NCBI RefSeq assembly: GCF_000275865.1
Contig: NZ_CM001555.1
Span: 2,134,967-2,198,966, forward strand
Direction: 5' to 3'
DNA from: Methanofollis liminatans DSM 4140
GTDB lineage: Archaea; Halobacteriota; Methanomicrobia; Methanomicrobiales; Methanofollaceae
Length of the DNA stretch: 64,000 nucleotides
The notes under the pieces: model-generated
The model's database searches: none
Seen by the model: only the letters and a program-made list of their open reading frames with translations
What the model was told of the DNA's origin: nothing
Position numbers and translations under genes: made by a program
Part shown: piece by piece, positions 1 through 64,000 of the stretch
Layout: every line of letters starts with the position of its first letter
Position numbering within the stretch: the first letter of the stretch is position 1

Positions 1-1
1 C

Positions 2-604
2 GCCGGGGTGGACACCGTCCCGGTGGGCCTCAGGCCCGTCCCGCTCCGCGACCTCTTCGGAATGATCGGGGACGAGGAACTCGGGATTGCCGGGCGGGCC
101 GTCCAGTACGTGGACTTCGACCGCACCCACCGCTACTGCGGGCGGTGCGGGGCGGCGACCCTGATGAAGGAGGACGAGATCGCCCGGCTCTGCCCTTCCT
201 GCAGCCTTGTCGTCTACCCCCGCCTCTCCCCGGCCGTGATCGTCCGGGTCACAGACGGCGACGCCATCCTCCTCGCCCGCTCCCCGCACTTTCCGGCCGG
301 ACGGTATTCGGTGATCGCCGGTTTCGTCGAACCTGGAGAAAACGTCGAGCACGCCGCAGAGAGGGAGGTGATGGAAGAGACCGGGGTCGCCATCAGAAAC
401 CCCCGCTATTTCGGGAGCCAGCCCTGGCCCTTCCCCCACTCCCTGATGATCGGGTTTACCGCCGACTACGCCGGAGGCGATCTCTGCCCGGACGGGCTGG
501 AGGTCGAGGACGCCAGATGGTTCACCGCCGACGCCCTCCCCGACCTCCCCGGACCGGCATCGATCGCGCGGGCTTTGATCGAGGACTGGCTCGCAGGGCA
601 GTGA
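2..604 (+). CDS. nudC: NudC-type NAD(H) pyrophosphatase (Nudix hydrolase), 5' truncated by window edge
   Basis: NudC enzymes hydrolyse NAD(H), or NAD caps on RNA, to the mononucleotide and AMP in the cytoplasm. Counting from the GTG at 8, a zinc ribbon is visible (YCGRCG at residue 43, CPSC at 62), followed by a complete Nudix box (GFVEPGE ... REVMEETG) and the family hallmark SQPWPFPHS shortly after it. The reading frame is open to the first base, and NudC proteins normally have a further N-terminal domain, so the GTG at 8 is probably internal and the gene begins outside the window. It ends 71 bases before the ribonucleotide reductase start. The family is clear; the true substrate (NAD or another dinucleotide) is inferred from the SQPWPFPxS motif. 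Confidence 0.88.
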   Translation, partial: AGVDTVPVGLRPVPLRDLFGMIGDEELGIAGRAVQYVDFDRTHRYCGRCGAATLMKEDEIARLCPSCSLVVYPRLSPAVIVRVTDGDAILLARSPHFPAGRYSVIAGFVEPGENVEHAAEREVMEETGVAIRNPRYFGSQPWPFPHSLMIGFTADYAGGDLCPDGLEVEDARWFTADALPDLPGPASIARALIEDWLAGQ

Positions 605-646
605 AAATAGTATAACCGATGAGACCAATGTGATCGTAGAGATCAC
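605..646 (+). promoter_or_regulatory. Promoter of nrdJ: TATA-like box and inverted repeat
   Basis: A TATA-like stretch (AAATAGTATAA, about 604-615) lies 60 bases before the ribonucleotide reductase start. A perfect 6-base inverted repeat, GTGATC-GTAGA-GATCAC, lies at 630-646, where transcription would begin if the TATA box is used. That is a typical place for an archaeal repressor operator. The binding protein is unknown. Confidence 0.4.
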
Positions 647-675
647 CCCTCACTCATATTTTATGGTGCACCAGA

Positions 676-3600
676 ATGAGCGATTCAGTAGTAGATAGCA
701 TCCTTGCGGCCCGGTACCTCCGCAAGGGCGAGAGAACCTTTGACGACATCTGCCGGCGCGTTGCTGCGGCGCTCGCGCAGAACGAGAGCGAACGCGAGGA
801 TTACTATGAGGCAATGCACTCCCTCCGCTTCCTCCCCAACTCCCCCACCCTGATGAATGCCGGGACCGATATCGGCCAGCTCTCGGCCTGCTTCACCCTG
901 TATGTCGGCGACTCGATCCCCGACATCTTCCATGCCCTCGAATGGGGCGCCCTGATCCACAAGAGCGGCGGCGGCACCGGCTACAACTTCTCCCATATCC
1001 GCCCGGAGGGTGCACCTGTCCAGTCCACCGACGGCGTCGCATCCGGCCCGATCTCGTTCATGAAGGTCTTCAACGCCGCCACCGACGTGATCAAGCAGGG
1101 CGGACGGCGGCGCGGGGCGAACATGGGGATCCTGAACGTCTGGCACCCTGACGTCCTGCGGTTCATCCACGCGAAGAACGTCGAGGGCGAACTCTCGAAC
1201 TTCAACATCTCGGTGATGGTCAACGACCGCTTCATGGAGTTCGTGGAGGCCGGGCAGTTCCAGAAAGTCTGGGTCACCCACCCCCATACGGGCGAGGAGA
1301 TCACGGTCGGCGCCATCTGGAACGGCATCGTCGACGGCATCTGGAAGAACGGCGAGCCCGGAGTCCTCTTCTACGACGAGATCAACCGGAAGAACCCGAC
1401 CCCGAACCTGGGGGAGATCGATACGACGAATCCGTGCGTCACCGCGGACACATGGGTGATGACCGGCGCAGGCCCCCGCCAGGTCGCCGACCTCGTTGGA
1501 ACGGCATTCGATGCGGCGGCGAACGGCATGACCTTCAGGTCAGGTCCGGGGGGATTCTTCTCCACAGGGAGAAAGGAGGTGGTGAAGATGACCACGAAAG
1601 AGGGCCACTGCCTGAGGTTAACCAGGAGCCACCCGGTCTGCCGCGTAAAATCCATGACCCGCTATCGCACGGAGACCGAATGGACGTGTGCGGGCGACCT
1701 CTCTTCAGGCGACCAGATCCTTCTTCACGATCACCGCAGCCTTCCGGCCTGGCACGGCCCCCTCGGCAGGGAAGAAGGATATCTCCTCGGCCTTCTTGTC
1801 GGTGACGGCACGCTGAAATCAGATGCCGCCGTTCTCTCGGTCTGGGAGAGCGACCGCGGTGCGGCGTCGGTGATGGGGCACGCGGAGGCGTGCGCGTATA
1901 CGCTCGCCCACCGCTCTGATTTTTCAGGCTGGTCTGCCGTCAAAGGGCGGGGCGAACACAGGTTGAAGCTTGCTGCCGTCCGCGATCTTGCGGTCTTGCA
2001 CGGGATGGCTCCCGGAAATAAAACGATCACGCCTGCTCTTGAAAAGGCATCGTCTGCCGGTTATTGCGGGTTCCTCTCCGGCCTCTTCGACTGCGACGCC
2101 TCGGTGCAGGGAACGACGAAGAAAGGGATCAGCGTCAGGCTTGCACAGAGTTCGCTCCCGCTCCTCCGCAGCGTCCAGCGGATGCTTCTCCGCCTCGGGA
2201 TCGCCTCGCGGATCTATCGGCGCAGGGAGGCCGGATTCTCGGTGCTGCCCGACGGGAACGGTGGGTCAAAGCACTACCGCGTGCGTACCCAGTATGAACT
2301 GGTGATCGCGGGTGAAAACCTCCTCTTCTTCCGGGAAAGGGTTGGCTTCATCCACGCACGGAAAAAAGAAGCGCTTGAACAGGCACTGTCATCATATTCG
2401 CGCTCTCTGAATCGGGAGCGTTTCGTTGCGACGGTGTCTGCACTCGAAGATGACGGCGAGGAGGAGGTCTACGATGTGCAGGTGCCGGGCGTCAATGCCT
2501 TCGATGCGAACGGTCTGGTTGTGCACAACTGCGGCGAACAGCCCCTTCTCCCCTTCGAGTCGTGCGTGCTCGGTTCGATCAACCTGGCGATGTTCGTCAG
2601 GGATGGCGCCGTCGACGAAGAAGGGCTCAGGCGGATCACCCGCATGGGAGTCCGCTTCCTGGACGCCGTCATCGAAAGAAACGTCTTTCCGATCCCGCAG
2701 ATCGAGGAGGCGACGCGAAAGACGAGAAAGGTCGGCCTCGGGCTGATGGGGGTCCACGACGCCCTCCTGATGCTCGGCCTCCCGTACGACTCCGAGGAGG
2801 GGCGGGCCGTCTGCGAGCGGATCATGGCGCTCGTCAACGACACGGCGGTCGAGGAGTCGCACGCCCTCGCCGCGGAGAAGGGCGTTTTCCCCGCATTCGA
2901 GGGGAGCGTATGGGGCGAGTATCCGATGCGGAACGCCGCCCTCACCACCATCGCCCCGACCGGGACGATCTCCCTCCTCGCCGGGTGTTCGAGCGGCATC
3001 GAACCGGTTTTCTCCTACGCCTACACCCGCAAAAACACCGTAGGCAAGACCTTCGTGATGCTCCACCCGATCTTCGAGGCAGAACTGAGGCGGGCCGTCA
3101 TGGCGCTCGGCCTGGGCACCGAGGAGGCCGAACGGAAGGTCCAGGAGGCGATCGATCACGTCCACGAGACCGGGACGGTCAGGGACATCGGCTGGCTCCC
3201 GGTTTCCTTCAGGAACCTCTTCCAGACCGCCCTGGACATCGACTGGCGGGACCACGTGCGCATGCAGGCGATCTTCCAGCGGCACGTCCACGCCTCCATC
3301 TCCAAGACGATCAACATGCCCAACACCGCCACCCGCGAGGAGATCGCCGAGGCGGTGCTGATGGCGTGGCGGAGCGGGCTCAAGGGGATGACGATCTACC
3401 GGACGGGCAGCCGCGAGGACGTGGTGCTCGCCCTCAAAGAGAAAGAACCGGCAGAAAAGCCCGCGGAGATACCGCCCACCCGCCCGAAAGAACTCGCCGG
3501 CAAGACGTATCTCTGCCAGTCAGGGTGTTGCCGCCTCTATATCACCGTCAACCTCCTCGACGGGCGGCCCTGGGAGGTCTTCATCAGGACCGTCGGGAGC

Positions 3601-3942
3601 GGCGGCTGCGAGGCGAACTCCAACGCCCTGGGGCGTGCGATCTCCACCGGCCTCCAGAACGGCGTGCCCCACCAGAAGTTCGTCAAGCAGTTCGCGAAGG
3701 TGAACTGCATCTCGGCCATCAGGAACCCGGCCTCGGAGGGCCTTTCCTGCGCCGACGTCGTGGGCAGGTGCATCGACCTTGCGGCCTCGAAGCAGACGAT
3801 CACCACCCTGGACACCTGGGAGATCACCGAAGTCTCAGGGAAGAAAAAGAACCTCTGCCCCGAGTGCGGCGCCGAACTCGATTTCGGGGAGGGGTGCAAC
3901 CAGGGGATTTGCAAGAACTGCGGGTGGAGCGGCTGCAGCTGA
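676..3942 (+). CDS. nrdJ: Adenosylcobalamin-dependent (class II) ribonucleotide reductase, intein-containing
   Basis: Reduces ribonucleotides to deoxyribonucleotides using a B12-generated thiyl radical. The precursor is 1088 residues: N-extein 1-253 (SACF cysteine region, KSGGGTG and RRRGANMG motifs), intein 254-618, C-extein 619-1088. After splicing the protein would have 723 residues. The rejoined site reads NP|CGEQPLLPFESC, the class II active-site loop. A TSCPD domain follows (about 925-1035, with SGGCEANSNALGRAIS), then a cysteine-rich zinc-ribbon-like tail (CPECG ... CKNCGWSGC). ATG at 676 is preceded by GGTG. There is no NrdB or NrdG neighbour, as expected of a self-sufficient class II enzyme. 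Activity depends on intein removal because the +1 cysteine is the expected radical cysteine. Confidence 0.95.
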   Translation: MSDSVVDSILAARYLRKGERTFDDICRRVAAALAQNESEREDYYEAMHSLRFLPNSPTLMNAGTDIGQLSACFTLYVGDSIPDIFHALEWGALIHKSGGGTGYNFSHIRPEGAPVQSTDGVASGPISFMKVFNAATDVIKQGGRRRGANMGILNVWHPDVLRFIHAKNVEGELSNFNISVMVNDRFMEFVEAGQFQKVWVTHPHTGEEITVGAIWNGIVDGIWKNGEPGVLFYDEINRKNPTPNLGEIDTTNPCVTADTWVMTGAGPRQVADLVGTAFDAAANGMTFRSGPGGFFSTGRKEVVKMTTKEGHCLRLTRSHPVCRVKSMTRYRTETEWTCAGDLSSGDQILLHDHRSLPAWHGPLGREEGYLLGLLVGDGTLKSDAAVLSVWESDRGAASVMGHAEACAYTLAHRSDFSGWSAVKGRGEHRLKLAAVRDLAVLHGMAPGNKTITPALEKASSAGYCGFLSGLFDCDASVQGTTKKGISVRLAQSSLPLLRSVQRMLLRLGIASRIYRRREAGFSVLPDGNGGSKHYRVRTQYELVIAGENLLFFRERVGFIHARKKEALEQALSSYSRSLNRERFVATVSALEDDGEEEVYDVQVPGVNAFDANGLVVHNCGEQPLLPFESCVLGSINLAMFVRDGAVDEEGLRRITRMGVRFLDAVIERNVFPIPQIEEATRKTRKVGLGLMGVHDALLMLGLPYDSEEGRAVCERIMALVNDTAVEESHALAAEKGVFPAFEGSVWGEYPMRNAALTTIAPTGTISLLAGCSSGIEPVFSYAYTRKNTVGKTFVMLHPIFEAELRRAVMALGLGTEEAERKVQEAIDHVHETGTVRDIGWLPVSFRNLFQTALDIDWRDHVRMQAIFQRHVHASISKTINMPNTATREEIAEAVLMAWRSGLKGMTIYRTGSREDVVLALKEKEPAEKPAEIPPTRPKELAGKTYLCQSGCCRLYITVNLLDGRPWEVFIRTVGSGGCEANSNALGRAISTGLQNGVPHQKFVKQFAKVNCISAIRNPASEGLSCADVVGRCIDLAASKQTITTLDTWEITEVSGKKKNLCPECGAELDFGEGCNQGICKNCGWSGCS
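1435..2529 (+). other. Intein with LAGLIDADG homing endonuclease inside nrdJ
   Basis: A 365-residue insertion lying between extein residues NP and CGEQ. Splicing features visible: N-terminal Cys (CVTADTWV), a block B-like stretch with SHPVCRV near residue 321, block F (EEEVYDVQVPGVNAFDANG), and a C-terminal His-Asn (VVHN) followed by the +1 Cys. Two LAGLIDADG-type motifs (LLGLLVGDG about residue 369; FLSGLFDCDA about 465) mark the endonuclease. The second motif has DCDA, so an acidic residue is kept in both and the endonuclease may be active. Boundaries come from the extein alignment to the conserved NPCGE loop. Confidence 0.93.
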
Positions 3943-3958
3943 TCCCGCACCCTTTTTT
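3943..3958 (+). terminator. T-rich terminator after nrdJ
   Basis: A run of six T (about 3952-3957) begins ten bases after the nrdJ stop codon. Archaeal RNA polymerase terminates at such oligo-T tracts. No strong hairpin precedes it. Confidence 0.4.
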
Positions 3959-4072
3959 CGGCTTTGGTGAACAACTTTTCAGAAATGCAGGGCGCTCTTT
4001 CCGATCCGGGCTGTGTTCAGGCGGCGAAGGCCGTCCCGCGTGAAAAGGCGATAGGGGAAAAGTGGGCAGGTC

Positions 4073-4184
4073 TCAGACCGCTTCGAACCACACGGCCCGC
4101 AGCCCCAGGACCTCCCGCAGCAACTTCAGGGTTTCGCCCGGTTCACGACACCCTTAGTTCACCTTTCGTCTCCTCCCTTCTCAT
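4073..4184 (-). pseudogene. Possible decayed or frameshifted small gene downstream of the B12 radical SAM gene
   Basis: The 3943-4158 gap holds no intact gene. On the minus strand, an ATG at 4184 opens a 13-codon frame ending in TGA. A +1 shift at that point leads into a well-formed 24-codon frame (4147 to the TGA at 4073) reading REPGETLKLLREVLGLRAVW and then FEAV. That segment has protein-like, leucine-rich amphipathic composition but no start codon of its own. It could be the tail of a broken small gene or chance. No function is proposed. Confidence 0.2.
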
Positions 4185-5478
4185 AGCGCTCGATCAGCGC
4201 CGTCACCCGGCGAACATCCTCGCCCTGCTTCCTCGCCTCGGCGAGGTACATATTGAAGACCTCGTCGGTGACCACGTGGAGGAGGGGCTTGTACATGTCG
4301 GCGTGCTGGGAGAGATCGAACCAGCGTGCCTCGGCCTCGGTGAGACGGAGGGAGCGGTACTCCCCTTCATGAGGCGCATAGACCGGGTTTCTCTCATGCG
4401 GCGTCCTGAGCACCAGGTCGGCAAGCGGGGTCTTCGGGATCGGTTCGGCCACCGAGACAAAGACGTCGTCGAGCATCTCCTCGGCAATGAACTCTTTTGT
4501 CGCCTCGTAGTCCTCTGTGGTCTCGGTCGGGTAACCGACGATGAAGCACCCGGCGACCTTCAGGCCGTGCTGGCGCGACCGTTCCACCGCCTCGTGCATC
4601 TGTGCGACGGTCACGCCCTTACCCATCTGCCTGAGCACGGCGTCGCTCCCTGACTCGAAACCGTAGAAGAGCCAGCCGATCGTGTATTTCCGGATCGCCT
4701 CCAGGATCTCGTCGGTGATGGCGTCCACCCTGATGTCCGGGGCAGAAACATTTTTCGGGCCGAGTTCCTCGGCGAGCATCTGGAGGAGAGCAATGACGGC
4801 GTCGTCGTCGATCTCCCCATGATACCCGAAGAGCGAACCGGTCCCGCCCGAGACCGAGAGGCGCACGGCACCTTTTTCCCTGAACGCCCGCACTTCCTTC
4901 CGGATCTCATCGAGGTTGCGGCTCCTGATCTCTCTCCCGAAGAACCGCGGCACCTGACAGAAGGTGCAGGCGCCGGTGCAGCCCCGGTGCGTCTCTATAT
5001 AGGCATTCGCCCCCCTGATGCTCTGCCGCCCGATATCGTCCGGGATCAGGGGGAGCGGGCGGTATTGCACCGGGACCGGCGGCGCCGGCGGCGTGATCAC
5101 GATCCGGCCCCCGTCAGAGAAGGCGATCCCCGGGAGGTCGGGCGAGACGCCGCGGCCGAGGAGGCGCGGCACCGTCTCCTCCCCCTCGCCGACGACGACA
5201 GCGTCCGGGGCGAGTTCACCGAGCACGTACTCCGGGTATGCAGAGACCGGGCCGCCGATATAGACCGGACGCTCCGAAGCCCGCACGCCGGCGACGAAGT
5301 CCCTGATCGCGGGATCCATCAGGTGCTGTGTCGAGAACAGGCTGAGGAGAACGACGTCGGCGTCCCCGGCGTTCAGGGCAGTCGATAGCCGCACCTCGTG
5401 CCCGGCATCCCTGACGACGCCGCCGATGAGCATCGCCCCATAGGTGGCGATGCCCGGCGAGATGATCACGGTCTTCAT
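4159..5478 (-). CDS. B12-binding domain/radical SAM protein, archaeal family
   Basis: A 439-residue protein. The N-terminal ~130 residues resemble a cobalamin-binding Rossmann domain (GAMLIGGVVRDAGHEV, then VYIGGPVSAYPEYVL and VVVGEGEE). A radical SAM core follows, with the canonical CX3CX2C cluster motif (HRGCTGACTFCQVPRF) and a downstream FYGFESGSD segment typical of B12-radical SAM enzymes. Archaeal members of this type have no established substrate. The start is taken as ATG at 5478 (MKTVIISPG) because the domain begins there. ATG at 5496 is in frame; frames further upstream run into the neighbouring PEGA gene. The protein may act on a methyl or carbon-skeleton transfer, but only the family is supported. 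Confidence 0.85.
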   Translation of the reverse strand: MKTVIISPGIATYGAMLIGGVVRDAGHEVRLSTALNAGDADVVLLSLFSTQHLMDPAIRDFVAGVRASERPVYIGGPVSAYPEYVLGELAPDAVVVGEGEETVPRLLGRGVSPDLPGIAFSDGGRIVITPPAPPVPVQYRPLPLIPDDIGRQSIRGANAYIETHRGCTGACTFCQVPRFFGREIRSRNLDEIRKEVRAFREKGAVRLSVSGGTGSLFGYHGEIDDDAVIALLQMLAEELGPKNVSAPDIRVDAITDEILEAIRKYTIGWLFYGFESGSDAVLRQMGKGVTVAQMHEAVERSRQHGLKVAGCFIVGYPTETTEDYEATKEFIAEEMLDDVFVSVAEPIPKTPLADLVLRTPHERNPVYAPHEGEYRSLRLTEAEARWFDLSQHADMYKPLLHVVTDEVFNMYLAEARKQGEDVRRVTALIERYEKGGDER

Positions 5479-5540
5479 CAGATGATCTATGGGCATCCGC
5501 CCTTTTGAAAGATGCGATCGAAAAAAAGTGGGGGGTGTTC

Positions 5541-6845
5541 TCAGCGCCTGCGCAGGACGAGCACCGCACCGAGCAGGGCAATGGCGCCGAACGCCGTCAG
5601 CGGCATTGCCGCTGCTTCGGGGGTCGGCGTCGTGGCCGGTACGAGCTGCGCCGAGACCGGGGTCGTGGCGCCGGCGTTCACGCTGGCGGTGGTGATCCAC
5701 TCGGTATAGCCCTGGAGCTGGACCGAGACGGTGTATGAGCCCACGGCGAGATCGCTGAGGGTGAGGGGCGTGATACCCTTATACGCATTGTTCAGGTAGA
5801 CCTCGGCACCTGCGGGGGTGGAGGTGATCGTCATCGAACCGGTGTTTGCACCGGGGGTCTGCAGGGTGAGGGAGACCGAGGACTGCTGCCCCGCGTTCAC
5901 GTTCACCGAGGTGGCGGCGTCCTGGTAGCCGTCAAGTTTCAGGGTCACGGTGCGGGTGCCCGGCGAGACGCCGATGATCACGAAACCCTGCGCAGTTGTT
6001 CTGCCCTGGTAACTCCCGTCAAGATAGATATAGGCACCCACAGGCGTGGAGGAGACGACGATCGTTCCCGTGGTCGGCTGCACGTTGGAGTCGAGGGTGG
6101 CAGAGATATGGGACTGCTGGCCTGAGACGACCTTTACCGAGCTGCTCCATTCATGATACCCCGCCTTCTCGATCTCGAGGAAATGAGACCCCTGCGAGAC
6201 GCCGCTGATGGTCATCGGCGTCGTGCCCTTATACGTCCCATCAAGATAGACATTGGCGTTCGACGGGCTCGAAGAGACGTAGATCGAGCCGTAGGTCGGT
6301 TGCGGCGTCAGGGTGGCGTAGACACTCGTTACCCCACCGGCACTGACGCCGGCGGTCTGCGTCCAGGTCTGGTAGCCGTCGTACTCGACCCTGACCGTGT
6401 GCGACCCCACAGAGAGGCCGTTGATCACCTGCGGCGTCCTGCCATAGTAGGAGCCGTCCACATAGGTCTTTGCGCCGCTCGGGCTGGAGGTCACCGAGAT
6501 AGAGCCGCTGGAGGAGGGAGTCGGCGTCGGGGTCGGGTTTAAGGTGATGTAGATGGTCTTGGACTCTCCAATTGAGGGGTACGAGCCGATCGAGACCGAC
6601 GAGGTGTAATACCCGTCCATCGTCGCCTTTGCCGTGTAATACGGCGTGCCGGTCGTATAGACCGGGACACTCAGCACGCCGCTTGCGATCTGGCCTTTGT
6701 AGTCGTTGTCGAAGTAGATCGATGCACCGTTCACGTTGCACCTGACCTCTATCCAGGCCTCGTCGCCGCCGAGGGCGGCGGCCGGGGCCATGAGAAGGAG
6801 AAGAGCGAGAACCGCTCCTGCCATGAAGGATACCGTTCGGATCAT
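5541..6845 (-). CDS. PEGA-domain repeat surface protein
   Basis: A 434-residue exported protein: signal peptide (residues 1-25, ending around AAALGG), a degenerate N-terminal module (~30-100), a TPTPTP linker, then four PEGA repeats of about 75-80 residues. Each repeat has a GSI/TIxVxSxPxGAxxYxDGxYxG opening and a GYxxW ending. After another Thr-Pro linker there is a C-terminal membrane helix with an RRR tail (MPLTAFGAIALLGAVLVLRRR spans the end). The layout is that of an S-layer-associated or cell-wall-anchored methanogen protein. PEGA repeats are thought to act in adhesion or wall binding; the ligand is unknown. The gene stands alone with its own TATA box. Confidence 0.85.
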   Translation of the reverse strand: MIRTVSFMAGAVLALLLLMAPAAALGGDEAWIEVRCNVNGASIYFDNDYKGQIASGVLSVPVYTTGTPYYTAKATMDGYYTSSVSIGSYPSIGESKTIYITLNPTPTPTPSSSGSISVTSSPSGAKTYVDGSYYGRTPQVINGLSVGSHTVRVEYDGYQTWTQTAGVSAGGVTSVYATLTPQPTYGSIYVSSSPSNANVYLDGTYKGTTPMTISGVSQGSHFLEIEKAGYHEWSSSVKVVSGQQSHISATLDSNVQPTTGTIVVSSTPVGAYIYLDGSYQGRTTAQGFVIIGVSPGTRTVTLKLDGYQDAATSVNVNAGQQSSVSLTLQTPGANTGSMTITSTPAGAEVYLNNAYKGITPLTLSDLAVGSYTVSVQLQGYTEWITTASVNAGATTPVSAQLVPATTPTPEAAAMPLTAFGAIALLGAVLVLRRR

Positions 6846-6873
6846 GATGGATCACGCTACATGTGCGGAGGGC

Positions 6874-6891
6874 TATTGTATATTTTTTCTG
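6874..6891 (-). promoter_or_regulatory. TATA box of the PEGA protein gene
   Basis: On the minus strand the sequence AAAAAATATACAATAG is centred about 37 bases before the ATG at 6845. This fits an archaeal TATA box with a transcript start about 10 bases ahead of the gene. No other feature was seen in 6846-6994. Confidence 0.5.
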
Positions 6892-6994
6892 ATTTTCTCC
6901 GCCCGATTAGCAGAAATGTGGTGATATCTACAGTTATCTTCGGCCCATACGGAAAAATGAGCAGCCATTGGCCCCTTTACACAGCCTGACAATC

Positions 6995-8068
6995 CTATTG
7001 CGCCGCCCGTGCCGCCAGCCGCCGCGCATAGCGATCCGTTATAATCGCAAGGAAGGCCGTACCGGCAAGGACGCCGACGAGCGCCGCTCCATGCAGGGGT
7101 GCCGGCGAACCGGCTGCGAGCAGGACGATCAGGTTCGCCGGGTTGCCGGGGATGGCGAGGACGGCGAGGAGGACGGCGACGAGAGCGGTCGAGTAGACGA
7201 ACTGGGCGCTCGTCCGCTCACGATAGTGAAGGGCGGCGATCGCCCCGATGAGGATCAGCACCAGGGACGCCGCCGAGACATGGAGGAGAATCGCAAGGGC
7301 GTTGTGGATCGCGATCCCATTCGCTGCCAGGAGGACGATCCACGCCCCTGCCTGGAGCGGGACGAGCACCCATGCGGCGAGCACTTTACCCCAGAGGATC
7401 TCGGTGAAGGTGAGGGGCGTCGAGAGGAGCGTGTCGAGGGTTTTTGTGCTGTACTCCTCGGTGATGAAATCGATGATCAGGCTCGCCGAGATGATCGCCG
7501 GCATGAAGAGGAGGAGAGGCACGAGGAGGCCGTAGACGAAGATGAAGAAACTCTGGCCGCCCGCATCTGCGGGAACGGCGATATCGACGGGCTCTGCGGC
7601 GAGGCGGTCGTCTCTCGCCTCCCTGAGCATCACCTCATAGGCCTCCATCGCCTCCCTGATCTTCACGCCGGTCACCGAGGCGGAGATGTCGTTTTTCAGG
7701 GTGTAGAGCGTGATCTTCACCGGGTCGATGCCGTCCGGTGGGGTATCAGGGACATAGACCACGGCCGCAAGCCTCCGCTCCTGCAGGGCGGCGACCGCTT
7801 CGGAGAGGTCCATATGGTAGACCTCGAAGTCGCCTTTCTCTTCGAGCAGGTCTGCAAGCGGCGAATCGGTGCCGGCATACCCGACCGCATACCCCCCCGA
7901 CATCCCACCGAGAGACGAGGGGTCGTAGAGCGAGGTGAGACCGACGACGAGGAACGAGGAGAACATGGCGATGAATACCTGCAGCAGGATCGCAAGCACG
8001 ATCGTCCGCTCGTTCCCGATCCCCCGGAGTTCTTTTTTTGCGATGGTCCAGACATGACGCGGCTTCAC
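6995..8068 (-). CDS. ABC-2 type transporter permease
   Basis: A 357-residue membrane protein with the ABC-2 permease plan: a cytoplasmic start (KKELRGIGNERTIV), a first helix near residues 24-46, a long extracytoplasmic loop (~50-170), then five or more helices in the C-terminal half. TEEYSTKTLDTLLSTPLT is the conserved cytoplasmic segment before the helix bundle that contacts the ATPase. Its start overlaps the stop of the upstream permease gene by 4 bases (8065-8068), so the two are translationally coupled. With the divergent ATPase gene at 9942 they probably form one exporter. The substrate cannot be read from the sequence. Confidence 0.85.
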   Translation of the reverse strand: MKPRHVWTIAKKELRGIGNERTIVLAILLQVFIAMFSSFLVVGLTSLYDPSSLGGMSGGYAVGYAGTDSPLADLLEEKGDFEVYHMDLSEAVAALQERRLAAVVYVPDTPPDGIDPVKITLYTLKNDISASVTGVKIREAMEAYEVMLREARDDRLAAEPVDIAVPADAGGQSFFIFVYGLLVPLLLFMPAIISASLIIDFITEEYSTKTLDTLLSTPLTFTEILWGKVLAAWVLVPLQAGAWIVLLAANGIAIHNALAILLHVSAASLVLILIGAIAALHYRERTSAQFVYSTALVAVLLAVLAIPGNPANLIVLLAAGSPAPLHGAALVGVLAGTAFLAIITDRYARRLAARAAQ

Positions 8069-9954
8069 AGTGCACCTCCGATCAGGATGAGGTTATACGA
8101 GGCATGGACCGCCGTCGCGAGGAGGAGGCCCGGGAGATAGGCCCGACGCCCGCCGATCTTCAGCACCGCCCCCACGATCAGGGCGCCTGCCGTATGGAGG
8201 AGGAAGGGCATCCAGAGGAGGCCGACACCCGAGAAGAGGACGGAGCCAAAGAGCGACCCGGTGACCTGCGCCATCATCACGAAGAGGAGAAGTTTCTCGC
8301 CGAGGAGGAAACCGAACCCGGTCGCCACGGCGGCGAGGAGCACGGTCCGCCAGGTGAAAAAGCCCGGGATCCCGCGGAAGAGGGCGACGATCCCGACCGA
8401 CTTGGCGACCTCCTCGGTGAAGGCGGCAAGGAGGATCAGGGCGAGGAGCGACCAGGGCAGCGGGAGGTTGAAGAGGAGCACCAGGTACATCAGCTGCACC
8501 ATGAAGATGAGCGGGATGGCGAGGAGGTTTACGGCGACGAGGGAGGCGAAGGGGTGGTCCCGGGCCATCGCCGCAAAGATGAAGGAGCGGAGGCGGGAGG
8601 TGAGGCGCTCCTGCGAGAAGAGTTGCTCTTCGGTGAAGTTGCGGGCGCAGAGCCAGAGGACGACGGCGGTCGAGAGCCAGAAGAGGGCGGTCGCATAGAG
8701 GTAGTCGGCCGCCGTAAAGCCCGTGCCCTGGAAGTGGAGGACCACCAGGGTCAGGGGCGAGATCAGGCTGATCACGTGGACGTTTGCGAAGATCGAGGGG
8801 AAAAAGAGGTACGAGGTCATCATCGTCGAGAAGAAGATGGAGAGGAAGGAGAGTTCTCGAAAGCTCCGGGCCGTCATGCCGATGAGCAGCGCCGCCGCAA
8901 GGAAGAAGAGGATCACCGGAACGAGGGGGAGGATGACGACGAACGACCCGCCGGTGATCAGGACGATCGCCGAACAGACGGCGATCATCAGGAGGAAGTA
9001 GGGGAGCATCTTGCCGGCGATGATGGTGAGCGGACCGGCCGGGGTGGAGAGGAGGATCTCGCCCCGCCGCTCGATCCGCTCGTTTGCAATCGACATCATC
9101 GCGAACTGGGAGGTGAAGTACAGGGGGAAGATAAAGACGAAGATGTAAATGAGCGAGTCGAAGGGGAGGGGCGGGGAGAGCTGCGATGGGGTCTTGAACT
9201 CCCCGAGGTCAGGGCCGCCTGAGAACATGCCGAGATAGCGCGCGATCCCGTCGTTTCCTGCCGGGGCGGTGGCGAGGTCATGGCGGAGTTCCTCTGCAGA
9301 GACGGCAAGGGTGGACGAGGGTGTCGGCAGGTCTTCGACCGGCCCTGAGGGCCGAACGTGGCTCCCTTCCTGCGGTTTTGGAGCGATGATCTGTCCGCTT
9401 TCGGTGGCGGTGAAGTCGAGGCTGCTCGTCACCTCGACCGTCTCGATCCAGAGGGGATATGCGGCGAAGAGGTCCTCTTCGCCGGTGTAGATACCGGCAC
9501 GGTAGTTCCGGTATGCGACGGCGAATGCAGAGAGCGCCGCCGCACCCTTCTCGGTCCGGGCTGCCCAGGCCCTGCCGCCCGAGATGACGAGGTCGTATGC
9601 GCCCGGTCTCTGGGCGAGCACGGCATGGCCTGTGAGGAACACCGAGAACGCCGGGTCGCCTGAGAGGAGCGCCGCCGCGGCAGGATCGTCGGTCCCCACC
9701 GTGTAGATGCCGTCCTGGAGACGGATGCCGCTCTCCGCGGTGAGGCCCGAGGCGAGGAGCAGAGCGACGAGCAGGACGGCGGTCATGGGGAGGACGTCTC
9801 TGCTCATCGTGGTGAGGGACCGTTTCGTCTCCCAGCGCGCAATGGTCAGGGCAGTTCGCAGGCTGATCGGGATCGACTCCTTGCAGGATCGGTTGGGCAG
9901 GATGCGATATGATATATCCGGTGGGGCGCGACGCGGATAGGATGATCGCGGCAC
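8065..9954 (-). CDS. ABC-2 type permease fused to a PrsW-like intramembrane protease domain
   Basis: The N-terminal ~400 residues form an ABC-2 permease: one helix, a large external loop, then a helix bundle after ANERIERRGEILLSTP. The C-terminal ~200 residues carry PrsW-family signatures: a glutamate-rich AFTEEVAKSVG motif, a helix with LLHTAGALIVG, and a final VHASYNLIL. These are the EExxK, H and HxxxN elements of that glutamic-type intramembrane protease family. The start is uncertain: the only ATG/GTG/TTG upstream of the first helix is a GTG at 9954, which overlaps the divergent ATPase gene by 13 bases. An AAGGAG sequence (about 9869-9874) has no standard start codon after it. Fusion architecture is clear; protease activity is inferred. 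Confidence 0.8.
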   Translation of the reverse strand: MPRSSYPRRAPPDISYRILPNRSCKESIPISLRTALTIARWETKRSLTTMSRDVLPMTAVLLVALLLASGLTAESGIRLQDGIYTVGTDDPAAAALLSGDPAFSVFLTGHAVLAQRPGAYDLVISGGRAWAARTEKGAAALSAFAVAYRNYRAGIYTGEEDLFAAYPLWIETVEVTSSLDFTATESGQIIAPKPQEGSHVRPSGPVEDLPTPSSTLAVSAEELRHDLATAPAGNDGIARYLGMFSGGPDLGEFKTPSQLSPPLPFDSLIYIFVFIFPLYFTSQFAMMSIANERIERRGEILLSTPAGPLTIIAGKMLPYFLLMIAVCSAIVLITGGSFVVILPLVPVILFFLAAALLIGMTARSFRELSFLSIFFSTMMTSYLFFPSIFANVHVISLISPLTLVVLHFQGTGFTAADYLYATALFWLSTAVVLWLCARNFTEEQLFSQERLTSRLRSFIFAAMARDHPFASLVAVNLLAIPLIFMVQLMYLVLLFNLPLPWSLLALILLAAFTEEVAKSVGIVALFRGIPGFFTWRTVLLAAVATGFGFLLGEKLLLFVMMAQVTGSLFGSVLFSGVGLLWMPFLLHTAGALIVGAVLKIGGRRAYLPGLLLATAVHASYNLILIGGAL

Positions 9955-10829
9955 GCGACCTGGTGAAGGATTACGGGGCGTTTCGGGCCCTCGACGGCGT
10001 GAGTTTTGATCTCGGAGAAGGAGAGATCCTCGGAGTTGTGGGGCACAACGGGGCCGGGAAGACGACGCTCCTGAAGATCCTCGCCGGGCTCTCGTCCCCG
10101 ACCGCGGGAAGCCTTGCGATCGCCGGCGTCGATGTGGTCAGAAACCCGCACGCCCTGAAGCAGACCCTCGGCTACCTCCCTGAGGAGTCGCGCCTGTACG
10201 AGACGATGAGGGTCGCCGACTACCTCTCGTTCTTCGGCGAGATCTATGGGCTTTCAGGCGGGGAGATCCGTGAACGCAGCGAGCGCCTCCTCTCCTCTCT
10301 CTCCCTCGACGCCGGCGAAAAGAAGATCGGCGAACTTTCGAAAGGGATGCGGCGCAAGGTGGCGATCGCGCGCTCCCTGCTGCACGATCCCCGGTTCCTC
10401 GTCTATGACGAGCCTTCGTCCGGGCTCGACCCGATGACCGGACGGTTCATCGGGGAGTATCTCAGGGAGCTGCGCGCCGAAGGGAGGACGATCGTACTCT
10501 CGGCGCACAACCTCTACCAGATCGAGGAGATCTGCGATCGGGTGATGATCCTGCGGCGGGGCCGGATCGAGGCCTTCGGCACGATGCGGGACCTGAGGGA
10601 GCGGTTCGGCTCCCTCACCTACGAGGTCTATTTCACCATCCCGGATGCAAGCGCCCTTGAACCCTCCCTGGCCTATACGCGATCCGACGGCATCTACATG
10701 GCCGCAGCCGGCGATGTCGCCGGCATGAACCGGGTATCCGCGGCCGTGGCGGCGGCAGGCGGGACGGTGGAGCGGATCGAGTCGCGCTACCCGAGCCTTG
10801 AGGAGATGCTGGTGGCGGTCGGGAAATAA
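9942..10829 (+). CDS. ABC transporter ATP-binding protein
   Basis: A 295-residue ATPase of the ABC-2 exporter type. Walker A is GHNGAGKTT, the Q-loop region LGYLPEESRLY, the signature LSKGMRRKVAIARSLL, Walker B FLVYDEPSSGLDP, and the switch histidine is in LSAHN. The signature has SKGMR instead of SGGQR, as is common in drug- and sodium-exporter ATPases. A C-terminal ~80-residue regulatory part follows. ATG at 9942 is chosen because the fold begins there; an ATG at 9909 is in frame. The gene is divergent from two permease genes, which lack an ATPase of their own. Confidence 0.92.
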   Translation: MIAARDLVKDYGAFRALDGVSFDLGEGEILGVVGHNGAGKTTLLKILAGLSSPTAGSLAIAGVDVVRNPHALKQTLGYLPEESRLYETMRVADYLSFFGEIYGLSGGEIRERSERLLSSLSLDAGEKKIGELSKGMRRKVAIARSLLHDPRFLVYDEPSSGLDPMTGRFIGEYLRELRAEGRTIVLSAHNLYQIEEICDRVMILRRGRIEAFGTMRDLRERFGSLTYEVYFTIPDASALEPSLAYTRSDGIYMAAAGDVAGMNRVSAAVAAAGGTVERIESRYPSLEEMLVAVGK

Positions 10830-11204
10830 TGCTCTTTGCTCCTGTGTGCGGACATTCATGACACCTTCATCCGACCCTGCTCAGGTGACCTGGAATGTAG
10901 TACACGAGAGAAGAGACGGAAAGTGTTTCAGGACCACCGCATGATTTTTCCAGGAGATGCCCACGCGATAGGCGCGAAAAGATGCAAATTTCCACGAAGA
11001 TCACGGGAATTAAAACAGGGCCCGGTTTCTTCGCGGCCTCTCGCGTGAGTGAACGGCATATTTTTCAGGACCGCCCGGCGGCGTATGCCGCACTGCAGCC
11101 GGTTTTGAAAAATACGCGAACAGATCAGATATGCAGGCAAAAGCGCGGAAAGAAATGCGATCAGATCGAACTCAGGCACAAAGAATTTTTCAGAACAGAA
11201 AGAA
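10830..11204. other. Non-coding gap with repeated ATTTTTCAG-like motifs
   Basis: No convincing gene in 375 bases. ATTTTTC(C)AG-like words occur near 10941, 11059 and 11185, and in inverted form near 11106. The pair at about 11059 and 11106 brackets a GC-rich core and could form a stem with TATTTTTCA / TGAAAAATA arms. Some could act as terminators for the ATPase gene or for the tRNA gene reading leftward. Nothing more specific is supported. Confidence 0.3.
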
Positions 11205-11278
11205 CGGGCCTGAAGGGATTTGAACCCCTGGCCTGCGGATTAAGAGTCCGCCGCTATGCCAAACTAAGCTACAGGCCC
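11205..11278 (-). tRNA. tRNA-Lys (anticodon CTT)
   Basis: On the minus strand the cloverleaf is complete: acceptor arms GGGCCTG and CAGGCCC with discriminator G, D-arm GTAGCTTAGTTTGGC, anticodon stem GCGGA / TCCGC around the loop CTCTTAA (anticodon CTT), and T-arm CAGGGGTTCAAATCCCT. No intron is present and CCA is not encoded. The gene lies alone between the ABC exporter and the DHH phosphoesterase gene and points away from the latter. Confidence 0.97.
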
Positions 11279-11312
11279 CTGTGCTTTGACCATACTATGT
11301 TAGCCTAATTTC

Positions 11313-11320
11313 GATATAAA
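11313..11320 (+). promoter_or_regulatory. TATA-like box before the TrkA-N/DHH gene
   Basis: GATATAAA at 11313-11320. With the usual ~26-base spacing, transcription would start near 11342. That is after the first in-frame ATG (11331) and before the second (11367), which favours the second. Confidence 0.4.
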
Positions 11321-11366
11321 GGTTGCGGCGATGGTTAATTATCCCGAAAGATCACACAAGACTGCG

Positions 11367-12833
11367 ATGGCCGATGCAGCTCAGACCGGGTCGTCCGGGA
11401 AGATCAAATACCTCATATGCGGCTGCGGGAGCACAGGTTACAACGTCGTTGAGGAACTCCTCAAAGAGACCGATTCAATCCTCATTCTTGATAAAGATGA
11501 GAAAAGAGTGCAGGATCTGCTCGATCAGAAATATCAGGCGATCGTCCGGGAACTCAAGGATCCGGCAGCGCTTGACGAACTGCCTGTGCCCGAAGTCATT
11601 TTTGTCCTGTCGAACGACAAGGACGCAAACCTCGCCGTCGTCAGGACCGCCAAGGCGAAGTATCCATCCGCCCACCTGATCGCACGCGCAACCGATCCGG
11701 TGAGCAAGAACCAGCTCGAGGCCGCCGGCGCCGATGTGGTGTTATACCCGCAGGAGGTGATCGCCAAGACCGCCGTGCTGCGCATCAGAAGGCTTTCGTC
11801 GTCGCGCATCGCGAGGCGCCTCTATACCCTGCTCGGGTCCTGGGAGGGCACCATGGGGATCATCGCCCATACCAACCCGGATCCCGATTCAGTATCGAGT
11901 GCCATGGCGCTTGCAGTGATCGCGCACGACGCCAGCGGCGGCAAACTCGTCTCGCGGATCCTGTACGACGGCACCATTGGCCACCAGGAGAACCGCGCCT
12001 TTGTCAACCTCCTCGACATCAAGATGGAGCAGATCACGCCGGAACTCCTTTCGGCCTGCGACCACCTCGCCCTTGTAGACTCCTCAGGGCCGGGCGTGAA
12101 CAACGCCCTCGGCAAGGACGCCCGCGTGAACATCATCATCGACCACCATAAAAACGGCACCCACGACACCTCCAAGGTCGATTTCGTCGATATCAGACCG
12201 GGAATGGGGGCGACCGCCTCGATAATGACACAGTATCTCCAGGAACTCGACATCCCGGTCGATACGAAGGTGGCGACCGCCCTCCTGTACGGCATCAGGG
12301 CGGACACACGGGACTTCAGGCGGAACATCACACCGCAGGACTTTAATTATGCCGCATTCCTTCTCCCGCTCACCGACCGCGACATCCTCGACAAGATCAT
12401 GTCGCCGGCCGTATCGCAGGAGACACTCGAGGTGATCGGCAGCGCCATCCAGGACCGCGAGGTCGTTTCGGGCTATCTCTTCGCCAACGTGGGCTACCTG
12501 CGCAACCGGGACGCCGTCCCTCAGGCCGCCGATCTCCTCATCAATCTCGAGGGCGTGAACACCGCCATCATCTACGGGATCACCGACACCAGCATCATCT
12601 TCTCAGGCCGGAACCGGGACATCAGGATCCACATCGGCAAAGTGCTCGAAGAGGCGTTCAAGGGCATAGGCGAGGCCGGTGGGCATGCGACCATGGCGGC
12701 AGCCGTGATCCCGCTCACCTATTTCTCGATGGTGAAGGACAAGGAGGAACTCCTCGACCTGATCATCGAGCCCATCCTGAAGCGGATCCGCAGGATCGTC
12801 GGGCTGGAGGACGAGGCGAAGCATGAAGTTTGA
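11367..12833 (+). CDS. TrkA-N (RCK) domain fused to DHH/DHHA1 phosphoesterase
   Basis: About 488 residues. The N-terminal TrkA-N Rossmann domain has YLICGCGSTGYNVVEELL and binds NAD or a nucleotide. The DHH phosphoesterase domain follows, with HTNPDPDS (metal ligands) and IIIDHHKNG (the DHH motif). DHHA1 follows with GEAGGHATMA. This fusion is a common archaeal family related to cyclic-dinucleotide and oligonucleotide phosphodiesterases such as GdpP/NrnA; the RCK part suggests ligand control. The exact substrate is unknown. An ATG at 11331 is in frame, but the TATA box at 11313 argues for 11367. The gene overlaps mptE by 11 bases, so the two are likely co-translated. Confidence 0.88.
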   Translation: MADAAQTGSSGKIKYLICGCGSTGYNVVEELLKETDSILILDKDEKRVQDLLDQKYQAIVRELKDPAALDELPVPEVIFVLSNDKDANLAVVRTAKAKYPSAHLIARATDPVSKNQLEAAGADVVLYPQEVIAKTAVLRIRRLSSSRIARRLYTLLGSWEGTMGIIAHTNPDPDSVSSAMALAVIAHDASGGKLVSRILYDGTIGHQENRAFVNLLDIKMEQITPELLSACDHLALVDSSGPGVNNALGKDARVNIIIDHHKNGTHDTSKVDFVDIRPGMGATASIMTQYLQELDIPVDTKVATALLYGIRADTRDFRRNITPQDFNYAAFLLPLTDRDILDKIMSPAVSQETLEVIGSAIQDREVVSGYLFANVGYLRNRDAVPQAADLLINLEGVNTAIIYGITDTSIIFSGRNRDIRIHIGKVLEEAFKGIGEAGGHATMAAAVIPLTYFSMVKDKEELLDLIIEPILKRIRRIVGLEDEAKHEV

Positions 12834-13443
12834 GGACTGGGAACCCCTTTACGAAGAGATCCTGGACTACTTCTCCTTTGACCGGGACGCCGACGAGGAG
12901 GCCGCCCGCATTCTTGCCGACCTCCTCGACCGCGACGACCTCCCGGCCCTCGACACCCTATGCCGCGGCCGCACGGTCACGGTCTGCGGCAACGCCCCAT
13001 GCCTGCCGCGCCAGATCGACCGGATCGAGGGAACGGTCATCGCGGCGGATGCCGCCGCCGAGGTGCTCTATACCCGGGGAATCAGGCCAGACGCCGTCTT
13101 CACCGATCTCGACGGGGCAACCGACGCACTGGTGGAGATGAACCGGCAGGGAACGGTTGTCGTCGCCCATGCGCACGGGGACAACATCCCGCTCCTCCGC
13201 GCCTGGGTGCCCAGGTTCTCCGGTCCCATCGTCGGGACGACACAGGCCGAACCCTCCGGGCGCATCCACAACTTCGGCGGGTTTTCCGACGGCGACCGCG
13301 CCGTCTTCGCCGCCCATGCCCTCGGGGCGGCGGACGTCCGCCTCGTCGGCTTCGACCTCGACGACCCCTCGGTCGACCCGGTGAAGCGGGGCAAACTTAT
13401 CTGGGCCCGCCGCCTCCTCGCCCTCCTCGGCCATGACCTCTGA
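12823..13443 (+). CDS. mptE: 6-hydroxymethyl-7,8-dihydropterin pyrophosphokinase, archaeal MptE type
   Basis: MptE transfers pyrophosphate from ATP to 6-hydroxymethyl-dihydropterin, a step of tetrahydromethanopterin synthesis, and replaces bacterial FolK. The 206-residue length and the motifs fit the family: TVTVCGNAPCL (nucleotide loop), GTVIAADAAAEVL, PDAVFTDLDG, VVAHAHGDN and IHNFGGFSDGDRAV. The gene overlaps the DHH gene upstream and the radical SAM gene downstream by 11 bases each. This three-gene overlapping unit suggests coupled expression of a pterin gene with two enzymes of uncertain function. Confidence 0.9.
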   Translation: MKFEDWEPLYEEILDYFSFDRDADEEAARILADLLDRDDLPALDTLCRGRTVTVCGNAPCLPRQIDRIEGTVIAADAAAEVLYTRGIRPDAVFTDLDGATDALVEMNRQGTVVVAHAHGDNIPLLRAWVPRFSGPIVGTTQAEPSGRIHNFGGFSDGDRAVFAAHALGAADVRLVGFDLDDPSVDPVKRGKLIWARRLLALLGHDL

Positions 13444-15079
13444 CGCAGTCATCCTCGACGGCTACGTGGACGAACCGGCGTGCCTCGGCGTCCCGCCCTA
13501 TATCTCGCCCTACATCAGGTACTGCGCCGGCGTGCTCGCCGAGCGCGGCTATACCGTCAGGTACACCACCATCGACGCCGTGCGCAAAGAGCCCCTGGCC
13601 CTGCGGACGTTTTCCGACGCCGCCCTCCTGCTCGTCATCGCCGGCGTCACCGTGCCGGGGAAATATCTTGCCGGCACCCCGGCGACGCTCACCGAGCTCT
13701 CGCAGATCGGGGTGCAGATCCGCGGCCCAAAAAAGGTGCTGGGCGGGCCGATCGGCTTCGGCTACGCTGCCGAAGGCGGGAGGAAAGCGGTGCGGGCTGC
13801 GGCGGCAGGCTTCGATCACCTCCTCCAGGGCTCGCCCTCCGCGGCGCTCGACTCCCTCCTGGGAGGTGGCGAGCCCGCGGGACAGGCCGACTACACGGCG
13901 ATCGACCGCTGGAGCGTCCTCGGCGCCGGGGTGGTGCAGCAGCACCCGTTCTTCCCCCGCGTCATGATCGAGCTGGAGACGGCGCAGGGCTGCTCCCGCG
14001 CGGTCACCGGCGGCTGCTCGTTCTGCACCGAACCCTTCTACGGCCCGCCCCGCTACCGCTCCGCCGCCGGGGTCGCTGCCGAGGTCGGGGCGCTCAGCGC
14101 CGCAGGGGCCCGCCACTTCCGTCTCGGCCGCCAGCCCGACCTCCTTGCCTATGGGAGCACGGGCGGCGCCGAGTTTGCCCGGCCGCGGCCCGAACGCATC
14201 GAGGCCCTTTTCACAGGGATCCGTGCGGCGGCACCCGACCTGCTGACCCTCCACATCGACAACGTGAACCCGGGCACCATCGTCCATTATGAGGAGGAGA
14301 GCCGCGCCGCCCTTGCAGCGATCGTCGCCGGGCACACCCCGGGCGACGTCGCCGCCTTCGGGATGGAGACCGCCGACCCCGCGGTGATCAGGGCGAACAA
14401 CCTCAAGGCGCTCCCGGACGATGTTTTCAGGGCGATCGAGATCGTCAACGAGATCGGTGGCGGCAGGCGGAACGGCGTTCCCGACCTCCTGCCCGGCCTG
14501 AACTTCGTCTGCGGCCTCGCCGGGGAGACCGCCCAGACGTACGACAAAAACCGGGCCTTTCTGGAGCGGGTGCTCGCCTCGGGCCTGATGGTGCGGCGGG
14601 TGAACATCAGGCAGCTGATGCCCTTCGCCAGCACACGCGCCTACGACGAGAACACCCTCGGGCAGCAGGACGCCGCCTTCAGGGCCTTCAAGGAATGGAC
14701 GAGGACGAAGTTCGACCTACCCATGCTCCAGCGGGTCTTTCCCGCGGGCACCGTGCTGCGCGATGTCGGGATCGAAGTGAGCGGCAGGACGAGTTTTGGG
14801 CGGCAGATGGGCTCGTACCCCATTCTCGTCGGCTTCCCCCTCGCCCTTCCCACGGGTGCCGTCACCGACGCCGTCGTCGTCGGGTGGGGGATGCGCTCGA
14901 TCACCGCCCTACCGGCACCGATCGAGATAAATACGCTGCCGCACGCGGCGATCGGCCACATCCCCGGCATCGGAAAGAAGATCCTGCCGAAGGTGCTCGC
15001 GAAGCGCCCCTTCGCCGACCTCGCCGCCTTCAGGCGGGTGGCCGGTGAGGCGCCGCTGGATGATTATTTTTCATTTTGA
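13433..15079 (+). CDS. Radical SAM protein with CX7CX2C motif and C-terminal helix-hairpin-helix
   Basis: A 548-residue protein resembling the archaeal MJ1487-type radical SAM family. The N-terminal ~170 residues look like a B12-binding-type Rossmann fold (YIRYCAGVLAERGYTV, LGGPIGFGYA). The cluster motif is GCSRAVTGGCSFCTEP, that is CX7CX2C and not CX3CX2C; I checked this codon by codon at 13988-14025. The barrel follows (LHIDNVNPGTI, FGMETADPAVIRANN, GLNFVCGLAGET). Near the C-terminus AIGHIPGIGKKILPKVL is a helix-hairpin-helix, usually a DNA- or RNA-binding element. Co-transcription with mptE is likely. A role in pterin, nucleic acid or cofactor modification is possible but unproven. Confidence 0.82.
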   Translation: MTSDAVILDGYVDEPACLGVPPYISPYIRYCAGVLAERGYTVRYTTIDAVRKEPLALRTFSDAALLLVIAGVTVPGKYLAGTPATLTELSQIGVQIRGPKKVLGGPIGFGYAAEGGRKAVRAAAAGFDHLLQGSPSAALDSLLGGGEPAGQADYTAIDRWSVLGAGVVQQHPFFPRVMIELETAQGCSRAVTGGCSFCTEPFYGPPRYRSAAGVAAEVGALSAAGARHFRLGRQPDLLAYGSTGGAEFARPRPERIEALFTGIRAAAPDLLTLHIDNVNPGTIVHYEEESRAALAAIVAGHTPGDVAAFGMETADPAVIRANNLKALPDDVFRAIEIVNEIGGGRRNGVPDLLPGLNFVCGLAGETAQTYDKNRAFLERVLASGLMVRRVNIRQLMPFASTRAYDENTLGQQDAAFRAFKEWTRTKFDLPMLQRVFPAGTVLRDVGIEVSGRTSFGRQMGSYPILVGFPLALPTGAVTDAVVVGWGMRSITALPAPIEINTLPHAAIGHIPGIGKKILPKVLAKRPFADLAAFRRVAGEAPLDDYFSF

Positions 15080-15139
15080 AAAAGGGTGGAGAGGCTCACA
15101 CCATGGGCGCGAAGGTTTCAGAGGGCACGTCGGGGTTTT

Positions 15140-15651
15140 AGTTCATCAGCAAATACGATTGGGGCAGGGACGGGCAGACCACGCCGGCACGTTCATCCAT
15201 CATTTTTCATCGAGAGATGCGCCGCCCTCCCCGTCCTCGCATGTCCAGGGCAATTGTATGCAGGGGTCCTGGGGTAAGAACCCCCGGCGCTGTGGCCCCT
15301 CCACACCCTGAAAAATCATCACATCTTCGCATCTGGAGAGTAAGAGTTCAGGAAAATCGAGTAGCCTCCTCCCGGGGGGCCTGCTGCCCCCCGACCCCCC
15401 CGCCGATTGCGATAGGGGCAGGGATGGACAGACCACGCCGGCGCTCCGGTCTATCATTTTTCATCAACAGATGTCCCGCCCTCCCGCCCCCGCATATCCA
15501 GGGCAATCATGCGCGCGGGGGTCCGGGGGTGGCAACCCCCGGGCAGAGGCGGACTTCGAAATTCGTTCTATCGTCTCTTCACATCAAGAACGTGCGGGTT
15601 CTGAAAAGTCAAAGAGTCCTCTGCCGGGGGGCCAACCGCCCCCCGACCGCA
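15140..15651 (-). repeat. Hairpin-repeat array A (one full unit flanked by two partial units)
   Basis: The whole gap between the radical SAM gene and the S2P gene is repeat. Read on the minus strand it holds the second half of a unit (15651-15548), one full unit (15547-15290) and the first half of another (15289-15140). Hairpin H2 (GGGGGGC, 5-base loop, GCCCCCC) lies at 15626-15644 and 15374-15392. Hairpin H1 (CCGGGGGT, 4-base loop, ACCCCCGG) lies at 15523-15542, and an imperfect copy at 15268-15287. The sequence is closely related to the array at 46.5 kb, where it is in the opposite orientation. Short open frames in it are not consistent between units. Confidence 0.9.
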
Positions 15652-15654
15652 CCC

Positions 15655-16800
15655 TCACGCCTCCTTGATCTCCAGCGTCGTCATGATGTCGGTCCTGGTG
15701 ACGATCCCGACGAGGTCGCCCCCCTGCTTCACCGGTATCCGGCCAATCCCGGTCCTGGACATAATCTGCATCGCCTCGGCGAGGGGTGCCGAGGGCGGGA
15801 GGGTGAGAACATTCTTCGACATCAGGTCGCGCACCTGCATCGCCTCGCGGTCGAGTTCGGGCGCCGCGTGGACGTCGCCGAGGGTGACCATGCCGACAAG
15901 GACACCCCGGTCCACCACCGGAAAGCCCAGGTGCTTGGTCTCGTACATCATCCGCATCACCTCTGAGACCGGGAGTTCAGGCGGGACGGTCTGGACCGGC
16001 GAGGTCATCACGTCGCCGACCGTGACGTCCTGGAGCAGGAAATTGTAACGGACCATTGTGGCCTCCTGGTTCGCCCCGATATAGATGAAAAAGGCGATGA
16101 TGATCAGGATCGGGTTGAAGACGAGAAAACCGAATATCCCGAAGAATACGGCGAACCCCCGACCGACATCGGCGGCGATCCGGGTCGCCTGATGAAGGGG
16201 CATCTTTTTTGCAAGCCATGCCCGCAGCACCCGCCCGCCATCCATCGGAAAGGCCGGGAGCAGGTTGAAGAGGAAGAGTATGATGTTCAACAGGGCGAGG
16301 TAGCCGAAGAAAAAGATCAGGACACCGCCAGTCGCCGGAGTCAACTGGCCGCCGACGACCAGGGCGGCGGCGGCATAGGTGACGGCCCAGCACACAAGGC
16401 CGATCGCACCGCTCGTCAGGGGTCCGGCAAGCGCCATCGGGAGTTCGATCTTCGGGTCGGGCAACCCCTCCTCCATCGAGGCGACGCCGCCGAAGATCAG
16501 GAGCGTGATCGAGTTGATCTTGATCCCCTTCGACCGGGCCACCAGCGAGTGGGCGAGTTCGTGGACGAGCACCCCGGCAAAAAGGCCGAGCGCTATTGCT
16601 GTCCCAAGGATATAGGGTGCGGCCCCGCTGACAAAGAGCGTCATCGTGATCTCGGTGCCGAAGAGGCCTGCGATCAGTTCGGTCGTGAGGAGGATCTGCG
16701 AGCCGATGATCCACGCGAACAGGGGGATCACCAGCAGGAAAGTCCAGTGAAGATAGATAGGAATGCCGAATAAGTGCCCGATCTTGAGGGATCCGTTCAT
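15655..16800 (-). CDS. Site-2 protease family (M50) metalloprotease with two CBS domains
   Basis: A 381-residue integral membrane zinc protease. The first helices are followed by the catalytic VHELAH motif (His80, Glu81, His84) and the second-site NLLPAFPMDGGRVLRAW with the third zinc ligand Asp. After the membrane part (to ~255) come two CBS repeats (VGDVMTSPVQTVPP... and VRDLMSKNVLTLPP...), which bind adenine nucleotides and probably gate activity by energy state. Archaeal S2P-CBS proteins are known intramembrane proteases; natural substrates are not known. ATG at 16800 faces the PRC-barrel gene across 52 bases. The stop lies only a few bases from repeat array A. Confidence 0.92.
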   Translation of the reverse strand: MNGSLKIGHLFGIPIYLHWTFLLVIPLFAWIIGSQILLTTELIAGLFGTEITMTLFVSGAAPYILGTAIALGLFAGVLVHELAHSLVARSKGIKINSITLLIFGGVASMEEGLPDPKIELPMALAGPLTSGAIGLVCWAVTYAAAALVVGGQLTPATGGVLIFFFGYLALLNIILFLFNLLPAFPMDGGRVLRAWLAKKMPLHQATRIAADVGRGFAVFFGIFGFLVFNPILIIIAFFIYIGANQEATMVRYNFLLQDVTVGDVMTSPVQTVPPELPVSEVMRMMYETKHLGFPVVDRGVLVGMVTLGDVHAAPELDREAMQVRDLMSKNVLTLPPSAPLAEAMQIMSRTGIGRIPVKQGGDLVGIVTRTDIMTTLEIKEA

Positions 16801-16808
16801 GTGAAATG

Positions 16809-16835
16809 ATAGACTTTTTATCGTTTATAGTCTAT
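16809..16835. promoter_or_regulatory. Inverted repeat in the divergent S2P / PRC-barrel promoter
   Basis: ATAGACT ... AGTCTAT, perfect 7-base arms with a 13-base AT-rich centre that also contains TATA-like words (TTTTTATC, TTTATAG). It sits in the 52 bases between two divergent genes and could be an operator shared by both. The regulator is unknown. Confidence 0.4.
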
Positions 16836-16852
16836 ACCATGAACCGATAGTA

Positions 16853-17122
16853 ATGAAGACACAGGTCACCGAGCTCTTTGGGATGCACGTATACACCGAT
16901 AAGGCGATTCTCGTCGGGGAAGTCGACGACGTTCTGCTTGACATCGACGGAAAGAAAATCGACGCCCTTGCGGTGGGAAAACTGAACCCCGAACTCGCCG
17001 ATTCCAAGGGTCACCGCGGCCTGCTTATTCCCTTCAGGATCATAAAAAATGTCGGGGACATCATCATCGTCCGCCACATTTCGACGGCTTTTCGGAGCAC
17101 AAAAGACGATAAAAGCCCCTGA
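16853..17122 (+). CDS. PRC-barrel domain protein
   Basis: An 89-residue protein made of one PRC-barrel: LFGMHVYTDKAILVGEVDDV is the typical opening strand pair, followed by KIDALAVGKLN and a hydrophobic LLIPFRIIKNVGDIIIV. Such small archaeal proteins are found beside cell-division and RNA-metabolism genes and are thought to be adaptor modules; no enzymatic residues are seen. ATG at 16853 is about 18 bases from the inverted repeat. It ends 14 bases before thg1, so the two are probably co-transcribed. Confidence 0.85.
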   Translation: MKTQVTELFGMHVYTDKAILVGEVDDVLLDIDGKKIDALAVGKLNPELADSKGHRGLLIPFRIIKNVGDIIIVRHISTAFRSTKDDKSP

Positions 17123-17136
17123 ACGTCCCCGAACCC

Positions 17137-17859
17137 ATGGAGAGCCACGAGATCTTCTCGGCCCTTGCTATCTACCCCCCGGTCTTCCTGCGCCTTGACG
17201 GCCGCTCCTTCCACCGGCTGACCCGGACCTGCGAGAAGCCCTTCGACGCCCGGTTCCATGCGGCGATGACCGGCACCTGCAGGCGATTGCTTGCCGGCAG
17301 CGGCCTCAACCCCCTCTTCGCCTATACGTTCTCCGACGAGATCAATCTCTACTGCACCGTCCTCCCCTTCGGCGGGCGGGTGGAGAAACTCGACTCGGTC
17401 GCCGCCTCCTATGCGGCGAGCGCTTTCACCCTGGAGTACGGCTGCGACGAACCCATCGCCTTCGACTCCCGCGTCGTCCCTGCGACGCCCGAATACGCCC
17501 TCGAATACCTTGCCATGCGCCAGGCCGAGGCGTGGCGGAACCACATCAACGCCTACTGCCAGGCGGCCCTGGTGGAGGATGGGCACACGCCCCGCGAAGC
17601 GGCCGCAATGCTGCGGGGGATGAAGGCCGCCGGAATGCACGATCTGATGTTTGCGCGGGGGGTCAACCTCACCGAAACGCCGGCGTGGCAGCGGCGCGGC
17701 ACCCTGGTCAGATATGGCACCTATACAAAAGAGGGGGTGAACCCGCGGACCGGGGAGCGGGTCACCGTCCAGCGGCGCGGCGTCGTCATCGACGAAGACC
17801 TGCCGCTCTTCCCGACCCCTGAGGGTCGGGCCTATCTCTTCTCAGTCCCTGGCCTGTGA
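17137..17859 (+). CDS. thg1: tRNA(His) guanylyltransferase family (archaeal Thg1/TLP)
   Basis: Thg1-family enzymes add nucleotides in the 3'-to-5' direction; archaeal members repair tRNA 5' ends or add G-1 to tRNA-His. The 240-residue protein has the metal-binding FLRLDGRSFHRLT at residue ~18, the second carboxylate segment AYTFSDEINLY, and the conserved AWRNHINAYCQ and LTETPAWQRRGTLV. All are palm-domain signatures of the family. The last 18 bases overlap the 3' end of ileS on the other strand (17842-17859), an antisense arrangement without consequence for the protein. Confidence 0.92.
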   Translation: MESHEIFSALAIYPPVFLRLDGRSFHRLTRTCEKPFDARFHAAMTGTCRRLLAGSGLNPLFAYTFSDEINLYCTVLPFGGRVEKLDSVAASYAASAFTLEYGCDEPIAFDSRVVPATPEYALEYLAMRQAEAWRNHINAYCQAALVEDGHTPREAAAMLRGMKAAGMHDLMFARGVNLTETPAWQRRGTLVRYGTYTKEGVNPRTGERVTVQRRGVVIDEDLPLFPTPEGRAYLFSVPGL

Positions 17860-20800
17860 GAGGCCCATCAGCATCGGCACGCCTTCGACCTCCCATTCAG
17901 CAGTGAGTTCCCAGGCGCCCGAGAGGGCAGCGCCATCGTGGACAGCAAGCGAGGACGCCCGCACCTCGCCGCTGACGAGATCGGTCATGCGGCTGACGAG
18001 GTCGGCAACGCCTGCATCGGCGATCGCGATCTCGACCGCGATGTTCTCGTCCACCTTCAGGTCACGCTGCCGGCGCATCTCCTGGAGACGGCGGACCACC
18101 TCGCGGGCATATCCCTCGGCCTCGATCTCCGGCGTAAGGGTGACGTCGACATAGACGGTAGCGTCGGGCATCGCGGCGGCAAACACGCCTTCAGGGACCT
18201 CTTCAATGAACGTCACCATCTCGGGCGTCACCTCGTAATCCCCGGCGATCGCCTTCCCGTCGGCTTCGAGTGCGGCCTTCAGGGCGTTGCCGTCTGCCCC
18301 CTCGATCGCCCCTTTCACCTTCGGGGCCTCCTTCCCGAAGCGCGGGCCCAGCACGCGCATCACGGCCTCGGCCTTCCAGCCGATACGTTCCCACCGTCCG
18401 GTGACGACGGTGACCACTTTCGCGTTGGCGCGGGAGGCACAGAGTCCCGAAAGCCTGGCGACAGCGTCCCGCACCGCCGGGGCGTCGGTCACGACCACGA
18501 CCTCGCCGACCGGCCAGCGGAGTTTCCGCTTTCCGTCCTGCCGGGCCGTGGCCACGGCATCGTCGAAGGCCTGGGCGACACCCATCGCGGTTTCAAGGGG
18601 CGCGTCGATGAGGGCGCTGTCGGCCGCGGGCCAGTCGAGCATGTGGACGCTCGCCGGATCGCCCTCACACCGCAGGTTCCCGTAGATCTCCTCGGTGAGG
18701 TGCGGGGTGAAAGGAGCAAGGAGACAGACGAGCCTGCGGAGGACGTAGTAGACCGTCTCGTAGGCGTAACGCTTCTCCGGTGCGTCCTCTTCGAGCCACA
18801 TTCTGGGCCTGACGATCTGGAGGTACCACCGCGAGAGGTCTTCGAGCACGAAGGTGATGAGAGAACGGGTGACCCGGTGGAGGTTCAGCCCGGCGAAGTC
18901 AGCCTCCACACTGGCGACAAGGCTGTTGACCCGCGAGAGGATCCAGCGGTCCTCGTCCGGCATCAAATCGAGCATCCGCAGAACGGCCGTCTCATCCCAG
19001 TCTCCGCCTGAGGTCTGTGCGGGTGCGAAGTTGTCCAGGACCATATAGGGCAGGGGGAAACGGTAGACGTTCCAGAAGATGTTGAGGGCCCGGTTGACCG
19101 TCTTCACGCCTTCCCAGTTGAACTTCATATCGTCCCAGGGTGCGTTCGCCGAAAGGACGTAGAGGCGGAGGACGTCCACCCCGAAGGTCTTTATCACTTC
19201 TTCCGGGGCGACGACGTTGCCCAGGCTCTTGGACATCTTCCGCCCCTCGGCGTCGAGGGCGAAGCCGTGCATCAGCACCGATTTATAGGGGGCCCTGCCG
19301 AAGGCGACCGTCGAGGCGCCGAGCTGCGAGTAGAACCAGCCGCGGGTCTGGTCCTGCCCCTCGGTGATGAAGTCCGCGGGCCAGTATTTCTCGAACGCCT
19401 CTTTTTCGCCGGGGTAACCGAGGGTCGCCCACGAAGCCACGGCTGAGTCGAACCAGACGTCGAAGATGTCGGAGACCCGGCGCATCGTCCCGCCGCAGGT
19501 GCAGGGGATGGTGACCGCATCGACATACGGGCGGTGCGGATCGGCGACTGCCTGCCCGCTCGCCTCTTCGAGTTCGGCGACGGTCGCGATCACTCGCCGT
19601 GCATCGCAGGTGTCGCACTGCCAGACCGGGATCGGGATGCCCCAGTAGCGCTGGCGCGAGATGCACCAATCGCGGGCCTCCTTCACCCAGTCGTAGAACC
19701 GGGCGCTGCCCGCCCAGTCCGGGTACCAGGTGACCTTCCCGACCTCGTCGAGAAGTTTGTCCCGCATCTCCGAGGCCTTGATGAACCACTGCTCGGTGGC
19801 CCGGAAGATGATCGGGGTCTTGCACCGCCAGCAGTGGCCGTAACGGTGGGTGGTCTTCCCCTCGTGGAGGAGGCAGGGGCCAAGGGCATCCATCACCTGC
19901 CGGTTCGTCGCCGGGTCTTTGACATAAAGCCCGTCAAACACCCCGGCCCGTTTTGTGAACCTGCCGGTGCCGTCGACCGGGCAGAGTACGGGAAGATCGT
20001 ATTTGATCCCGGTGAGGTAGTCATCCCAGCCATGGCCCGGTGCGGTGTGCACGAGCCCGGTATTTTCGAGGGCCACGTAGTCGGCGAGGACGACGCGGTG
20101 GGCGATCTCCTTCTGCGCCGGCACTGAAGCGGCGAGTGGGGACTCGTACTCCATCCCGGCGAGGTCGGCGCCGGTGACCGTCCTGAGAACGTCATAGTGC
20201 TGGTACCGCCCTTTTCTGAGCACCTCCTCGACGAGCGCCTCGGCGATCCAGAGTTTCTCCTCGACGCCCTCTTTCCGGGCGGCGACCAGGGCGTAGACGA
20301 TCCCGGGGTGGGCGGCCACGGCGACGTTCGCCGGGAGCGTCCAGGGCGTCGTGGTCCAGATCACCAGGTACTCGTCGTCGGCCCCCTTCACCGGGAACTT
20401 CACGTAGATCGAGGGGTCGGTGGCGTCGTCGTACTCCACCTCGGAGTCGGCGATGGCGGTCTCGCACCGCGGGCACCAGTTCACCACGCGGTGACCCCGT
20501 TCGAGCATCCCGTTCTTCTCGGCCTGCGCCAGGGTCCACCACGCCGCCTCGATATACTCCTTTTTAACGGTCTGGTAAGGGTTGTCGAAGTCGAGCCAGA
20601 TACCAAGGGCCCTGAACTGATCAGACATCACCGCCATGTTGGTGAGGGCGAATTCCCGGCAGCGCTCGATGAACCGGTCGATACCGTAGGCCTCGATGTC
20701 TTTTTTCGAGGTGAAGCCAAGCTGGTGCTCGACCTGCACCTCGATCGGCAGCCCGTGCATATCGTAGCCTGCCCGCTCGATGACGTTCTTCCCGCACATC

Positions 20801-21015
20801 CGGTGCCGGCGGAGGACGGCGTCCTTGATGATTTTGTTCCACGCTGTTCCCAGGTGGATGTGGCCGGTGGTGTACGGGGGGCCGTCTACAAAGAAGAACT
20901 GCTTGCCTGAACGCCGCAGATCTTTTACCTGAGCATAGGTGTCGGCGGCCCGCCAGAACTCCTGGACGCGCCCCTCGATCGCCTGTGCATCATAACTGCT
21001 GGTGACTTCCTTCAC
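17842..21015 (-). CDS. ileS: Isoleucyl-tRNA synthetase
   Basis: Charges tRNA-Ile. About 1057 residues, normal for the archaeal/eukaryotic-like form. The class I signatures are present: the HIGH motif as GHIHLGT near residue 49 and KMSKS in GRKMSKSLGNVV. The CP1 editing domain is intact (IWTTTPWTLPANVAV), and the WxxSRQRYWG-type zinc-proximal segment reads CISRQRYWGIPIPVW. The start is set at GTG 21015 (V-KEVTSSYDAQAIEG). The frame is open to a TTG at 21084, but those residues are His/Pro-rich and unlike the family. An AGAGG stretch precedes the GTG. Confidence 0.96.
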   Translation of the reverse strand: MKEVTSSYDAQAIEGRVQEFWRAADTYAQVKDLRRSGKQFFFVDGPPYTTGHIHLGTAWNKIIKDAVLRRHRMCGKNVIERAGYDMHGLPIEVQVEHQLGFTSKKDIEAYGIDRFIERCREFALTNMAVMSDQFRALGIWLDFDNPYQTVKKEYIEAAWWTLAQAEKNGMLERGHRVVNWCPRCETAIADSEVEYDDATDPSIYVKFPVKGADDEYLVIWTTTPWTLPANVAVAAHPGIVYALVAARKEGVEEKLWIAEALVEEVLRKGRYQHYDVLRTVTGADLAGMEYESPLAASVPAQKEIAHRVVLADYVALENTGLVHTAPGHGWDDYLTGIKYDLPVLCPVDGTGRFTKRAGVFDGLYVKDPATNRQVMDALGPCLLHEGKTTHRYGHCWRCKTPIIFRATEQWFIKASEMRDKLLDEVGKVTWYPDWAGSARFYDWVKEARDWCISRQRYWGIPIPVWQCDTCDARRVIATVAELEEASGQAVADPHRPYVDAVTIPCTCGGTMRRVSDIFDVWFDSAVASWATLGYPGEKEAFEKYWPADFITEGQDQTRGWFYSQLGASTVAFGRAPYKSVLMHGFALDAEGRKMSKSLGNVVAPEEVIKTFGVDVLRLYVLSANAPWDDMKFNWEGVKTVNRALNIFWNVYRFPLPYMVLDNFAPAQTSGGDWDETAVLRMLDLMPDEDRWILSRVNSLVASVEADFAGLNLHRVTRSLITFVLEDLSRWYLQIVRPRMWLEEDAPEKRYAYETVYYVLRRLVCLLAPFTPHLTEEIYGNLRCEGDPASVHMLDWPAADSALIDAPLETAMGVAQAFDDAVATARQDGKRKLRWPVGEVVVVTDAPAVRDAVARLSGLCASRANAKVVTVVTGRWERIGWKAEAVMRVLGPRFGKEAPKVKGAIEGADGNALKAALEADGKAIAGDYEVTPEMVTFIEEVPEGVFAAAMPDATVYVDVTLTPEIEAEGYAREVVRRLQEMRRQRDLKVDENIAVEIAIADAGVADLVSRMTDLVSGEVRASSLAVHDGAALSGAWELTAEWEVEGVPMLMGLSQARD

Positions 21016-21151
21016 CTCTATCCCTCTGCACGCCCCCGCAGGGGGCGGATGATCATGCGTAGTGTGGTGGGTTGTGACAGACAAAGTAGTTTTTCAATCG
21101 GGCGCGCACCGACGACGCAGTTTTTTTCCTTCAGGCACCGATCCCTCCTCC

Positions 21152-21598
21152 ATGCAGATCGCAATCGTCGGGGCGGGGGAGTGCTCCCCTGAAGAATACG
21201 AAGCGGCGGAGACCGCCGGCTACCTGATCGCCGGCAACCACGAGACCCTCGTATGCGGCGGGCTCGGCGGGGTGATGGAGGCCGCATGCCGGGGTGCGAA
21301 GGAGGCGGGCGGGACGACGGTCGGGATCCTGCCGGGCACCGGCGGGGAAAACCCGTACCTCGACGTCGTCATCAGGAGTAATCTCGGTCATGCGCGAAAC
21401 GCCCTCGTCGTCGGGTCGGCCGACGCCGTGATCGCTATAGGAGGGAAATTCGGCACCCTTTCGGAGATCGCCCTCGCCCTGAAGATGAAAAAGGCGGTGT
21501 TCGGGGTTGGCACCTGGAAGATCGAGGGCGTCTTCCCCTGCGCCACACCCGAGGAGGCGGTGCTTATGGCAGTACGCGCCTCGCGCCTGTCTCGCTGA
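21152..21598 (+). CDS. SLOG/TIGR00725-like nucleotide-binding protein
   Basis: A 148-residue Rossmann-like protein related to LOG (lysine-decarboxylase-like) proteins. Visible signatures are the N-terminal IAIVGAG, the loop LVCGGLGGVMEAACRGAKEAGG, and AIGGKFGTLSEIALAL, the GGxGTxxE-type site of the superfamily. LOG enzymes cleave nucleoside monophosphates to the base; related members sense nucleotide ligands. The activity of this branch is unknown. ATG at 21152 begins the fold; upstream in-frame codons are low-complexity. Its last 35 bases overlap the moeA-type gene on the other strand. Confidence 0.82.
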   Translation: MQIAIVGAGECSPEEYEAAETAGYLIAGNHETLVCGGLGGVMEAACRGAKEAGGTTVGILPGTGGENPYLDVVIRSNLGHARNALVVGSADAVIAIGGKFGTLSEIALALKMKKAVFGVGTWKIEGVFPCATPEEAVLMAVRASRLSR

Positions 21599-23417
21599 CC
21601 CTGTAGCCGCCCATCTGCAGGAGGGTCTGCTTGAAGGCGTCCGAACCGATCGCATCGACGCAGGCGCGCACCCGCGGGTCTTCGAGGGTGTCGGCGTGCA
21701 TCGCCAGTTCGTAGCGCTCGGTCGCCACCGGGGTGAAGGTGAGGCCGAGGGCCTGCGCGGCCGAATACACACCCATGCCGCAGTCGGCCTCGCCTGAACG
21801 GACGGCGAGGGCGACGCCGAGGTGCGTGGTGAACTCGCGCTCGTAGCCCCGGATCAGGGCCGGATCGACCCCCCGCTCCTTCAGGAGATAATCGAGGAGC
21901 AGCCGCGTCCCCGAACCCTTCTGTCGGTTCGCATACCGCAGGGCCGGCAGGTCGTCGAGCGTGGCGCCCTCCCGCGAGATCAGACCCTGCTCCCGTTCGG
22001 CGACGCAGACGAGGACGATCTCCTCGTCCGGGAGGTACTTCCGCAGGAAGGGGATGTTGTACTCGCCGTCGGGAGCGAGCAGGTGCATCGGGGCGGTGTG
22101 GCACTGCCGCTTTTTCAGGGTGAGAAGTCCGCCCATGCTCCCGACATGGGTGGAGTGGACCTCGACCCCGCCGGGCCTGACGAGATCGGCGAGACGGTCC
22201 AGGCAGGGGTCGTGGCTCCCGGTGATCAGCACCGCTTCCTCGGCCTGCCGGCGCGGGACCATCAGGCGCGCCCGTATCGTCTCACCGGCCTCGACGCCCT
22301 CCTTCGCTGCCGGGATGGTCATGACGGCATTCGCGCGGACGGCGCTCATCTGGACGCCGGCGCCGCGCGACTGGGGCACGGCGACCCAGCGCCCGCCGAT
22401 CCGCCCGGTCGAGAGGAGGACGAACTCGTCGGTGCCGATATCGGAGTGGAGGGTGGTGGTGAGGGCGGCCTCGACGGTCCCGGCCTCAGGCACGGGAAAC
22501 CCGTAGCGGGCGACGAGCGGGGTGACGATCTCCCGCAGTATGGTGAAGGCCGCAAGCGGGTAGCCAGGCAGCCCGATCACGGGTTTGCCCTCGATCTTCC
22601 CGATGATCACCGGCTTTGCCGGTTTGATCGCCACGCCGTGGACGAGCACCTCGCCGAGTTCGGCGATGATCGAGGCGGTGTAGTCGCGCGTGCCCGCCGA
22701 TGAACCGGCCGAGACGATGAGGATGTCGTTCTCCCTGATCCCTTCCAGGATCGCCGCCCTGATCAGGTCGGGCTCGTCCGGAACGATGGCGTAGCGGCGG
22801 GCCTCCACGCCCAGGGCGCGGAGGTGCGCCGCTGCCATCAGGGTGTTGCTCTCCACCGCCTGCCCGGGGCCAGGGCGGGTGCCGGCAGGCACCAGTTCAG
22901 ACCCGGTAGGAATAAGCCCGGCCGAGAGGGCGAGCGCCTCCACATCGGTCACGCCGTAGGCGGCGAGCGCCCCAAGTTCGTGCGGACGGATCCGGTGCAG
23001 GGAGGGGAGGATCATCTCGGACTCGCCGATGTCCTCGCCGACCGGGCGGACGTGCTGCCAGGGGGCGACGGCCTTCCTGACCGTATAGGTGCCCTCGCCG
23101 ATCCAGACGTCCTCGATCATCACGACGGCGTCGTACGCCGGTGGGACGATGTTTCCGGTGTTCACCCGCACGGCGTCGGTGAGGACGACCGGGCGGCTCT
23201 CGCTGGCGCCGCGGGTCTCAGCGCTCCGCACGGCGATCCCGTCCATCGCCGAGATGTGGATGGCCGGGACCGAGAGACGGGCGAAGATCGGGGCGGCGGT
23301 CACCCGGCCTGACGCCTCCTCAAGGGGCACCCGTTCGGTGCGGGGACGGCACCTGAACGCCTCTCCCAGGACCGCCAGCGCCCGCTCCAGGGAGACAAGG
23401 TCGAGATAGCGCTTCAC
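21564..23417 (-). CDS. moeA: MoeA-type molybdopterin molybdotransferase fused to a PBP-like domain
   Basis: A 617-residue fusion. Residues 1-~400 are MoeA (inserts Mo or W into molybdopterin): ISAMDGIAV, GNIVPPAYDAVVMIE, LIPTGSELV, SNTLMAAAHL, SAGSSAGTRDYTAS and IGLPGYPLAAF. The C-terminal ~200 residues are a periplasmic-binding-protein-like domain (ITGSHDPCLDRLADL, NRQKGSGTRLLLDYLL, GEADCGMGVYSAAQAL), known in MoeA fusions and thought to sense molybdate or tungstate. The start is GTG 23417, overlapping the stop of the upstream moeA by GTGA and preceded by GGAGGTGG. The longer upstream frame overlaps that gene and is rejected. Confidence 0.93.
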   Translation of the reverse strand: MKRYLDLVSLERALAVLGEAFRCRPRTERVPLEEASGRVTAAPIFARLSVPAIHISAMDGIAVRSAETRGASESRPVVLTDAVRVNTGNIVPPAYDAVVMIEDVWIGEGTYTVRKAVAPWQHVRPVGEDIGESEMILPSLHRIRPHELGALAAYGVTDVEALALSAGLIPTGSELVPAGTRPGPGQAVESNTLMAAAHLRALGVEARRYAIVPDEPDLIRAAILEGIRENDILIVSAGSSAGTRDYTASIIAELGEVLVHGVAIKPAKPVIIGKIEGKPVIGLPGYPLAAFTILREIVTPLVARYGFPVPEAGTVEAALTTTLHSDIGTDEFVLLSTGRIGGRWVAVPQSRGAGVQMSAVRANAVMTIPAAKEGVEAGETIRARLMVPRRQAEEAVLITGSHDPCLDRLADLVRPGGVEVHSTHVGSMGGLLTLKKRQCHTAPMHLLAPDGEYNIPFLRKYLPDEEIVLVCVAEREQGLISREGATLDDLPALRYANRQKGSGTRLLLDYLLKERGVDPALIRGYEREFTTHLGVALAVRSGEADCGMGVYSAAQALGLTFTPVATERYELAMHADTLEDPRVRACVDAIGSDAFKQTLLQMGGYRVSETGARRVLP

Positions 23418-24616
23418 CACAGGACCACCTCCACCTCTTCGCCCGTCTCGAAGCCTTCGCACCCCGCAGGGACGACGACGATGCCGTCGCTCTGGACCAG
23501 GGTGTTGAGGAGCCCGGACTTCCCGAAGACCGGGGTTGCGGCGCCGTCCTCGAGGTGGACGCGGACATAGTCCTCCCTTCCTTTCGCCGAAGGGATGTTG
23601 GCGGCGAGGCGCGCTCGCACCCGGCACGGGCTGACCGGCGCCCCGCTCATCGCCGCGAGCAGGTGGCGGACGACGGCGACGAGCACGATGAAGGCCGAGC
23701 CCGGGTGGCCGGGGAGCCCGATCACCGGCGTCGTGCCGACGCGCCCGATGATCGTGGGTTTTCCCGGGGCGATGGCGATGCCGTGAACGAGCACCTCCCC
23801 AAGGTCGCCGATCACGCCGGCCGACATATCGCGCACGTCCTTCGAGCTCCCGCCCGAGATGAGGACACAATCGCAGGAGGCAACCGCCCCCTCCAGAACC
23901 TGCCGCAGGAGTTCGGGGCTGTCCCGCACGATCCCGTAGCGGCGCGGCTCGCACCCCTGCTCCCGCACGAACCCGGCGCAGAGATACGAGTTTGCGTCCC
24001 GGACGCGGCCCGGTGCGAGGGCGGCCTCGACCGGCACGACCTCGTTGCCGGTGGAGATGATTCCGATTTTCGGCACCCGCCGCACCGGCACCTCTGCGAC
24101 GCCGGCGGCGGCGAGCACCCCGAGATCCTGCGGGGAGAGACGCCGCCCCGATGGGAGGACGACGCTGCCTGCGGCGAAGTCCTCATCGCACCCGAGCACA
24201 TTCTCACCGGGTGCGACCGCCCGGTGGACGAGGACCTCGTCTCCGGCCCTCTCTGCGTACTCCACCATGGCGACGGCGTCCGCACCAGGCGGCATCACCC
24301 CGCCGGTCGGGATGTACCAGCAGCGGTCGGGCCCGACGCTCCCCGCGGGCGCCTGCCCCATCTCGATCCGACCTTCAAGGACGAGCATCGCCGGCATGGA
24401 CTCGGACGAACCGGTCGTGTCCGATGCCCGCACCGCATACCCGTCCACCACCGAACGGTCGAAGCCCGGGAGGTCGCCGCCGGCCCGTACGTCCTCCGCG
24501 AGGACGCGGTGGAGCGCATCGCCGATCGGCACCATCTCATCGCCGATCGCCGGGACGATAGACCTGACGGTCTCCACGGCCCGGGCGACCGGGACTACCT
24601 CGAGAAAGAGACTCAT
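23414..24616 (-). CDS. moeA: MoeA molybdopterin molybdotransferase
   Basis: A stand-alone 400-residue MoeA. Characteristic motifs are FDRSVVDGYAV, PTGGVMPPGADAVAMVE, GIISTGNEVVP, RDANSYL, ISGGSSKDVRDMS and IGLPGHPGSAF. It inserts molybdate or tungstate into the adenylated dithiolene cofactor. Two MoeA paralogues in tandem are common where both Mo and W enzymes are made; the aldehyde:ferredoxin oxidoreductase at 59.7 kb is an expected client. It starts with ATG 24616 in an ATGA overlap with a 60-codon gene and is coupled to the downstream fusion gene by another 4-base overlap. Confidence 0.95.
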   Translation of the reverse strand: MSLFLEVVPVARAVETVRSIVPAIGDEMVPIGDALHRVLAEDVRAGGDLPGFDRSVVDGYAVRASDTTGSSESMPAMLVLEGRIEMGQAPAGSVGPDRCWYIPTGGVMPPGADAVAMVEYAERAGDEVLVHRAVAPGENVLGCDEDFAAGSVVLPSGRRLSPQDLGVLAAAGVAEVPVRRVPKIGIISTGNEVVPVEAALAPGRVRDANSYLCAGFVREQGCEPRRYGIVRDSPELLRQVLEGAVASCDCVLISGGSSKDVRDMSAGVIGDLGEVLVHGIAIAPGKPTIIGRVGTTPVIGLPGHPGSAFIVLVAVVRHLLAAMSGAPVSPCRVRARLAANIPSAKGREDYVRVHLEDGAATPVFGKSGLLNTLVQSDGIVVVPAGCEGFETGEEVEVVLW

Positions 24617-24795
24617 TTAAAGCAGCCCAGCTGACAACCGCGGATCTTGATCTTCGGGTCGTGCCGGTTGCAGTAGCGGGCGATGTCCATCTTCGGGATG
24701 CCATACTTCTCGCTGATGGCGAACGCCTCTTCGCACCGGATCTCGGTTGTGATCCCGCTCTCGGCAAACGCTTTTGCGATCAGATTTTCGTCCAT
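24613..24795 (-). CDS. Conserved small protein, first gene of the moeA operon
   Basis: Sixty residues from ATG 24795 (MDENLIAKAFAESGI). The middle, EEAFAISEKYGIPKMDIARY, looks like a helix-turn-helix-sized pair of helices. The C-terminus has Cys-Gly-Cys spacing (RGCQLGCFK). Its stop overlaps the moeA start by four bases (ATGA), so it is the leading, coupled gene of a three-gene molybdopterin unit. I recognise the pattern as a small methanogen protein but know of no assigned function. A metal- or cofactor-sensing role is only a guess from context. Confidence 0.7.
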   Translation of the reverse strand: MDENLIAKAFAESGITTEIRCEEAFAISEKYGIPKMDIARYCNRHDPKIKIRGCQLGCFK

Positions 24796-24875
24796 GATGA
24801 TGTGGTTGCCCTGCAAAAAGATAGCGTTTCCTGTGGCGGGCAACCCTTTTGCTCCTGTGAGAATAGATCAGGATC

Positions 24876-26180
24876 ATGCATATCGCCCTCATCCACTCCC
24901 GCCTCGACCCCGCGGGCACGAACCTGGCCCGCCGGATCCGCGCTCTCCTCAACGAGCGGGAAGACTGGCCCCTCCCTCGTGCCGCCTCCCTCTCCTTCCA
25001 CGAGACCGGCGAACGGATCATCCACGCCGAAGGGGCCGACGCCGATCTCATCATCTTTCTCTCCAGGCACACCAGTTCCCACCCGGTGCCGGCCCTGACC
25101 GTCCACGTCACCGGCAACTTCGGCGCCCCCGCCTTCGGCGGCGAGGCCCGGAGCCTTGCGCCCGCCGCGCCGGCGATGATGCACGCCGTCCTCCGCGGCC
25201 TCGCCGCCCACGCTCCCGCCGGTTACCGGGTCAGCTACGAGGCCACCCACCACGGTCCGACGGCGCTCCAGACCCCCTCCCTCTTCGTCGAGATCGGGAG
25301 CACCGAGACAGAGTGGAACGACCCGGCGGCGGCAGAGGCGGCCGCCCGCGCCGTGCTGGAGGCCTCGCCCGGCCCGGTGATCACCCTCGTCGGTTTCGGC
25401 GGGACGCATTACGCCGTCAGGCAGACCGGGATCGCCCTCTCCTCAAGGGGCGCCTTCGGCCACATCGCCCCCTCGCGAGAGGTTCCTCTCCTCGACGATG
25501 CGATGGTGCGTGCGATGGCCGAGAAGACCGGGGCCGTCGCCGCCTATATCGACCGAAAAGCCCTCCCTACAAAAGAGGCGGACCGCCTCCTTGCAATCCT
25601 GGACGATGCCGGCCTCCCCGTCCTCTCAGAGGGCGAGATCACCGACATCGGCGACCTCGCATGGGAGACCTATAGAGAGATCAGGGCGATCGGCGAGAGG
25701 ATCGCCCAGGGCGGCAGGGTGCACACCGGCACCCTCTCCGGGCGGGGTGACCCCGGGGTCGTGGACATCCCCGCCCATCTCCTCTCCGAGGCGGAGAAGG
25801 CAGATGGGAAGGCCCTGCGCGAAAGGCTCGCACAGATGCCCGTTGCCGTCGTTCTGGGCAAGGACGGTGGGATCACCCCCCGGATCATCACATTCAAGAA
25901 TCAAAGCGATGAAATAATACATGATTTAATATCCCTGTGTATTAAACTCATACATGACCGGTGGAGCACTGCAACCGACGGGGATCACCTCGTCGTGAGA
26001 AAGATGCGGTTCGATCCCGCACGGGCCCGGGCGCTCGGTGTGCCGGGCGGCCCGTCCTTCGGAAGGCTCTCTCGCGGCCAGAACATCGAGGTGGAGGGCC
26101 GGACCATCACTCCTGCTATGGTGCAGTCCTGCAGTGAGACACGCATCCACATCCCGGGGTTGGAGAGGTATATTACATGA
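24876..26180 (+). CDS. dtdA: D-aminoacyl-tRNA deacylase, archaeal DtdA type
   Basis: DtdA (GEK1 family) hydrolyses D-aminoacyl-tRNAs, a quality-control step in translation. The 434-residue length is long for the catalytic core (~270 residues). The core is visible through [30 protein letters not shown] (zinc/catalytic His region) and [12 protein letters not shown]. The remaining ~150 residues (including [19 protein letters not shown]) form a C-terminal extension that may aid tRNA binding. ATG 24876 follows a weak AGGAT site. Its stop overlaps the ftsZ start by ATGA, so the two are co-translated. Confidence 0.9.
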
Positions 26181-27271
26181 AGTCCATTGTTGAAGAGGCA
26201 TTATCACGGGCACGAGAGGAATTTGAGGATATCGTCCAGCCCGACGACGAGCTTGAGGACCTCCTGCGGGATCTCAGGACCGAGATCGTCGTCGTCGGGT
26301 GTGGCGGCAGCGGCTCGAACACGATGTCGCGCATCGCCGATGAGGGCATCGTCGGAGCGCGGCTGATCGCCATCAACACCGACGCCCAGCACCTGATCAG
26401 GACGAAAGCCGACAAGCGGATCCTTATCGGACGGCAGCGGACCAGGGGCCTGGGCGCCGGCTCGATCCCCCAGATCGGAGAGGAAGCGGCCCTTGAGAAC
26501 GAGGAGCAGATCGTCGGCGCCCTCGAGGGGGCCGACATGGTCTTCATCACCTCGGGCCTCGGCGGCGGGACCGGCACCGGATCGGCCCCGGTCGTCGCCA
26601 AGGCCGCCCGCGAGGAGGGGGCGCTCACCATCGCCGTCGTTACCCTGCCCTTCACCTCCGAGGGCTCGATCAGGATGGAAAACGCCGAGGCAGGGCTTGA
26701 ACGCCTGCGCGACGTCGCCGACACCGTGATCGTCGTCCCGAACGACCGCCTGCTCGAAGTGGTGCCCCGCCTGCCCCTGTACGCCGCCTTCAAGGTAGCC
26801 GACGAGGTGCTGATGCGGGCCGTGAAGGGGATCACCGAGTTGATCACCGTCCCCGGCCTTGTGAACCTCGACTTTGCCGATGTGCGGACCGTGATGGAGC
26901 GCGGCGGGGTCGCCATGATCGGCATGGGAGAGTCCGACTCCGAGGACAAGGCCGCCGACTCGGTGAAGAAAGCCCTGCGGTCTCCTCTTCTCGACGTGGA
27001 TATCTCGGGCGCCACGGCGGCGCTCGTCAACGTCGTCGGCGGGCCCGACATGACGATGGCCGAAGCCGAAGGGGTCGTGCAGGAGGTCTATGACCGCATC
27101 GACCCGTCGGCCAGGATCATCTGGGGCGCACAGGTCGACCCCGAGATGCAGGGACGGATGCGGACGATGCTCGTCGTCACCGGGGTGAACTCCCCGCAGA
27201 TCTATGGCAGAAGCGAGAGGGCTTCCAGGCCCAAGGTTGCAAAAGAGTTTGATATCGACTTTCTGAGGTGA
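26177..27271 (+). CDS. ftsZ: Cell division protein FtsZ
   Basis: Tubulin-like GTPase that forms the division ring. The 364-residue protein has an archaeal N-terminal acidic extension (~1-35), then [19 protein letters not shown], the tubulin signature [15 protein letters not shown] and the T7/synergy loop region ([12 protein letters not shown]). The C-terminal segment ends [14 protein letters not shown]; the conserved DI-core resembles tails that bind archaeal SepF. It overlaps dtdA by four bases and is followed after 5 bases by secE. The ftsZ-secE-spt5 order is a common euryarchaeal arrangement. Confidence 0.97.
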
Positions 27272-27276
27272 AAACA

Positions 27277-27477
27277 ATGGAAATCAATGCCGAATCCATC
27301 AAGATGACCAATATCCATGAGGAATTTTTCAAGAAATACATACGTGTCCTGAAGCTGGCCAGGACGCCGAGCCGCGAGGAGTTCCAGAAGATCGCCCTCG
27401 TGGCGGCGGTGGGCGTCCTCCTCATCGGGTTCATCGGGTTTATTATCTATGAGATCATGCTTGTGCTGCCGCACTGA
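27277..27477 (+). CDS. secE: Protein translocase subunit SecE (Sec61 gamma)
   Basis: Sixty-six residues with the SecE plan: an amphipathic cytoplasmic helix ([20 protein letters not shown]) and one C-terminal membrane helix ([20 protein letters not shown]). It clamps the SecY channel. ATG 27277 is chosen because GAGGTG, at the end of ftsZ, lies at ribosome-binding distance; the GTG at 27268 is part of that site. Its stop overlaps the next start by one base (TGATG). Confidence 0.95.
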
Positions 27478-27953
27478 TGCACATGACCGAGGAGACTGAA
27501 ACCCACATATTTGCCGTCAAGACGACGGCAAAGCAGGAGCGTGCCGTTGTCGACGGGATCTATCACGCGATCACCGTCGACCCGTCGTTCAAGGTCACCG
27601 CCGTGCTCTCCCCTGACGAGTTGAAGGGGTACGTGCTGGTCGAGACGCTCGAACCGGTCGCCAGGATCGAGGAACTGATCGAGTCGGTGCCCAGCGCCCG
27701 CACGGTGGTGCCGGGCGAAACCTCCCTTGCCGAGGTGAGCCATTACCTGGTGCCGAAGCCCGCGGTCGCAGGGATCGACGAGGGGACGATCGTCGAACTG
27801 ATTGCAGGGCCGTTCAAAGGCGAAAAGGCCGTCGTAAAACGGATCGATACCTCCAAGGAGGAGATCACCGTCGAGCTCTACGAGTCCATGGTCCCGATCC
27901 CGATCACCGTGCGCGGCGACAACGTCCGGGTGATCGACCGGGGCGAAACCTGA
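27477..27953 (+). CDS. spt5: Transcription elongation factor Spt5 (archaeal NusG)
   Basis: A 158-residue protein with an NGN domain ([17 protein letters not shown] ... [18 protein letters not shown]) and a C-terminal KOW domain ([22 protein letters not shown]). It binds the RNA polymerase clamp, with Spt4 as partner, and raises processivity; it also links transcription and translation. ATG 27477 or 27483 can start the protein. A run of eight T follows the stop at about 27962-27969 and probably terminates the ftsZ-secE-spt5 transcript before the ribosomal promoter. Confidence 0.96.
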
Positions 27954-27961
27954 TCCTCTCC

Positions 27962-28061
27962 CTTTTTTTTCCCTGCCCCTGTGATAGGTTTATCTGGCCG
28001 CCAGCGAAACCCTAGTCACCCAAGCACAGTACCCTTTCGGGGAAAGCATGGTGATTGTACT
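27962..28061 (+). promoter_or_regulatory. Spt5 oligo-T terminator and promoter/leader of the L11-L1-L10-L12 operon
   Basis: T8 at 27962-27969 ends the upstream transcript. A TATA-like ATAGGTTTATC lies about 27984-27994, placing transcription near 28015 and leaving a leader of roughly 45 bases that contains CTTTCGGGGAAAG (a small hairpin, about 28034-28046). In archaea L1 can repress this operon by binding its mRNA; I could not identify the exact L1 site. Confidence 0.4.
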
Positions 28062-28538
28062 ATGGCAGAAACGGTCGAGGTATTGGTACCCGGTGGCAAA
28101 GCAACTGCAGGCCCGCCTATTGGTCCTGCCCTGGGTCCCCTCGGTATCAACGTAAAAGCGGTCATCGACGAGATCAACAAGAAGACCGCAGAGTTCAACG
28201 GCATGCAGGTGCCGGTGACGATCGACGTTGACGATAAGAAGAACTTCACCGTCACGGTGGGGATTCCTCCGACAACGGCGCTCATCATGAAGGAAGTTGG
28301 TATCGAAAAGGGGTCCAGCGAGCCAGCCACCCAGTTTGTGGGTGATCTGCCGCTCGATGCCGCTGTCAGAATTGCACGCATGAAGTTTGACGATATGCTC
28401 TCCTACCGTCTGAAGACGGCAGTGAAAGAGGTCGTCGGCACCTGCGTCTCCGTCGGCGTAACCGTCGAGGGCAAGAAGCCCAAGGAGATGCTCGCTGCAA
28501 TCGATGCGGGTGAGTTCGACAGCGTATTCGAGGCCTGA
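28062..28538 (+). CDS. rpl11: 50S ribosomal protein L11
   Basis: A 158-residue L11, part of the GTPase-associated centre with 23S rRNA. Characteristic: the N-terminal [20 protein letters not shown] and the C-terminal rRNA-binding part around [13 protein letters not shown]. The start is ATG 28062 ([12 protein letters not shown]); an earlier in-frame start would run through the promoter. It leads the stalk operon and is followed by L1 after 52 bases. Confidence 0.98.
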
Positions 28539-28590
28539 ACGGTAAACATCCATAGGAGATCGAAAAGGTCGCAGACTATGGAGGTACGCA

Positions 28591-29235
28591 ATGGTTGAGA
28601 AAGAACAGATACTGAAGGCTGTGAAAACAGCCCTGGACACTGCGCCTGAACGGAAGTTTCAGGAGAGCGTTGATATTACCATCAACCTCAAGAATATCGA
28701 TCTGGCGCAGCCCAAAAACCGTATTGACGAGACCATCCTCCTCCCCCACGGTGTGGGTTCGGCAGTGAAGGTCGCCGTTCTCGGCAAGGGCGAGATCACC
28801 ACGCAGGCGAAGGACGCCGGCGTCGATCTGATCATCTCCCCTGAAGAGATCGAGCGGCTGGGCGGCGAACCCCGTGAGGCACGGAAGATCGCATCAGAGT
28901 ACCGCTTTTTCCTTGCGGAAACAAGCGTGATGGGACAGGTCGGCCGCTGGCTCGGTCCGCGCCTTGGTCCCCGCGGCAGGATGCCGACGCCGATCCCGAC
29001 GGGAACGGACGTCAGGCCGATCATCGAGCGGCTGCGCTCCTCCGTGAAGATCCGGTCGAAGGACAAGAAGGTCTTCCACGCCCGTGTCGGTTCCACCGGC
29101 ATGGCCCCGGAGCAGATCGCGGAGAACGTCGACGCCGTCATGAAGAGGATTGAATCGGTGCTCGAGCAGGGTTCGCAGAACATCCGCTCGGTCTACGTGA
29201 AGACCACCATGGGCCCCGCAGTGAGGCTGATCTAA
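28591..29235 (+). CDS. rpl1: 50S ribosomal protein L1
   Basis: A 214-residue L1, forming the mobile L1 stalk at the E site. Motifs include LGPRLGPRGRMPTPIPTGTD and the C-terminal FHARVGSTGM and TTMGPAVRLI. ATG 28591 follows GGAGGTACGCA, the best ribosome-binding site of the operon. In methanogens L1 also acts as a translational repressor of its own operon. L10 begins at the next base after its stop. Confidence 0.98.
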   Translation: MVEKEQILKAVKTALDTAPERKFQESVDITINLKNIDLAQPKNRIDETILLPHGVGSAVKVAVLGKGEITTQAKDAGVDLIISPEEIERLGGEPREARKIASEYRFFLAETSVMGQVGRWLGPRLGPRGRMPTPIPTGTDVRPIIERLRSSVKIRSKDKKVFHARVGSTGMAPEQIAENVDAVMKRIESVLEQGSQNIRSVYVKTTMGPAVRLI

Positions 29236-30084
29236 ATGGCGCTCTACACCCACCACCTGCCCGCATGGAAGCGGACGGAGGTCGAGGAGATCAAGCGGCA
29301 TTTCGAGGAGTACCCCGTCGTCGGGCTTGTCGATATGTACGGCATCCCGGCAACGCAGCTCCAGCAGATCAGGGAGAACCTCCGCGGCGTCGCCTACATC
29401 AAGATGGCACGCAAGACCCTGACGCGCCGTGCGCTTGACGAGATCGGCGGCGAAGCCGCAGGGATGAGCGCACACATCTCCGGTCAGAGCGCACTCATCT
29501 TCACGAGCGAGAACCCGTTCAAGCTCTACAAGCTCCTTGAGCAGACGAAGACGAAGATGGCCGCAAAGCCGGGCGAGACTGCACCCGAGGACATCGTCGT
29601 CGCCAAGGGGCCGACGAGCTTCAAGCCGGGCCCGATCGTCGGCGAGCTCCAGCAGGCTGGCATTCCCGCCATGATCGAGGGCGGGAAGGTCAAGATCAAG
29701 GACACGAAGACGGTCGTGAAGAGGGGCCAGGTCATCAACGCAAAGATGGCCGACGTGCTCGCGAAACTCAGCATCAAGCCGATGGACGTCGGCCTGATCC
29801 TGAAGGCGGCATACCAGAACGGTACCGTGTTCGCACCTGAGACCCTCGCAATCGACGAGACCGTCTTCCTTGGCCAGATCACGCTCGCGGCCCAGCAGGC
29901 ATTCAACCTGTCGGTGAACGCGGCGTACCCGACTGCACAGACGACGGGTGCCATCCTCGCAAAGGCCGTCCGCGAAGCCCGCAGCCTCGGTATCGAGGCC
30001 GGTGTCTACGAGAAGGACATCATCGATGCGATCATTGGAAAGGCGTACAGATCATCGCTTGCCCTGAAAGAACTGGTAGAATAA
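29236..30084 (+). CDS. rplP0: 50S ribosomal protein L10 (P0 stalk base)
   Basis: A 282-residue archaeal L10/P0, which anchors L12 dimers at the stalk base. LGQITLAAQQAFNLSVNAAYPT belongs to the helical spine that binds L12 and its insertion. Unlike many archaeal L10 proteins, it ends at ALKELVE and lacks the acidic tail and GLGALFG end seen here in L12, so the stalk tip sequence is supplied by L12 alone. It starts directly after the L1 stop. Confidence 0.96.
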   Translation: MALYTHHLPAWKRTEVEEIKRHFEEYPVVGLVDMYGIPATQLQQIRENLRGVAYIKMARKTLTRRALDEIGGEAAGMSAHISGQSALIFTSENPFKLYKLLEQTKTKMAAKPGETAPEDIVVAKGPTSFKPGPIVGELQQAGIPAMIEGGKVKIKDTKTVVKRGQVINAKMADVLAKLSIKPMDVGLILKAAYQNGTVFAPETLAIDETVFLGQITLAAQQAFNLSVNAAYPTAQTTGAILAKAVREARSLGIEAGVYEKDIIDAIIGKAYRSSLALKELVE

Positions 30085-30111
30085 CGAAATCTAAAATTTG
30101 AGGTGAATGAA

Positions 30112-30420
30112 ATGGAATACATCTACGCTGCACTGCTCCTGCACAACGCAGGCAAGGACATCAACGAAGAGAATGTGAAGGCTGTTCTCTCCGCTGCCGG
30201 TACCGCCGCTGACGACGCCCGTGTGAAGGCCCTGGTGGCCGCACTCGACGGTGTGGACATCGAGGACGCGATCAGCAAGGCCGCCGCTGCGCCGGTCGCC
30301 GTCGCTGCCGCCCCCGCCGCCGCTGCACCCGCCGCAGCCGTCGAAGAGGAAGCGGAAGAGGAAGAAGAGAAGGAAGACGAGGAAGGCGGCATGGCCGGCC
30401 TCGGCGCTCTCTTCGGCTAA
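30112..30420 (+). CDS. rpl12: 50S ribosomal protein L12 (P1 type stalk protein)
   Basis: A 102-residue acidic stalk protein: the N-terminal dimerisation domain ([17 protein letters not shown]), an Ala/Pro hinge, a Glu-rich stretch and the conserved C-terminal [11 protein letters not shown] that contacts elongation factors. ATG 30112 sits at proper distance from GAGGTG; the GTG at 30103 is part of that site. It is the last gene of the operon. Confidence 0.97.
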
Positions 30421-30443
30421 ATTTTTCTTTTTTTTTCTCTTGA
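30421..30443 (+). terminator. Oligo-T terminator of the ribosomal stalk operon
   Basis: Immediately after the L12 stop the sequence runs T5-C-T9 with further T (about 30422-30441). A long T tract like this is a strong archaeal intrinsic terminator. No gene was seen from 30444 to 30578. Confidence 0.7.
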
Positions 30444-30578
30444 ATTACACCCCCATCCCTGGAGCGGAGCGGGTGTGGCAAACTCTCTGCAGAATAGGGG
30501 CAGCGGAGGGATCGGTCGTCACCGGGGCGAGGGGCACCCTCAAACCCCGGGATGACCTCATTTCAAAAGGAGAGCGGA

Positions 30579-30776
30579 TCAGGTCTTTTCATAGGCGACA
30601 AGGATCTTGCCGATCTTCTCTTCCTCCTCCTTGATCTCCTGGAGTTCAGACTCGGAGAGGTGAGCGACCTCCGGGACCGGTTCGTATGCGACGAGTATTG
30701 TCCCGAACTCCTTCTCCATTGCCTGCAGATCCTTCAATTTTTCTCCATTGAGGTGCGCGTATGCGGTGCACTGCAT
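30579..30776 (-). CDS. Small conserved protein with an internal repeat
   Basis: Sixty-five residues from ATG 30776, with GGAGGCG at ribosome-binding distance and a TATA-like AATAAATATTGG about 40 bases upstream. The signals argue that the frame is real. It contains two copies of a short module ending in TILVAYEPV and KILVAYEKT, each preceded by a charged helix (LKDLQAMEKEFG and LQEIKEEEEKIG). I do not recognise the family. Acidic, soluble, with no Cys pairs or membrane segment. Confidence 0.65.
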   Translation of the reverse strand: MQCTAYAHLNGEKLKDLQAMEKEFGTILVAYEPVPEVAHLSESELQEIKEEEEKIGKILVAYEKT

Positions 30777-30854
30777 CTGTCTTCGCCTCCAGGGGGTGAT
30801 AGAGCGATCCAATATTTATTACTGTGTGTGTCTCTGCTCCAGGCGCCGCATCAT

Positions 30855-30870
30855 GGCATATCTATATATC
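30855..30870 (+). promoter_or_regulatory. TATA-like box upstream of the symporter operon
   Basis: ATATCTATATATCG lies 180 bases before the small symporter subunit gene, which is far for an archaeal promoter. If used, the leader would be about 160 bases long. Nothing coding was recognised in 30777-31047. Confidence 0.3.
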
Positions 30871-31047
30871 GGGGGCCGGACCATTCATGTTCATGCCCGT
30901 ATGCAGCATGATGGACCTCAATGCCCATTCGTGTACTTCCGGGTCTGTCTTTTCCGCACTTTTCCCCATATTTAGGTAGGGAACCGGCCTTTCGCTGCGT
31001 TCCCGTGTAATTGTTCCGGTTATCAGACCGGATGGCAGGTTTTCACC

Positions 31048-31176
31048 ATGTTCGGCATATCCGACCCCATGATCTGGATTGGTTATCTGCTTGCACTGGG
31101 CTTCGCCCTTGCATGCGTAGTGTACGGCCTCATCAACTGGAACAACGGCTGCGAGGAGGAGCAGAATGGCGGTTAA
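31048..31176 (+). CDS. Symporter small accessory protein
   Basis: A 42-residue membrane protein that is easily missed: ATG 31048, one hydrophobic helix (MIWIGYLLALGFALACVVYG) and a short acidic tail (NWNNGCEEEQNGG). Its end overlaps the sodium:solute symporter start by 11 bases. Such tiny one-helix proteins are known beside SSS-type symporters in methanogens and bacteria and are annotated as small accessory subunits. The role (assembly or stability of the carrier) is inferred from context. Confidence 0.75.
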   Translation: MFGISDPMIWIGYLLALGFALACVVYGLINWNNGCEEEQNGG

Positions 31177-32719
31177 CACCGCGACCTTCGCCGCCGTGAC
31201 CCTGATCTATCTGGCGGCGATCATCGGCCTGGGTTATATGGGCTACCGGCAGACAAGAGGGCACGACGATTACATGGTGGCTGGCAGACGGATCCACCCG
31301 GTGGTCCTCGCCCTCTCGTACGGCGCCACCTTCATCTCCACCTCGGCGATCATCGGATTCGGCGGCGTCGCCGCCCAGCTCGGCATGGGGCTGATATGGC
31401 TGACCGTGCTGAACATCGGGGTGGGGATCCTGCTCGCATTCATCGTCTTCGGGAAAAAGACGCGCGAACTCGGGCAGCGTCTCAACGCCGTCACCTTTCC
31501 CGACCTGATGGGCCGGTGCTACGACTCGCCCCTCCTGCAGTACGTCACCGGCATCGTCATCGTCGTGGGCATGCCCCTCTATACGGCGGCGATCCTCATC
31601 GGCGGGGCGCAGTTCATCACCAGCACGCTGCTCATCCCTTACGACACGGCACTCCTTGCGTTTGCCGCCATCGTCGCCGCCTACGTGATCCTGGGCGGGC
31701 TGATCGCCGTGATGTACACCGACGCCCTGCAGGGCGGGATCATGCTCGTGGGGATGAGCATCCTGATCGTCCTCACCTACGTCTCCCTCGGAGGCATATC
31801 AGCGGCGAACCGGGCACTGGAGGCGATGAACCCCCTGGTCCCGGGGAGCCTTGCGGCCACGGGAATGACCGGCTGGACTTCGATGCCCTCCCTCGGATCG
31901 CCGATCTGGTATACCCTGGTCACCACCCTGGTGCTGGGCGTGGGGATCGGCGTCCTCGCCCAGCCCCAGCTCGCCGTGCGGTTCATGACCGTCAGGGACA
32001 GCCGGGCGCTGAATAGGGCCGTCCTGATCGGCGGGCCGTTCATCCTGATGATGACCGGCGTCGCCTTCACCGTCGGCGCCCTCACCAACGTCTGGTTCTA
32101 CCAGACCTCCGGGCAGATCGCCGTGGAAGCGGCGACCGCCGGCAATATCGACACGATCATCCCGAATTTCATCAACGCCAGCATGCCGGACCTCTTCGTC
32201 ACCATCTTCATGCTCTCCCTTCTCGCCGCCGCCATGTCCACCCTGAGTTCCCTCTTCCACACGATGGGCACCTCCCTGGGCTTCGACATCTGGCGGACCT
32301 GGCGCGGGCGGAAGGCCTCTATGGTGGGAGTGCAGGCCGGGACGATGGTGATGATCGTCTTCTCCGTCCTGCTCGCATACGTGATGCCCGGCAGCATCAT
32401 CGCACGGGCGACGGCAATGTTCATGGGCCTCTGCGCCTCTGCATTCCTGCCGGCGTACGCCCATGCCCTCTATGCAAAACGCCCCTCTAAAACGGCGGCG
32501 ACGTGGAGCATCCTCGCCGGGACGCTGGTCTGGTTCTTCTGGACGGTGTTCGTCCACGTAAAGGAGTCAGGGGCGATCGGGCTTTCGAACGCCATCTTCG
32601 GCGTGCCTTCCATCCTCCCGATGCCGTGGCCGGTGGTGGATCCCCTGATGATCGCCCTCCCGGTGTCGGCGCTTGCCCTGTGCGCCGGGGTCGTCTGGTC
32701 GAGGCGGGCGGCGGCCTGA
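31166..32719 (+). CDS. Sodium:solute symporter (SSS family)
   Basis: A 517-residue carrier of the LeuT fold with about 13 membrane helices. It starts with VTLIYLAAIIGLGYMGYRQT; the conserved HDDYMVAGRRIHPVVLALSYGATFISTSAIIGFGG is the TM1-TM2 sodium/substrate region. The SSS signature-like stretch GVGIGVLAQPQLAVRFMTVRD and LSLLAAAMSTLSSLFHT (sodium site 2 Ser/Thr) are intact. The substrate could be an organic acid, amino acid or osmolyte; the sequence does not decide. It is translationally coupled to the small accessory gene. Confidence 0.9.
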   Translation: MAVNTATFAAVTLIYLAAIIGLGYMGYRQTRGHDDYMVAGRRIHPVVLALSYGATFISTSAIIGFGGVAAQLGMGLIWLTVLNIGVGILLAFIVFGKKTRELGQRLNAVTFPDLMGRCYDSPLLQYVTGIVIVVGMPLYTAAILIGGAQFITSTLLIPYDTALLAFAAIVAAYVILGGLIAVMYTDALQGGIMLVGMSILIVLTYVSLGGISAANRALEAMNPLVPGSLAATGMTGWTSMPSLGSPIWYTLVTTLVLGVGIGVLAQPQLAVRFMTVRDSRALNRAVLIGGPFILMMTGVAFTVGALTNVWFYQTSGQIAVEAATAGNIDTIIPNFINASMPDLFVTIFMLSLLAAAMSTLSSLFHTMGTSLGFDIWRTWRGRKASMVGVQAGTMVMIVFSVLLAYVMPGSIIARATAMFMGLCASAFLPAYAHALYAKRPSKTAATWSILAGTLVWFFWTVFVHVKESGAIGLSNAIFGVPSILPMPWPVVDPLMIALPVSALALCAGVVWSRRAAA

Positions 32720-32744
32720 CCGCCCCCTCTCCCTTCAAAAAAAG

Positions 32745-33947
32745 TCAGTAGACCGGCATCAGCCCGGGATGGTCGCCGGTGATGCACCGGCCCCCTGCGG
32801 GCGTCACCACAAACGTGTTCTCGATCCCGACCATGCCGACGCCCGCGATCCCCTTCTTGGGTTCGAGGGCAAGGACCATGTGCTCCTGCAGGGGTTCGTC
32901 GAATCCCCGTGCGATCACCGGGATCTCGTCGATCTGGAGGCCGATGCCATGGCCCAGGAATTTCACCCGCCGGGTTCCAAAGCCCATAAAGTTCTCAAGA
33001 AATTCCGGCTCCAGATCCGCCATCACGGTGTCGTAGATCGCAGACGGCACCGCCCCGGGCCGCATCATCCTGGCGATCCGGTGCTGGATCTCCACGCACC
33101 TGCGGTGGGCCTCGATAGCGTCGTCAGGGAGCGGGGCGCCGAACATATAGGTCATGGTCTTGTCGGTGTGATAGCCTGCAACACCGCATCCGGCATCCAC
33201 AAAGACGAGGTCGCCTTTCTTCAACCGTCTCTCACGGCTCCCGAGGAGGGGAATAGCCGGACACATGCCGCGATTGCCGCCCGGGCCGTCGAAACAGGTG
33301 GGGTAGAGAGAACTCTCGCCAAAACCGATCTGCCCGATCCCGATCTCGGTGCCGAAGGAGCCGAACCGCACGACACCCTGGTGTCCCTCCTCGATCATGA
33401 CCGAATAGAAGGCGCTGATGAATGCCATCTCGCTCATCCCCTCCTGCAGGAGAGCGGGCACCCGCTCTTCAAGGACGCGGCGGTGAATCTCGCCGGCCTG
33501 CTCCATGCACGCCAGTTCGTAGGCGCTTTTGACTGCCCTGACCTTCGCCGCCTGCAGGTCGAGGGATCGCGCCTGGTCAAAGGGGAAATATTTCCTGAAC
33601 CTCTCCAGCAGCGCGAGCGGCACCACTTCCGTCTCCAGGTGTACGCTCCTGACCGGGTGTTCAAGGTCGCCCGCGGCATCGCGGAAGCTGCCCATCGGCC
33701 TGATTTCGGGGAAGAGAGACTCGTCGCAGGCCCGCTCGTAACTCCGGCGCACCCGGAAGACCGTATCGCCGTCGCGGGGAATCAGCAGGACGCCGTCCTG
33801 CATGGTGCCGGTGAAATAGTAGAGGTTGATCCTGCCGAAAAAGACGGCGAGTTCCCATTCAGGATGATCCGCATCCATCCTGGCCCTGAACCGGGCCATA
33901 CGATCCCGGAGTTCACCTGCCGGGACTATGCCGTCGGTCGTGTGCAT
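32745..33947 (-). CDS. M24 family metallopeptidase (Xaa-Pro dipeptidase-like)
   Basis: A 400-residue pita-bread fold peptidase. The N-terminal domain (~1-160) is followed by the catalytic domain with all five expected metal ligands in order: Asp in VFVDAGCG, Asp in [10 protein letters not shown], His in [11 protein letters not shown], Glu in LALEPKKG and Glu in GIENTFVV. Family members cleave X-Pro bonds; some archaeal ones are creatinase-like. GGACTATGCC precedes no strong ribosome site, so the ATG at 33947 is the best available start. The gene is convergent with the symporter gene, 25 bases apart. Confidence 0.88.
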
Positions 33948-34054
33948 GCAGTAGTAGTGTTGGTGACAGGGTTATGTTACTTCTCATGATGCAGGGGAGA
34001 GGCGGGCGCGTATCCGGCGCCCTGCTCCACCGCCAGACAGGCACCACCCCCGAT

Positions 34055-34498
34055 CTAATTCCAGGTTGAAGAGATGTATCCAGCCGCTGAAACAGCAGAC
34101 GTTGACCCGCCACTGATCCTGAAGATATTCATTCTAAGGCCAGAGGTCATGTGAGTGGTCATAACCCGGGTGGAGTATTCAAAAAGTCTGCCAGGAGAGT
34201 CTCTCAGGTTGCAAAGAACATGATTCAGGCTCAAATTATATTTAAACGTATTTTTAAGAAGGTTGATGAAGACTTTCTGGTTCTGCTGCACCGGCGAGAA
34301 ATATACGCTGAAAAAATCAACCGCGTCCATACCGACGATCATGGAATGCGGGATGCCGATGATCTCACCCATTGCCTCGTTGGCCCACACAAACTTTCCA
34401 TTTATTTCCTGTATCACGATACCGTCGTTCATCTCATTGAACAGTTCAAAAATAGAAATATCACTCTCTGTTTTTTCAGACAGTTCCAGACAATTCAT
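34055..34498 (-). CDS. Orphan single-PAS-domain protein (AT-rich)
   Basis: A 147-residue protein that is almost wholly one PAS domain: LFNEMNDGIVIQEINGKFVWANEAM and GMDAVDFFSVYFSPVQ are the usual opening strands. The C-terminus continues for ~25 residues with no kinase, GGDEF or HTH domain. It is a paralogue of the protein at 34699-35088. Base use is much more AT-rich than the surroundings. It may be a sensor partner or a decayed receptor; ligand unknown. Confidence 0.75.
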   Translation of the reverse strand: MNCLELSEKTESDISIFELFNEMNDGIVIQEINGKFVWANEAMGEIIGIPHSMIVGMDAVDFFSVYFSPVQQNQKVFINLLKNTFKYNLSLNHVLCNLRDSPGRLFEYSTRVMTTHMTSGLRMNIFRISGGSTSAVSAAGYISSTWN

Positions 34499-34698
34499 GG
34501 TATCGTCCCAACAAACAGCAGATATAATATTAGTATAATATATATTCTTTTTGGTAATTGCAAAGGATTAATTTCCAATTTTAGCAATCATGCCATCCTT
34601 TTGTCAACTTAGGTGCGAATTTAAGCCGAATTAGAAAAAGTTCCTGGACGTCATGGGAGACTGGCCAGAGCGATAGAGATTCCTGCCGTACTCTGAGA
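34499..34698. promoter_or_regulatory. AT-rich gap with TATA-like sequences before the PAS gene
   Basis: 200 bases, strongly AT-rich at 34521-34560 (several overlapping TATAAT/ATATAT words). These lie just upstream of the ATG at 34498 on the minus strand and probably contain its promoter. No gene is seen here. Confidence 0.4.
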
Positions 34699-35088
34699 TC
34701 ACACCTCCCTGAAGCGGTCGAGCCTCAGCCCTGCGAACGGCCCCCTCCCCATCACATGGCTCGAATATTCGATCTGCCGCCCAGTTGCCCCTTCCAGGGA
34801 GCACCGCAATCCCCTGATCTGCAGGCCGTTGAGAAAAGTGGTCCTGAGCAACCCCTCAAAGATCTCTCTCTTCTGGCGCACCGGCAGAAAGCAAGACGAG
34901 ATGAAGAGGGCGGCATCGGTGCCGGCGAGCGAGCCCGCGGGGCATCGGGCAAGGTCTTCAAGACGCCTGTTCGACCAGAGGATCGCCCCCTCCCCGTCGT
35001 GGATGCAAATCCCCTCGCCGAGTTCGTCAAACAGGTCATAAAAAGGCGAAAGACCGATGCCGACATATTCCGGACATACCTGAGCCAT
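34699..35088 (-). CDS. Orphan single-PAS-domain protein, paralogue of the preceding
   Basis: 129 residues, a single PAS domain (FYDLFDELGEGICIHDGEGA and SCFLPVRQKREIFEGLLRTT). It aligns along its whole length with the neighbour at 34055: LFDELGEGICI with LFNEMNDGIVI, IFEGLLRTTFLNGLQIRGL with VFINLLKNTFKYNLSLNHV, and RQIEYSSHVM with RLFEYSTRVM. It lacks an output domain. Codon use is GC-rich and normal for the window, unlike its paralogue. Tandem duplication followed by divergence is the simplest reading. Confidence 0.75.
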   Translation of the reverse strand: MAQVCPEYVGIGLSPFYDLFDELGEGICIHDGEGAILWSNRRLEDLARCPAGSLAGTDAALFISSCFLPVRQKREIFEGLLRTTFLNGLQIRGLRCSLEGATGRQIEYSSHVMGRGPFAGLRLDRFREV

Positions 35089-35353
35089 GGTGATTCACGT
35101 CACTCTTCGCCGGTGACGACAAGAAGGTTATCGACGAACACTATAGCCAAACCCGACATCTCTATAGTTACGAACAGGAACTGCGGAGATCGTGGACGCC
35201 CGAAATCTTTCCGGCTTTCACAGAAATTCTCTCCAGGGGTATGGTGCCGATCCCCAACCTCAACCAAAACATATTATATTAATATAAGAATATGTCGGCA
35301 CAGACGGTGTGGTCGATCTCGATCGGCGCGGAAAAGCCGTCCGGTGATCTGCC
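35089..35353. promoter_or_regulatory. Divergent gap with a strong AT-rich promoter-like patch
   Basis: Between the second PAS gene and the asparagine-synthetase-like gene. ATATTATATTAATATAAGAATAT (23 bases, about 35269-35291 in parts) contains overlapping TATA-like words 65-85 bases before ATG 35354. No other structure was recognised. Confidence 0.35.
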
Positions 35354-36853
35354 ATGCCTTTTACCGAATCGGAATATACCAGACTCCTGTATCGGCGCCA
35401 GTTTATCCTCGGACCCCGTTTCGTGGAGAGACACGATACCTGGAAGAGGCATGCCGTCGCCGACGGCCTCTGCATAACGGCCCACCCCGACCTGCCGGTC
35501 ACGGTGGCAGAGAACGGGGGCCGGAAACTTCTCCTCCTCGGATACCTGCTCGATCCCTATCACCCTGATCAGGATGACGCCGCCATTCTGCAGGGTATCC
35601 TGGAGGAGATCGTCCGGCCGACCGACATCTTCCAGGGCACCGCGACGCTCGGCGGGAGATGGGCCCTCATCTATGCCGATCCTGACAAGACCTGGCTTCT
35701 GAACGATCCGATGGGGCTCAGGCAGGTCGTCCATACGACCGACGCCCTCCCCGACCTCTGGTGCGCCTCCCAGCCCGGCACGATTGCCGAAGAACTGGGC
35801 CTGGACCCTGACCCCGAGGTGATGGAGCGACTTGTCGGGGCACCTGAATACGGCGAGGCCCTCGAATACTGGTGGCCGGGCGATCTCTCGCCCTACAGCG
35901 GCATAAAACACCTGCTGCCGAACCGGTATCTTGACCTGAAGGGGCGCAGCGTGCACCGGTTCTGGCCTGACCGCCGGCCGGAGAGGATCGTTGCGGACGA
36001 ATGCACCATGAAATGCGCGAATGTCCTTGTGGGCATGATCGAGAGCGCCTCGAAACGGTTCGACCTCGCGCACACCGTCACCGCAGGCTGGGACTCAAGG
36101 ACCATCCTGAGCGCCTGCAGGGGAGTCAGCCAGAATATCTTCTATTTCACGATGATCTATTACAACAAAACGCTAAAAACGCCCGACATCTCCATTGCCA
36201 GAAACCTGATCACCGGGCTCGGGCTGGAGCACCACCTGATCGCCTGCCCTGAGTCCATGGGCCCCGATTTTGCTGAGATCTACAGGAGAAACGTCCCGGG
36301 GGCGCACGAAGGCTGGGGAGCGATCGCCCGCGGGATGTACGATCACTACCCGCAGGAGAAGGTCTGCATCAAGGGCAACGGCAGCGGATTTCTCAAATGC
36401 CCGTACAGGCGCGCCTGGGATCAGGAGTGCACCGCGGAACTGCTCGCGGACCTGGGAGACCTCGGACCGATGAAGAGCAACAAAATGACGATCGAGCACT
36501 TCGACCGCTGGCTTTCTGAGGCAAAGGATGCATCTGCCCGTTCAGGGGTTCATATACTCGATCTCTTCTTTCAGGAGCAGCGGATGGCGCGGTGGCAGGG
36601 GGCCGGGCAGCTGGAGTGGGACATCGTCCAGGAGGTGCTCGTCCCCTGGAACTCCAGGGAGTTGATCGCCGCCGGGTTCTCGGTGGAGGGGCGGTGCCGG
36701 GGATCGCGGCACCCGCTGATCGAGCATGGGATCATCAGGATGCTCTGGCCCGAACTCCTCGCCCAACCGATCAACCCGCCGCCCGGGATCAAAGGGGCTG
36801 TTGCGGCCCCCCTCTGGCGGGCCGGGCTCTGGCCTTTCGACCGGGACTTCTGA
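35354..36853 (+). CDS. Asparagine synthase-like protein without an intact amidotransferase site
   Basis: A 499-residue protein. The N-terminal ~190 residues resemble a degenerate Ntn glutaminase domain (TATLGGRWALIYADPD, LLNDPMGLRQVVH) but there is no Cys at position 2, so it cannot act as a standard class II glutaminase. The C-terminal half resembles the asparagine synthase ATP-pyrophosphatase domain, with TAGWDSRTILSAC where SGGxDS is usual. Such proteins modify peptides or sugars, or make amides with ammonia. ATG 35354 is taken as the start. It is near PAS and kinase genes, so a function in signalling or surface modification is conceivable; nothing more is certain. Confidence 0.72.
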   Translation: MPFTESEYTRLLYRRQFILGPRFVERHDTWKRHAVADGLCITAHPDLPVTVAENGGRKLLLLGYLLDPYHPDQDDAAILQGILEEIVRPTDIFQGTATLGGRWALIYADPDKTWLLNDPMGLRQVVHTTDALPDLWCASQPGTIAEELGLDPDPEVMERLVGAPEYGEALEYWWPGDLSPYSGIKHLLPNRYLDLKGRSVHRFWPDRRPERIVADECTMKCANVLVGMIESASKRFDLAHTVTAGWDSRTILSACRGVSQNIFYFTMIYYNKTLKTPDISIARNLITGLGLEHHLIACPESMGPDFAEIYRRNVPGAHEGWGAIARGMYDHYPQEKVCIKGNGSGFLKCPYRRAWDQECTAELLADLGDLGPMKSNKMTIEHFDRWLSEAKDASARSGVHILDLFFQEQRMARWQGAGQLEWDIVQEVLVPWNSRELIAAGFSVEGRCRGSRHPLIEHGIIRMLWPELLAQPINPPPGIKGAVAAPLWRAGLWPFDRDF

Positions 36854-36978
36854 GCCCCGGGGCCGGAAGCCTGCGGCGGCACAGGACCTGGCGCGGCCAC
36901 GCCTGACAGAGAGATCCGCACGCACATTGCGATACTATTAGGTGCCTGGACGGAGACCTATCAGCCAGAGGAAGGCGA

Positions 36979-38481
36979 TTGAAGATAAACGACGTCGGCG
37001 AGGCTCTGGAGTCGGTGTGTCTCCCCCTGATGGTGCTGGGCCGGGAAGGACGCCTCGTCCAGACGAACGCCAGTTTCAGGGCTGCATTTTGCAGGGGTTC
37101 CGATCCCGGCGCCTGCCGTCTCGGAGAGATCGGAGGCGGAATTCTTTCAGATCAGGCGATCGCAGAATTTATCGACGATATTCGCGCTCGCGGCTCAGCT
37201 CTGAGCCGCATCACCACCGGAAACCAGACCTTCGAGGCATGGGGAAGCCTGCTGAGCGGGGGAGATGAGGAAAGGCTGCTGATAGCCCTTTCGAACGTCA
37301 GCGAACGCCCGTCTGAAGAGGATCGCGCCGAGCGGCTCAACCGTCAGCTCGGGATCGTCCTCGACATCCTCAGGTCGACCACATCTTCCTCATCCCTCCA
37401 CGACACCCTGACGGCGGTCGTACAAAAGACGGTGGAACTGCTGGACTTCGACGCAGGGGCCATCTATCTCTCAGACAAAAAAAGAGTTTCCGCCAACCTC
37501 AGGGCCAGATATGGCCTGTATACCCTGTACTTCCCGGAATCCGTCGATCTGGCGATAGCGGCCCCGGAGATGCTGGCGGTCTTTCATCAGGGACGCCCCG
37601 ACTACAGCGAGGCTTATCTCGAGGTCGCCCACGAAGAGGGAGAACTCGGCGTCTATTCCCGCGCCATCGTCCCGGTCAGCGTTCCCGACGGCACGGTCCT
37701 CGGCGCCCTCGCCATCGCAAGCTCTGACTTCCACTGCTTCACCCCGATCGAGCAGGAGAGCCTCGAAACGATCGGCCGCGAGGTCGGCGGCGTCATCCAC
37801 AAGGCCGCCCTTGCCGAGGAACTCGCCGCTGCAAAGGCCGAAGCCGAGTTCTACCTCGACGTGATGATCCACGACATCAACAATGCAAACAACGTGGCAA
37901 TGGGATATCTCGACCTCCTCAGGGAAGAGATCTCAGGAGAACAGCGCACCTTCGCCGACCGGTGCCTGCAGGGGATCAGGCAGAGCAGCGGGATCATCGA
38001 GGAGGTGAGGATCCTCAGGACATGCAGGGGCGGGGGGCCCACCCTGATCCCGGTCTCGCTGGACCGGGTGATCGCGACGGCGATCGCACAGATGCCCGGT
38101 GTTGCGATCGCCTACGACGGGACCGACGCCACCGTGCTCGCCGACGATCTCCTCGGCCAGGTCTTCGTCAACCTCATCGGAAACAGCGTCAAGTTCGGCG
38201 GCCCCGACGTCTCGATCACGGTCTCGGTCAGAGACGAGGACGAGGCGGTCGGCATCTGCATCGCCGATAACGGCCCAGGGGTCCCGGATCACCAGAAAGA
38301 AAAAGTATTCGAGCGCTTTTTCCGGAGCGATCCCTCGAAGCCCGGGCGGGGCATGGGCCTCTTCATCGCCGCCATGCTGGCAAAGCGCTACGGCGGGGCG
38401 ATCCGGGTGGGAGACCGGGTACCGGGTCGGTCAGAAGAGGGCGCCGCATTTTGTTTCACCCTGAAAAAGGTCGTTCCCTGA
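36979..38481 (+). CDS. Sensor histidine kinase with PAS-like and GAF domains
   Basis: A 500-residue soluble kinase: a PAS-like N-terminus (ALESVCLPLMVLGREGRLVQT), a GAF domain (~125-285, SLHDTLTAVVQKTVELLDFDAGAIYL), a coiled linker, then an H-box (DVMIHDINNANN, His near 298). The ATPase domain has the N-box (FVNLIGNSVKFGG), G1 (DNGPGVPDH) and G2 (GRGMGLFIAA). There are no membrane helices and no receiver domain. The start is TTG 36979 with AGAGGAAGG in position; no better start exists. It converges with a STAS gene 1 base away. Confidence 0.88.
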   Translation: MKINDVGEALESVCLPLMVLGREGRLVQTNASFRAAFCRGSDPGACRLGEIGGGILSDQAIAEFIDDIRARGSALSRITTGNQTFEAWGSLLSGGDEERLLIALSNVSERPSEEDRAERLNRQLGIVLDILRSTTSSSSLHDTLTAVVQKTVELLDFDAGAIYLSDKKRVSANLRARYGLYTLYFPESVDLAIAAPEMLAVFHQGRPDYSEAYLEVAHEEGELGVYSRAIVPVSVPDGTVLGALAIASSDFHCFTPIEQESLETIGREVGGVIHKAALAEELAAAKAEAEFYLDVMIHDINNANNVAMGYLDLLREEISGEQRTFADRCLQGIRQSSGIIEEVRILRTCRGGGPTLIPVSLDRVIATAIAQMPGVAIAYDGTDATVLADDLLGQVFVNLIGNSVKFGGPDVSITVSVRDEDEAVGICIADNGPGVPDHQKEKVFERFFRSDPSKPGRGMGLFIAAMLAKRYGGAIRVGDRVPGRSEEGAAFCFTLKKVVP

Positions 38482-38482
38482 T

Positions 38483-38839
38483 TCATGCTTTTTCTGCTGC
38501 GGCAAGCGCTTCGTCGACGCTCTCGTAGATGGGAATGATCCGGTCGAAGCCGGCGATCGCAAAGACCTCCATCACGTGCGGGGTCGGGCGGGCGATCAGC
38601 ACCTCCCCTCCGGCCTTGCGCATCTGCTTGAGCGCCACAAGAAACACCCGCAGGCCGGAGGAGCTGGTATAGGCGAGATCCGAGAGGTCAAGGATGATCG
38701 CATGTTTTCCCTGCGAGATGCTCTGCTCAAGAGCGAGAGACGCCGCCGCCGACGAGGTGGCATCGAGTCTCCCCACGATGGAGATGACGGAGGTATCCCC
38801 TGCAGGGCGTTCTGTGATCGCCACACGTTGATCTTCCAT
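38483..38839 (-). CDS. STAS-domain protein (anti-sigma-factor-antagonist type)
   Basis: 118 residues, one STAS domain. The conserved helix after the third strand, DLSDLAYTSSSGLRVFLVAL, contains the Ser cluster whose serine is phosphorylated in SpoIIAA-like proteins. The remaining fold (SVISIVGRLDATSS, GGEVLIARP) is complete. Archaea lack bacterial sigma factors, so it must act on another partner. The neighbouring histidine-kinase ATPase is the obvious but unproven candidate, although it lies on the other strand. Confidence 0.88.
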   Translation of the reverse strand: MEDQRVAITERPAGDTSVISIVGRLDATSSAAASLALEQSISQGKHAIILDLSDLAYTSSSGLRVFLVALKQMRKAGGEVLIARPTPHVMEVFAIAGFDRIIPIYESVDEALAAAEKA

Positions 38840-38874
38840 AAATGATAGAATTTCGTCCCGCCCGGGAAAATAGT

Positions 38875-39717
38875 TTATGGGAACAGTTCCTCTTCCTGGC
38901 CCGCACTGCGAAACGCCGGTGGCAGGGGCGAAAATCCCGGCCTGAACTTCCCGACCTCGATATACGCCGCCCTCCCGGGCAGAGAGGGCGGGGCCAGAAG
39001 GCGGATCTCCCCGCCCGCATCCCCGAGGATCACCCCGGCGGTGAGCAGCCAGCCGTCGCCGTCGCAGAGGCCGGCAAAATATCCTTCAGGACGGCCCGGG
39101 AAGACCCCGGCCCTGAGGACGCCGGGCAGAGAGAGGGGACGGGCGTCGGCCATCCAGCCCGCAAGCCGTTCCTCGCGGTACCGGCGCCGCGCCGCCTGCG
39201 AGCGCCGCCGCGCATGGGGCGATGCCGGGAGCCGGTGAATCGAGAGGCCGGTGCGGCAGGAAAAGAGGGAGAGCACCAGATCGATCTCCGCATCCCGCCC
39301 GACAGCGACGATGTGGTCAGGACAGAGCACCTCGATCGAACGGCGCTGGAACTCCCTGCCCCCTTCGCCCCTGATATACCCGCACGGGTCCACGAACACG
39401 GTGGCCGCCCCCGCGGCATATGCGGCGTCGAGGAGGAGGCGAAGACCTGAGAGCGTGGCGAGCGGGGCCATCGACGGCGTGAGGGCGCCGACGAACCGGA
39501 GACGCCTGCCGCCGCCGGGCAGGGCGAGCCCGAGGGTGCCGGGCGGCCCCAGCGTCGGCTGGCCGGCGTCGCCGTCGAGCAGGGCGGTGTCATCGCCGCC
39601 GCGGTCGGCAAGCCATCGGGCGAGGGTGGATTTTCCGCTGTTTCCAGCCCCGATCAGATAGACGGTGCCTGAGAGGACCGGAAGAAGCGCATCCCATGAA
39701 GGGTGGGGGACGATCAT
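38875..39717 (-). CDS. Polynucleotide 5'-hydroxyl kinase of the Clp1/Grc3 (NOL9) type
   Basis: A 280-residue P-loop kinase family member. Walker A is IGAGNSGKSTLARWL near residue 20; the Clp1/Grc3 hallmark LLDGDAGQPTLGPPGTLGLA follows; VFVDPCGYIRGEG is the Walker B/lid region. These kinases phosphorylate RNA or DNA 5'-OH ends and act in tRNA or rRNA processing. The C-terminal ~110 residues are a beta-rich domain. The start is taken at ATG 39717 (MIVPHPSWD); an upstream ATG at 39795 overlaps the divergent CBS gene and is rejected. Confidence 0.82.
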   Translation of the reverse strand: MIVPHPSWDALLPVLSGTVYLIGAGNSGKSTLARWLADRGGDDTALLDGDAGQPTLGPPGTLGLALPGGGRRLRFVGALTPSMAPLATLSGLRLLLDAAYAAGAATVFVDPCGYIRGEGGREFQRRSIEVLCPDHIVAVGRDAEIDLVLSLFSCRTGLSIHRLPASPHARRRSQAARRRYREERLAGWMADARPLSLPGVLRAGVFPGRPEGYFAGLCDGDGWLLTAGVILGDAGGEIRLLAPPSLPGRAAYIEVGKFRPGFSPLPPAFRSAGQEEELFP

Positions 39718-39788
39718 CAGAAAGTGGTAGGCGTGCGGTATCTTCAAATATCCTCTTTCCCACACATGGTCCATCGGAGGGGAGAAGT

Positions 39789-40211
39789 ATGGCACTGATT
39801 GAATGCTGCCAGGCGCCGGTGGTGAGCGTCCCGCCGGAGACGCCGGTCTATGATGTTGCAGGCATCATGGCAGAGCAGAATGTGGGAAGCGTCGTCGTAG
39901 TCGAGGATAAAAAGCCGGTGGGGATCGTCACCGACCGCGATATCACCGTCCGGGTCACCGCCGCAGGACGTGACCCGAAAGGGATTCCGGTGCGTGCGGT
40001 GATGACCGCCGACCTGCTCACGCTCCCGGACTCGACCGGGCTGTACGAGGCGCTCGAAGCGATCCGGAAGAAAGGGGTGCGAAGGGTGCCGGTGACGGAC
40101 GAAGGGGGTTCCCTGGTCGGGATCATCACGGTCGACGACGTCATCCGCCTGCTTGCGGTGGAGATGGAGCGGATCGCCGCCGTGATCAAGAGCGGAAGCC
40201 CCACTATCTAA
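39789..40211 (+). CDS. CBS-domain pair protein
   Basis: A 140-residue protein formed by two CBS motifs (CCQAPVVSVPPETPVYDVAG and VMTADLLTLPDSTGLYEALE), each ending in the VGIVTDRDI/VGIITVDDV strand-turn. CBS pairs bind AMP, ATP or SAM and act as energy sensors. There is no fused effector. GGAGGGGAGAAG lies before ATG 39789. The gene is divergent from the Clp1-like gene. Confidence 0.92.
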   Translation: MALIECCQAPVVSVPPETPVYDVAGIMAEQNVGSVVVVEDKKPVGIVTDRDITVRVTAAGRDPKGIPVRAVMTADLLTLPDSTGLYEALEAIRKKGVRRVPVTDEGGSLVGIITVDDVIRLLAVEMERIAAVIKSGSPTI

Positions 40212-40245
40212 ACCGGAACTCTTTTTTGCGGTTCGACGGCAGAGG

Positions 40246-40734
40246 TTACGGCCGCCTGTACATCGCGAAGGTCTCGCCATATGCCGTGGCATGCCCCTGC
40301 ATCGCCGCCACGAGATCATGCTGCCCCGAGCACGGCGGGAGCGCCAGGGGGGCGTCCAGGGCGTAAATCCTGAAATAGTAGCGGTGCGTTTCGCCCGGCG
40401 GCGGGCAGGGTCCACGGTAACCGATCTCCCCGTAGCCGTTCGTCCCCTGCACCATCCTGACCGGGACGTCGGTCTCGGGCTCGGGCGGGACGCCTTCGGG
40501 GATCAGGGCGCGGCCGTCCGAATACCTGAGGGGGTCGATATTCCACGCGAGCCATGGGGAGAACGAGCACCCCTCCTCATAGGGGTTGTGCACGATCAGG
40601 GCGACGCAGGGTGCCCTGAGATCCTCGACGATCAGGCGGGGCGAGAGGTTCTCGCCGTCGCAGGTGTGCCTTGTAGGAAACTCGATGAAGTCGAGCCTGA
40701 CACCAATCTTTTGAATCCGCCGCTCCATGTCCAT
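40246..40734 (-). CDS. YbhB/YbcL-type PEBP (Raf kinase inhibitor-like) protein
   Basis: A 162-residue phosphatidylethanolamine-binding-protein fold. The family motifs DGENLSPRL, NPYEEGCSFSPWLAWNID and GYRGPCPPPGETHRYYF are all present, lining the anion-binding pocket. Prokaryotic members have no settled function. The start is ATG 40734 (MDMERRIQKIG); ATG 40728 is equally possible. Longer frames extend into the RNase HI promoter and are rejected. Confidence 0.9.
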   Translation of the reverse strand: MDMERRIQKIGVRLDFIEFPTRHTCDGENLSPRLIVEDLRAPCVALIVHNPYEEGCSFSPWLAWNIDPLRYSDGRALIPEGVPPEPETDVPVRMVQGTNGYGEIGYRGPCPPPGETHRYYFRIYALDAPLALPPCSGQHDLVAAMQGHATAYGETFAMYRRP

Positions 40735-40822
40735 ATGCCCCGGTTCGGCCTTCCCGACATATAGAAGTATGGTTAACCCAACGCATATCTGCCCTGCCTT
40801 CCTGTAATGTACAGGAGTCATC

Positions 40823-41245
40823 ATGCCGGAGACCCAGGACCTTGAGATCTACACCGACGGGGCATCCCGCGGCAACCCCGGCCATGCCGCCTATGCCTTC
40901 ATCTTCGTCAGGGACGGGCGGGCGGTTCTCGAACGGTCCGGGTACATCGGGATCGCCACGAACAACACGGCGGAGTACCGGGCGATCATCGCCGCCCTCG
41001 CCGAGGCGGCGAAAGATACAGACGGACCGGTGCGGGTGTACTCGGACAGCGAGCTCGTCATCCGCCAGATCACCGGCGCCTATCGCGTGAACAAGGAGCA
41101 CCTGCGCGACCTGAAGGACGAGGTGCTCCGCCTTGCCGGGCGGTTCTCGTCCGTGACCTTCGCATCGGTCAGAAGGACCGAGCCCTGGATCGGGCGCGCC
41201 GACGAGCTCTGCAACCGGGAACTCGACAGCCGGAGGGGCCGCTGA
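40823..41245 (+). CDS. rnhA: Ribonuclease HI
   Basis: A 140-residue type 1 RNase H that cleaves RNA in RNA-DNA hybrids. The catalytic carboxylates are in place: Asp in IYTDGASRGNPG, Glu in NNTAEYRAII, Asp in VYSDSELVIRQI, and a final Asp in GRADELCNREL. The basic protrusion loop is short, as in archaeal and RnhA-like forms. ATG 40823. Its stop overlaps the next ATG by one base (TGATG). Confidence 0.96.
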   Translation: MPETQDLEIYTDGASRGNPGHAAYAFIFVRDGRAVLERSGYIGIATNNTAEYRAIIAALAEAAKDTDGPVRVYSDSELVIRQITGAYRVNKEHLRDLKDEVLRLAGRFSSVTFASVRRTEPWIGRADELCNRELDSRRGR

Positions 41246-41517
41246 TGGCCGCCGGCGAGGGCGTGCCGGTGATCTCGGCCTCGGAGATCGCCGAATACTC
41301 CTACTGCGCCGCATCCTGGCACTTCGAACGCAACGGCCGGTCCACCACCTCTCCGTCGATCGAGCGCGGGAACCTCAAGCACGCCGAGGTGGGGCGCACC
41401 CTCACCACGGTCGAGCAGGAGCGGCAGATCTTCTGGCTGCTGACGATCCTGGGCTACGGTCTCCTCGCCCTTGCCCTGATCATCCTTCTCTGGGGGTTGA
41501 TGCGATCGACTATTTAG
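41245..41517 (+). CDS. N-terminal part of a split Cas4-like protein with a membrane helix
   Basis: Ninety residues. VISASEIAEYSYCAASWHFE matches the start of Cas4/RecB-type nucleases, including the first iron-sulfur Cys (residue 21). A membrane helix follows (WLLTILGYGLLALALIILLWG), and the frame then ends in TAG after LMRSTI. The next frame carries the rest of the nuclease. A -1 shift at the G5 run TGGGGGTTG (41491-41499) would join them into one protein of about 267 residues. The two may be a frameshifted gene, a slippage product or separate subunits. Confidence 0.7.
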   Translation: MAAGEGVPVISASEIAEYSYCAASWHFERNGRSTTSPSIERGNLKHAEVGRTLTTVEQERQIFWLLTILGYGLLALALIILLWGLMRSTI

Positions 41518-41540
41518 ACGGCGTCCTGGTCCTCCTGCTC

Positions 41541-42047
41541 ATGGCGGCTGTCGTGCTCATCTTTGCGATCCGGCGGCACTACGCCGCGCAGCAGGTGCGG
41601 GACGAGTATGGCATCCCGGAGGGCGAACTGGTCTATGCCGACCTCGGCGAACCCGGCGATGCACTCTTCTCGGAAAACTACCGGATCTCGGGAAAGCCCG
41701 ACTACGTATTGCGGGACGAGATGACCGGGGCCCATATCCCGGTCGAGGTGAAGAGCGGGCGGGCTAAAAAGCCCTACTGGAACCACATCCTCCAGCTCGG
41801 CGCCTACTGCCTCCTGGTCGAGGAGCGCTACGGCACCCGCGTCCCGTACGGGATCCTGGTCTACGGCGACGGGCAGCAGCACCGGATCGAGTTCACCGAC
41901 GTCATCCGCTCGCAGGTGCTCTCAACGGTGGACGAGATGCGCCGGTGCCTCCAGAGCGGGGCGGTCAGGCGCAACCACAATGCACCGGTCAGGTGCGCGA
42001 ACTGCGCCTACCGGGCCGAGTGCCGATTCTCTCTTGAAGGAGACTGA
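41541..42047 (+). CDS. C-terminal Cas4-like PD-(D/E)XK nuclease part
   Basis: 168 residues from ATG 41541. The catalytic core is intact: GKPDYVL (Asp), IPVEVKSGRA (Glu-x-Lys) and QLGAYCLLVEERYG (QxxxY). The C-terminal RCANCAYRAEC gives CX2CX5C, the three remaining cysteines of a Cas4-type 4Fe-4S site. The fourth Cys is on the preceding frame. The first residues (MAAVVLIFAIRRHY) are half of a membrane helix whose other half (AIDYLDGVLVLLL) lies in-frame upstream of the ATG. This supports translation from the preceding gene by frameshift. No CRISPR array or other cas gene is in the window. Confidence 0.8.
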   Translation: MAAVVLIFAIRRHYAAQQVRDEYGIPEGELVYADLGEPGDALFSENYRISGKPDYVLRDEMTGAHIPVEVKSGRAKKPYWNHILQLGAYCLLVEERYGTRVPYGILVYGDGQQHRIEFTDVIRSQVLSTVDEMRRCLQSGAVRRNHNAPVRCANCAYRAECRFSLEGD

Positions 42048-42050
42048 AGC

Positions 42051-42500
42051 ATGATGGAACTTGTGCAGATCGGGGTGATCAGGTCCCCATATAAACGTCA
42101 GGGCGACGCACCCAGGCAGGGACGCCTTGCCGACACCGAGAGCGAGATCGAGGTCTTCCCCGAATACACCGCCGGCCTTGCCGACGTGGAGCGGTGCAGC
42201 CACCTCATCGTCCTCTACTGGCTCGACCGGGCCGACCGGACGATGCTGCACGCCACCCCGCCGGGCCAGACCGTCGCACGCGGTGTCTTTTCGACCCGCT
42301 CGCCGAACCGCCCCAACCCGGTCGGCTTCGGAGTGGTCGACCTCGTCGCCGTCGAAGGAGGGACGCTCCGGGTGCGGGGCCTCGACGCCCTCGACGGCAC
42401 GCCGCTCATCGACATCAAACCCTATTCTTCAGAGGTCGATGCGATCATGGATGTGACGGTCGGCTGGATGAAGAATATGAAGGACAGGCCAGACATCTGA
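42051..42500 (+). CDS. trmO: TrmO-type tRNA t6A37 methyltransferase
   Basis: A 149-residue protein of the TrmO/YaeB (TsaA) family, which N6-methylates threonylcarbamoyl-adenosine 37 in tRNA. The family signatures IGVIRSPYK and GVFSTRSPNRPNPVGFG are complete, together with LDGTPLIDIKPYSSEVD. ATG 42051 or 42054. It follows the Cas4-like gene by 3 bases, at the end of the rnhA-led unit. Confidence 0.9.
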   Translation: MMELVQIGVIRSPYKRQGDAPRQGRLADTESEIEVFPEYTAGLADVERCSHLIVLYWLDRADRTMLHATPPGQTVARGVFSTRSPNRPNPVGFGVVDLVAVEGGTLRVRGLDALDGTPLIDIKPYSSEVDAIMDVTVGWMKNMKDRPDI

Positions 42501-42582
42501 TCGGGCGACCGTATCATCCCGGATTCGGGGGCGCAGGATACTGCCTGAATATAAACATTTTAGGAGAACTGCAAACAGATAC

Positions 42583-42592
42583 TTATAGACGT
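42583..42592 (+). promoter_or_regulatory. TATA-like box of the Mrp gene
   Basis: ACTTATAGAC at 42583-42592, about 36 bases before the ATG at 42623. An alternative, GAATATAAAC, lies at about 42548. AGGAG at 42612-42616 is the ribosome site. Confidence 0.4.
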
Positions 42593-42622
42593 GTTGAGAG
42601 CACACGAAATCAGGAGATAATT

Positions 42623-43501
42623 ATGGCACAATCCAGAGAAACGGAGGAGCAGTGCAACGGCAACTGCTCAACCTGCCCGAGCGCCCAGAAAGAAGGGTGC
42701 GACTCGCCGCAGAAAGGCCTCCCGCCGAAGGCGAAGATCGACGTCAAGCACGTGATCCTGGTCCTCTCGGGCAAGGGCGGCGTGGGCAAGACGACCGTCT
42801 CGGTGAACCTCGCCTCTGCCCTCGCGAACCACGGCAAGACGGTCGGCCTCCTCGACCTCGATATCCACGGTCCCAACGTCCCGAAGATGGTCGGCGCCGA
42901 AGGACAGAAGCTGATGGTGATGGGAAACAAGATCGAGCCCATCCGTGTCACCGGCACCCTCTCAGTCGTCTCGATGGAGTTTCTCCTCCCGGACGCCGAC
43001 ACCCCGGTGATCTGGCGCGGGCCGATGAAGATGTCGGCGATCAAGCAGTTCCTCGAGGACGTGAACTGGGGTCCGCTCGACTACCTGGTCGTCGACCTCC
43101 CGCCGGGCACCGGCGACGAGGCCCTCACCATCGTCCAGCTCGCACCCAACATCAGGGGCGCAGTGATCGTCACCACGCCGCAGGAGGTCTCGACGATGGA
43201 CTCGAAGAAGGCGGCAAAATTCGTCGAGAAACTCGACCTCCCGGTCATCGGGATCATCGAGAACATGAGCGGCCTCATCTGCCCTGACTGCGGGAAAGAG
43301 ATCGAGATCTTCGGCAAGGGCGGCGGCAAGAAGGCGGCCGAGGAACTCGGCGTCCCGTTCCTCGGGGCGATCCCGATCGACCCCGAGATGCGGAAGGCCG
43401 GCGACGAGGGCAGACCGTTCATCAACAGGCACGCCGATTCCCCCTCCTGGAAGGCGATCGACGCCGTCATGGAGAACCTGGTCAGGATTGTCGAGGGCTG
43501 A
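42623..43501 (+). CDS. Mrp/NBP35-type iron-sulfur carrier ATPase
   Basis: A 292-residue P-loop protein that holds and delivers Fe-S clusters. The N-terminal cluster CNGNCSTCPSAQKEGC is like Nbp35; the deviant Walker A is SGKGGVGKTTVSVNL; LLDLDIHGPNVPKMVG is the family hallmark; CPDCG near residue 220 is the bridging CxxC at the dimer interface. It starts at ATG 42623 with AGGAG. Methanogens depend heavily on Fe-S enzymes. The next gene begins directly after the stop. Confidence 0.95.
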   Translation: MAQSRETEEQCNGNCSTCPSAQKEGCDSPQKGLPPKAKIDVKHVILVLSGKGGVGKTTVSVNLASALANHGKTVGLLDLDIHGPNVPKMVGAEGQKLMVMGNKIEPIRVTGTLSVVSMEFLLPDADTPVIWRGPMKMSAIKQFLEDVNWGPLDYLVVDLPPGTGDEALTIVQLAPNIRGAVIVTTPQEVSTMDSKKAAKFVEKLDLPVIGIIENMSGLICPDCGKEIEIFGKGGGKKAAEELGVPFLGAIPIDPEMRKAGDEGRPFINRHADSPSWKAIDAVMENLVRIVEG

Positions 43502-43819
43502 ATGGATATTGTTCGGGTGCTCAGGGGAACAGGTGAACCCCTCCGTATCTATACGCCGATTGCTGATGTGATCGCCGACATATCCACCTTTCCCGATCTT
43601 ATCGAATCGATCTATGTCGAGGCGAACGGTCTCTCGGACGAAGAGGCCGACCGCCTCCATTTCGCCCTGATCCGCCTCCAGATCTACGCCGATGTCCACC
43701 GCTACGAGAATATGGAAACCTCGCAGCGGATGAAGTATGTCGCCCAGGTGCTGGAAAAACTCATTTTCGGTTCCCTGATGCTGGAAGGCGGGGAACCCGG
43801 CGCAATCAGCGCGGAATAA
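43502..43819 (+). CDS. Conserved helical protein of unknown function, coupled to mrp
   Basis: 105 residues, mainly helical and acidic, with no Cys or membrane segment: DVIADISTFPDLIESIYVEA, then DEEADRLHFALIRLQIYADV. ATG directly follows the Mrp stop (TGAATGG), so it is co-translated and may assist the carrier. I do not recognise the family. Confidence 0.7.
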   Translation: MDIVRVLRGTGEPLRIYTPIADVIADISTFPDLIESIYVEANGLSDEEADRLHFALIRLQIYADVHRYENMETSQRMKYVAQVLEKLIFGSLMLEGGEPGAISAE

Positions 43820-44005
43820 CCCATCCTTTTTTTTGTCTGCCTCTCTTTCTGCCATTGGCCGGCTGAAGACCATGGAAAAGATATATATGAGAGATATTTG
43901 GAAGGAACTAAATAGTGTGCCATTATAAACTTATCTACTTTGGCGATAGCGCCAAGGCGTCAATGAATCGTTCGCACGAACCACCCTTTTACACTGGGGG
44001 AAAAC

Positions 44006-45595
44006 ATGAATCTTAGACAACCGAATGCAAACGAAGCAGTCGGGACCTCCAACCGTTCCCGGAACGTCGTCCCGATGTCAGGCCTCTGCACGCGCTGTGT
44101 CGATGGCTGTAAGGGCAACTGTGATATCTGGCTCTCCGCCTTCCGCGGCCGCGAGGTCCTCTACCCCGGCCCCTTCGGCGAGATCACCGCCGGTGCCGAT
44201 AAGAACTACCCGATCGACTTCTCCCACTTAAACATCCAGGGCTATGCCGTGGGCGCCCGCGGCCTCCCCGAGGGCACCGAGATCGGACCGGACACGGCCG
44301 TCTTCTCCGCCGTCGACACCGAGACGGAGTACGGCTGGGACATCAAGGTCCCGATGCGCGTGCCGATCTTCACCGGTGCGCTCGGTTCGACCGAGATCGC
44401 CCGCGTGAACTGGGAGCACTTCGCCGTCGGCGCTGCGCTCTCCGGCATCACCCTGGTCTGCGGCGAGAACGTCTGCGGCATCGACCCGCAGCTCGAGCGC
44501 GACCACAACGGCAAGGTCTCGAAGTCTCCTGAGATGGACCGCCGCATCGAGACCTACAAGAAGTTCCACGAGGGCTACGGCGAACTTCTGGTCCAGATGA
44601 ACGTCGAGGACACCCGTCTTGGCACGGCCGAGTACGTCGCCTCCAAGCACAACCTGGAAACCATCGAGCTGAAGTGGGGCCAGGGTGCAAAGTGCATCGG
44701 CGGCGAGATCAAGGTGAAGTCCCTCGACCGCGCCCTTGAACTGAAGAAGAGAGGTTACATCGTCCTCCCCGACCCGACGAACCCGGCGATCCAGGAGGCC
44801 TACAAGGCCGGCGCGATCAAGGAGTTCGAGCGCCACTCCCGCCTCGGTTTCGTGACCGAGGACGGTTTCCTCGCCGAGGTCGACCGTCTCCGCGACATCG
44901 GCTTCAAGCGCGTCACCCTCAAGACCGGCGCCTACTCCATGAAAGAACTCGCCATGGCGATCAAGTACTCCTCCGAGGCGAAGATCGACCTGCTGACCAT
45001 CGACGGCGCACCGGGCGGCACCGGCATGAGCCCCTGGCCGATGATGGAAGAGTGGGGCATTCCGACCTTCTACATTGAGGCGCTCACCTACGAGTTCTGC
45101 GGGCGGTTAAAGGCGCGGGGCATCCGCACGCCCGATATCGCCATCGCCGGCGGCATCGCCGACGAGGCGAACGCCTTCAAAGTGCTCGCCATGGGCAGCC
45201 CGTACGTCAAGGCCGTCTGCATGGGCCGCGCCCTGATGATCCCGGGCATGGTCGGCAAGAACATCCAGAAGTGGCTCGACGCCGGCGAACTCCCCAAGAC
45301 CGTCTCGAAGTACGGCTCCACCGTCCAGGAGATCTTCGTCTGCTACGAGGAACTCAAGGAGAAGTACGGCGAGCGCATGTCCGAGATCCCGCTCGGAGCC
45401 ATTGCGCTGTACACCTACTCGCAGCGGTTCAAGACCGGCATGCAGCAGATCATGGCCGGGAGCAGGAACTTCAGCCTCGCCTCGGTCTCCAGGAACGACC
45501 TGATGGCCCTCACCCCCGAGGCCGCCGAGGTTTCCGGCATCCCGTACGTCATGGACGCGTTCCGCGAGGCCGCCGAGGATATCCTCGACGCCTGA
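44006..45595 (+). CDS. FMN-binding glutamate synthase-like protein (stand-alone)
   Basis: A 529-residue protein with the FMN/alpha-subunit central domain of glutamate synthase (IDGAPGGTGMSPWPMMEEWG; DIAIAGGIADEANAFK). It lacks the glutaminase and GXGXG parts. The N-terminal CTRCVDGCKGNCDIW has four closely spaced cysteines that could bind a cluster. Codon choice is highly biased, as in strongly expressed genes. It has its own AT-rich promoter region and a strong terminator. Such genes are widespread in methanogens with unproven reaction; glutamate synthesis is possible but not shown. No NrpR-type operator is found upstream. Confidence 0.85.
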   Translation: MNLRQPNANEAVGTSNRSRNVVPMSGLCTRCVDGCKGNCDIWLSAFRGREVLYPGPFGEITAGADKNYPIDFSHLNIQGYAVGARGLPEGTEIGPDTAVFSAVDTETEYGWDIKVPMRVPIFTGALGSTEIARVNWEHFAVGAALSGITLVCGENVCGIDPQLERDHNGKVSKSPEMDRRIETYKKFHEGYGELLVQMNVEDTRLGTAEYVASKHNLETIELKWGQGAKCIGGEIKVKSLDRALELKKRGYIVLPDPTNPAIQEAYKAGAIKEFERHSRLGFVTEDGFLAEVDRLRDIGFKRVTLKTGAYSMKELAMAIKYSSEAKIDLLTIDGAPGGTGMSPWPMMEEWGIPTFYIEALTYEFCGRLKARGIRTPDIAIAGGIADEANAFKVLAMGSPYVKAVCMGRALMIPGMVGKNIQKWLDAGELPKTVSKYGSTVQEIFVCYEELKEKYGERMSEIPLGAIALYTYSQRFKTGMQQIMAGSRNFSLASVSRNDLMALTPEAAEVSGIPYVMDAFREAAEDILDA

Positions 45596-45625
45596 ACGGA
45601 CAAATAACAACCAGCAACCGCGTCA

Positions 45626-45655
45626 GGCGTGCCTTTCCGGCACGCCGCTTTTTTA
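45626..45655 (+). terminator. Hairpin terminator of the stand-alone glutamate synthase-like gene
   Basis: GGCGTGCC-TTTCC-GGCACGCC (8-base perfect stem, 45626-45646), followed within two bases by a T6 run. This is the only classic stem-plus-T terminator recognised in the window. Confidence 0.8.
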
Positions 45656-45690
45656 TGCCCGCGCTCCCACCTCTATGCGGTGATGATGCG

Positions 45691-46434
45691 ATGCGCCGCC
45701 TGACATGGGAGATGCGTCTTGGAATATTTCTTGTCGCCGCTTCGGCGGTGATTTACACGGCGAAGTTTCTAGTCCTCGGGGACCCGGAGAATACCTATTA
45801 TTACGTCTTCAACGCCCTCGGTTTCCTGCCGATCAACGTGCTGCTCGTCACGGTCATCTTGAACCAGCTCCTCTCGGTGCGGGCGAAGCGCGAACGGCTT
45901 GAGAAGATGAACATGGTGATCGGGACGTTCTTTTCAGAGGTCGGGACGACCCTGCTGGTCAGGCTCTCTGACCGGGATCCGAACCTCCCGTCGATCAAGG
46001 AGGATCTCGTGGTCGGAAACGACTGGTCGGACGCCGATTTCGCCAGGGTCAGAACGCGCCTTGAGGGATATTCCTCGGGGGTTACAATCGATCCCGCAGA
46101 ACTGGTCGTGCTGAAGGAGTACCTGATGAAAAAACGCAATTTCCTTCTTCGCCTCCTGGAAAACCCGATGCTGCTGGAGCACGGGCCGTTCACCGAGGTG
46201 CTGAGGGCGGTCTTTCACCTCACCGACGAACTGGATCGGCGGGACGACCTCGCGGGCACCCCGGAGAGCGACCAGAAGCACCTTGCCGGCGACATCAACC
46301 GCGCCTACCGGCTGCTGGCGCTCGCGTGGCTGGACTACATGAAGTACCTCAAGAACAATTACCCGTACCTCTTCTCCCTCGCGATGCGGACCAATCCCTT
46401 CGACGAGACGGCCTCGCCGGTGGTGAAGGCCTAA
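45691..46434 (+). CDS. Membrane protein of unknown function
   Basis: 247 residues with two N-terminal membrane helices (LGIFLVAASAVIYTAKFLVL and YYVFNALGFLPINVLLVTVI), then a long soluble, mostly helical region rich in charged residues. It ends with a Tyr-rich patch (LDYMKYLKNNYPYLFSLAMR). No catalytic motif is seen. ATG 45691 is chosen because it precedes the first helix; ATG 45655 is in frame. The soluble part might be a scaffold. Not recognised. Confidence 0.65.
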   Translation: MRRLTWEMRLGIFLVAASAVIYTAKFLVLGDPENTYYYVFNALGFLPINVLLVTVILNQLLSVRAKRERLEKMNMVIGTFFSEVGTTLLVRLSDRDPNLPSIKEDLVVGNDWSDADFARVRTRLEGYSSGVTIDPAELVVLKEYLMKKRNFLLRLLENPMLLEHGPFTEVLRAVFHLTDELDRRDDLAGTPESDQKHLAGDINRAYRLLALAWLDYMKYLKNNYPYLFSLAMRTNPFDETASPVVKA

Positions 46435-46520
46435 GGTCCCCCTTTTTTTCGATTTTATGGCTCTGTCGAAATCCTCACGTTTCCGGATGCGAGCGTGATT
46501 CATTCGCCTTCCCCCATCTT

Positions 46521-47360
46521 CGCGCCGGGGGTTGCACCCCCGGACCCCCGCGTGCGATTGCCCCGAGTGTGCAGGGAGAGGCGAGGTGGAGAATCTATCG
46601 GTAAAAAAAGCGGGATGGGCGTGCCGGAATGGTTTGCCCATCCCCGCACCAATCGCATGTGCGGGGGGGTCGGGGGGCGGCCAGCCCCCCCGGGGGAGGC
46701 TGCTCGGTTTTCCAGAACTCTTACTCTCCAGGTACGAAGACACAATATAACGAATAGCAAAGTCCGCCTCTGCCCGGGGGTTGCACCCCCGGAGCGCCGC
46801 ATGCGATTGCCCCGGACGTGAGGATTCGGGCCGGGTGGAGTGTATCTCGATGAAAAATTATGGATAGGCGTGCTGGCGTGTTTTACCGTTCCCGCCTCTA
46901 TCGTATTTGCGGGGGGACCGGGGGGCAGCAGGCCCCCCGGGAGGAGGCTACTCGATTTTCCTGAACCCTTACTCTACAGATGCGAAGATGTGATGATTTT
47001 TCAGGGTGGAGGGGCCACCGCGCCGGGGGTCCTTACCCCCGGACCCCGCGTGCGATTGCCCCGGATATGAGGGGGTTCGAGCGGCGAATCTGCCGGAAAA
47101 AATCCTGATGGTCAGGCTGGCGTGGTTTGCCCGTCCCTGCCCTTATCGCATTCGCGGGGGGACCGGGGGGCGGCCAGCCCCCCGGGAGAGGCAGAACCAG
47201 ATTTCCCGTACGCTCACGCAACACGCGCCTCTGCCCGGGGGTTGCACCCGATTGGGGCGGATTGCCCATGACATGCAGGGAGGGGGAGGCCCGAGCATCT
47301 TTCGATGGGAAAATGCCGGATGGACATGCCGGCGCCGTTTGCCCGCCATCGCCCCGGAAC
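46521..47360 (+). repeat. Hairpin-repeat array B (three units and a partial fourth)
   Basis: Tandem units at 46521-46771, 46772-47019, 47020-47233 and a decayed copy from 47234. H1 hairpins (CCGGGGGT-loop-ACCCCCGG) lie at 46525-46543, 46774-46792 and 47023-47042. H2 hairpins (GGGGGGC-loop-GCCCCCC) lie at 46672-46690, 46920-46938 and 47165-47183. Loops vary (TGC, CCTT; GGCCA, AGCAG) while stems are kept. A GTGCGATTGCCCCG-like block follows H1 in each unit. 46924-47020 is nearly identical to 15283-15385 on the opposite strand (about four differences). No transposase, RNA gene or conserved reading frame accompanies it; 47361-47546 holds nothing recognised. Confidence 0.92.
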
Positions 47361-47546
47361 ATCCCCATAATGTGCGGCGACGGAAGGGCGCAAGGCAGGG
47401 GTGCCATGTCCGGAGCATTCTTCTCCGATGCAGGAGGAGATGATCTGCCTGCAGGCGATTGTGAGCGGCAGGAGACAAAAAAAGATGCAGGCCGGGCGTC
47501 AGGATCGGCCTTGCGCATTTGTACACTGGGGTGCGAGTGTCCTCTT

Positions 47547-47882
47547 CTAGATGCTCACCTCCTCGGTCCGGACCTTTGCGGCCATGTCCAGCGGCAGGAC
47601 GAAGACCTTGCCGTCGCCTATCCTGCCGGTCCGGGCCGCCTCCCTGATGATCTGGACGACGGTCTCGGCAAAGGTCGCCGAAACCGCCATCTCGATCCTG
47701 ATCTTCGGGATCAGGTCGACGGTCACCGGGCCGCCGCGGGACCGGAGGGCGATGCCCTTCTGCTCGCCCCGCCCCCGCACCTCGGAGACGGTCATTGCCG
47801 GGAAGCCCTTTTCCGCAAGGGCTTTTTCCACCTGTTCGAATTTTTCCGGGCGTATCACCGCGATGATCATCTTCATCATCAT
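47547..47882 (-). CDS. glnK: PII nitrogen regulatory protein (GlnK family), T-loop without tyrosine
   Basis: A 111-residue trimeric PII protein that senses ATP/ADP and 2-oxoglutarate and blocks the Amt channel. The fold is typical (IIAVIRPEKFEQVEKALAEK; GRIGDGKVFVLPL). The T-loop reads GEQKGIALRSRGGPVTVDLI; the position of the usual uridylylated Tyr is occupied by PVTV, so classic uridylylation is impossible. It follows the amt gene by 6 bases and probably shares its promoter. Confidence 0.93.
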   Translation of the reverse strand: MMMKMIIAVIRPEKFEQVEKALAEKGFPAMTVSEVRGRGEQKGIALRSRGGPVTVDLIPKIRIEMAVSATFAETVVQIIREAARTGRIGDGKVFVLPLDMAAKVRTEEVSI

Positions 47883-47888
47883 GCCACC

Positions 47889-49085
47889 TCACGTGTGGGC
47901 CGACTCCCCGTGCTGGGAGATGTCGAGGCCCACATATTCTTCGTCCTCGCTGACACGGAGGCCGAGCGTCCGGTCGACAATCCACGCGAGGGCGTAGGTC
48001 ATGCCGAAGGCGTAGACGAGCGCCGCACCGGCGTCGACGACCTGGATGACGAACTGGTCGACGTTGCCGTAGAGGAGACCGTCGACACCGCCGACCGCCG
48101 CCACCGCAAAGATCCCTGTTGCAATCGCTCCCCAGAGCCCGCCCATGCCGTGGACGGCCCAGGCGTCCAGGCTCTCGTCGAGGCCGCGGCTGAGGCGGAA
48201 GAGCATGGCGCCGTAGCAGAGCAGACCGGCAACCCCGCCGATGGCGATCGCCGAGACCGGGTCGACGAAGCCCGCCGCCGGGGTGATGGCGACCAGGCCG
48301 GCGATCGCACCCGAGATCATCCCGAGGGAGCTCGGTTTGCCGCGGTACCAGGAGGCGACAAGCCAGGCGATCGCACCCGCCGCCGCCGAGGTGTTGGTGA
48401 CCACGAAGGCGCTCGCCGCAAGACCGTTTGCCGCAAGGGCGCTGCCGGCGTTGAACCCGAACCAGCCGAACCAGAGCAGGGCGCCGCCGATGAGGGTCAG
48501 GGGGATGTTGTGCGGCTCCATCGTATAGGTGCCGAACCCGACCCGGCGCCCGATCACCAGCGCAAGGGCCAGGGCCCCGAAGCCCGAGGAGATGTGGACG
48601 ACCGTGCCGCCCGCGAAGTCCAGCGCACCGAGGGACGCCGCCCACCCGCCGCCCCACGCCCAGTGGGCGAGGGGATCGTAGACGAGGGTCGTCCAGAGCA
48701 GCCCGAAGACGATGAAGGAGCTGACCTTCACCCGCTCGGCCGCACCCGAGGTGACGATCGCAAGGGTCAGCCCGGCAAAGACGAGCTGGAAGACCATGAA
48801 GAGCAGGTCGGGGATCCCCTCGCCGTCCATGCCGACCCCTGCAAGGCCGAGGTAGTCGAGCCCGCCGATGAACCCGCCGATATCGGTGCCGAAGGCCAGG
48901 GAGTATCCAAAGAGGATCCACTGGAGGGAGACCACCGAGAAGGCGATGAAGGCGAGGGTGATCATGGCGATGATGTTCTTCCGCCGCACAAGGCCGCCGT
49001 AGAAGAGGCCCACGCCCGGCGTCATCAGCATGACCATCGCCGTGCAGATCAGGATGAAGGCGGTATCGCCGGCATCGATCGCCAT
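47889..49085 (-). CDS. amt: Ammonium transporter Amt
   Basis: A 398-residue, 11-helix ammonium channel. The start [33 protein letters not shown] holds the first helix and pore-entrance region. The twin-histidine elements [13 protein letters not shown] and [11 protein letters not shown] line the pore. The C-terminus [20 protein letters not shown] is the cytoplasmic tail used for GlnK control. ATG 49085 is preceded by the stop of a 104-codon gene one base away. Operon order: 104-codon gene, amt, glnK. Confidence 0.95.
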
Positions 49086-49086
49086 C

Positions 49087-49401
49087 TCAGATCACCCCGT
49101 GGCAGACGGCGCCATCGGTCGCCGCGTCCTCGACCATCGAGCCCTGCCAGAACCCCTCAGCCACCGCGGCCAGGGCGCGGCTCTCCGGGGTGCTGCCCTC
49201 AACCGCCTCGAGCCCTGCCGAGATCGCCGCTGCACGGCTCGTTTCCTGCCAGAACCGTTTGGCGACGGCGATTGTGGTGAGGCCGACGTATTCGGCGTCG
49301 TCACCCCGGGGCGCAGGGGAGAGGCTGCCGGGATCTCCGGCAGACTGGCTCCCCGCATACCGGGAGAACACATACCCTTCCGGGTGCATCGTTGTCACCA
49401 T
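49087..49401 (-). CDS. Hypothetical protein leading the amt-glnK operon
   Basis: 104 residues, no membrane segment, with [20 protein letters not shown] and the ending [16 protein letters not shown] do not recognise it. Reality is supported by position: ATG 49401 lies directly after a TATA box (about 49430-49441) and the GGAA-N6-TTCC operator, and the stop is one base from the amt start. If it were not translated, amt would have a leader of over 300 bases. Competing plus-strand frames here lack start signals. Confidence 0.6.
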
Positions 49402-49413
49402 CGTAATCTGGAA

Positions 49414-49427
49414 GGAAGTTGACTTCC
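49414..49427. promoter_or_regulatory. NrpR-type operator (GGAA-N6-TTCC) upstream of the amt-glnK operon
   Basis: GGAAGTTGACTTCC: an exact match to the NrpR repressor consensus GGAA-N6-TTCC known from methanococci. It sits 13-26 bases before ATG 49401 and just after the minus-strand TATA element AATTAAATATGG, where binding would block transcription start. NrpR releases DNA when 2-oxoglutarate is high, that is under nitrogen limitation. Confidence 0.8.
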
Positions 49428-49449
49428 ACCATATTTAATTATTTCCAAA

Positions 49450-50655
49450 TTACATCTGGAGCGACTCCCCGTGCTGGGCGATGTCCAGCCCCACGTACTC
49501 CTCCTCCTCGCTCACCCGCAGCCCCATCACCCGGTCCACCCCCTTCGCAAGGAGATAGGTCATGCCGAAGGCATACGCCATGGCAGCGAGGGCGCAGACG
49601 ACCTGGACGAGGAGTTGCCCGGGGTTTCCGGCCAGGAGGCCAGCAGTTCCGCCGACCGCCGCCACGGCGAAGACGCCCGTGGCCACCGTCCCCCAGAGCC
49701 CGCCGACGCCGTGGACGGCCCAGGCGTCAAGGCTCTCGTCGAGGCTGCGTTTGATGCGCAGGAGCATCGCCCCATAGCAGAGGAGGCCGGCGACGGCCCC
49801 GATGGCAAGCGCCCCCATCGGGTCGACGAAGCTTGCGGCCGGCGTGATGGCGACGAGGCCGCCAATCGCCCCGGAGATCATCCCGAGCGAGCTCGGCCTG
49901 CCCCGGTACCAGGAGGCAAAGAGCCAGGCGAGCGCACCCGCGGCGGCCGCGGCGTTCGTGGTGACCAGGGCATTCGCCGCCGCACCGTTCGCAGAGAGCA
50001 CGCTCCCCGCGTTGAACCCGAACCACCCGAACCAGAGCAGGGCGCCGCCGATGAGAGTCATCGGGATGTTGTGCGGCTCCATCGAGTACATCCCGTAGCC
50101 TGCCCGCTTCCCGATCACCAGGCAGAGGGCGAGGGCCGCAAACCCCGAGCAGATCTCGACGGCCATACCGCCGGCGAGATCGAGCACGCCCATTGTCTGC
50201 GCCCATCCGCCGCCCCAGGCCCAGTGGGCGATCGGGTCGTAGACCAGGGTCGTCCAGAGCAGCCCGAAGACGATGAAGGAGCTGATCTTCACCCGCTCGG
50301 CCGCACCCGAGGTGACGATCGCAAGGGTCACCCCGGCGAAGGTGAGCTGGAACGCCATGAAGAGCAGACCAGGGATCCCCTCGCCATCCATCCCGACACC
50401 GGCGAGGCCGAGGTGGTCGAGGCCGCCGATCACCCCGCCGATATCGGTGCCGAAGACGAGGGTGTAGCCGACGAGCATCCACTGCACCGTGACGAGGGAG
50501 AAGGCGATGAAGGAGAGAGCGATCATCGAGATAATATTCTTACGCCTGACAAGGCCGCCGTAGAAGAGCCCGACGGCCGGGGTCATCAGCATCACCAGGG
50601 CGGTGCTGATGAACACGAATGCCGTGTCGCCCGCATCGATCGCTATGGTCCGCAC
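49450..50655 (-). CDS. amt: Ammonium transporter Amt (second copy)
   Basis: A 401-residue Amt closely related to the one at 47.9 kb ([28 protein letters not shown]-like tail; ending [17 protein letters not shown]). [21 protein letters not shown] replaces the VVHISSG segment of the first copy, so the first pore-His region is Glu-Ile-Cys here; the second, [11 protein letters not shown], is kept. The start is GTG 50655 because the family begins MAID and no ATG is present. No glnK follows it. Confidence 0.93.
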
Positions 50656-50722
50656 CCCCCGTGCGGCAGAGCGATGGCGGGCATGAAGTGTTTACCCATA
50701 TACATCAGTCCAAAAAAGGGAA

Positions 50723-50736
50723 GGAAAGATCCTTCA
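50723..50736. promoter_or_regulatory. Near-match NrpR operator (one mismatch) upstream of the second amt
   Basis: On the minus strand TGAAGGATCTTTCC, i.e. TGAA-N6-TTCC, one base off the consensus GGAA-N6-TTCC. It lies a few bases downstream of the TATA-like CTTTAAATCC (about 50741-50750), the same geometry as the perfect sites in this window. It may be a weaker site or may have lost function. Confidence 0.5.
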
Positions 50737-50767
50737 CCGGGATTTAAAGGCGCGGTTAGAAAAAAAT

Positions 50768-52096
50768 TTAGTACTTGGAAAGGTACTGGTCAAGTTCCCA
50801 GGGGTGGACCATCGTCCTGAAGGCGTCCCACTCCATCTCGGCGATCGTGTTAAGGTTCTCAACGATGTGAGGGCCGAGGGCGTTGCAGATGAGCTCGTCC
50901 GCCATGAGGGCGGCGTTCGACTCGTAGAGGCTGCCCGGCAGGGTGTCGATGCCGGCCGCCTTCCGCTCCTCGGCATTGAGCTTGAAGATGTTCCGGTCGG
51001 CGCTCGGGGGCGGGGTGATCCGGTTCTTCACGCCGTCCAGACCTGCCGCAAGGATGGCGGCGAAGGTGAGGTACGGGTTGCAGGTCGGGTCAGGGCTGCG
51101 GATCTCGACACGGGTGCTGTTGCCACGGGGTGCGGGCACACGGCAGAGGGCCGTCCTGTTCGAAGCGCTCCAGGACATGTAGACCGGGGCCTCATAGCCG
51201 GGGACGAGACGCTTGTACGAGTTGATCGTCGGGTTTGCGACCCTGGTGATGGCGCGGATGTGCTTCAAGATGCCGCCGATGAAGAACAGGGCGGTCTCCG
51301 AGAGCTGGAGGGGCGCGTCCGGGTCGTAGAAGGCATTCTTCCCGTCCTTGAAGAGGGAGCAGTTGGTGTGCATACCGCTCCCGTTGATCCCGTAGACCGG
51401 TTTCGCCATGAACGAGGCATGGAGCCCGTTGAGGAGGGCGATCGTCTTCGTGGCGAACTTGAAGGTGACGACATTGTCGGCGGTCTGGAGGGCCGAGCCG
51501 TACTTGAAGTCGATCTCGTGCTGGCTCTCGGCCACCTCGTGGTGGGAGGCCTCGATCTCAAAGCCCATCTCGGTCAGGGCGAGGACGATGTCCCGGCGGA
51601 CGTCCTCGGCGAGGTCGGTCGGGGCCAGGTCGAAGTAACCGCCGACGTCCTGGTACTGGGTGGTCGGCTCCCCGTCGCACATCTTGAAGAGGAAGAACTC
51701 GAGTTCAGGGCCGGTGTTGAAGGTGTAGCCCATCGATGCGGCCTCGGCAACGACCTTTTTCAGGGCGAAGCGGGGGTCGCCCTCGAAGGGCTTGCCGTTG
51801 GGCAGGTAGACATCGCAGATGAACCGTGCGACCTTGGCCTCCCCCTTCCTCCAGGGCAGGAGCGTGTAGGTGGAGATGTCGGGCTTGAGGACCATGTCCG
51901 ACTCTTCGATCCGGGCGAATCCCTCGATGGACGAGCCGTCAAAACCAATCCCGTCGGTCAGGGCCTTCTCGGCCTGGATGTGCGGGATCGCGACGTTTTT
52001 CGGGTGACCGGTCAGGTCCGAGAACTGAAGGCGAATGAACTTTACGCCGTCCGCCTTGATTCTTTCCAGCATTGCTGCAACCGCGTCTGCTGACAT
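50768..52096 (-). CDS. glnA: Glutamine synthetase, type I
   Basis: A 442-residue GlnA, which makes glutamine from glutamate, ammonia and ATP. Conserved parts: [18 protein letters not shown] (beta-grasp), the metal site [52 protein letters not shown] and [15 protein letters not shown]. The adenylylation-type Tyr segment is not present in the usual form (the C-terminal region reads [12 protein letters not shown]), so this is the I-alpha form. ATG 52096 immediately follows an NrpR-type operator. It is divergent from the glutamate synthase genes. Confidence 0.97.
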
Positions 52097-52099
52097 AAC

Positions 52100-52113
52100 G
52101 GAAACATGTTTCC
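52100..52113. promoter_or_regulatory. NrpR-type operator (GGAA-N6-TTCC) upstream of glnA
   Basis: GGAAACATGTTTCC, a perfect palindrome fitting the NrpR consensus. It starts four bases from ATG 52096 and follows the minus-strand TATA element CATATATACTATT (about 52121-52133). It lies about 85 bases before the divergent glutamate synthase gene, which has its own TATA-like GGTTATATCTTA, so it chiefly controls glnA. Confidence 0.82.
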
Positions 52114-52198
52114 ACCCAATAGTATATATGATTACTGGTTATATCTTATTGGGTAAGACCGTATCCTATTCCTGAGATCAGGGAGCGGTGGAAATACT

Positions 52199-53248
52199 AT
52201 GTGTGGAATTATCAGTGTCGTCGATCGGGCCGGCAACCGGATGGACGGCTCAAAGATCAAACATGCGTTGTCCTTGATGGACGAACGCGGCAGCGGCGAG
52301 GGGGCCGGTTATGCGGCCTACGGCGTCTACCCCGAGTATGCGGACTGCTATGCACTCCACATATTTTTTGACAATATTGTCGAGACCAAGGGCGTGGTCG
52401 AGGCGCTGCTCCGGACCTGGGGGACGGTCGTGCATGACGAGGAGATCCCGACCTACGAGCAGCCGAACCTGAAGAAGATCCACACGCCGTGGCGGTATTT
52501 CTTCAAACCCGACGTTGCACTGATGAGCGGGACCTCCTCCCCCGAGGAGGACATCGTCACCTACCTGGTGATGAAGGTGAACACCACGGTGCCGGGTGCG
52601 CTGATCTACTCGTCCGGCAAGAACATCGGGGTCTTCAAGGCGGCCGGATGGCCCGAGGATGTCGCCGATTTCTACCGGATCCAGGACTACGAGGGCTATA
52701 TCTGGCTCGCCCACAACCGCTACCCGACGAACACGAAGGGCTGGTGGGGCGGCGCTCACCCCTTCAACCTCCTGGACTGGAGCGTGATCCACAACGGCGA
52801 GATCACCAGTTACGGCACCAACCGGCGGTACATCGAGAGCTTCGGCTACAAGTGCACGATGTTCACCGACACCGAGGTCGTCGCCTACCTGGTGGACCTG
52901 CTCGCCCGAAAGCACGGTCTCGACGAGGAGATGGCCGTCCGGGCGCTTGCGCCGCCGTTCTGGGACGAGATCGACGTGATGCCGGAGAAAGAGGCGACGC
53001 TGAACCGGGCGATCAGGCTCACCTACGGCTCGGCGATGATGAACGGGCCGTTCGCCATCGTGGTCGCCAACCACGACGGGATCGTCGGGTTCACCGACCG
53101 GATCAAACTCCGGCCCCTCATCGCCGCCGAGAAGGGCGACCGCCTCTACATCTCCTCCGAAGAAGCGGCGATCAGGCGCATGGAGCCCGAACTCGACCGC
53201 GTCTGGATGCCTCGCGCCGGCGAACCGGTCATCGGGAGGGTGTACTGA
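52199..53248 (+). CDS. gltB1: Glutamate synthase, glutaminase (GATase class II) subunit
   Basis: A 349-residue protein equal to the N-terminal glutaminase domain of bacterial GltB. The mature nucleophile is Cys2 ([12 protein letters not shown]). [19 protein letters not shown] and [16 protein letters not shown] match the domain. It releases ammonia from glutamine and channels it to the FMN subunit. The start follows GGAGCGGTGG. The stop overlaps the next start by one base (TGATG), the first link of a four-gene overlapping operon. Confidence 0.93.
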
Positions 53249-54759
53249 TGGCGATCGGGAGCGTGCCTCTTCGGTACCGGATCTCGATCGACCGCGACCG
53301 CTGCATGGAGTGCGGCCGGTGCGTCGAGAACTGCCCGTACGGGACGTTCAGGTGGGAAGGAGACCGGATCGTCGTCGACTCGCGCAACTGCACGGCCTGT
53401 CACCGCTGCATTGCGATGTGCCCGCGCGATGCGATCACCCTCACCGAGCACCCCTGCGACTACCGCACTCACCCCGTCTGGACGCGGGACGCCAGGGAGT
53501 CGATCTACAACCAGGCAAAGACCGGCAAGATCATCCTGGCCGGCATGGGCAATGCCAGCCCCCTGCCGCCGATCTTCGACCGCCTCCTCCTGGACGCCTG
53601 CCAGGTCACCAACCCCTCCATCGATCCCCTGCGCGAACCGATGGAGCTGCGGACCTATATCGGGAAGAAACCGTCCAGGTTGTCATTCAAACGGGGCGAG
53701 GGCGGAGAGGTCGAACTCCAGACCGAACTCTCCCCGAACCTCAAACTCGACACCCCGATCATGATCGGGCACATGAGTTACGGGGCGATCTCCCTCAACG
53801 CCCAGCTCGCTCTCGCAAAGGGCGCCCATGAGGCCGGTACCTTCCTGGGGACCGGCGAGGGCGGGATGCACCCGGCGATCTTCCCGTACCAGGACAACAT
53901 GATCGTGCAGGTCGCCTCGGGCCGGTTCGGCGTGGACGTGGACTACTTAAACCGCGGCGCCGCCATCGAGATCAAGATCGGCCAGGGCGCAAAACCCGGC
54001 ATCGGCGGCCACCTCCCCGGCGAGAAGGTCTGCGCCGACGTCTCCTGCACGCGGATGATCCCGCTCGGGAGCGATGCGATCAGCCCGGCGCCGCACCACG
54101 ACATCTACTCGATCGAGGACCTCGCCCAGCTCGTCCGCTCCCTCAAGGAGGCGACCGAGTGGAAAAAACCGGTCTTCGTGAAGATCGCCGCCGTCCATAA
54201 CGTCGCCGCCATCGCCGCAGGCATCGCCCGATCGAGCGCCGACGCCGTCGTCGTCGACGGGTTCCGCGGCGGCACCGGCGCCGCCCCGAAGGTCTTCCGC
54301 GACCACGTGGGCATCCCGATCGAGGCGGCGGTCTCGGCCGTCGACCAGAAACTCCGCAGCCAGGGGGTCAGGAACGAGATATCGGTGATTGCAAGCGGCG
54401 GGATCACGAACGCCGCCGACGTCACCAAGACAATCGCACTCGGCGCCGACGCCGTCTATATCGGGACGGCGGCGCTCGTCGCCATGGGCTGCCGGGTCTG
54501 CGGCAACTGTTACCGCGGCCTCTGCCCGTGGGGGATCGCCACCCAGCGCCCTGACCTCGTCGCCCGCCTCAACCCCGAAGTCCAGGCCGAGCACGTCGCA
54601 AACCTGATCCATGCCTGGACGATGGAGGTCTCAGAGCTGATGGGGGCCGCGGGGATCAATGCGATCGAGAGCCTGCGGGGCAACCGCGACCGTCTGCGGG
54701 GCTACATGCTCGATGAGGGGATGCTGAAGGTGCTCGACGTCAAACCGGTGGGGGCGTGA
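53248..54759 (+). CDS. gltB2: Glutamate synthase, FMN subunit with N-terminal ferredoxin domain
   Basis: 503 residues from ATG 53248. The first ~80 residues carry two 4Fe-4S motifs (CMECGRCVENCPYG; CTACHRCIAMCPRD). The rest is the FMN-binding glutamate synthase central domain (VDGFRGGTGAAPKVFRDHVG; VIASGGITNAADVTKTI; GCRVCGNCYRGLCPWG, a cysteine cluster). It forms glutamate from 2-oxoglutarate and channelled ammonia. The ferredoxin domain suits an electron donor such as the FrhB-like subunit downstream. The longer upstream frame overlaps the glutaminase gene and is rejected. Confidence 0.93.
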   Translation: MAIGSVPLRYRISIDRDRCMECGRCVENCPYGTFRWEGDRIVVDSRNCTACHRCIAMCPRDAITLTEHPCDYRTHPVWTRDARESIYNQAKTGKIILAGMGNASPLPPIFDRLLLDACQVTNPSIDPLREPMELRTYIGKKPSRLSFKRGEGGEVELQTELSPNLKLDTPIMIGHMSYGAISLNAQLALAKGAHEAGTFLGTGEGGMHPAIFPYQDNMIVQVASGRFGVDVDYLNRGAAIEIKIGQGAKPGIGGHLPGEKVCADVSCTRMIPLGSDAISPAPHHDIYSIEDLAQLVRSLKEATEWKKPVFVKIAAVHNVAAIAAGIARSSADAVVVDGFRGGTGAAPKVFRDHVGIPIEAAVSAVDQKLRSQGVRNEISVIASGGITNAADVTKTIALGADAVYIGTAALVAMGCRVCGNCYRGLCPWGIATQRPDLVARLNPEVQAEHVANLIHAWTMEVSELMGAAGINAIESLRGNRDRLRGYMLDEGMLKVLDVKPVGA

Positions 54760-55499
54760 AGATGGTCGTGCATATCGATGCAGCAGACCTGCACTACACG
54801 CCGCTGAACAAACAGATCAGGGCGGCGGTCAGGGACGGCGAGACCGAGATCGTCATCGACCACGTCCTGGGCCAGCGGTTCATCGCCGACGGCCTGGTCG
54901 GCGAGGTCACGATCACGGTCAACGGCGTTCCCGGCGGCGACCTCGGGATGCTCATGCGCGGCCCGACGCTCGTCGTCCACGGCAACGCCGACCACGCCCC
55001 GGGCAACACGATGGACGGCGGGACGATCGTCGTCCACGGGAGCGCCGGAGACGCCGTCGCCCACTCGATGCGCGGCGGGAAGGTCTTTGTCAGGGACGAC
55101 ATCGGCTACCGCGGCGGGATCCACATGAAAGAGTACGAGGAAAAGCGCCCGTGCCTGGTCGTCGGCGGGAACGCACGCTCGTACCTCGGCGAGTACATGG
55201 CCGGCGGGATCGTGCTCGTCCTCCGCATGGGCGAGACGGGGCCGTTCGTCGAACGCGGGATCGCAAGCGGGATCCACGGCGGCGAGGTCTACATCAGGGG
55301 CGAGGTCGATGAAAACTGCCTCGCGATCGGGGCGAAGGTGCTCCCCTTCGACGAGGAGCACCGGGCGCGGATCCGGCCCCTGATCGAGGAGTTCTGCCGG
55401 CACTTCGGGGTCGATGCCGCCCCGCTGCTCGGGGCGGACTACACCCGGATCGGCCCGGCGAGCGCCCGGCCCTTTGCCGGAAAATACACCTGGGAGTGA
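54756..55499 (+). CDS. gltB3: Glutamate synthase, GXGXG-domain subunit
   Basis: 247 residues of the right-handed beta-helix that ends bacterial GltB: repeated Gly-rich turns GNADHAPGNTMDGGTIVVHG, GSAGDAVAHSMRGGKVFV and GGNARSYLGEYMAGGIVLVL. It is structural and stabilises the catalytic subunits. GTG 54756 overlaps the preceding stop by four bases; ATG 54762 is possible. The next gene starts directly after its stop. Confidence 0.92.
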   Translation: MKMVVHIDAADLHYTPLNKQIRAAVRDGETEIVIDHVLGQRFIADGLVGEVTITVNGVPGGDLGMLMRGPTLVVHGNADHAPGNTMDGGTIVVHGSAGDAVAHSMRGGKVFVRDDIGYRGGIHMKEYEEKRPCLVVGGNARSYLGEYMAGGIVLVLRMGETGPFVERGIASGIHGGEVYIRGEVDENCLAIGAKVLPFDEEHRARIRPLIEEFCRHFGVDAAPLLGADYTRIGPASARPFAGKYTWE

Positions 55500-56531
55500 G
55501 TGGAGATGGCAGAAAAAAGTTACAGGGATCTGAAATCCGAGGTCTGGGACACCGGGCTCTGCGCCCGCTGCGGGGCGTGCATTGCGGTCTGCCCGGCTGA
55601 CGCCCTCTCCTTTTCGCCGGGGTCGCCGGACCACCCGACGTCCTCGGGCTACTGCAAGATGGAGAACGACGGCGTCAGGTGCGGCGCCTGCTACCGCGCC
55701 TGCCCCAGGGTGGAGGGCGGCGAGGTATCGTCCACGCTCCTGGGCGAGTACCTGGAAGCGATCACCGCACGGGCGACCTTCGCCGTTCCGGGCAAACAGA
55801 GCGGGGGCGCCGTGACGGCGATCCTGGCCCACGCCCTCGACGCGGGACTCATCGACGCCGTGGTCACGGTCTCGGAGGACCACTGGACGAAGAAACCCGC
55901 TTCGACGGTGATCACCCGCCGGGAAGTGCTCGTCGCCCAGGCCGGAAGCCGGTACAACTGGTGGGTGCCGATGCTCGCCGCCCTGAAGGAGGCGGTGATC
56001 GTCAGGAAGTACCGGCGGGTCGCCGTCGTCGCCGTGCCCTGCGCCGCCGCGGCGGTCGCACGGATGCGGGAGAGCGACTTCGACCTCCTCGCCCCGTACG
56101 GGCGGGCGGTGCGCCTCCTGGTCGGGCTCTTCTGCACGGAGAGTTTCGACTACGGAAAACTGATGGAGGGGAAGATCCGGGGTGAACTCGGGATCGAGCC
56201 CTGGGAGGTCTCCCGCCTGGACGTGAAAGGAAAGCTCGAGGTGACGACGACGGACGGCCGCGTCCTCGATATTCCCCTCAAAGACCTCGAGGCCTGCATC
56301 CCGTCCGGGTGCCACCACTGCACCGACTTTGCGGCGGTCGCCGCCGACATCTCGGCCGGCGCCGTCGGGAGCCCGCAGGGCTATACGACGCTGCTCGTGC
56401 GCACGCCGACCGGGAGAGGGTTTGTCGAGAGCGCCCTTGCCGCCGGCCTCCTCGAGGCGGGCGGGGAGGCCGACCTCGCAAAGGTCGAGCTCCTCGCGAA
56501 GAAGAAGAGGGCACGGGGCCGGCAGGACTGA
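55500..56531 (+). CDS. F420 hydrogenase/dehydrogenase beta-subunit (FrhB-like) protein
   Basis: A 343-residue FrhB-family flavo-iron-sulfur protein: an N-terminal ferredoxin-like part (CARCGACIAVCP; CGACYRACPR), then the FrhB N and C domains (QSGGAVTAILAHALDAGLID; VPCAAAAVARMR; CTESFDYGKLM; CHHCTDFAAVAADISAG). These subunits exchange electrons with F420. As the last gene of the gltB operon it probably lets F420H2 replace NADPH or ferredoxin for glutamate synthase. GTG 55500 is directly after the preceding stop; ATG 55506 is an alternative. Confidence 0.88.
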   Translation: MEMAEKSYRDLKSEVWDTGLCARCGACIAVCPADALSFSPGSPDHPTSSGYCKMENDGVRCGACYRACPRVEGGEVSSTLLGEYLEAITARATFAVPGKQSGGAVTAILAHALDAGLIDAVVTVSEDHWTKKPASTVITRREVLVAQAGSRYNWWVPMLAALKEAVIVRKYRRVAVVAVPCAAAAVARMRESDFDLLAPYGRAVRLLVGLFCTESFDYGKLMEGKIRGELGIEPWEVSRLDVKGKLEVTTTDGRVLDIPLKDLEACIPSGCHHCTDFAAVAADISAGAVGSPQGYTTLLVRTPTGRGFVESALAAGLLEAGGEADLAKVELLAKKKRARGRQD

Positions 56532-56572
56532 GGTCCGCCCCCCACTCACTTTTTTCCAGAGACAAACGCTCA

Positions 56573-56625
56573 GTCCCCGCATACCCACGGCAATTCGCGG
56601 TGCGGGGGTCCGGGCAACAGATTCT
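56573..56625 (-). repeat. Remnant of the hairpin repeat
   Basis: GTCCCCGCATACCCACGGCA, followed by TGCGGGGGTCCGGGCAAC, resembles the H1-proximal block of array A (compare 15486-15534). The second arm of H1 is lost. Orientation is as in array A. The remaining intergenic 56532-56830 holds only the amt promoter and operator. Confidence 0.55.
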
Positions 56626-56764
56626 CCACACCCACACTTTTTCGCCTCCATAGCGCGAGATTCTTCCCCCGCTCCGAACTCCTTTTCCCACCGGTTTTCG
56701 ATCCCCATGCATCTTTTATATAGTTTGCATCCGCCCTTCCTCCTGTCTGCGGGCAGGATGGAAT

Positions 56765-56801
56765 AGATATATTTATAAATCTAAGAAGGAAACATCTTTC
56801 C
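56765..56801 (+). promoter_or_regulatory. Promoter of the third amt with NrpR-type operator
   Basis: TATA element GATATATTTATAAAT (56766-56780), then GGAAACATCTTTCC at 56788-56801, an exact GGAA-N6-TTCC NrpR operator at the predicted transcription start. GGAGCAGGTGAAG provides the ribosome site before ATG 56831. Confidence 0.82.
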
Positions 56802-56830
56802 AACTCCTCGCAGACAGGAGCAGGTGAAGA

Positions 56831-58192
56831 ATGATGAAACGGCAGCATATTATGTGGGCGCTTGCGGCGCTCTGCGTGATGCTTCTCATCGCCGCCCCGG
56901 TGGCGGCGGCGGACCCCTCGGGGGAAGAGACGATCGCAGAGAACCCCGGAGCGGCCCTTGACTTTATCTGGGTACTGATCTGTGGCTTCCTCGTCATGTT
57001 CATGCAGGCCGGGTTCTCGATGGTCGAGACCGGCTTTACGAGGGCCAAGAACGCTGCCAACATCATGATGAAGAACATGATGGACTTCTCCATCGGCGCC
57101 CTCTCCTACTGGGCGGTCGGTTTCGCCATCATGTACGGCACGATGCAGGGCATGGACTGGCTGATGGGATGGTCGGGCTTCTTCCTGATCGGTGACGCCT
57201 ACGACGTGACCACCATCGAGTCATGGTTCTTCCAGATGGTCTTCGCCGCCACGGCCGCCACGATCGTCTCGGGTGCGGTTGCAGAGCGGTGCAAGTTCTC
57301 GACCTACATCCTGGCAAGCGTGGCGATCACGGCGCTCATCTACCCGCTCTACGGCCACTGGATCTGGGGCGGCGGCTGGCTCTCCGGCCTCGGCGCCCTC
57401 GACTTCGCGGGCTCGGGCGTCGTCCACGCCCTCGGCGGCTGGGTCGCCCTCGCAGGTGCGCTCCTGCTCGGCCCCCGCATCGGGAAGTACGCAAAGGACG
57501 GCACGCCCCGTGCAATCCCCGGCCACTCGGTCACCCTGGGCATCCTGGGTGTCTTCATCCTCTGGTTCGGGTGGTACGGCTTCAACTGCGGCTCGACTCT
57601 CGTGGGCGACGAACTGAGGATCTCGGTCATCGCGGCGAACACCACCCTTGCGGCGGCGGCGGCGATGCTCACGGCGATGGCCTTCACGTGGCTCTGGCAC
57701 GGCAAGCCCGACGTCTCGATGACCGGCAACGCCGCCATCGCGGGTCTCGTCGCCATCACCGCCGGGTGCGCCTGGGTGAACCCCCCCTCGGCGGTGCTGA
57801 TCGGTGTGATTGCCGGCATCCTGGTCGTCGTCGGCGTCTGGTTCCTCGACTGGAAACTGCACATCGACGACCCGGTCGGCGCCATCACGGTCCACGGCAT
57901 CAACGGCGCATGGGGCCTGATCGCCCTCGGGATCTTCGCGGACGGCACCTACGGCGGTGTCGCCGGCCTGCTCTTCGGCGGGGCAGACTTCTTCACCGCA
58001 CAGGTGATATCCACCGTGGTGAACTTCGCGTGGGCGTTCGGCATGGGCCTGCTCGTCTTCGGCATCCTGAAGATGACGCTCGGGATCAGGGTCTCCGCGG
58101 CCGAAGAGCAGCAGGGCCTGGACCTCGGGGAGCACGGTATGTCCGCATACCCCTACTTCGTGGCCACCGAGCCCGCAATGGAGGCTGAGTAA
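56831..58192 (+). CDS. amt: Ammonium transporter Amt (third copy, with signal peptide)
   Basis: 453 residues, longer than the two other Amts because of a cleavable N-terminal signal (IMWALAALCVMLLIAAPVAAA) and an external N-terminus before the first helix. Pore elements GFSMVETGFTRAKNAANIMM, VVHALGGWVALAG and ITVHGINGAWG (both pore histidines) are intact. The tail SAAEEQQGLDLGEHGMSAYP is the GlnK contact. It is sequence-divergent from the other two, so it is an older paralogue. A glnK gene begins directly after the stop. Confidence 0.95.
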   Translation: MMKRQHIMWALAALCVMLLIAAPVAAADPSGEETIAENPGAALDFIWVLICGFLVMFMQAGFSMVETGFTRAKNAANIMMKNMMDFSIGALSYWAVGFAIMYGTMQGMDWLMGWSGFFLIGDAYDVTTIESWFFQMVFAATAATIVSGAVAERCKFSTYILASVAITALIYPLYGHWIWGGGWLSGLGALDFAGSGVVHALGGWVALAGALLLGPRIGKYAKDGTPRAIPGHSVTLGILGVFILWFGWYGFNCGSTLVGDELRISVIAANTTLAAAAAMLTAMAFTWLWHGKPDVSMTGNAAIAGLVAITAGCAWVNPPSAVLIGVIAGILVVVGVWFLDWKLHIDDPVGAITVHGINGAWGLIALGIFADGTYGGVAGLLFGGADFFTAQVISTVVNFAWAFGMGLLVFGILKMTLGIRVSAAEEQQGLDLGEHGMSAYPYFVATEPAMEAE

Positions 58193-58531
<339 letters not shown>

Positions 58532-58679
58532 ACCTCTCCCCCGGCATTACACCTCGCACGCCCCACCTCTCCCCGGGAGCACCCATATCCATCAATTCCA
58601 TGGTCCTCCCTCATCCCGGGGATCTTTTTTGCCTTCAGGCAGGATCGTTCCAGGACAACACACGAAAACACGGTGAACC

Positions 58680-59375
58680 ATGCATGCAGCATTGATCCAG
58701 CACATCGCCTGCGAAGGTCCGGGCCCCCTCCTCGCGGAGATCCTCGAAGAGCGAGGGATCTCCGCGACGGTCGCACGGATGGACCGCGGCGACCCCGTCC
58801 CAAAGGACGCGGACCTCATGATCGTCCTCGGCGGGCCGATGAACGTCTATGAAGAAGAGCGCTACCCCTACCTCGCCGACCTCGATGCGGCGATCCGCAC
58901 CTTCGTCCAGGACGGCGGGCACTACCTCGGGTTCTGCCTGGGCGGGCAACTCCTGGCGAAGGCGCTCGGCGGTCTGGTCATGCGAAACCCGGCCCCGGAG
59001 ATCGGGCTCTTCCCCCTCGCCCTGACGCGCGAGGGGACGAAGGACCCCCTCTTCGCCGGGGTGCCGCGGACCTTCCCGACGATCGAGTGGCACTTCGACA
59101 CCTTCGCCGTCCCGCCGGGCGCCGAACTCCTGGCGACCTCGCGCTCCTGCAAAAACCAGGCCTTCAGGTTCAAAAACGCACTCGGGCTCCAGTTCCACCC
59201 CGAGGTCACCGTCGAGATGCTCGAAGAATGGGTGGCGGTCTACGAGACCGACCTGCAACGGGTCGGTCTGCCGCCGCAGGCGGTGACCGGGTATGCCGGC
59301 GGGTGGCGCGACGAACTGGAGCGCCTCTCCCGCCGGATCATCGGGAACTTCCTGGAAGGCGCCGGTCGGGGGTGA
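58680..59375 (+). CDS. Type 1 glutamine amidotransferase
   Basis: A 231-residue class I GATase. VLGGPMNVYEE is the oxyanion loop; YLGFCLGGQLLAKALGG holds the nucleophile Cys; LQFHPEVTVEML holds the catalytic His and Glu. It resembles GMP-synthase-like stand-alone GATases, which act on gamma-glutamyl compounds or supply ammonia to an unknown partner. ATG 58680. It is not coupled to the neighbouring glnK (148-base gap). Its place next to the nitrogen island suggests glutamine metabolism, but the substrate is unproven. Confidence 0.85.
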   Translation: MHAALIQHIACEGPGPLLAEILEERGISATVARMDRGDPVPKDADLMIVLGGPMNVYEEERYPYLADLDAAIRTFVQDGGHYLGFCLGGQLLAKALGGLVMRNPAPEIGLFPLALTREGTKDPLFAGVPRTFPTIEWHFDTFAVPPGAELLATSRSCKNQAFRFKNALGLQFHPEVTVEMLEEWVAVYETDLQRVGLPPQAVTGYAGGWRDELERLSRRIIGNFLEGAGRG

Positions 59376-59385
59376 CGGCGCCCCT

Positions 59386-59664
59386 TCACCCCCCGCCCGC
59401 CGGCGGGAAGAGGGCGACGAGATCGCCCTCGTGGAGCGGGGTTGAGAGGCCCTGGAGGAAAGAGACGTTTCTCCCGTTGAGCAGGATATTGACATACTGC
59501 TTCAGCACGCCCGGCGCCGAGAAGATATCCCCGGCAAACCCGGGATGCCGCCCGGTGAGCACCGCCAGCAGGTCGGCGACGGTGGCGCCGTCCTCGATCA
59601 CGACCGTTGCCTGCGGCTCCATCCATCGCCGAAAGGTTGCAAACGCCTTTACCGTCACCTGCAT
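59386..59664 (-). CDS. MoaD/ThiS-like ubiquitin-fold protein
   Basis: 92 residues with the beta-grasp fold and a C-terminal Gly-Gly (LVALFPPAGGG). MoaD proteins carry the sulfur for molybdopterin; archaeal SAMPs of the same fold also tag proteins. It lies 42 bases downstream of the aldehyde oxidoreductase gene on the same strand. A role in forming that enzyme's tungstopterin is the most economical reading. Confidence 0.88.
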   Translation of the reverse strand: MQVTVKAFATFRRWMEPQATVVIEDGATVADLLAVLTGRHPGFAGDIFSAPGVLKQYVNILLNGRNVSFLQGLSTPLHEGDLVALFPPAGGG

Positions 59665-59706
59665 CAGATCATCTCCCCGCCCGGGCGCGGGACGTCCATC
59701 TGCACC

Positions 59707-61482
59707 TCAGTCGAGCCCGAGTTCCTTTAACTTCTCCGGCGTCGGCACGCCCTCCGCGTCCCAGCCGCGCAGCGCGTAGTACTCGTCGAGCAGGCGACCG
59801 GGCTCCCAGACCCGGCCTTTCGGCGCCAGATCCTGCAGGGGCTCGGTGAGCAGGCGCTCCGGGAGCGTGTCGTCCGAGCGCGTATAGCCCGCCCCGATGT
59901 TGAAGACCTTCTGGAGGTTCCAGATCCGCTCGCCGGTCCTGAGCAGGGCGTCGGCGTCCATTGCCATCCCGGTCGTCGCCGTCACCAGGTCGGCATAATC
60001 CTGTGCATCGAGCGCGAACGAGGTGAAGAGGCACATCCCGGAAGCGTCGATCGCCGCCGTGAGGTCCTGGAAGATCTTCACCCATCCGGCCTTCCCCTCG
60101 CTCACGTAGGGGTCGAGTTTCTCGGGCGAACCGAGCACCTCGGGGGCGATCAGGTAGCCGTAGACATGGTCCCCGCCCCGCACCGAGGTGGCGTACGAGA
60201 GGCCGTGCCCCTGCAGCCCCCGCGGGTCATAGGCCGGCAGGTCCTGTTTCTTGACGCTCATCGAGAGTTCGGGGTGACCGTGCCGTTCAGCAAAGCGGTA
60301 GGACCCGTCGGCGAGTTCGGCCCCGAAACCCTCGCGGTAGCCGATCTGCCTGACAAGGTCGAGGAGACCGTCCACCTCGCCAAACTGCGGCCCCTCGTCG
60401 ATGAACCCCTTCTCGCGCATCTCCATCGCGCAGGCGATCGCCCCCGGCGTCCCGATCGCATCCAACCCGAGGCGGTTGCACTCCCAGGAGGCCTTCGTCA
60501 CCAGTTTGATATCGTCGTTGTCGATATCGGCGCCGAACGCCCAGACCGGTTCGTACTCCGGCCCCTCGTGCACCTCGCCGTCGATCTCGCAGACGCGGCT
60601 GCACTTGACGATGCAGGCGTAGCACCCGGCGTTCTTCTTCAAGATCGTCTCTGCAATTCTCTCGCCCGAGATCCCCTCGGCACCCGCAAAGTGCCCGCTC
60701 TGGAAGTTGCGCGTCGGGAGGATCCCATTCTCGTTGACGATGTTGACGAGCACCGAGGTGCCGTACTTCGTCAGCGCCTCGCAGATCCCGTTCTTCTGGA
60801 TCTTCTCGCGGATCCGCTCTTTCACGGCGTTGAGGCGCTCCTGGTCGGCCACGCCGATCGGGAGGTTCCCGGTGGCGACGAACGCCTTGAGGTTCTTGGA
60901 CCCCATCACCGCCCCGAACCCGTTCCGCCCGGCCGCCCGGTCGTCGTCGTTCATGATGCAGGCAAGAAGGCTCTGCTTCTCGCCGGCCGGGCCGATGCAC
61001 GCCACCTTCGCCTTCGGGTCCCCGAGGTCGGCGAGAAGAGAGGCGGTCGTCTCATAAACATCCTTGCCCCAGTAGGGCGAGGCATCGCGGAGTTCGGCCG
61101 CACCCTCGTTGAGGAAGAGATAGACCGGCTTCTCTGACCGTCCAGAAATAACCGCCGCATCGAACCCAGCCTTCTTGATTTTCCAGCCGAAGGTCCCGCC
61201 GCTGTTCGCGGAGGCGAGGGTCCCGTTCAGGGGCGACTTCGCGCTCACCTCGTACCTGCTCCCGAGCGGTATGCCCGTCCCGGTGAGCGGGCCCGAGGCG
61301 AGGACAAAGACGCTTGCGGGCGAGAGCGGGTCGATGGTCGGGTCCACCCGATCCGCGACGATGCGGGCGCCAAACCCCCTTCCGCCAAGGTACTGGCGTT
61401 TCAGGTCGTCGGGGGTCGGGCCTATCTCGACCGTGCCCCCGCCGAGATCTGCATAGACAATCTTTCCGGCATATCCGTCCAT
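59707..61482 (-). CDS. aor: Aldehyde:ferredoxin oxidoreductase (tungstopterin family)
   Basis: A 591-residue AOR that oxidises aldehydes with ferredoxin as acceptor. The N-terminal domain has LGGRGFGARI and the tungstopterin-binding ANSGGTFGWKIKKAGFDAAV. The middle has RAAGRNGFGAVMGSKNLKAF. The 4Fe-4S ligands are in CYACIVKCSRVC, with the last Cys likely near GMCLFT. The start is ATG 61482 (MDGYAGKIVYADLGGGTVE) with GGTGAT before it; a TATA-like AATCTTTATC lies about 40 bases upstream. It depends on MoeA-type metal insertion; two moeA genes lie at 21-24 kb. Confidence 0.94.
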   Translation of the reverse strand: MDGYAGKIVYADLGGGTVEIGPTPDDLKRQYLGGRGFGARIVADRVDPTIDPLSPASVFVLASGPLTGTGIPLGSRYEVSAKSPLNGTLASANSGGTFGWKIKKAGFDAAVISGRSEKPVYLFLNEGAAELRDASPYWGKDVYETTASLLADLGDPKAKVACIGPAGEKQSLLACIMNDDDRAAGRNGFGAVMGSKNLKAFVATGNLPIGVADQERLNAVKERIREKIQKNGICEALTKYGTSVLVNIVNENGILPTRNFQSGHFAGAEGISGERIAETILKKNAGCYACIVKCSRVCEIDGEVHEGPEYEPVWAFGADIDNDDIKLVTKASWECNRLGLDAIGTPGAIACAMEMREKGFIDEGPQFGEVDGLLDLVRQIGYREGFGAELADGSYRFAERHGHPELSMSVKKQDLPAYDPRGLQGHGLSYATSVRGGDHVYGYLIAPEVLGSPEKLDPYVSEGKAGWVKIFQDLTAAIDASGMCLFTSFALDAQDYADLVTATTGMAMDADALLRTGERIWNLQKVFNIGAGYTRSDDTLPERLLTEPLQDLAPKGRVWEPGRLLDEYYALRGWDAEGVPTPEKLKELGLD

Positions 61483-61587
61483 GGGTATCACCAGAGGGAC
61501 TGATGGCGGGAGATGAGATAAAGATTGTTCAGAAAATCTTGAACTCTTTTCATCTCCACGAAGGTGCCAATCCGGCACCCCGCAGCC

Positions 61588-62301
61588 TCACCACAACCAC
61601 ACGTTCCCGATGGAATAGAGGCCGAACGCAATGAACACCACGGCGACACCCTCCTTCACCCAGAGATCAAACGCCTGCGCCCGCTGCATCAGCCGCGCCG
61701 CCTGCCCCACCCCGCGGACGAGCAGCAGAGAGACCAGAATGACCGGCAGGGCCGTTGCAACGCCAAAGACCGCCGGCACGACGATGGCGTCGCCGGTGTT
61801 CAGGGCGATGGGAATGAGCATCCCGAAGAAGAGCACGGCGCTGAACGGGCAGAAACTGAGTGCGAACAGAATGCCGAGAACAAAACTCCCTGCAACTCCT
61901 TTCTCAGAAAACCACTCCATAAGGGAGGTAAGCCATCTCCCACCTCCCGGCAGGTTGATCTCGACGAGATCGAGCATCAGGACGCCGAGGAGGAGGAGCA
62001 GCGGCCCGAGGAGCATCTCACCGTAGTCCTGGAGAAAGAAGGAAGCGGCCTGCACATTCAGGCCCGCATAGACGATCGCCGCTGCGATGGCCACGTAAGC
62101 GACCGTTCTTCCGGCACCGTAGAGCGCCCCGACCAGGAGGGTGCGGCGACCGGTATCGATCCGGCGGGAGACATAGGCGATGGCGGTGATGTTGGTTGCG
62201 AGCGGGCACGGGCTCATCGCCATCATCAGCCCGATAAAAAAAGCGGCGACGACGGGGATGCCGCTCATCCCCATCGCCTGCATAAAACCCATAACGTCCA
62301 T
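61588..62301 (-). CDS. ArsG-type permease (CcdA/DsbD-like membrane protein)
   Basis: A 237-residue protein with about six membrane helices and the cysteine motif MSPCPLATNITAIAYVSRRI near the start, plus LSFCPFSAVLFFG in the fourth helix. The two Cys-Pro pairs are characteristic of the DsbD/CcdA transporter family. With the ArsF-like gene it matches the ArsG-type pair reported for aromatic arsenical or nitro compounds. It could pass reducing power across the membrane or export an arsenical. ATG 62301; its gene follows ArsF by 8 bases. Confidence 0.78.
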   Translation of the reverse strand: MDVMGFMQAMGMSGIPVVAAFFIGLMMAMSPCPLATNITAIAYVSRRIDTGRRTLLVGALYGAGRTVAYVAIAAAIVYAGLNVQAASFFLQDYGEMLLGPLLLLLGVLMLDLVEINLPGGGRWLTSLMEWFSEKGVAGSFVLGILFALSFCPFSAVLFFGMLIPIALNTGDAIVVPAVFGVATALPVILVSLLLVRGVGQAARLMQRAQAFDLWVKEGVAVVFIAFGLYSIGNVWLW

Positions 62302-62309
62302 GACGATCC

Positions 62310-62801
62310 TTATTGCCCGAGTTGCTGGTCGATGACGGCCTTCAGGTAGCTCATGAACCGGGTCTGCGACCCGATCAGGTACCAGGGTCCGATCAGTTCT
62401 TCGGCATGGAAACCGTTCTCGTCATGGATCCCGATCCAGAGCGACGAGCCCGTCGGACCGTAGCGCTCGACGATCTCACGGTTCTCCGGCACTTCCACAT
62501 CGATGTGGCTGAAGACAAGCCGCCCTGATTCGAGGTCCTCTGCATAATAGGTGTTCACCGTCATCTCGGCGAGGTCGCCGAGGATGATGCAGGACGTACA
62601 CCGGTTTGAGCCGTAGAAATGGAAGAGCTCGACTTTCTCGACATTCGATCCGGTATAGGCGACCTCGGTCGACTGACCATCCGCCGCCCTCTCTTCCTCT
62701 CCCAGGCATCCCGCGGCGATCACCGCCAGCGATACGATGACGAGGAGCAGGGCGAGGACGGCAATCCGGTAATTCTTCATATGTGTTCGTGGTTTCATCA
62801 T
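62310..62801 (-). CDS. ArsF-like lipoprotein with a thioredoxin-type CxxC
   Basis: About 163 residues from ATG 62801 (GGGAG five bases upstream); ATG 62798 and 62780 are alternatives. A signal peptide with a lipobox (AVIAAGC) gives a lipid-anchored exported protein. FHFYGSNRCTSCIILGDLAE is a thioredoxin-like active site (CTSC). It resembles the nitrophenyl compound nitroreductase subunit ArsF family, always paired with ArsG. Together the two could form a membrane-linked thiol-redox system. Confidence 0.78.
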   Translation of the reverse strand: MMKPRTHMKNYRIAVLALLLVIVSLAVIAAGCLGEEERAADGQSTEVAYTGSNVEKVELFHFYGSNRCTSCIILGDLAEMTVNTYYAEDLESGRLVFSHIDVEVPENREIVERYGPTGSSLWIGIHDENGFHAEELIGPWYLIGSQTRFMSYLKAVIDQQLGQ

Positions 62802-62884
62802 CCCTTCTCCCTGATTATGGGCGAGCGCACCGGCACGGCGGCGCCCTGGTCTTCGAGAAACAGATGGTCTTTCGCGTTGTTCAT
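62798..62884 (-). CDS. Possible 28-residue micro-ORF coupled to both neighbours
   Basis: ATG 62884 overlaps the zinc-binding protein's stop by four bases (ATGA). The frame runs MNNAKDHLFLEDQGAAVPVR plus eight residues, and its TGA overlaps the ArsF ATG. Overlap at both ends would make it a translational bridge in the operon. It may equally be chance, since the stretch also holds the ArsF ribosome site (GGGAG). No homology recognised. Confidence 0.35.
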   Translation of the reverse strand: MNNAKDHLFLEDQGAAVPVRSPIIREKG

Positions 62885-63231
62885 TTCCTGCACTCCCCCA
62901 TCGCCGCCCGCACGGCGGCGGCGAGGCATTCGATCTCGGCGTACTGCGGATCGTCCATCCCCCGTTTTTTGATCCCGCATGCGGTGGCGACGACGTGCAG
63001 GTCGGGTTCGACACCGAGCGCCCGCACCTTCTTCATCCCGCAGCAGTCCTCGCACCCGTCCAGAATCAGGATGCGGTCGGCGTGCCTGACGGCGTCCTCC
63101 AGCGCCGCCGCCCGCGCCCCGACGCAGGCCTCGATCTGGCCGCCGCAACGGTGCAGGAGGGCCGTCCCGGTCTGTGCGGTCAGTTTTCCGGTGCTCGAGA
63201 TCCCCGAGCAGGCGACGACGGTGAACGCCAT
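62881..63231 (-). CDS. Putative zinc-binding protein (DGC-domain type)
   Basis: 116 residues with many cysteines: VVACSGIS, HRCGGQIEACVG, LDGCEDCCGMKKV and VATACGIKKRG. This is the DGC pattern of a family annotated as putative zinc-binding proteins and often seen beside arsenic and thioredoxin-type genes. Metal or arsenite binding is plausible. The ATG directly follows the ArsC stop, so the two are co-translated. Confidence 0.82.
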   Translation of the reverse strand: MAFTVVACSGISSTGKLTAQTGTALLHRCGGQIEACVGARAAALEDAVRHADRILILDGCEDCCGMKKVRALGVEPDLHVVATACGIKKRGMDDPQYAEIECLAAAVRAAMGECRK

Positions 63232-63639
63232 CTATAACGCCCCGAAGGTCGCATCGATCCAGGCGGCGATCTCGTCCCGGATCCGGCGCACGCCGTCCAT
63301 GACCTCCCCGTCGCTCCCGGTAAGACGCGAGGGGTCGGGGAAACTCCGGTGCACCGTCTCCTTCGCCCAGGGAAAGAGCGGGCAGGTGCCGCCCTCGCAG
63401 ACGGCGACCAGCACGTCCATCTCCTCTCCTGCAAAGGTGGAGATGTGCTTCGAGTGGTGCCCGGAGATGTCGATCCCGATCTCGGCCATCGCACGGACCG
63501 CATACGGGTTCAACCCGCCGGTCTCGGTCCCGGCGGAGTACGCCTCGTAGCGGTCGCCGTAGCGGGCGTTCATGTAGCCCTCGGCCATCTGCGAACGCCC
63601 GGCGTTGTGAGTGCAGACAAAGAGCACGCGTCGTTTCAT
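63232..63639 (-). CDS. arsC: Arsenate reductase of the low-molecular-weight phosphatase type (ArsC)
   Basis: A 135-residue protein with the phosphatase P-loop VCTHNAGRSQMAEGY (CX5R), a further Cys pair region (VAVCEGGTCPLFPW) and the DPSRLTGSD segment. The Cys positions match thioredoxin-linked ArsC rather than a plain tyrosine phosphatase. It reduces arsenate to arsenite. The neighbours (DGC, ArsF, ArsG) support an arsenic or thiol-toxicity function. ATG 63639. Confidence 0.88.
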   Translation of the reverse strand: MKRRVLFVCTHNAGRSQMAEGYMNARYGDRYEAYSAGTETGGLNPYAVRAMAEIGIDISGHHSKHISTFAGEEMDVLVAVCEGGTCPLFPWAKETVHRSFPDPSRLTGSDGEVMDGVRRIRDEIAAWIDATFGAL

Positions 63640-63656
63640 CTGACCAGATCCTTCTT

Positions 63657-64000
63657 TTAGAGTTCGGAGCAGGAGCCCGGCGCGCTCTTCCGCTCTTTTG
63701 CAAGCGCCGCATATGCGTGTTTGCCGCGGGAGTGGGGGAGCGCCCGGCCTGCAAGGTGTTTGAGGTGCGCAACAATCGCCGGCAGTTCTCCGGCCGGGAA
63801 GCCGAGAACCGCCTCTCCCGGCGCCATATCGGTGGCGTCCCGGCATCCGTAGCAGCCAAGCCCGTAGTTGAGGCGCTGCTCGACATACGGGATGATCGTC
63901 GAGTCCACGCAGGTCGCCTGGAGCACCGCCGTCGAACCGCGGACGCGCTCGCCGCCGTGGGCGTGCATGTACGAGAGGGCGATCCACATCAGCTTCTCGG
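63657..64000 (-). CDS. DUF169 family protein, 5' end outside window
   Basis: The C-terminal ~114 residues are visible. LNYGLGCYGCRDATDMAPGE and AVLGFPAGELPAIVAHL are the DUF169 signature with paired cysteines, ending in a Ser-Arg-Lys-type tail (HSRGKHAYAALA). DUF169 proteins are common in anaerobes and associate with redox or metal genes; the function is unknown. The frame is open to the window edge, so the start is not seen. It is the first visible gene of the arsenic-type cluster. Confidence 0.8.
   Translation of the reverse strand, partial: EKLMWIALSYMHAHGGERVRGSTAVLQATCVDSTIIPYVEQRLNYGLGCYGCRDATDMAPGEAVLGFPAGELPAIVAHLKHLAGRALPHSRGKHAYAALAKERKSAPGSCSEL

Follow-up and report, generated by a model that had tools for sequence, protein, structure and literature searches.

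Within a 64,000-nucleotide stretch of the Methanofollis liminatans DSM 4140 genome (hereafter the window; genome G000, a single contig of 2.475 Mb), a Cas4-like nuclease is spread over two overlapping reading frames, which raises the question of whether the locus is one gene joined by ribosomal frameshifting, a damaged or misread gene, or two genes in their own right. All features of the locus lie on the forward strand. The RNase HI gene (40823-41245; Pfam RNase_H, 7e-14) ends in a TGA that overlaps the ATG of ORF1 by one nucleotide (TGATG). ORF1 (41245-41517) encodes the 90-residue N-terminal half of the nuclease, with a single cysteine, the first of the cluster (YSYC), a RecB-type histidine (KHAEVG) and, at its C-terminus, membrane helix 1, the core of which (LLTILGYGLLALALIILLW, residues 65-83, 41437-41493) was identified by a hydropathy scan. 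The -1 frame relative to ORF1 contains DYLDGVLVLLLMAAVVLIF, the PD-(D/E)XK core and three cysteines of the cluster pattern. ORF2, the C-terminal half in this frame, is given here as 41505-42047, and comprises membrane helix 2 (core LDGVLVLLLMAAVVLIFAI, 41514-41570, by the same scan), the nuclease core (GKPD, EVK, Q..Y) and the three cluster cysteines (C-x2-C-x5-C). A gene for a TrmO-type tRNA methyltransferase (42051-42500; TIGR00104, 5.7e-50) follows directly downstream. The earlier note had described this division, with one cysteine and a C-terminal hydrophobic helix in the first frame and the nuclease core and three cysteines in the next, and our translations agreed with it. It had also held that the second membrane helix is lost if ORF2 begins at the downstream ATG at 41541, as the hydropathy scan confirmed. 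No ATG, GTG or TTG precedes that position in the ORF2 frame of the window genome.

Profile searches assigned the pair to the Cas4 family. Joined ORF1 and ORF2 scored 91.1 bits against TIGR00372 (cut-off 65), ORF2 alone, read from 41541, scored 47.7 bits against PF01930 (cut-off 22.7), and the PADLOC Cas4 models matched all 11 of the 11 members. Residues H49, D155, E169, K171, Q185 and Y189 (alignment numbering) were invariant in the member alignment, and the cluster cysteines C24 and C252/C255/C261 were conserved (one row of the alignment being a truncated contig). In the split members, C24 and the histidine are carried by the ORF1 chain, and the other cysteines together with the catalytic residues by the ORF2 chain. 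The single polypeptide typical of the Cas4 family was found in only five of the members examined, as fused genes, versus 19 split pairs. Nor was the window pair adjacent to cas1 and cas2, being flanked by the genes for RNase HI and TrmO. By eye, a second Cas4 of the same genome, at 1.42 Mb, has Cas1- and Cas2-like neighbours and is of the CRISPR type, and the gene in the window is therefore a solo form. Profiles, hydropathy, the structural model described below and this separate cas4-cas1-cas2-like locus thus upheld the view that a Cas4-type protein with membrane helices sits beside RNase HI and away from CRISPR. Taken together, the sequence data support a Cas4-type enzyme with two membrane helices, presumably active as a nuclease.

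The distribution of the two gene forms was evaluated by searches of the window's own phylum and class, together with one genome-collection scan, through which other phyla were covered; the further genera carrying the pair came from the phylum and class searches. Each of the 12 genomes in the GTDB family carried the gene, as one open frame in four and as two in eight. Across the 19 split pairs, which came from Methanofollis and four other archaeal families, a standard overlapping ORF2 start (ATG, GTG or TTG) was found in 18, the window genome being the sole exception; the stop/start overlaps measured 4 nt (n = 11), 8 nt (n = 6) and 13 nt (n = 1). In seven of the eight split Methanofollis the ORF1 TGA is part of a GTGA or ATGA, and ORF2 begins at the GTG or ATG within it (GTG in the sister genome G011, ATG in the further Methanofollis G009 and GTG in the other five), and each of these starts is preceded by GGTGG or GGGGG. 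The genome-collection scan revealed the same two genes in Ca. Mnemosynella biddleae of the class Archaeoglobi, where the ORF2 ATG overlaps the ORF1 TGA by 4 nt. The six pairs with the 8-nt overlap belong to a genus that we call Methanothrix-type, since one of its genomes, G300, is presumably Methanothrix thermoacetophila PT; their ORF2 lies in the +1 frame. Fused genes were confined to four Methanofollis, which form one clade (support 100/100), and to genome G361, and the fusions of both lineages join the halves at the same point. On the tree, which lacks a resolved root, the gene must have changed between split and fused at least twice.

Several departures from the common gene structure were seen among these orthologues. 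At the point where ORF2 would begin, the four fused Methanofollis genes retain an ATG or GTG in frame, and in three cases GGAGGG lies just ahead of it; they might therefore also yield a short ORF2 product by internal initiation. In four other Methanofollis (G008, G005, G002 and G010) the ORF1 ATG is replaced by CTG, whose overlap with the end of the RNase HI gene reads CTGA, and a standard start follows only about ten codons in, as GTG; this CTG is likely to be a conserved start codon. An Archaeoglobi copy (G375) has several stops in the matching stretch, the nuclease core frame still being open, and is perhaps decaying.

An AlphaFold2 model was obtained for a natural fused protein, that of Methanofollis STE_20 (pLDDT 80.1, pTM 0.75). 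In the hydropathy analysis all tested ORF1 products ended in a membrane helix and all tested ORF2 products began with one, and in the model the corresponding helices (residues 41-90 and 96-130) pack as a hairpin on a Cas4-like core. Structure comparison gave the best matches to the Cas4 of type I-C and to Cas4/Cas1 fusions (8d3l and 7mi4; Z 17-18 over approximately 185 residues), with a Z of 18.1 over 185 residues at 3.1 Å for 7mi4 and of 17.0 for 8d3l. In a second look with VIA-align, unrelated proteins with long helices that resembled only the hairpin were disregarded. The fused orthologue thus adopts the Cas4 fold by prediction. The two-helix hairpin is an insertion in this fold, between the histidine motif and the GxxD strand, and the split between the genes falls at the tip of the hairpin.

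These observations are, in our view, very probably explained by a two-subunit, membrane-anchored solo-Cas4 nuclease made from two genes that overlap and are coupled in translation. In archaea, a short overlap of stop and start codons couples the translation of the two genes through termination-reinitiation (PMC6728339), and subunits of heteromeric complexes are over-represented among the products of such pairs (PMC10666635). In Cas4 proteins one N-terminal and three C-terminal cysteines hold an Fe-S cluster needed for stability, and mutation of any of the four cysteines renders Sso0001 insoluble (PMC3466216). From the combination of these two lines of literature we infer two coupled subunits with a shared cluster. 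After terminating on ORF1, a ribosome would re-initiate on ORF2 beside that stop codon, with the assistance of a G-rich ribosome-binding site, the very run that had been read as slippery. In the membrane the ORF1 and ORF2 products would then pair as one hairpin, contributing helix 1 and helix 2, respectively, with the break between the chains in an extracytoplasmic loop; jointly they would make up a Cas4-like nuclease facing the cytoplasm, whose Fe-S cluster would take one cysteine from ORF1 and three from ORF2. Against the two-gene explanation stand the missing standard start of ORF2 in the window genome, so that the overlap of stop and start codons was found in 18 of the 19 pairs and not in the window's own, the fused relatives, in which one chain also exists in nature, and the patchy occurrence of the pair, which has no shared neighbours outside Methanofollis. 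More tentatively, and with slightly less than even confidence, we suggest that an Fe-S staple built from cysteines of two separately translated membrane proteins keeps the chains joined and gates the enzyme at the membrane, where it would encounter incoming DNA.

The anomaly of the window genome was traced by aligning the junction with those of other Methanofollis. Where G011 has the GTG start of ORF2, G000 has GCG (41502-41504), and the ORF1 TGA of G011 is CGA in G000. A single T-to-C change at 41503 has therefore removed both the ORF2 start and the ORF1 stop, and because TGA became CGA, ORF1 runs on for four codons to a TAG. The best-placed near-cognate codon is the AUC at 41505-41507, which is in frame, lies 8 nt after GGGGG, gives a 13-nt overlap with ORF1 and preserves a full-length helix 2; genome G306 has the same 13-nt overlap with an ATG. 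Near-cognate starts are weak, an ATT start giving approximately 0.3% of ATG (Hecht 2017, as quoted in PMC10666635). The dN/dS values against G011 were 0.106 for ORF1 and 0.105 for ORF2, and the ORF2 changes, when polarised by G009, comprised 15 synonymous and 8 nonsynonymous on the G000 branch and 14 and 4 on the G011 branch. Judged by these substitutions, both ORFs are under purifying selection; ORF2, which is also intact, was thus functional during most of the G000 branch. It may be that ORF2 of the window genome is still weakly translated from the AUC at 41505, a reading to which we give appreciable credence, clearly short of even.

It is less likely, if worth serious consideration, that 41503 is a base miscall or a strain polymorphism, with GTG as the real or prevailing start of an ordinary coupled pair: one T/C difference is all that separates the site from the ORF1 TGA and ORF2 GTG of G011, and ORF2 is intact and constrained. 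However, isolated T-to-C sequencing errors are rare, and the assembly looks accurate, since none of the 61 G011 genes compared across the window had a clearly frameshifted G000 counterpart, and where other starts seemed lost in G000, the G011 start looks over-extended. On the same comparison an error-prone assembly was rejected. Rather unlikely, too, is a real start loss after which ORF2 is no longer made and has become an early pseudogene. GCG is not a known start, and the nonsynonymous count is somewhat higher on the G000 branch than on that of G011 (8 versus 4), but ORF2 has acquired no stop, frameshift or catalytic change and its dN/dS equals that of ORF1. Slippage by -1 or another rescue in the window genome takes the small share of probability that these readings leave.

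Apart from the state of this one genome, the single frames of the four fused Methanofollis could suggest that the gene was originally single and was broken by a frameshift within the genus. We regard this as improbable, because the Archaeoglobi and the other families share the split point and have overlapping starts, and a tree with the split form ancestral, its root being unresolved, needs only two fusions. The five archaeal families with the same split likewise speak against a recent frameshift mutation, which the earlier note had considered. Its suggestion of a run of six G miscalled as five was not supported, given the two genes carried by seven other Methanofollis and four other families; in four Methanofollis the frames are indeed joined by an additional base, but the tree makes these a separate fused clade.

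The G-run itself offers little for a frameshift. The sequence TGGGGGTTG is indeed present at 41491-41499 in the ORF1 frame, but nothing marked the run out as special: the window contains 190 copies of GGGGG where 371 would be expected, and one of TGGGGGTTG against an expectation of 0.54. No stimulatory structure was detected downstream of TGGGGGTTG (z +0.68). The 16S rRNA 3' end, GGCTGGATCACCTCCT, occurs twice in the window genome, and GGGGG (41492-41496) can pair with its CCUCC; among orthologues the G-rich stretch ahead of the ORF2 start keeps its position and not its sequence. The run is thus likely, on this comparison, to be the Shine-Dalgarno site of ORF2 and not a slippery site. A programmed or tolerated -1 shift had been proposed, with the proviso that orthologues encoded as two genes with good second starts would count against it, and precisely such genes, with proper overlapping starts, were found in seven other Methanofollis and four families. 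Hence -1 frameshifting at the G5 run to give one fused protein is very improbable: the P-site GGG can re-pair after a -1 slip at TGG GGG TTG, the product would be full length and ORF2 of the window genome has no standard start, but there is no X-XXY-YYZ heptamer and no stimulator 3' of the run, G5 is found only in G000, G011 and G009 among the split pairs compared (the latter two starting properly), and the six 8-nt Methanothrix-type pairs, with ORF2 in the +1 frame, could not be joined by a -1 slip, which therefore is not the shared mechanism.

The two-gene nuclease can be set beside several known systems. Solo-Cas4 proteins are widespread in archaea, according to the survey of Hudaiberdiev et al. 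2017 (PMC5704561), and as there described share with the pair the Cas4 profile, the RecB-type PD-(D/E)XK motifs, four cysteines and a position not beside cas genes; the window type differs in its two chains and inserted two-helix membrane hairpin. Membrane or split Cas4 forms are absent from the main text of that survey, and no membrane Cas4 was found in the part of the literature that could be searched, so that the membrane-held, split form is considered new only provisionally. Unlike the pair, the structurally closest Cas4 proteins (8d3l, 7mi4) work in concert with Cas1-Cas2 and are not membrane-bound. The iron-staple nucleases AddB, Dna2, Exo5 and Sso0001 similarly place one N-terminal and three C-terminal cysteines around a RecB domain (PMC3466216), but on one chain. 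Archaeal termination-reinitiation pairs have the same 4-nt and 8-nt overlaps, with the Shine-Dalgarno sequence often inside the upstream gene (PMC6728339, PMC10666635), whereas the Cas4-like pair represents pieces of one enzyme domain, fused in two lineages. Cas4 is a core nuclease of CRISPR adaptation, and its many stand-alone relatives lack a known role; the retention of a membrane-held split form in several archaeal families, and its fusion in two lineages, suggest that it has a specific task there, such as the processing of incoming DNA. The split and fused forms together offer a natural setting in which to ask whether two proteins can be bridged by an Fe-S staple. They are also a warning for annotation, in which nucleases that are split and inserted in the membrane can pass for partial or frameshifted genes.

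The neighbourhood of the pair was examined as a clue to function and set aside, since the flanks are kept in Methanofollis and differ elsewhere. RNase HI and TrmO flank the locus in all 12 Methanofollis alignments, and the genomes compared outside that genus showed no shared neighbours. DnaK-DnaJ-like genes lie upstream of the pair in the Methanothrix-type genus, and a helicase gene lies downstream in Mnemosynella (both named by eye). In the Mnemosynella genome G356 an overlapping gene directly after the pair resembles the Hef helicase (by eye), a possible link to DNA repair. Viral carriage was discounted, as a search of 2.9 million viral contigs with the query A3 returned no relatives. Elsewhere in the window, a G-rich segment (46521-47354) contains three to four imperfect direct repeats with approximately 247-nt spacing and has no Rfam match. 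The segments 47889-49106 and 49462-50670 each align to the G011 counterpart of the other with approximately 79% identity, which suggests tandem paralogues.

Follow-up and report, generated by a model that had tools for sequence, protein, structure and literature searches.

The repeat array and its genomic context

The window, that is, the whole analysed stretch of 64,000 nucleotides from Methanofollis liminatans DSM 4140, carries at 46525-47355 an array of three good repeat units and one decayed unit, which lies between two convergent genes, one for a 247-aa hypothetical protein (plus strand, stop at 46434) and the other glnK (minus strand, 47547-47882). The distances between successive unit starts are 249, 249, and 212 bases. 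Each unit contains, in this order, the hairpin H1, an arm GTGCGATTG, an inner inverted repeat, an arm CAATCGCAT, and the hairpin H2, and H2 together with its arm approximates an inverted copy of H1 with its arm. The features are as follows.

46459..46524 (+), left end of the mini-transposon; terminal inverted repeat GGCTCTGTCGAAATCCTC at 46459-46476
46525..46693 (+), unit 1, based on sequence, profile match, and structure columns; H1 46525-46543; H2 46672-46690; arms 46552-46560 / 46650-46658; inner inverted repeat 46612-46620 / 46636-46644
46694..46773 (+), long spacer between units 1 and 2; core AACCCTCAC...GATGCGA-like, resembling the left end minus its outer terminal repeat
46774..46941 (+), unit 2, profile match
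46942..47022 (+), long spacer between units 2 and 3
47023..47186 (+), unit 3, profile match
47187..47234 (+), short spacer between units 3 and 4
47235..47355 (+), unit 4, decayed, covering profile positions 1-126 only
47356..47479 (+), eroded right side with no recognisable right terminal repeat; the element ends somewhere short of the oligo-A/glnK terminator region, which lies at about 47476
about 15149..15542 (-), array A, a further copy of two units, 15375-15542 and 15149-15287

The preliminary description of this DNA had reported three near-complete units and a decayed fourth, and these were confirmed at 46525-46689, 46774-46937, 47023-47182, and 47235-47355; both of its stems, H1 (CCGGGGG...CCCCCGG) and H2 (GGGGGGC...GCCCCCC), are present as stated, and no consistent reading frame runs across the units, just as it had said. 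Its outline of the array was right as to the repeats but too short on the left, since the element actually starts at 46459, about 60 bp earlier. The transposon-type left end GGCTCTGTCGAAATCCTC, the longer inverted arms GTGCGATTG...CAATCGCAT of each unit, and the inner inverted repeat GGGATGGGC...GCCCATCCC inside it had been overlooked. The 66-base left-end query matched G000:2181425-2181490 in the home genome (G000) with 92% identity (E 6e-22), and directly in front of this left end is the oligo-T tract in which the upstream gene finishes. The right-end query had no match at 47356..47479, a side that was judged also from the empty site in G006 and the filled site in G003 (see below), and array A showed no recognised ends.

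In the same region (window 47547-50655, minus strand), glnK is followed by two neighbouring ammonium-transporter-like genes of 398 and 401 aa, which form a tandem duplication, as judged by their similar sequences, and are adjoined by a glutamine-synthetase-like ORF at 50768-52096. Beside a glutamate-synthase-like gene a 57-base unit is present in 2.2 tandem copies (window 54954-55080) and is apparently coding.

Copies in the home genome and kinship of the units

Within the home genome, a single contig of 2.475 Mb, BLAST with the unit query gave 90 matches (best E 5e-128 for the query itself and 3e-70 for another locus), while an iterated profile gave 96 unit matches forming 40 arrays of 1-5 units in 36 stretches; the array loci were analysed as these 36 stretches with some parts masked as N. 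The spacers between units belong to two classes, 26 short (50-59 bp) and 25 long (81-88 bp).

The best match of a unit lay inside its own array for only 5 of 83 units, and thus the arrays have not recently grown in place. In six two-unit elements the first units are on average 89% identical and the second units 87% identical between loci, while unit 1 and unit 2 inside one element are 82% identical. Because each unit is more alike across loci than to its neighbor, these identities show that two-unit elements spread as wholes.

The tandem order of the units would agree with a purely local tandem duplication without mobility, a possibility that the preliminary description had connected with an occurrence at two loci only and no conservation in relatives. 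What was found is 40 arrays genome-wide, conservation throughout the genus, and element ends with target duplications (see below); local duplication was rejected on the kinship of the units, and its probability is practically negligible. Integration associated with tRNA genes was also rejected, as ARAGORN detected a tRNA at only 5 of the 36 array stretches, and a tRNA trailer is therefore excluded as the conserved right end.

Element ends and target duplications

Many arrays have a common left end starting with GGCTYTGT (GGCTTTGTAGAAATCATCAC), some 66 bases ahead of the first H1, and a common right end (...TTTTCAACAAAGCC) about 158 bases beyond the last unit, finishing with ACAAAGCC. In the home genome these ends form terminal inverted repeats (GGCTTTGT.../...ACAAAGCC). 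In the copy at L318 the inverted repeats are perfect over 18 bp. There were 19 left-end and 18 right-end matches in the home genome, and both ends are present in ten elements of 371-1062 bp; about half of the arrays are without one or both recognised ends, their membership being called by units.

Perfect 8-bp direct repeats flank five of the ten two-ended home elements (AAAAAAAG, AAAAGAGC, GAAAAAAT, GCTGTCAG, and GGATAATC), and perfect 8-bp duplications were also found in relatives (CTTTATTG, CTAATTTG, ATGAAAAG, ATTTTTTC, GTTCGTCC, GAAAAAAG, and AAAATTCG). Altogether the 8-bp flanks are perfect in 12 of 24 two-ended copies (10 from the home genome and 14 single-unit copies from relatives, selected by recognisable ends and not by flanks), against a mean of 0.6 and a maximum of 5 in 20,000 permutations. 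The copy at L254 has a perfect 9-base repeat, which the 8-base count scored as a miss. The duplicated repeats are AT-rich (70% over 16 perfect cases including insertion sequence copies), while the AT content of the window is about 35-39%.

Other flanks were also observed. A second left flank type (GGYTCTTYGCCCTTTCACGCAGGCGACCCC...) stands just upstream of the first unit in L133, L134, L135, and L145 and is perhaps the end of a different mini-transposon family with the same units. Another repeat family with similar ends (GGCTCTGTTGAATCRGGCATGAGTC...) occurs beside transposase genes and arrays (L287 at 374 and 3161, L289 at 1000, L300 at 1398 and 2885, and the upstream flank in L146), and its copy in L289 has an inner ATGAAATGTTTTTCATG palindrome.

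Distribution in the genus and the window site in relatives

In the set of 61 searched genomes the host genus is represented by 12 species and is the only genus of its family. The terminal pattern GGCTYTGTAGAAAYCCTCAC, searched with up to 2 mismatches, was present in 11 of the 12 species, with 445 sites in G001, 308 in G002, 68 in G009, 27 in G004, and 11 in the home genome; the sites are ends, so the elements are fewer. Copy numbers in this archaeon and its close relatives run from dozens to hundreds. The reversed control pattern gave 0 sites in all 12 genomes. Beyond the genus, the searched set contained no more than two marginal matches. The ordinary form in relatives is a single unit of 228-306 bp bearing H1 and H2. 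The GGCTCTGTTGAAACCCTCAA copies in G004, considered as a possible autonomous element, look like additional gene-less copies.

The window site itself was compared between species. In the nearest species (G003), where the upstream gene is 94% identical, the left end, a changed unit set, and the decayed last unit are found at the orthologous place, and the insertion, being common to G000 and G003, predates their split. Its right end is eroded in both genomes, which leaves no readable target duplication at the window copy. G006 has an empty site: glnK and the orthologous gene (81% identical) are about 160 bp apart there with no element between them.

Separate insertions of the family follow the orthologous gene in G002 and G009, with the 8-base repeats GAAAAAAG and CTTTTTTC, respectively, and these fit a preference for oligo-T stretches. 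The G009 copy downstream of the 247-aa gene orthologue (L313) begins GAGATCTGTAG rather than GGCTCTGTAG; this start matches the flank after the target duplication, as if the flank overwrote the end. An IS256-family element interrupts the 247-aa gene orthologue of G003 (G003:C1:1630755-1631822; L312, L158), and this genome has about 28 near-full IS256-family copies and dozens of IS4/IS5-type transposases, far above its sister species.

The candidate transposase

The element is gene-less, being too short for a transposase gene and having no consistent frame across its units. The absence of a transposase nearby, mentioned in the preliminary description, is true and is to be expected with movement in trans. 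A candidate partner was found by testing transposase families one after another, five in all, and retaining that whose ends matched. Transposases of IS1595, ISL3, and IS6 were absent from the genus in the Pfam search, and IS256 elements, which are present in the genus, were rejected as the mover because their ends (read as GGATCTGACAGTGTAACG...) do not match.

The fifth family is IS5. In G005 an IS5-family element of 1008 bp has the ends GGCTCTGTAGAATTCC / GGCCCTGTAGAAACCC and the duplication GAACAATC, and its transposase scores 237 bits against NCBIfam NF033579 (IS5; cut-off 140). The copies in G003 are 1007 bp long, with GGCTTTGTTGAATCCC ends and the duplications GTGCATAT and CATCGAAC, while the home genome has one related transposase ORF (269 aa from the first ATG, NF033579 182 bits) with worn ends. 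The IS5-family elements of G005 and G003, and likewise the ORF of the home genome, have only the terminal 12-17 bp or so in common with the gene-less element. Because of the shared ends, the duplication length, and the co-occurrence, the IS5-family element of about 1007 bp is the best candidate for the partner.

Folding and the question of a structured RNA

The preliminary description had suggested a structured RNA family, in which the stems stay perfect while the loops differ. This is true for the copies compared there but not across 60 units, in which 84% of cells are paired in H1, 78% in the arms, 71% in the inner hairpin, and 90% in H2. Overall pairing in these units is 80.0%, in comparison with 79.6% when the partners are shuffled. 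Double changes numbered 30, more than the shuffled mean of 21.3 but inside the range of 18-43 over all six slid controls (most 25-43), which keep the relatedness among units. Covariation, for which the preliminary description had suggested a test on H1 and H2, gave no support to the helices. The RNAalifold consensus consisted of only 4 pairs, to which the alignment quality in G/C runs may contribute.

The most direct form of this proposal, a structured non-coding RNA family with the H1 and H2 stems under selection, agrees with the largely intact stems and with the very stable predicted folds (z -2.6 for the plus strand and -2.1 for the minus strand), though such stability is expected of GC-rich inverted repeats. 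Against it stand the pairing at shuffled level, an Rfam scan of the window in which a tRNA was the only match, and the presence or absence of copies depending on the species. Moreover, in relatives the arm beside H1 pairs with the left-end side and not with the arm beside H2, and thus conservation of the fold does not extend across the genus. Such an RNA family is highly improbable, and the hairpin array is most probably neither a new RNA nor a replication signal.

Repetitive palindromes and a possible role between genes

A REPIN/BIME-type origin would explain the unit as a pair of inverted palindromes (H1 with its arm against H2 with its arm) spread by a RAYT, a Y1 tyrosine transposase associated with REPs, and the arrays as BIME-2-like clusters, which agrees with the two hairpins, the inverted flanking arms, the alternation in tandem arrays, and the two spacer classes. 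However, the ends and the 8-bp target duplications are the mark of DDE transposition, and Y1 elements are not known to make such a target duplication. The dispersed thing is also not a single hairpin. Although published BIMEs share such layout, the hairpins (H1) are preceded here by CGCG or CTGC and not by the GTAG of published REPs (PMC2817692). Therefore the REP-like option of the preliminary description is correct with regard to architecture but disagrees with the ends, the duplications, and the missing GTAG tag, and this origin is very unlikely.

The position of the copies relative to genes suggested another explanation, namely, that those between convergent genes serve as bidirectional terminators or insulators and are retained for this domesticated role. 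According to heuristic gene calls for the 40 arrays, 22 are convergent, 15 tandem, and only 3 divergent, counts that are suggestive of a convergent-gene bias, and G002 and G009 acquired separate insertions after the same gene. The same pattern, however, results from insertion at terminator-like oligo-T sites together with the loss of harmful promoter insertions, so the orientation bias is explained without a host function; in addition, G006 has no element at the window site, and the arms and stems decay without compensation. A domesticated role is accordingly considered unlikely.

Origin and movement of the element

With a probability of about 90%, the array represents the inner part of a MITE with an 8-bp target duplication, for which an IS5-family DDE transposase acting in trans is the most likely mover. 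The preliminary description had listed a MITE-like element among its options, and that option agrees with the terminal inverted repeats, the 8-bp duplications, the empty site, the high copy number, and the IS5-family candidate partner.

The proposed mechanism can be described as follows. The element is a non-autonomous DNA transposon with ends GGCTYTGT(A)GAAA... (MITE ends GGCTYTGTAGAAA), at the insertion of which 8 bp of target are duplicated, and the DDE transposase of the IS5-family elements of about 1007 bp, chosen by shared ends, would move it in trans. It ordinarily consists, in relatives, of one unit of 228-306 bp with a pair of GC-rich hairpins. Its interior has multiplied to 1-5 units in the home species, presumably by way of copies joined head to tail that then lost the ends at their junction, and the two-unit elements afterwards spread whole. 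Insertions occur at AT-rich, often oligo-A/T sites, and most copies are located between convergent genes, where the harm is least. The hairpins are then inherited parts of the element, with no cellular role needed.

The head-to-tail step was assessed on the long spacers. Their consensus aligned locally with the left end of a relative with a score of 23, in comparison with 15.0 ± 2.7 for shuffled sequences (4 of 500 as high), while for other left-end queries 13 of 500 and 29 of 500 shuffles were as high; no significant resemblance to the right end was found. The derivation of both spacer halves from element ends was not retained, as support was obtained for the left-end half only, and there is modest support, on the left-end side of the alignments, for the long spacer as a product of fused ends. 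A further, doubtful scenario is transposase-driven tandem growth, in which head-to-tail dimers would lose their palindromic junction and lock as co-moving multi-unit elements, turning a mini-transposon into a dispersed satellite, with some copies becoming boundaries of convergent genes.

The MITE reading accounts for the conspicuous intergenic repeats of these methanogens, which in some species reach hundreds of terminal sites and are mistakable for small RNAs or regulatory signals. Since forms with one unit, two units, and more are available, together with comparable sites in relatives, it also offers a traceable archaeal case of the way from a mini-transposon to a dispersed tandem repeat.

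Comparison with known systems

A literature search for a described repeat of such kind in Methanofollis or Methanoculleus gave nothing relevant, and the closest systems are therefore of a general type. Archaeal MITEs derived from insertion sequences have been described as 26 families in 30 genomes, plus 18 more (Kamoun et al. 2013, PMC3852290), and their likeness to insertion sequences is usually limited mostly to the ends (PMC3852290). The present element resembles them in being gene-less, in having terminal inverted repeats like those of a candidate partner insertion sequence, in having target direct repeats, and in occurring often in more than 10 copies (PMC3852290). It differs from them in its interior of two GC-rich hairpins with inverted arms, in the 1-5 tandem interiors of the home species with elements of up to 1062 bp, and in a number of terminal sites that reaches the hundreds in G001 and G002. 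With the IS5 family of insertion sequences (NF033579) it has in common the ends GGCTYTGTWGAA... and the 8-bp target duplication, whereas it carries no transposase and the common part is only the terminal 12-17 bp or so.

BIMEs and REPINs (PMC2817692, PMC3116915) are similar in their inverted hairpin pairs, tandem clusters, recurring spacers, and intergenic location; in contrast to them, the present family has 8-bp duplications, DDE-type ends, and no GTAG, and whole arrays are dispersed rather than REP pairs. Prokaryotic satellites (PMC6749651) are also similar, being non-coding tandem units of 100-260 bp which occur in methanogens as families genome-wide; the words transposon and MITE are absent from that survey (PMC6749651), whereas here the carrier is identified as a transposon with ends. 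In summary, the array belongs to a known kind, a MITE family, probably driven by IS5, and its internally tandem form in the home species is uncommon.
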